DNA of 10,784 nucleotides. Source: Cyclobacteriaceae bacterium. GTDB taxonomy: Bacteria > Bacteroidota > Bacteroidia > Cytophagales > Cyclobacteriaceae. The notes under the pieces are model-generated. The model had not been told where the DNA came from. It made no database searches and was given only the letters and a program-made list of their open reading frames with translations. The position numbers and the translations under genes were made by a program. Of the stretch, positions 1 through 10,784 are shown piece after piece; the stretch's first letter is position 1; every line of letters begins with the position of its first letter. The stretch is taken from assembly GCA_013140395.1 (NCBI GenBank), contig JABFSY010000282.1, forward strand, positions 1-10,784. Direction: 5' to 3'.

Positions 1-2537
1 GCTCCACCGGTTTGTACATAGCCACCCACATTTAAGGCACCCAACACGGAAGTACGTATTTGGTTGGTATTGACAACCCCACCTTCTACAATGATAGTTC
101 CATTGTCGCGCGTGGTGATACCCGCGTTGACACGCGACTCAAACAAACCACCACTTACACGAAGTTTGCCGTAAGGTACCGTAGAATTACCAGCATTGTT
201 CAACACCGTTCCTCCGTTCACCCATAGTTGAGCCCCTACAGAAATATTGTAGTTACCATTGTCACTTAATATTGGCACTGTAATGTTTGTACGTATCTCA
301 GCTGTTCCTCTTAACAAAGCAAAAGCATTATTTGAACTTAGCAATTGAGGAATTGACCCATCATTATCATTGGCATAACCAAAAAGAGAAAAATTCGTAG
401 GGTTATTCGCAGAGAAACTAGCTACGTAGGTGTCGTCTGTACCCTTATCAATTTCAATGCGATAAAAGCGTGTCAGCCCATTACAAGTGACGGCTTGGTT
501 TTGAGTATCATTCAATAGGTTAAAGTCAACGATGCCATCAGTAGCTTCTGCCAAAAAATTAGCAGCACCTCGATTAGTGAATTGTACGGTTGCCCCGTTA
601 TTTGTAAAATCACCATATATATTAAATTGATGACGGACATTTGCACTTGCAACAGAAAGCGTGGTGCCCGTATTGATTTGAATGTCGCCAAAAACAATGA
701 AGTTTGAAGCTACCGTTCCAAACCTAAACTCGCCAGTACTAACAGTAAATTCTCCGTTCAATGTATAATTCGCGTTTAGTGAAACAACGCCCGCAGTTTT
801 GTTTATGATTAAATCATTGAAAAGTCGAGTTTGGTTTAAGGAGAACGAACTAGTACCATAAATCTCAACGGTTCCTCCGGTCGTAGCATTGGCAAATGCA
901 GTGGTAATACCTGTTGGGAAGTTGTCTAAATTACTGGCAGATCCTGCCAATCGAATTCTGCCGGTTCCCGAAATGGAGGTAGTAGTATGGCCACTGAATT
1001 GAACCAGATCCAATGTGCCAAATATTTCTAGATTATTAACCGAAAAGTTATCAGCTACAAGCGTAACTGTTTTTCCAGAAGTAATCACCACATTATCTGC
1101 CGCTGCAGGTGTTTCATTAGACGGGTTCACATACAATGGTGTAACACCACCATCCAATGTCCAGACAAGGGGATCGTTTGCGTTACCAGATTGATAGCTA
1201 TACCATGTCTTGTTAGCAAGTCCATTTACAGGGCTTTGAGCCGCATTGGTTGTCCCCAATGTATAGATACCGTCTAGAAGTGCTGCATTTGGGGCACGGA
1301 ACACCATTTTATCCCCATTGATTGATTTATCTGCAGAAGGAATAGAAACGATCGAGAAAGTAGTTCCGCCATCGCTTGAGTACAAAAGTTCGTAGTCGTT
1401 TTTGTTTTGTGGGAAGAGACCAGATATACCATCACTAAAATCAAAAGAAACGGCTGCATCCAATGCTCCAGCGGTTGTCTTATCTACGAACCAAGTTCTG
1501 CCCCAACGTTGTTGGATGGATCCTGGGTAACCCGCACAGGCGCAATTGATAACAGAATTGCTACCTGCGGCACGGCCCGTCAAAACAAACTCTCCGTCAG
1601 TATCGAGCGAACCATTGTACGTTGATAGAAAAAGACCTGCGGAGGAGGCTTCTGTATGAGATGCCCCTGAACCTCGGCCGATCCCTGCCACATCAAAATC
1701 AAAACCCGAAGCATCGCCAACATAAACATCTCCAGTAATGGTCAAGTTGTATTTGGCCGCTAAATAGTTTTCTACAATTTGACGCTGAGCCGCGTTAAGC
1801 GTGCTCGTGTAAACCAATGCCTCTGCTATACTTCCTTCAAGATTTCTTGTCTCTCCAACCGAACCATCAAAAGCACCAATGAAGAGATTAGAAGCATTGT
1901 TTGGAATAGATGTAGGGGCAGCGCCCGAGGCGGCACTTGTTCCATTAATGAAATTACTTACCGTAGAGGTGCCTCCATTAAAGACGGTACTCCCAACTTA
2001 GGTGGTAGTATTGTTTATGGTACCCCCCGTGATGGTACTGGCATCCGCGCGTGAGGATAATTGACCCGCATTTACCCATGTCATGTATGACTGGTCCACA
2101 CCGACAGTTGTCCTTTTGGAAATCAATGCGGAATTGCCCCCGGTAGCGTTGGCGCGGAATACAACAAGTAATGAAAATCCAGTTGCGTTGTCAAGTATGT
2201 CATTATCTGGGATTACGATATGTCTGTTATTGGCGGTCGGGGCAAAATTGATAACCGGTAAGTTGTTGAAGTTTGGATCAGACGCGACAAATAGTGGCCT
2301 GCTCAATCCAGTTCCAACGGATCCAGTTCCAATGAGTGAATTGCCTGATTGGTCAGCCCAAGTCACTACTTCAGTACCAGCCGGGGTAACTCCAGCATCT
2401 GCCCTTAGCCAAACAACATTTCGGGGTTGGCTACTTGCACCAGTGCCATTTCCTACACCACCGGGGCCGGTTTGAGCAAAGAGCAAATGGGGTGCACTAA
2501 AAACAAGTGATAGACCAATATTGAACAGTTTTTTCAT
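1..2537 (-). pseudogene. Large secreted LamG-like / beta-solenoid surface protein, interrupted by an in-frame stop; 3' end outside window
   Basis: The chosen start (ATG at 2537) gives a clear Sec signal peptide: basic MKK, a hydrophobic stretch, then probable cleavage after LLFA at residue ~21. An upstream ATG at 2594 would bury this signal behind 19 residues. Residues ~40-265 look like a LamG/concanavalin-like domain, opening with VVWLRADAGV and WADQSGN and closing with the typical EGSIAEALVY...RQIVENYLAAKYNL pattern. Residues ~268-430 (VYVGDASGFDFDVAGIGR...) resemble a domain that often follows LamG in Bacteroidota. From ~440 onward come Gly/Asn/Thr-rich beta-strand repeats such as NNLEIFGTLDL, suggesting a beta-solenoid. 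Codon 180 is TAA, after which about 665 codons stay open in the same frame to the window edge with the domain pattern continuing. I infer a gene broken by one substitution, or a sequencing error. A type IX secretion tail would lie off the edge. The role is unknown; adhesin or cell-surface protein is a guess. Confidence 0.72.
1998..2000 (-). other. In-frame TAA stop inside the secreted-protein gene
   Basis: On the minus strand the codons read ...AAT ACT ACC ACC TAA GTT GGG AGT ACC..., with no change of frame on either side. The protein pattern continues across it (GGTINNTTT, stop, VGSTVFNGGT), so a single base change rather than an indel explains the break. Only 179 residues would be made. The next in-frame ATG is far downstream at 1307 and has no signal peptide. 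Confidence 0.8.
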
Positions 2538-2584
2538 ACCTAAAAAGTAGGTTACATTATAAAATCGAAATTCCAAACTCGTTT

Positions 2585-2676
2585 TTAACTTCAAAATCTA
2601 AACCACTGACCCAAATCAGGTAAAAGGCAAGTGATTAGACTTAACACTGACCCAAAATGGGAAAATTAACTTCAAA
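2585..2676. repeat. Two short direct-repeat words upstream of the secreted-protein gene
   Basis: The 268-bp spacer 2538-2805 separates divergent genes and is AT-rich. The 12-mer CACTGACCCAAA occurs exactly at 2604-2615 and 2645-2656, 41 bp apart (about four helical turns). The 11-mer TTAACTTCAAA occurs at 2585-2595 and 2666-2676, 81 bp apart, flanking the first pair. The second CACTGACCCAAA runs into TGGG, giving a small CCCA-AAA-TGGG dyad. These could be tandem protein-binding sites controlling the minus-strand secreted gene, or chance in AT-rich DNA. I could not place a convincing Bacteroidota -33/-7 promoter for that gene. Confidence 0.45.
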
Positions 2677-2774
2677 TTTAACCCATAAATACCAAAGCAC
2701 CATGCTTTTGTAAGTCAAAAAAATGTAATGTTTTCTGGAGGCAATGCTTGTTGTCATAAAAGTTCAAAACCATT

Positions 2775-2792
2775 TTACATACATTTACGTAA
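2775..2792. promoter_or_regulatory. Candidate PadR operator / promoter element
   Basis: An imperfect inverted repeat TTACAT-ACATTT-ACGTAA (5 of 6 arm positions match) ends 13 bp before the padR-family start codon. PadR proteins are winged-helix dimers that often repress their own operon by binding a short dyad over the promoter. The overlapping TACATTTA (2780-2787) resembles the Bacteroidota -7 element TAnnTTTG, but I found no well-spaced TTTG partner upstream. The assignment rests on position and symmetry only. Confidence 0.33.
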
Positions 2793-2805
2793 TTAATCAG
2801 CAGTT

Positions 2806-3138
2806 ATGAAAGGATCCAACCTAGGAGAGTTTGAAGAATTGGTATTGCTAACGATTGCAGCACTCATGAGCGATGCATATAGCGTGGGCATTTGTGATGA
2901 GCTGGAACGACAAACAGGCAGGACTGTAAAACTGGGTGTTGTGCATGCAGTATTGAACAGGCTTGAAGAAAAAGGATTTGTTAAGAGTAAATTGGGTGAG
3001 GCGACCCAAACAAGAGGGGGTAAGCGAAAACGCTACTACTCGATCACGAGTGCCGGTAAAGCAGGACTATTAAAATCAAAAGAGGTACGCGATAATCTAT
3101 GGAATATGATTCCGAACCTTTCTTTGAATAAAATCTGA
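2806..3138 (+). CDS. PadR-family transcriptional regulator
   Basis: This is a small (110 aa) winged-helix repressor. Residues ~8-90 match the PadR N-terminal domain: the helix FEELVLLTIAALMSDAYSVG, the recognition-helix region VKLGVVHAVLNRLEEKGFVKS, and a basic beta-wing TRGGKRKRYYSITSAG. Only a short C-terminal helix (~85-100) follows, as in the short PadR class that dimerises through this helix. The start ATG is preceded by AT-rich sequence without a Shine-Dalgarno, which is normal for Bacteroidota. Its TGA overlaps the permease ATG by one base (TGATG), so the two are almost certainly co-transcribed and translationally coupled. By analogy with PadR/permease pairs elsewhere it probably represses this operon; the inducing signal is unknown. 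The family call is firm, the target is inferred. Confidence 0.9.
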   Translation: MKGSNLGEFEELVLLTIAALMSDAYSVGICDELERQTGRTVKLGVVHAVLNRLEEKGFVKSKLGEATQTRGGKRKRYYSITSAGKAGLLKSKEVRDNLWNMIPNLSLNKI

Positions 3139-5771
3139 TGAAAGACGTTCCAAAACAATCTCCCCCGAATTGGGCTCAGCAGTTTCTTGCTTGGTATTGC
3201 AAGCCCGAGCTTCTAGAAGATCTGCAAGGAGACTTGAATGAATATTTCGAACGCAACTTGAAATCGCACGGAATTAAAAAAGCTAAGCTCATCTACATTA
3301 TTGACACCTTCAAATTTTTTCGCCTATACACCGTCCGCAAACCAGAATTTGTAAAAATTTTAATTAGTTGGATTATGATCGGGAACTACATTAAAACCTC
3401 GGGGCGCAGTATCGTGCGCAACAAATTGTTTTCAGCTATTAACATTGTGGGACTTGCCGTCAGCATGTCGGTGGGGTTACTACTCATCAGCTTATTACTC
3501 GATACATATTCCTACGACAAATTCCATGTGAATCATTCACGCATCTACCGTATAAACAGTCAATATCAGTACCTCGAGAACAAAGACAGAAATTTTATGG
3601 CCACCACTTCCTTGCGTGCTGCCAAGGCCATCAAAGAAACCTTTACCGTACCAGAAGAGGTAGCGATTTTACGAAACGGCTTTGGTGGCGACATGACGTT
3701 TGGAGAAAAAACCATTCCCCTCAATGGACTCTGGGCAAACGAATCCATGTTTAGTGTGTTTACTTTTCCTCTAGTTAAAGGCAATCCTGCTAACGCTTTA
3801 AAAAATCCCTACTCGGTTGTGTTAACGGAGAAAGCCGCGCACAAACTATTTGGCGATGAAGAAGCCATTGGCAAAACCATTATTCTGAACAAAGACAAAG
3901 CTTACACGATTACCGGTATTGTGCAAGACGTGCCAACTACCTCGCACATGAAATTTGAAATGCTCGGTGCTATTTCTACTCGTGAGATTACCGAAAAAGA
4001 TAACGCTGATGAATTGGCTTGGGATAATATGTGGAATACGTATGTGTACTTGAAAATGCCCGTGCAATTTGATCCCAAGCTTTTCCAAACCAATTTGGAT
4101 AACTTAAGTGCCAAAGAAAATCCGTCTGTAAAAAACACAACCATTACACTGAAGTTACAGGCTATGGACTCAATCATGGCAGGTGAGAGTTTAGGAAATC
4201 AGCTGGGACCAACGATGGGCAGCACACTGTTATGGGTATTCGCAGGACTTTCTTTTGTTGTCATATTGTCTGCTTGCTTTAACTATACAAATTTATCGGT
4301 GGCCCGTTCGTTGAAGCGCTCACGCGAAATTGGCATCCGCAAAACGATTGGTGCTTTGCGCGGGCACGTGATGGGACAGTTTGTGGTGGAGGCCATCATT
4401 ATTTCGTTCTCAGCATTAGTGGCTGCTTTTTTACTCTTCCTTGCATTGCGTCCATACTTTAAGAGCATGGAGCCAAGTTTGCAAGCATTGCTCACACTAA
4501 ATGTATCTCCTCTACTAGTCATTTGCTTCGTTGGCTTTGCCCTCTTTATAGGTGTTGCGGCTGGGCTTTTTCCTGCATTGTTCTTCTCGCGAATCAATGC
4601 GGTGCAGGTATTGAAGGGCTCGAGCACTACTAAGGGTTTCAAAAAACTTACGCTGCGCAAAGCACTGATTGTATTTCAATATACTATTTCACTAATACTG
4701 ATAACGGCCACGCTTATCATGTACAAGCAGTACAAACACTACATGAATTTTGATTTGGGATTTTCCACGGAAAATATTCTGAATATACGGCTGCAAGGAA
4801 ACAAAGCTGAAATACTCAAAAAAGAACTAAATGAATTACCCGAAGTAAAAGGAATATCTCTATCGGGTATGATCACAAGCGTAGGCAGCTATTGGGGCGT
4901 ACCCGTTAAAAACCCGAACAATCCTGAAGATTCACTTTCTATTGCCTTCAATGTAGTAGATGAAAATTATATCCCTCTACACGATCATCATTTGCTAGCC
5001 GGTAAAAATTTTACTGTTCTCTCGGATTCTGCTGTTGAGAGTGAAGTGATTGTGAACGAGCAGGTGTTGAAACGATTCAATTTGCCGAAAGACCCAACTC
5101 TATCTATCGGTGAGATATTGAGCGTAACGGGCAAAGAACTGCGCATTGTTGGAGTAATGAGAGATTTTCAATATGGACGTGCTAACAACGAAACAGGAAA
5201 AGAAACAATTTTTAGATACTCGAGAAAAGACGCTCAGCATCTGAATGTGAAATTACTTTCTAATGACCTACCAGCCACCTATGCTAAGATTGAAACCATT
5301 TGGAAAAAATTAGACACGGTTCATGCCTTTGAAGCCAAATTCTACGATGATGAAATAGAGGAATCGTTCAAAGGTTTATCAGCCAGCATGAAGTTAGCGG
5401 GGGCCATCGCCTTTCTGGCTGTTTGCATTGCCTCATTAGGTTTGCTGGGCATGGTGGTTTTCACGACAGAAACACGTTTAAAAGAAATCAGCATCCGCAA
5501 AGTAATGGGTGCTACTGAAGGTGGGTTGGTCTATCTATTGGGCCGTGGCTTTTTTATTTTGCTTGGCATTGCTGCTCTGATTGCACTGCCACTGACGTAT
5601 TTCTTCTTCGAGCAAATCATGTTACCGAAAATTGCGAACCATGCGCCACTTGGTTTATTTGAAGGAGTCATTGCCGTGATGGCCGTCATGACGATTGCCT
5701 TATTGATGATTGGCTCGCAAACTCTGAAAGTAGCAAAGGCAAATCCTGCAGAGGTGTTGAAGAATGAGTAG
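3138..5771 (+). CDS. ABC transporter permease of the MacB/FtsX type with N-terminal prefix domain
   Basis: This 877-residue inner-membrane protein starts with a cytoplasmic prefix (residues ~8-60; PPNWAQQFLAWYCKPELLEDLQGD) seen in Bacteroidota permeases beside PadR genes. It then has a duplicated MacB/FtsX layout. TM1 is at ~98-121, followed by a large extracytoplasmic domain (~125-360), an FtsX block with TMs at ~364-383, ~415-438 and ~458-482, a second-half TM at ~508-528, a second outer domain (~530-745), and a last FtsX block with TMs at ~752-775, ~800-824 and ~841-862. The paired cytoplasmic motifs REIGIRKTIGAL (396-407) and KEISIRKVMGAT (782-793) are the hallmark of this family and contact the ATPase. 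No ATPase gene is in the window, so it is an orphan permease that must borrow one. Such proteins usually drive mechanotransmission, such as export of peptides, lipoproteins or drugs, rather than classical transmembrane passage. The substrate is unknown. Confidence 0.92.
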   Translation: MKDVPKQSPPNWAQQFLAWYCKPELLEDLQGDLNEYFERNLKSHGIKKAKLIYIIDTFKFFRLYTVRKPEFVKILISWIMIGNYIKTSGRSIVRNKLFSAINIVGLAVSMSVGLLLISLLLDTYSYDKFHVNHSRIYRINSQYQYLENKDRNFMATTSLRAAKAIKETFTVPEEVAILRNGFGGDMTFGEKTIPLNGLWANESMFSVFTFPLVKGNPANALKNPYSVVLTEKAAHKLFGDEEAIGKTIILNKDKAYTITGIVQDVPTTSHMKFEMLGAISTREITEKDNADELAWDNMWNTYVYLKMPVQFDPKLFQTNLDNLSAKENPSVKNTTITLKLQAMDSIMAGESLGNQLGPTMGSTLLWVFAGLSFVVILSACFNYTNLSVARSLKRSREIGIRKTIGALRGHVMGQFVVEAIIISFSALVAAFLLFLALRPYFKSMEPSLQALLTLNVSPLLVICFVGFALFIGVAAGLFPALFFSRINAVQVLKGSSTTKGFKKLTLRKALIVFQYTISLILITATLIMYKQYKHYMNFDLGFSTENILNIRLQGNKAEILKKELNELPEVKGISLSGMITSVGSYWGVPVKNPNNPEDSLSIAFNVVDENYIPLHDHHLLAGKNFTVLSDSAVESEVIVNEQVLKRFNLPKDPTLSIGEILSVTGKELRIVGVMRDFQYGRANNETGKETIFRYSRKDAQHLNVKLLSNDLPATYAKIETIWKKLDTVHAFEAKFYDDEIEESFKGLSASMKLAGAIAFLAVCIASLGLLGMVVFTTETRLKEISIRKVMGATEGGLVYLLGRGFFILLGIAALIALPLTYFFFEQIMLPKIANHAPLGLFEGVIAVMAVMTIALLMIGSQTLKVAKANPAEVLKNE

Positions 5772-5834
5772 ATTGTGTGAGTTGTCCAAATTTCATTAGT
5801 TCATTATTGGCGACAAATTTTTGTAGCTTTATAT

Positions 5835-6764
5835 ATGAATCGTCTGAAAGTGCGACCTGTCCTATTGTTTTGTTTTATTCTTGTTTCAAGCTGTGAAAGC
5901 AATCGAGATCCCTCACCTCTTCGTTTCTACGTGATCGGTGATTGGGGACGAATGGGCATACCCAATCAAAAAGTAGTAGCCTTTCAAATGAATGAGTGGA
6001 CTAAAAGAGAAAATCCAAAGTTCATCATCTCCACAGGAGACAACTTTTATTATACTGGCGTGACCGATACCAACGATCCCCATTGGCAGGAATCATTTGA
6101 AAAAGTTTACAATGGAGAGAATCTTGTAAGGAAGCCCTGGCAGATTTCACTGGGCAATCATGATTACTCGGGTAATGTGGAGGCGGAAATCGCCTACAGT
6201 AAAATTAGTCCGCGATGGAAATTACCATCCCGCTACTACTCCATAGTCGAAACCGTCAATGATGGCTCGCGTGTTCGTTTTATTTTCATAGATACAAGCC
6301 CTTTTGAAAAGAGTTACTACCAAATTGCTGAGTTGAAAGACAAAGTAAAGGCGCAAGACACTACCTATCAGAAAAAATGGCTGGATAGTTTAACAGCACT
6401 CAATGATGTAGACAGGAAAATCGTGGTTGGCCATCACCATATCTATACCGGTGGCGTGCGCAAAAATGATCCGAACTCGGTGAGAACTTCGCTTGAACCC
6501 ATATTCGCTAAAAACAAAGTGAATATTTATTTCTGTGGACATGAGCATGATCTGCAACATTTGAAGGCAAGCGACAAACCTACTCACTATTTTCTATCGG
6601 GTGCTGGTGCTGACCTACGGCCAACGGGCACAATCAACGAATCTCTTTTTTCGGCTTCCGTACAGGGTTTTATGAGTGTTTCCATCCTTCGAAAAACGCT
6701 TGATGTTAAGATGGTGGATTTTAATGGCAATATTATTTATAGCACGCAGTTGGCTCCTCAATAG
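5835..6764 (+). CDS. Lipoprotein metallophosphoesterase, purple / tartrate-resistant acid phosphatase-like
   Basis: The 309-aa protein begins with a lipoprotein signal: MNRLKVR, a hydrophobic core, and lipobox V-S-S-C with the lipidated Cys at residue 20. The rest is a calcineurin-fold phosphatase in which every dinuclear metal ligand of mammalian ACP5/uteroferrin has a counterpart: D36 in GDWG, D69 and Y72 in GDNFYY, N108 and H109 in GNHD, H200 in VGHHHIY, and H236/H238 in CGHEHD. The Tyr that gives purple acid phosphatases their Fe(III) charge-transfer colour is therefore present. It probably hydrolyses phosphate monoesters or phosphoproteins in the periplasm or at the outer membrane for phosphate scavenging. 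It starts 63 bp after the permease stop; I see no strong promoter, so readthrough from the padR operon is possible. It converges with the aldehyde dehydrogenase gene across a 23-bp gap (6765-6787) that has no recognisable terminator hairpin. Confidence 0.9.
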   Translation: MNRLKVRPVLLFCFILVSSCESNRDPSPLRFYVIGDWGRMGIPNQKVVAFQMNEWTKRENPKFIISTGDNFYYTGVTDTNDPHWQESFEKVYNGENLVRKPWQISLGNHDYSGNVEAEIAYSKISPRWKLPSRYYSIVETVNDGSRVRFIFIDTSPFEKSYYQIAELKDKVKAQDTTYQKKWLDSLTALNDVDRKIVVGHHHIYTGGVRKNDPNSVRTSLEPIFAKNKVNIYFCGHEHDLQHLKASDKPTHYFLSGAGADLRPTGTINESLFSASVQGFMSVSILRKTLDVKMVDFNGNIIYSTQLAPQ

Positions 6765-6787
6765 ATCTGGGCGAAAACTGAAAAATA

Positions 6788-8152
6788 CTACTTCTTCAAA
6801 TGATATGCCTTGGTTTTCGTAAATGCCCTCAAGCCCACGTGTGAAAGTGTAGCCCCAAAACCCGAATGATTCCGCCCACTCCAAGGTAGCGCAGCACTTA
6901 CGCGGTCGCAGCAATTCCAATAGCCTGTACCGGAATTGATTTGGCATAAAATATTTTCTGCTCGTGATTGACTAGAAGAGTAAACCGATGCTGTTAATCC
7001 GTACTCAGTGTCTTTCATTAGTTGAGTCGCTTCATCATCATCCTTAACTTTCATAATACCTATGATGGGGCCAAAAGATTCCTCGCACATTACACTCATT
7101 TGATGGTTGGCCTTGGTAATTACGGTTGGTTCAAAATAATAACCAGTTCCTGCCATTCGCTTCCCTCCTGTCATTACGTTGCCTCCTTTTTCAATGGCAT
7201 CCTTTATTTGACTTTCTAAAAAAGAAACTTGCTCCTTTCTGCTCAACGGCCCAATGTATACACCTACTTCTGTTGGCTGTCCAATCTTCCATGACTTTAC
7301 TTCCTTAACAAATTCACTCACATACTCGTCATAAACTTTTTCGTGAACATAAATTCGTTCTACGGCACAACAACTTTGGCCGTTATTGTAAAACGCACCA
7401 TCAGCAGTGCCCGCTGCAACCGCCTTCACATCCGCAATATCATCGGCTACATACAATGGATCTTTGCCACCTAACTCCAGTTGACAAGGAACCATCTTGT
7501 GCGCCACTTTTTCGTAAATGTATTTTCCCGTTTTATAAGATCCTGTGAAAAAATATCCGTTAAACGGAAGGTCCAACAATAGTTCACCAACAGCTTTCGC
7601 ACCAATGGCAACATGAAACACGTTAATTGGTACTCCCGATTGCTTCAACAACTTCTCCATTTCTATACCGGTTAAAGTCGAATACTCAGAAGGCTTATAC
7701 ATAACGGCATTGCCAGCCAACAAGGCGGGAACAAAAACATTTACGCCTACAAGGTAAGGATAGTTCCAGGCAGAAATGTTGCAAACCACGCCTAACGGCT
7801 CGTATGAAATCCGTTCCGTGAGATTTCCTTCTTGTGTCATCACTTCATCCGACAAATATTTTGCAGCATTGTCGGTCAGCCATTTGATACGCGCTCGCGC
7901 TCCGTTGATTTCGTTGCGAGATTGCTGTAGGGGCTTACCCACCTCCGATGTAAGGATAGAAGCCAACGATTCGCTATTCTTCTCCAACAAATCAGAAAAA
8001 GCCCGAAGAGTTTCTATTCGTTTTGTGAGCGGAACTTTTTGCCAATTCGCTTGAGCGGTTTGCAGCAACTTGAATTTTTGATTGACAGAATCAGGTGAAT
8101 CTTCCTGAAGATCTCGAATAACTTCTTCGTTGGCCGGATTAACGATTTTCAT
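6788..8152 (-). CDS. NAD(P)-dependent aldehyde dehydrogenase (PuuC-like role)
   Basis: This 454-residue aldehyde dehydrogenase is slightly shorter than the ~480-500 of many members. The full catalytic set is visible: N130 in the WNYP motif, E226 in LELGGKDP, nucleophile C261 in NNGQSC, and the NAD-ribose-binding E358/F360 in EESFGP. The nucleophile has a second Cys beside it (C262), and the C-terminal substrate-facing loop carries another pair (YWNCCDRV, ~411-418). It oxidises an aldehyde to the acid using NAD(P)+. It is the last gene of a tight cluster, starting 9 bp after the gamma-glutamyl hydrolase stop. In that setting its likely substrate is a gamma-glutamylamino-aldehyde made by the neighbouring alcohol dehydrogenase. 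The enzyme class is certain; the substrate is inferred. Succinate-semialdehyde or betaine-aldehyde dehydrogenase activity are alternatives. Confidence 0.93.
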   Translation of the reverse strand: MKIVNPANEEVIRDLQEDSPDSVNQKFKLLQTAQANWQKVPLTKRIETLRAFSDLLEKNSESLASILTSEVGKPLQQSRNEINGARARIKWLTDNAAKYLSDEVMTQEGNLTERISYEPLGVVCNISAWNYPYLVGVNVFVPALLAGNAVMYKPSEYSTLTGIEMEKLLKQSGVPINVFHVAIGAKAVGELLLDLPFNGYFFTGSYKTGKYIYEKVAHKMVPCQLELGGKDPLYVADDIADVKAVAAGTADGAFYNNGQSCCAVERIYVHEKVYDEYVSEFVKEVKSWKIGQPTEVGVYIGPLSRKEQVSFLESQIKDAIEKGGNVMTGGKRMAGTGYYFEPTVITKANHQMSVMCEESFGPIIGIMKVKDDDEATQLMKDTEYGLTASVYSSSQSRAENILCQINSGTGYWNCCDRVSAALPWSGRNHSGFGATLSHVGLRAFTKTKAYHLKK

Positions 8153-8161
8153 TTCTGTGAA

Positions 8162-8857
8162 TTATAAGCTTCGCACTTCATCTAGAAAACTCTTTTTTAT
8201 AGTTGCCGTCAATGGATTGGATTGATCGTTCATTCGCTCAGGGTGCCATTGAACCAATAGTAAGTAGGAATGATTTTTAGGATCCACTCTCTCTAAGCCT
8301 TCGATCACCCCATCCTGTGAAAAACAATTCGCCACCAAACCAACACCCACATGCTTTACCGATTGGTGATGGGCACTGTTCACTTCTCCTTCAACTTTCG
8401 AGGAAATTTGATTCATCTGACTATGCGGATCAACTGAGACAGTATGATAGCGATCTCTCCCCTCGCCAAATTTAGAGTGATTAAATTTTCCAAAAGACGG
8501 TAGGTCGGGAATCAATGTGCCGCCAAAAAACACATTCGTGATTTGAAGTCCCCGACAAATGCCCAGCAAGGGTAGATTATTTTGCTGGGTATAGTTAATT
8601 ACACTTAAATCAAATTCGTCTCTTCTCTCATCTACATCATCCGGATAACAAAATTGCAGTAACTCGGGCTTGTTATAAAAACGAGGATGAACATCTTCTC
8701 CTCCCGTTAGCAAAACCCCGTGGCATTTCTTGATCTCCTCAAAGTCATTGAGTGCATAGCCTAACTTGATCACCTCCACATCTGCATCTTGAGATATCCA
8801 GGCCGCATACTTGTCATATTTACTGCAATCAGCAACGCCTATCGTTATCTTTTTCAT
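8162..8857 (-). CDS. Gamma-glutamyl hydrolase, class I amidotransferase fold (PuuD-like, peptidase C26)
   Basis: The 231-aa protein has the complete class I glutamine-amidotransferase-type triad: nucleophile C101 in the elbow GICRGLQ, then H205 and E207 in QWHPER. Family-specific features of gamma-glutamyl-gamma-aminobutyrate hydrolases are present: LLTGGEDVHPRFY (49-61), the DERRDEFDL stretch (76-84) and NSAHHQSVK (160-168). There is no signal peptide, so it is cytoplasmic. It cleaves the gamma-glutamyl amide bond to release glutamate and the processed amine or amino acid. It starts 2 bp after the alcohol dehydrogenase stop and ends 9 bp before the aldehyde dehydrogenase start, which indicates one transcript. 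In E. coli the homologous PuuD acts on gamma-glutamyl-GABA. Here the neighbours suggest gamma-glutamylglycine or a similar product instead, which is an inference from context. Confidence 0.9.
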   Translation of the reverse strand: MKKITIGVADCSKYDKYAAWISQDADVEVIKLGYALNDFEEIKKCHGVLLTGGEDVHPRFYNKPELLQFCYPDDVDERRDEFDLSVINYTQQNNLPLLGICRGLQITNVFFGGTLIPDLPSFGKFNHSKFGEGRDRYHTVSVDPHSQMNQISSKVEGEVNSAHHQSVKHVGVGLVANCFSQDGVIEGLERVDPKNHSYLLLVQWHPERMNDQSNPLTATIKKSFLDEVRSL

Positions 8858-8859
8858 TT

Positions 8860-10008
8860 TTATAGCGCCTTCAAATACAATTGCTTAAAATCTTCTCTAC
8901 TCACCGGCTTTGGATTATTGGGATGAGCAAAATCGGCAATGGCTAAGTCCGCCAATGTTTCGATGTGTTCCGGCTTGACACCAATCGCGCTAAGTTTATG
9001 AGGGATATTGATTTTGGAATTGAGTTCGAATAAATAATTGACCACTGCTTTACCCGTTTGCTCTTTTAACTCAAGTGTACTGGCAATTCTTTTGAACTTA
9101 TCTTCAAATCCTTCGATGTTGAATTCCATCCCATAAGGAATATTAACTGCATTCGCCAACCCATGATGGGTATCTAACAAAGATGACAACGGATGCGCTA
9201 ATGAATGCACTATGCCTAACCCTTTTTGAAAGGCGATGGCACCCATCAACGAAGCAATCAACATTTTGCTACGCGATTCGAGATCAGGTTTATTCACAGC
9301 TACTTCCAGCGATTGGTGAATCAGGGATATTCCTTCCAAGGCAATTCCTTCACACAAAGGATGCGGCATTTTTGCTAGATACGCTTCCATGCTGTGAGTG
9401 AGCGCGTCCATGCCGGTAGCTGCAGTGATAAACGATGGAAGCTCCATCGTTAACAAAGGGTCAGCAAAAATGATTTTTGCCAAGAGTTTAGGTGAAAAAA
9501 GAATTTTCTTTTGATGCGTAACATCATCGGCAATTATCGCACTGCGCCCGACTTCACTGCCGGTTCCCGCGGTAGTAGGAATGGTATTAAAATGGGGCAC
9601 CTCATTCGTCACAAACACATCGCCTCCAATCAGATCATCATACTTAAATAAATCCTCGCGGTGATTGATTCGTAATAGTATGGCACGTGCCACATCGATG
9701 GCTGCGCCTCCGCCAATGCCAATGATGGAATCCCGCTTTGCCTCATCAAATACATCTGTGCCTTTGTACACGTCCGACTTCACCGGGTTTTTATGGATAT
9801 CTGAAAACACTTCTACAGAAATATTCTTTGCCTTCAAACTCTCCACCATTTTTTTGAAGAATGGAAGTTGCGCTACGGTAGGATCAGTTACAACCAGCGG
9901 CTTTGATAAATTATTCTTAACGAGATAATCAGGTAGCTCATTGCTGGAACCGGCACCAAAACGGATGGTGGTAGGGAAGTTATATTGATAGATTTTATCG
10001 AAGGTCAT
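8860..10008 (-). CDS. Iron-containing (group III) alcohol dehydrogenase
   Basis: This 382-residue protein is full length for the Fe-ADH family. Metal ligands align with FucO at D201, H205, H268 and H282, in the motifs GMDALTHSMEAY and GIVHSLAHPL...THHG; the 63-residue spacing from H205 to H268 equals that of FucO. The dinucleotide-binding glycine motif reads GIGGGAAIDVAR (97-108), with Ala where most members have Ser, and PTTAGTGSEVG (144-154) follows. It interconverts an alcohol and an aldehyde with NAD(P). A 2-bp gap links it to the gamma-glutamyl hydrolase gene, and it is preceded by a 124-bp spacer after the glutamine-synthetase-like gene. In this cluster it is the natural enzyme to oxidise a gamma-glutamylated amino alcohol to the aldehyde. 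A role as 4-hydroxybutyrate or general alcohol dehydrogenase cannot be excluded. Confidence 0.92.
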   Translation of the reverse strand: MTFDKIYQYNFPTTIRFGAGSSNELPDYLVKNNLSKPLVVTDPTVAQLPFFKKMVESLKAKNISVEVFSDIHKNPVKSDVYKGTDVFDEAKRDSIIGIGGGAAIDVARAILLRINHREDLFKYDDLIGGDVFVTNEVPHFNTIPTTAGTGSEVGRSAIIADDVTHQKKILFSPKLLAKIIFADPLLTMELPSFITAATGMDALTHSMEAYLAKMPHPLCEGIALEGISLIHQSLEVAVNKPDLESRSKMLIASLMGAIAFQKGLGIVHSLAHPLSSLLDTHHGLANAVNIPYGMEFNIEGFEDKFKRIASTLELKEQTGKAVVNYLFELNSKINIPHKLSAIGVKPEHIETLADLAIADFAHPNNPKPVSREDFKQLYLKAL

Positions 10009-10035
10009 AATTCTTTGTTAACATTCTTTTATCTA

Positions 10036-10064
10036 ATTGGATATCGCATTTTGCGACCTCCAAT
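10036..10064. promoter_or_regulatory. 29-bp dyad between the GS-like gene and the alcohol dehydrogenase
   Basis: On the plus strand the arms are ATTGGA and TCGCA, a TTT centre, then TGCGA and TCCAAT. Both arm segments are exact inverted repeats, separated by a 2-base internal mismatch (TA versus CC). The dyad lies 28 bp before the alcohol dehydrogenase start, in the 10009-10132 spacer. It is not followed by a T-run in the direction of transcription, so it is unlikely to be an intrinsic terminator. It could be an operator for the three downstream genes or an mRNA processing/stabilising hairpin. Confidence 0.5.
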
Positions 10065-10132
10065 CTTGATTTTCATACGTTAAAGGTTGAATAAATTAAG
10101 CGTGGTTGATTTATTTTTTAGTTCACTGCGTG

Positions 10133-10784
10133 TCAAATAATCTCAAAATACCTTTTAACCTCCCAGTCTGTCACTGCTTTCAGATGTTGCCTCCACTCCC
10201 ACTCACGTGTTTGGGTAAAGTGTTCTACAAATTGCTGTCCCAAAATTTCTCTAGCCACTACTGACTGTTTCATCTTCTGAGTGGCTTCATGCAGATTTCC
10301 TGGCAAGACACCATTAGAAAAATCCTTATACCCATTTCCCACTGTGGCAGGTTGTTTTAACTTCAATTTTTTCTTGATTCCGTACAACCCAGAAGCCAAC
10401 GCAGCAGCTATCGCCAAATAAGGATTTACATCCGCACCTATAACTCTCGTCTCTAACCGACATGATTTACTTCCGCTTGCCAGCACACGTAAAGCAACTG
10501 TGCGATTATCAATTCCCCACGTCAATGTGGTGGGTGCCCAGGCGCCTTCTACTAATCGCTTGTAACTATTGATTGTTGGCGCATACATGGGAAGCAAATG
10601 TGGTAGACAAAACAATTGCCCTGCGATATAACTCTTCATCACTTCACTCATGTGATGCTTGTCTTTCGACTCATAAAAAAGATTCTTCTTACCTGCTTTA
10701 TCCCACAAACTTTGATGTACGTGTCCACCACAGCCCGGGAGAGATTCACTTATCTTCGACATAAAAGTGGCCATTACTCCATGC
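10133..10784 (-). CDS. Glutamine-synthetase-like gamma-glutamylamide synthetase (PuuA/GlnA3/GlnA4-like), C-terminal part
   Basis: The frame is open to the window edge (H-G-V before the first visible Met at 10774), so the gene starts outside. The visible ~217 residues are the C-terminal half of a glutamine synthetase catalytic domain: the ATP/Glu-binding GCGGHVHQSLWD, the NSYKRLVEGAWAP stretch, the TWGIDNRTVALRV strand, and LETRVIGADVNPYLAIAAAL. The pattern fits the amine-glutamylating branch (PuuA, IpuC, GlnA3/GlnA4-like) better than housekeeping GlnA: it has APTTLTWGIDNRT and lacks the usual RIP-type active-site tail after the NR motif. It would join glutamate to an amine using ATP. It is co-oriented with the alcohol dehydrogenase, hydrolase and aldehyde dehydrogenase genes, which supports this. 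The family is clear; the substrate is inferred, and a true ammonia-using synthetase cannot be ruled out from a partial sequence. Confidence 0.88.
   Translation of the reverse strand, partial: HGVMATFMSKISESLPGCGGHVHQSLWDKAGKKNLFYESKDKHHMSEVMKSYIAGQLFCLPHLLPMYAPTINSYKRLVEGAWAPTTLTWGIDNRTVALRVLASGSKSCRLETRVIGADVNPYLAIAAALASGLYGIKKKLKLKQPATVGNGYKDFSNGVLPGNLHEATQKMKQSVVAREILGQQFVEHFTQTREWEWRQHLKAVTDWEVKRYFEII

Follow-up and report, generated by a model that had tools for sequence, protein, structure and literature searches.

Membrane phospholipids supply ethanolamine, which commonly serves as a source of nitrogen and carbon; the best-known way of using it depends on adenosylcobalamin. The locus described here, from a Cyclobacteriaceae bacterium, raises the question of whether a glutamine synthetase (GS)-like ligase, an iron-type alcohol dehydrogenase (ADH), a hydrolase and an aldehyde dehydrogenase (ALDH) could together provide a B12-independent alternative. 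The window, that is, the whole stretch of DNA analysed (10,784 nucleotides), is an entire contig (G000:C269) of an assembly that comprises 532 contigs and is 81% complete. As a first-pass annotation had described, four co-directional genes lie close together on the minus strand, with gaps of 124 bp (ligase/ADH), 2 bp (ADH/hydrolase) and 9 bp (hydrolase/ALDH); the Pfam scores of all four proteins are far above cut-off.

10133..10783, minus strand: candidate GS-like gamma-glutamyl-amine ligase, C-terminal 216 aa, open at the contig end (PF00120, 240 bits)
10009..10132, minus strand: ligase/ADH spacer, 124 bp (fold z -3.4), with a hairpin at 10037-10063; apparent scar of an ORF6N gene
8860..10008, minus strand: iron-type ADH, proposed gamma-glutamylethanolamide dehydrogenase, 382 aa (PF00465/PF25137; metal-ligand spacing intact)
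8162..8857, minus strand: PuuD-like class-I GATase / peptidase C26, proposed gamma-glutamylglycine amidohydrolase, 231 aa (PF07722, 138 bits)
6788..8152, minus strand: ALDH, proposed gamma-glutamylaminoacetaldehyde dehydrogenase, 454 aa (PF00171, 419 bits)

The gene row and its conservation

The missing part of the ligase, together with genes upstream of it, is carried at one end of a second contig from this genome (C176), where the N-terminal portion occupies L004:12702-13280. Mapping of both contig ends on a close relative (L040) places ∼127 unassembled bp between them; solely by way of this relative we infer that the permease and half of the ligase, which lie on the other contig, join the window. 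The permease gene overlaps the ligase gene on the C176 side. An amine permease was among the genes that the first-pass annotation had suggested seeking upstream, and the one found is of the Eat type, scoring 409.7 bits against TIGR00908 (ethanolamine permease; cut-off 381.75). A PuuB-like oxidase directly upstream had been named as evidence against the proposed pathway: the genes that follow there are, instead, the remainder of the ligase gene and the ethanolamine-type permease. Across the window's genome (81% complete) PuuB returned two short weak matches only, of 24.0 and 18.8 bits.

Conservation of the gene order in Bacteroidota, which the annotation had proposed surveying, is evident from loci retrieved with the hydrolase alone: 34 of 80 show the order permease-ligase-ADH-hydrolase-ALDH, and because this five-gene order recurs so often the arrangement is not due to chance. 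At 35 of the 80 loci no other recognised cluster gene is nearby. Among 58 relatives, every ADH-bearing genome (12/12) also carries the ligase, the permease and the hydrolase, and two genomes retain both halves despite a split operon. The distribution is conserved yet patchy: the permease occurs without the cluster in G014, G038, G045, G052 and G057, as do contig-end pieces of it in G004 and G028; a ligase (63%) is present in G050, which lacks the ADH. Named carriers include Pedobacter, Flavobacterium, Solitalea, Sphingobacterium and Aquirufa; two Flavobacterium loci hold all five genes. In one genome (G090) the hydrolase is fused to the ALDH. EutB gave no matches in the window's genome (81% complete), and mutual exclusion between EutB and the cluster is statistically unsupported and is not relied on here, both among the 58 relatives (EutB in 0/12 ADH-bearing genomes versus 5/46 others, P 0.57) and in a draw across the phylum (0/7 versus 8/338, P 1).

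Since the ligase/ADH spacer has an unusually stable fold, its hairpin was considered as a regulatory element and rejected as such. Its palindrome is single-copy in the window's genome (up to 3 mismatches allowed) and recurs inside the ORF6N gene of relatives L024 and L041 and the matching open reading frame of L026, the ORF6N domain being assigned by Pfam for L024. The spacer matches these ORF6N-region genes over 30-32 nt at 91-93% identity. We read the hairpin as what is left of an ORF6N-domain gene still present at this position in relatives.

The ligase and its partner enzymes

The annotation had also stated that all visible catalytic residues are intact, and the motifs are indeed present in all four proteins. 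The ligase part in the window has the GS motifs GHVHQ, NRT and NPYLA; the ADH has D201-H205-H268-H282, with the metal-ligand spacing of FucO; the hydrolase has Cys101 (GICRG) and HPE at 205-207 (His205/Glu207); the ALDH has Glu226 (ELGGK) and the Cys of QSCC. The catalytic roles are those usual for these residues in their families.

Is the ligase an ammonia-using GlnA? Such a grouping, which would have spoken against the annotation, was looked for and not found. The Glu of the ammonia flap, present in E. coli GlnA, is replaced by Trp in the window ligase and in 46/46 Bacteroidota ligase ORFs. Three full-length relatives score 222-234 bits against the GlnA model TIGR00653, about half its cut-off of 429, and 201, 193 and 190 bits against the PuuA equivalog NF045547 (cut-off 650 bits); they reach no NCBIfam cut-off among the matches listed. 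In a tree the ligases stand apart from E. coli GlnA, the branch of which is very long, as is that of PuuA; the window's row in this tree is a fragment. Bacteroidota ligases on the one hand, and Paracoccus TRAP-linked and actinobacterial SDR-linked ligases on the other, form separate supported clades (100/99 versus 96/93). The tree includes three actinobacterial rows of GlnA4-like neighbourhood, and not S. coelicolor GlnA4 or Csal_0679 themselves. Foldseek places Csal_0679 among the solved structures closest to the ligase model, the first match being 11zs and not 5dm3.

Two further positions, D50 and Y179 of Salmonella GS, were tried as tests of the ammonia site and discarded: by eye, most rows, that of PuuA among them, have an Asp and a Tyr aligned nearby. 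Of the three ammonia-site criteria applied to GlnA4, two fail to discriminate here, and because D50 and Y179 are uninformative only the flap Glu was used.

All four window proteins stay below the NCBIfam cut-offs among the matches listed (for the ALDH, 25 of 41 models, the best giving 356 of 521 bits). For the hydrolase, PuuD is the second-best NCBIfam model, at 50.5 bits far below the equivalog cut-off of 266. The ADH scores 320 bits as a 4-hydroxybutyrate dehydrogenase and 243 bits as the choline dehydrogenase GbsB (cut-off 550).

A proposed route, its alternatives and its possible control

We consider it highly probable that the operon serves B12-independent catabolism of ethanolamine by gamma-glutamylation, with glutamate and glycine as end products. 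The Eat-type permease would import ethanolamine, which the GS-like ligase would join, at the expense of ATP, to the side-chain carboxyl of glutamate; in the resulting gamma-glutamylethanolamide the amine would be masked. The iron-type ADH would then oxidise the hydroxyl to an aldehyde, the ALDH would convert this to gamma-glutamylglycine, and the PuuD-like hydrolase would release glutamate and glycine. Overall, ethanolamine would become glycine at a cost of one ATP and with a yield of two NAD(P)H. The computed basis consists of which genes are present, their order, conservation and co-occurrence, the family of the permease, and the fold and lost ammonia-flap residue of the ligase; on its strength we infer all of the reactions as well as the substrate, cofactors and co-transcription of the operon. 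We found no enzyme or growth test of this route for any member of the Bacteroidota. Ethanolamine as the substrate transfers insecurely from known systems, because the ligase clade is separate from the Paracoccus and actinobacterial ones and the ADH shares only 36-39% identity with those of Paracoccus.

The same chemistry could act mainly on another amino alcohol (3-aminopropanol, alaninol, serinol or 1-amino-2-propanol), leaving ethanolamine minor or unused. The enzyme set suits any terminally hydroxylated primary amine, the separation of the ligase clade from the TRAP-linked Paracoccus clade fits this reading, and in the tree an annotated IpuC with a short-chain dehydrogenase branches beside that ligase clade, the fork being weakly resolved. 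Against this, the permease family and its eutBC neighbours indicate ethanolamine, and from 1-amino-2-propanol a ketone would be expected on chemical grounds, leaving the ALDH without a substrate; we regard this alternative as unlikely. A Puu-like polyamine pathway, with putrescine or some other diamine as the amine glutamylated by the ligase and an ADH that serves another process, draws on the PuuD-like hydrolase and the ALDH, both common to Puu, and on the place of PuuD as second-best hydrolase model. It is nevertheless very improbable given the lack of PuuB upstream and its two weak matches in the genome, the score of ligase relative L039 (201 bits) against the 650-bit cut-off for gamma-glutamylputrescine synthetase, and the presence of the ligase in 12/12 ADH-bearing genomes.

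Nor does the GS-like gene look like the cell's glutamine synthetase amid a loose collection of neighbours. GlnA is still the best NCBIfam model of a whole ligase (231 bits, L039), yet that score is about half the cut-off, the flap Trp is uniform, the cluster is conserved and patchy, and a second GS match, in a 752-aa frame, lies elsewhere in the genome on contig C223; such a reading is extremely improbable. Finally, an operon for oxidation of choline or another alcohol, with a GbsB-like ADH and a ligase for nitrogen recovery, finds an echo in the GbsB match, but the 4-hydroxybutyrate dehydrogenase model scores the ADH higher, the permease is of the ethanolamine type, and a quaternary amine cannot be gamma-glutamylated: this explanation is barely credible.

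If ethanolamine catabolism is the function, its control may be unusual. A cobalamin riboswitch heads a row of consecutive genes on one strand: one for a BtuB-like receptor, a small DUF5522 gene, and those for the Eat permease, ligase, ADH, hydrolase and ALDH. Three other assemblies share this row with the window's genome. Since the genes from the riboswitch to the ALDH are consecutive on one strand, the whole row may be a single transcript. The stretch before the permease, roughly 50-64 bp, may nevertheless hold a terminator or a promoter; the interval separating the permease from the DUF5522 gene gave fold z values of -0.2, -2.5 and -1.3 in three sequences, with no common strong hairpin, and a terminator scan of L004 listed none there. 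It is conceivable, if doubtful, that in the window's lineage the operon is under B12 control, possibly as one transcript silenced by ample B12. The B12-independent metE is read by a B12 riboswitch in other bacteria; if the suggestion holds, a B12-sparing catabolic operon would be governed likewise.

Significance and relation to known systems

If correct, the proposal means that named Bacteroidota carry a compact B12-free route for ethanolamine, and that permease-ligase-Fe-ADH is a marker that could be counted in metagenomes. It would also supply candidate functions for a GS-like ligase, an Fe-ADH, an ALDH and a C26 hydrolase that fall below NCBIfam cut-offs among the matches listed. Among the open-licence titles listed, a weak test of absence from print, none deals with gamma-glutamylation of ethanolamine in Bacteroidota. 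A 2022 review (PMC9397018) places Flavobacterium among ethanolamine users and, as two Flavobacterium loci hold the five genes, organisms for a test appear to be available.

The nearest parallels are in Phaeobacter and Chromohalobacter. According to Westermann 2023 (PMC10132767), the ethanolamine operon of Phaeobacter sp. MED193 comprises EtoVWX-ETAGA-GAADDH-GETADH and GGAH, and Csal_0678 of Chromohalobacter salexigens, the neighbour of Csal_0679, binds ethanolamine (citing Vetting 2015). The proposed reactions are alike, and a GS-like ligase, an alcohol dehydrogenase, an ALDH, an amidohydrolase and a dedicated ethanolamine importer are held in common; the importer there is of the TRAP type and the order GS-ALDH-ADH, whereas the window's operon has an Eat permease and the order GS-ADH-hydrolase-ALDH. 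The first-pass annotation had set the ADH against the FAD oxidase of the Puu route, but an Fe-ADH is not unusual for this chemistry: two Paracoccus plasmids carry TRAP-GS-ALDH-Fe-ADH rows, in the reported order of the Phaeobacter operon. An Fe-ADH speciality of Bacteroidota is accordingly rejected, the same GS, ALDH and Fe-ADH set being found in Proteobacteria, and because the Paracoccus rows have an Fe-ADH, comparison with Puu and Streptomyces alone had overstated the novelty. The Paracoccus ligases are 34% identical to the L040 ligase, belong to the other clade and have (in two ligases) Phe at the flap where the window has Trp; no hydrolase gene occurs within the two Paracoccus stretches examined.

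In Streptomyces coelicolor, GlnA4 is a gamma-glutamylethanolamide synthetase in vitro, as shown by Krysenko 2019 (PMC6529630). There SCO1610-1615 similarly include a GS-like ligase, an ALDH and a GATase, with a permease in the cluster of other streptomycetes; the GlnA4 cluster has a short-chain dehydrogenase and a flap Phe where the window's operon has an Fe-ADH and a flap Trp. The annotated IpuC route of Paenarthrobacter aurescens TC1 shares with the window a GS-like ligase, a GATase, a dehydrogenase and the flap Trp; it differs in its short-chain dehydrogenase and its P450 and ferredoxin neighbours, and IpuC is 39% identical to the L040 ligase. The Puu pathway of E. coli has the gamma-glutamyl protecting group, an ALDH and a PuuD-type hydrolase in common with the operon and differs in the FAD oxidase PuuB and the aminotransferase PuuE, PuuA being 29% identical to the L040 ligase. 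Short Eat-EutBC operons, of which one example is found in the window's genus (G014), share the permease family; their catabolic step needs adenosylcobalamin and yields acetaldehyde. Taken together, the pathway is already known in Chromohalobacter, Phaeobacter and Streptomyces, and what looks different here, judging from the genes, is the phylum, the set-up of Eat permease, Fe-ADH and PuuD-like hydrolase, and the separate ligase clade.

A putative five-gene operon split between two contigs

The window spans the whole of contig G000:C269, from an assembly of 532 contigs, 3.03 Mb in total and 81% complete. It carries, in order of transcription, four genes whose assignments agree with Pfam:

10133-10783, minus strand: GS-like ligase, last 216 codons (first)
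8860-10008, minus strand: Fe-type alcohol dehydrogenase, ADH (second)
8162-8857, minus strand: PuuD-like hydrolase (third)
6788-8152, minus strand: aldehyde dehydrogenase, ALDH (fourth)

Gaps between successive genes are 124, 2 and 9 bp, and catalytic motifs were found in all four proteins. The metal ligands of the ADH are D201, H205, H268 and H282, spaced as in FucO. Convergent with the operon is a calcineurin-like metallophosphoesterase gene (5835-6764; likely lipoprotein signal, by eye): a phosphatase thus adjoins the candidate ethanolamine operon, as seen in the window only. At 2806-5771 the genes of a PadR-type regulator and of an ADOP/MacB-like duplicated permease share one base, an ordinary arrangement.

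GS matches occur at three places in the same genome: the window, a 752-aa frame on contig C223 and the very end of contig C176, which encodes ligase residues 1-193. On C176 the stop of an APC permease gene and the start of the ligase gene overlap by 4 bp. When both contig ends are mapped on L040, from a close relative, the final 1500 bases of C176 fall at 4717-6216 and the window end begins at 6344, leaving ∼127 bases unassembled. The whole gene order is uninterrupted in L040; it is also present in a second locus, L039, where two additional ORFs separate the ligase from the ADH.

Most telling is the permease. That of C176 scores 409.7 bits against TIGR00908 (ethanolamine permease; cut-off 381.75), the next model reaching 144 bits. 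Each of the 39 cluster permeases scanned reaches E 1e-30 or better with TIGR00908 (best 1e-139; best for two other models, 7.8e-50), the cut-off comparison covering the window genome's own permease only. The first-pass annotation had proposed that an ethanolamine-like amino alcohol is gamma-glutamylated, oxidised to gamma-glutamylglycine and split into Glu and Gly, independently of B12, and had suggested looking for a permease in the upstream sequence. The ethanolamine-type permease found there, adjoining the ligase, strengthens this chemistry, which is very likely right.

Of 966 plasmid relatives of the Pedobacter permease, the 25 listed are annotated as eat (21), putative ethanolamine permease (1) or not at all (3); these names may themselves derive from TIGR00908. 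Four plasmid permeases examined in their gene context have as neighbours eutBC (3/4) or a primary-amine oxidase (1/4), and in G014, of the window's genus, permease (519 bits to TIGR00908), EutB and EutC stand in a row. One importer family is therefore used with the B12 route by one species and accompanies glutamylation genes in another.

B12 also appears upstream of the permease:

C176 (L004) 8927-9127, same strand as permease: cobalamin riboswitch (102 bits; gathering 31.5)

There follow a TonB receptor that, among NCBIfam models, fits the B12 receptor best (below cut-off, 154 vs 600 bits), a 62-codon DUF5522 gene and the permease, all on one strand (L004 8927-11324). The same row, riboswitch included, was found in 4 of 32 different loci scanned (L004, L039, L040 and L024; L041, which by length and matches duplicates the L024 record, was left out; some loci share a genome); L025 and L026, from the next relatives, have a different gene upstream. 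The riboswitch may control the operon.

Conservation of the cluster and its variants

The first-pass annotation had proposed a survey of the four-gene order in Bacteroidota; the order recurs there. With the hydrolase alone as query, 195 relatives were retrieved; among the best 80, permease-ligase-ADH-hydrolase-ALDH stands in this order on one strand in 34 loci (L112 and L113, one record, counted as two). Five of these 80 have all but a recognised permease, two ADH-hydrolase-ALDH, two hydrolase-ALDH and 35 the hydrolase without other recognised cluster genes; in two no hydrolase ORF was called. All five genes occur in, among others, Pedobacter, Flavobacterium, Solitalea, Sphingobacterium, Aquirufa, Flavihumibacter, Agriterribacter and Paraflavisolibacter. 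Fifteen regions from related genomes, partly from assemblies also represented in the 80, gave five genes (7), ADH-hydrolase-ALDH (3), hydrolase-ALDH (1) and hydrolase alone (4).

Across 58 related genomes (ADH E 1e-60, permease E 1e-40, hydrolase E 1e-3) the ADH was found in 12, the ligase in 14 (13 counted, the G045 match being only 33% identical), the permease in 19 and the hydrolase in 17. Ligase, permease and hydrolase are present in all 12 ADH-bearing genomes (ADH-ligase: Fisher P 1.5e-11, kinship ignored). The converse is looser: some genomes have the permease without ADH, and G050 the ligase without ADH. The G050 ligase (L148 6409-7767), 63% identical to the cluster ligase, has no ADH or permease near it; this genome also has EutBC (L147). 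An even draw of 345 genomes from the phylum gave ADH matches (E 1e-60) in 10, seven of them, G000 included, at least 67% identical; all six others carry the five-gene order, in G090 with hydrolase and ALDH fused. This natural fusion (L156 7943-10042) is an open frame of 699 aa.

Permease and ligase lie on a different contig from ADH-hydrolase-ALDH in G003, and ∼19 kb away in G005: both halves of the operon are retained despite separation. In L027, L028 and L033 a hydrolase 54-57% identical to the window's follows an rpoC-like ORF (identified by eye in L028 and from ORF lengths in L027 and L033) and an ORF of 107 aa; no ADH, ALDH or ligase was recognised in its vicinity. Because ADH-hydrolase-ALDH of G003 and G005 lies near the same rpoC-like gene, these lone hydrolases may be leftovers, or may have another task.

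The junction of ligase and ADH is a site of insertions, occupied in three loci:

L029 10010-11763: DUF1016/YhcG nuclease-like and DUF4184 genes (Pfam)
L039 6596-7830: ORF6N-like ORF (by eye) and 181-aa ORF
L058 3147-3887: 246-aa ORF resembling the DUF4184 gene (by eye)

At this junction the window has a palindrome (10037-10063), single-copy in the genome, which we interpret as a scar left by an ORF6N-domain gene still present there in close relatives.

Relation to known ethanolamine glutamylation systems

Csal_0678 of Chromohalobacter salexigens, numbered next to the GS-like ligase Csal_0679, binds ethanolamine (PMC4646407, PMC12410723; PDB 4uab). A Paracoccus alcaliphilus binding protein scores 608 bits to 4uab and belongs to a row of TRAP-small, TRAP-large, binding protein, GS, ALDH and Fe-ADH; the same row is annotated in Paracoccus albus. 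This is the order given for Phaeobacter sp. MED193 in PMC10132767: EtoV, EtoW, EtoX, ethanolamine gamma-glutamylase, aldehyde dehydrogenase and gamma-glutamylethanolamide dehydrogenase, the last four being more abundant during growth on phosphorylethanolamine; for C. salexigens and Agrobacterium C58 the same paper refers to Vetting 2015. By gene order, the last MED193 enzyme would be an Fe-ADH. In Photobacterium sp. GJ3, Eat (553 bits) is found together with GS, ALDH, Fe-ADH and GATase; the last four also occur in Legionella lytica and Photobacterium sp. DA100. Csal_0679 was not top-ranked in a Foldseek search with the ligase model, a very small point against the ethanolamine reading.

A ligase tree of 29 rows, the window's row being a half-length fragment, contains two supported sets. 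One (17 rows, 100/99) comprises the ligases of Bacteroidota, Photobacterium, Legionella, Burkholderia, Rhizobium, Paracoccus versutus and Shinella; the other (9 rows, 96/93) those of P. albus, P. alcaliphilus, Sinorhizobium, G235 and G045, and the SDR-linked actinobacterial and Allomeiothermus ligases. E. coli GlnA and PuuA have very long branches and are unsurely placed. Bacteroidota ligases and the TRAP-linked ligases of P. albus and P. alcaliphilus thus fall in separate clades; from this sequence comparison, therefore, the same Fe-ADH chemistry appears to be associated with two ligase clades. Between the window ADH and the two Paracoccus ADHs identity is 36-39%; it is 38-41% with the ADHs of Legionella, Photobacterium and Shinella, which are ∼48-52% identical to that of P. 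alcaliphilus.

The gamma-glutamylation pathway itself is already known; what differs in the Bacteroidota form, of which we found no description in the literature searched, is the set of Eat, Fe-ADH and PuuD-like hydrolase, together with a ligase clade of its own.
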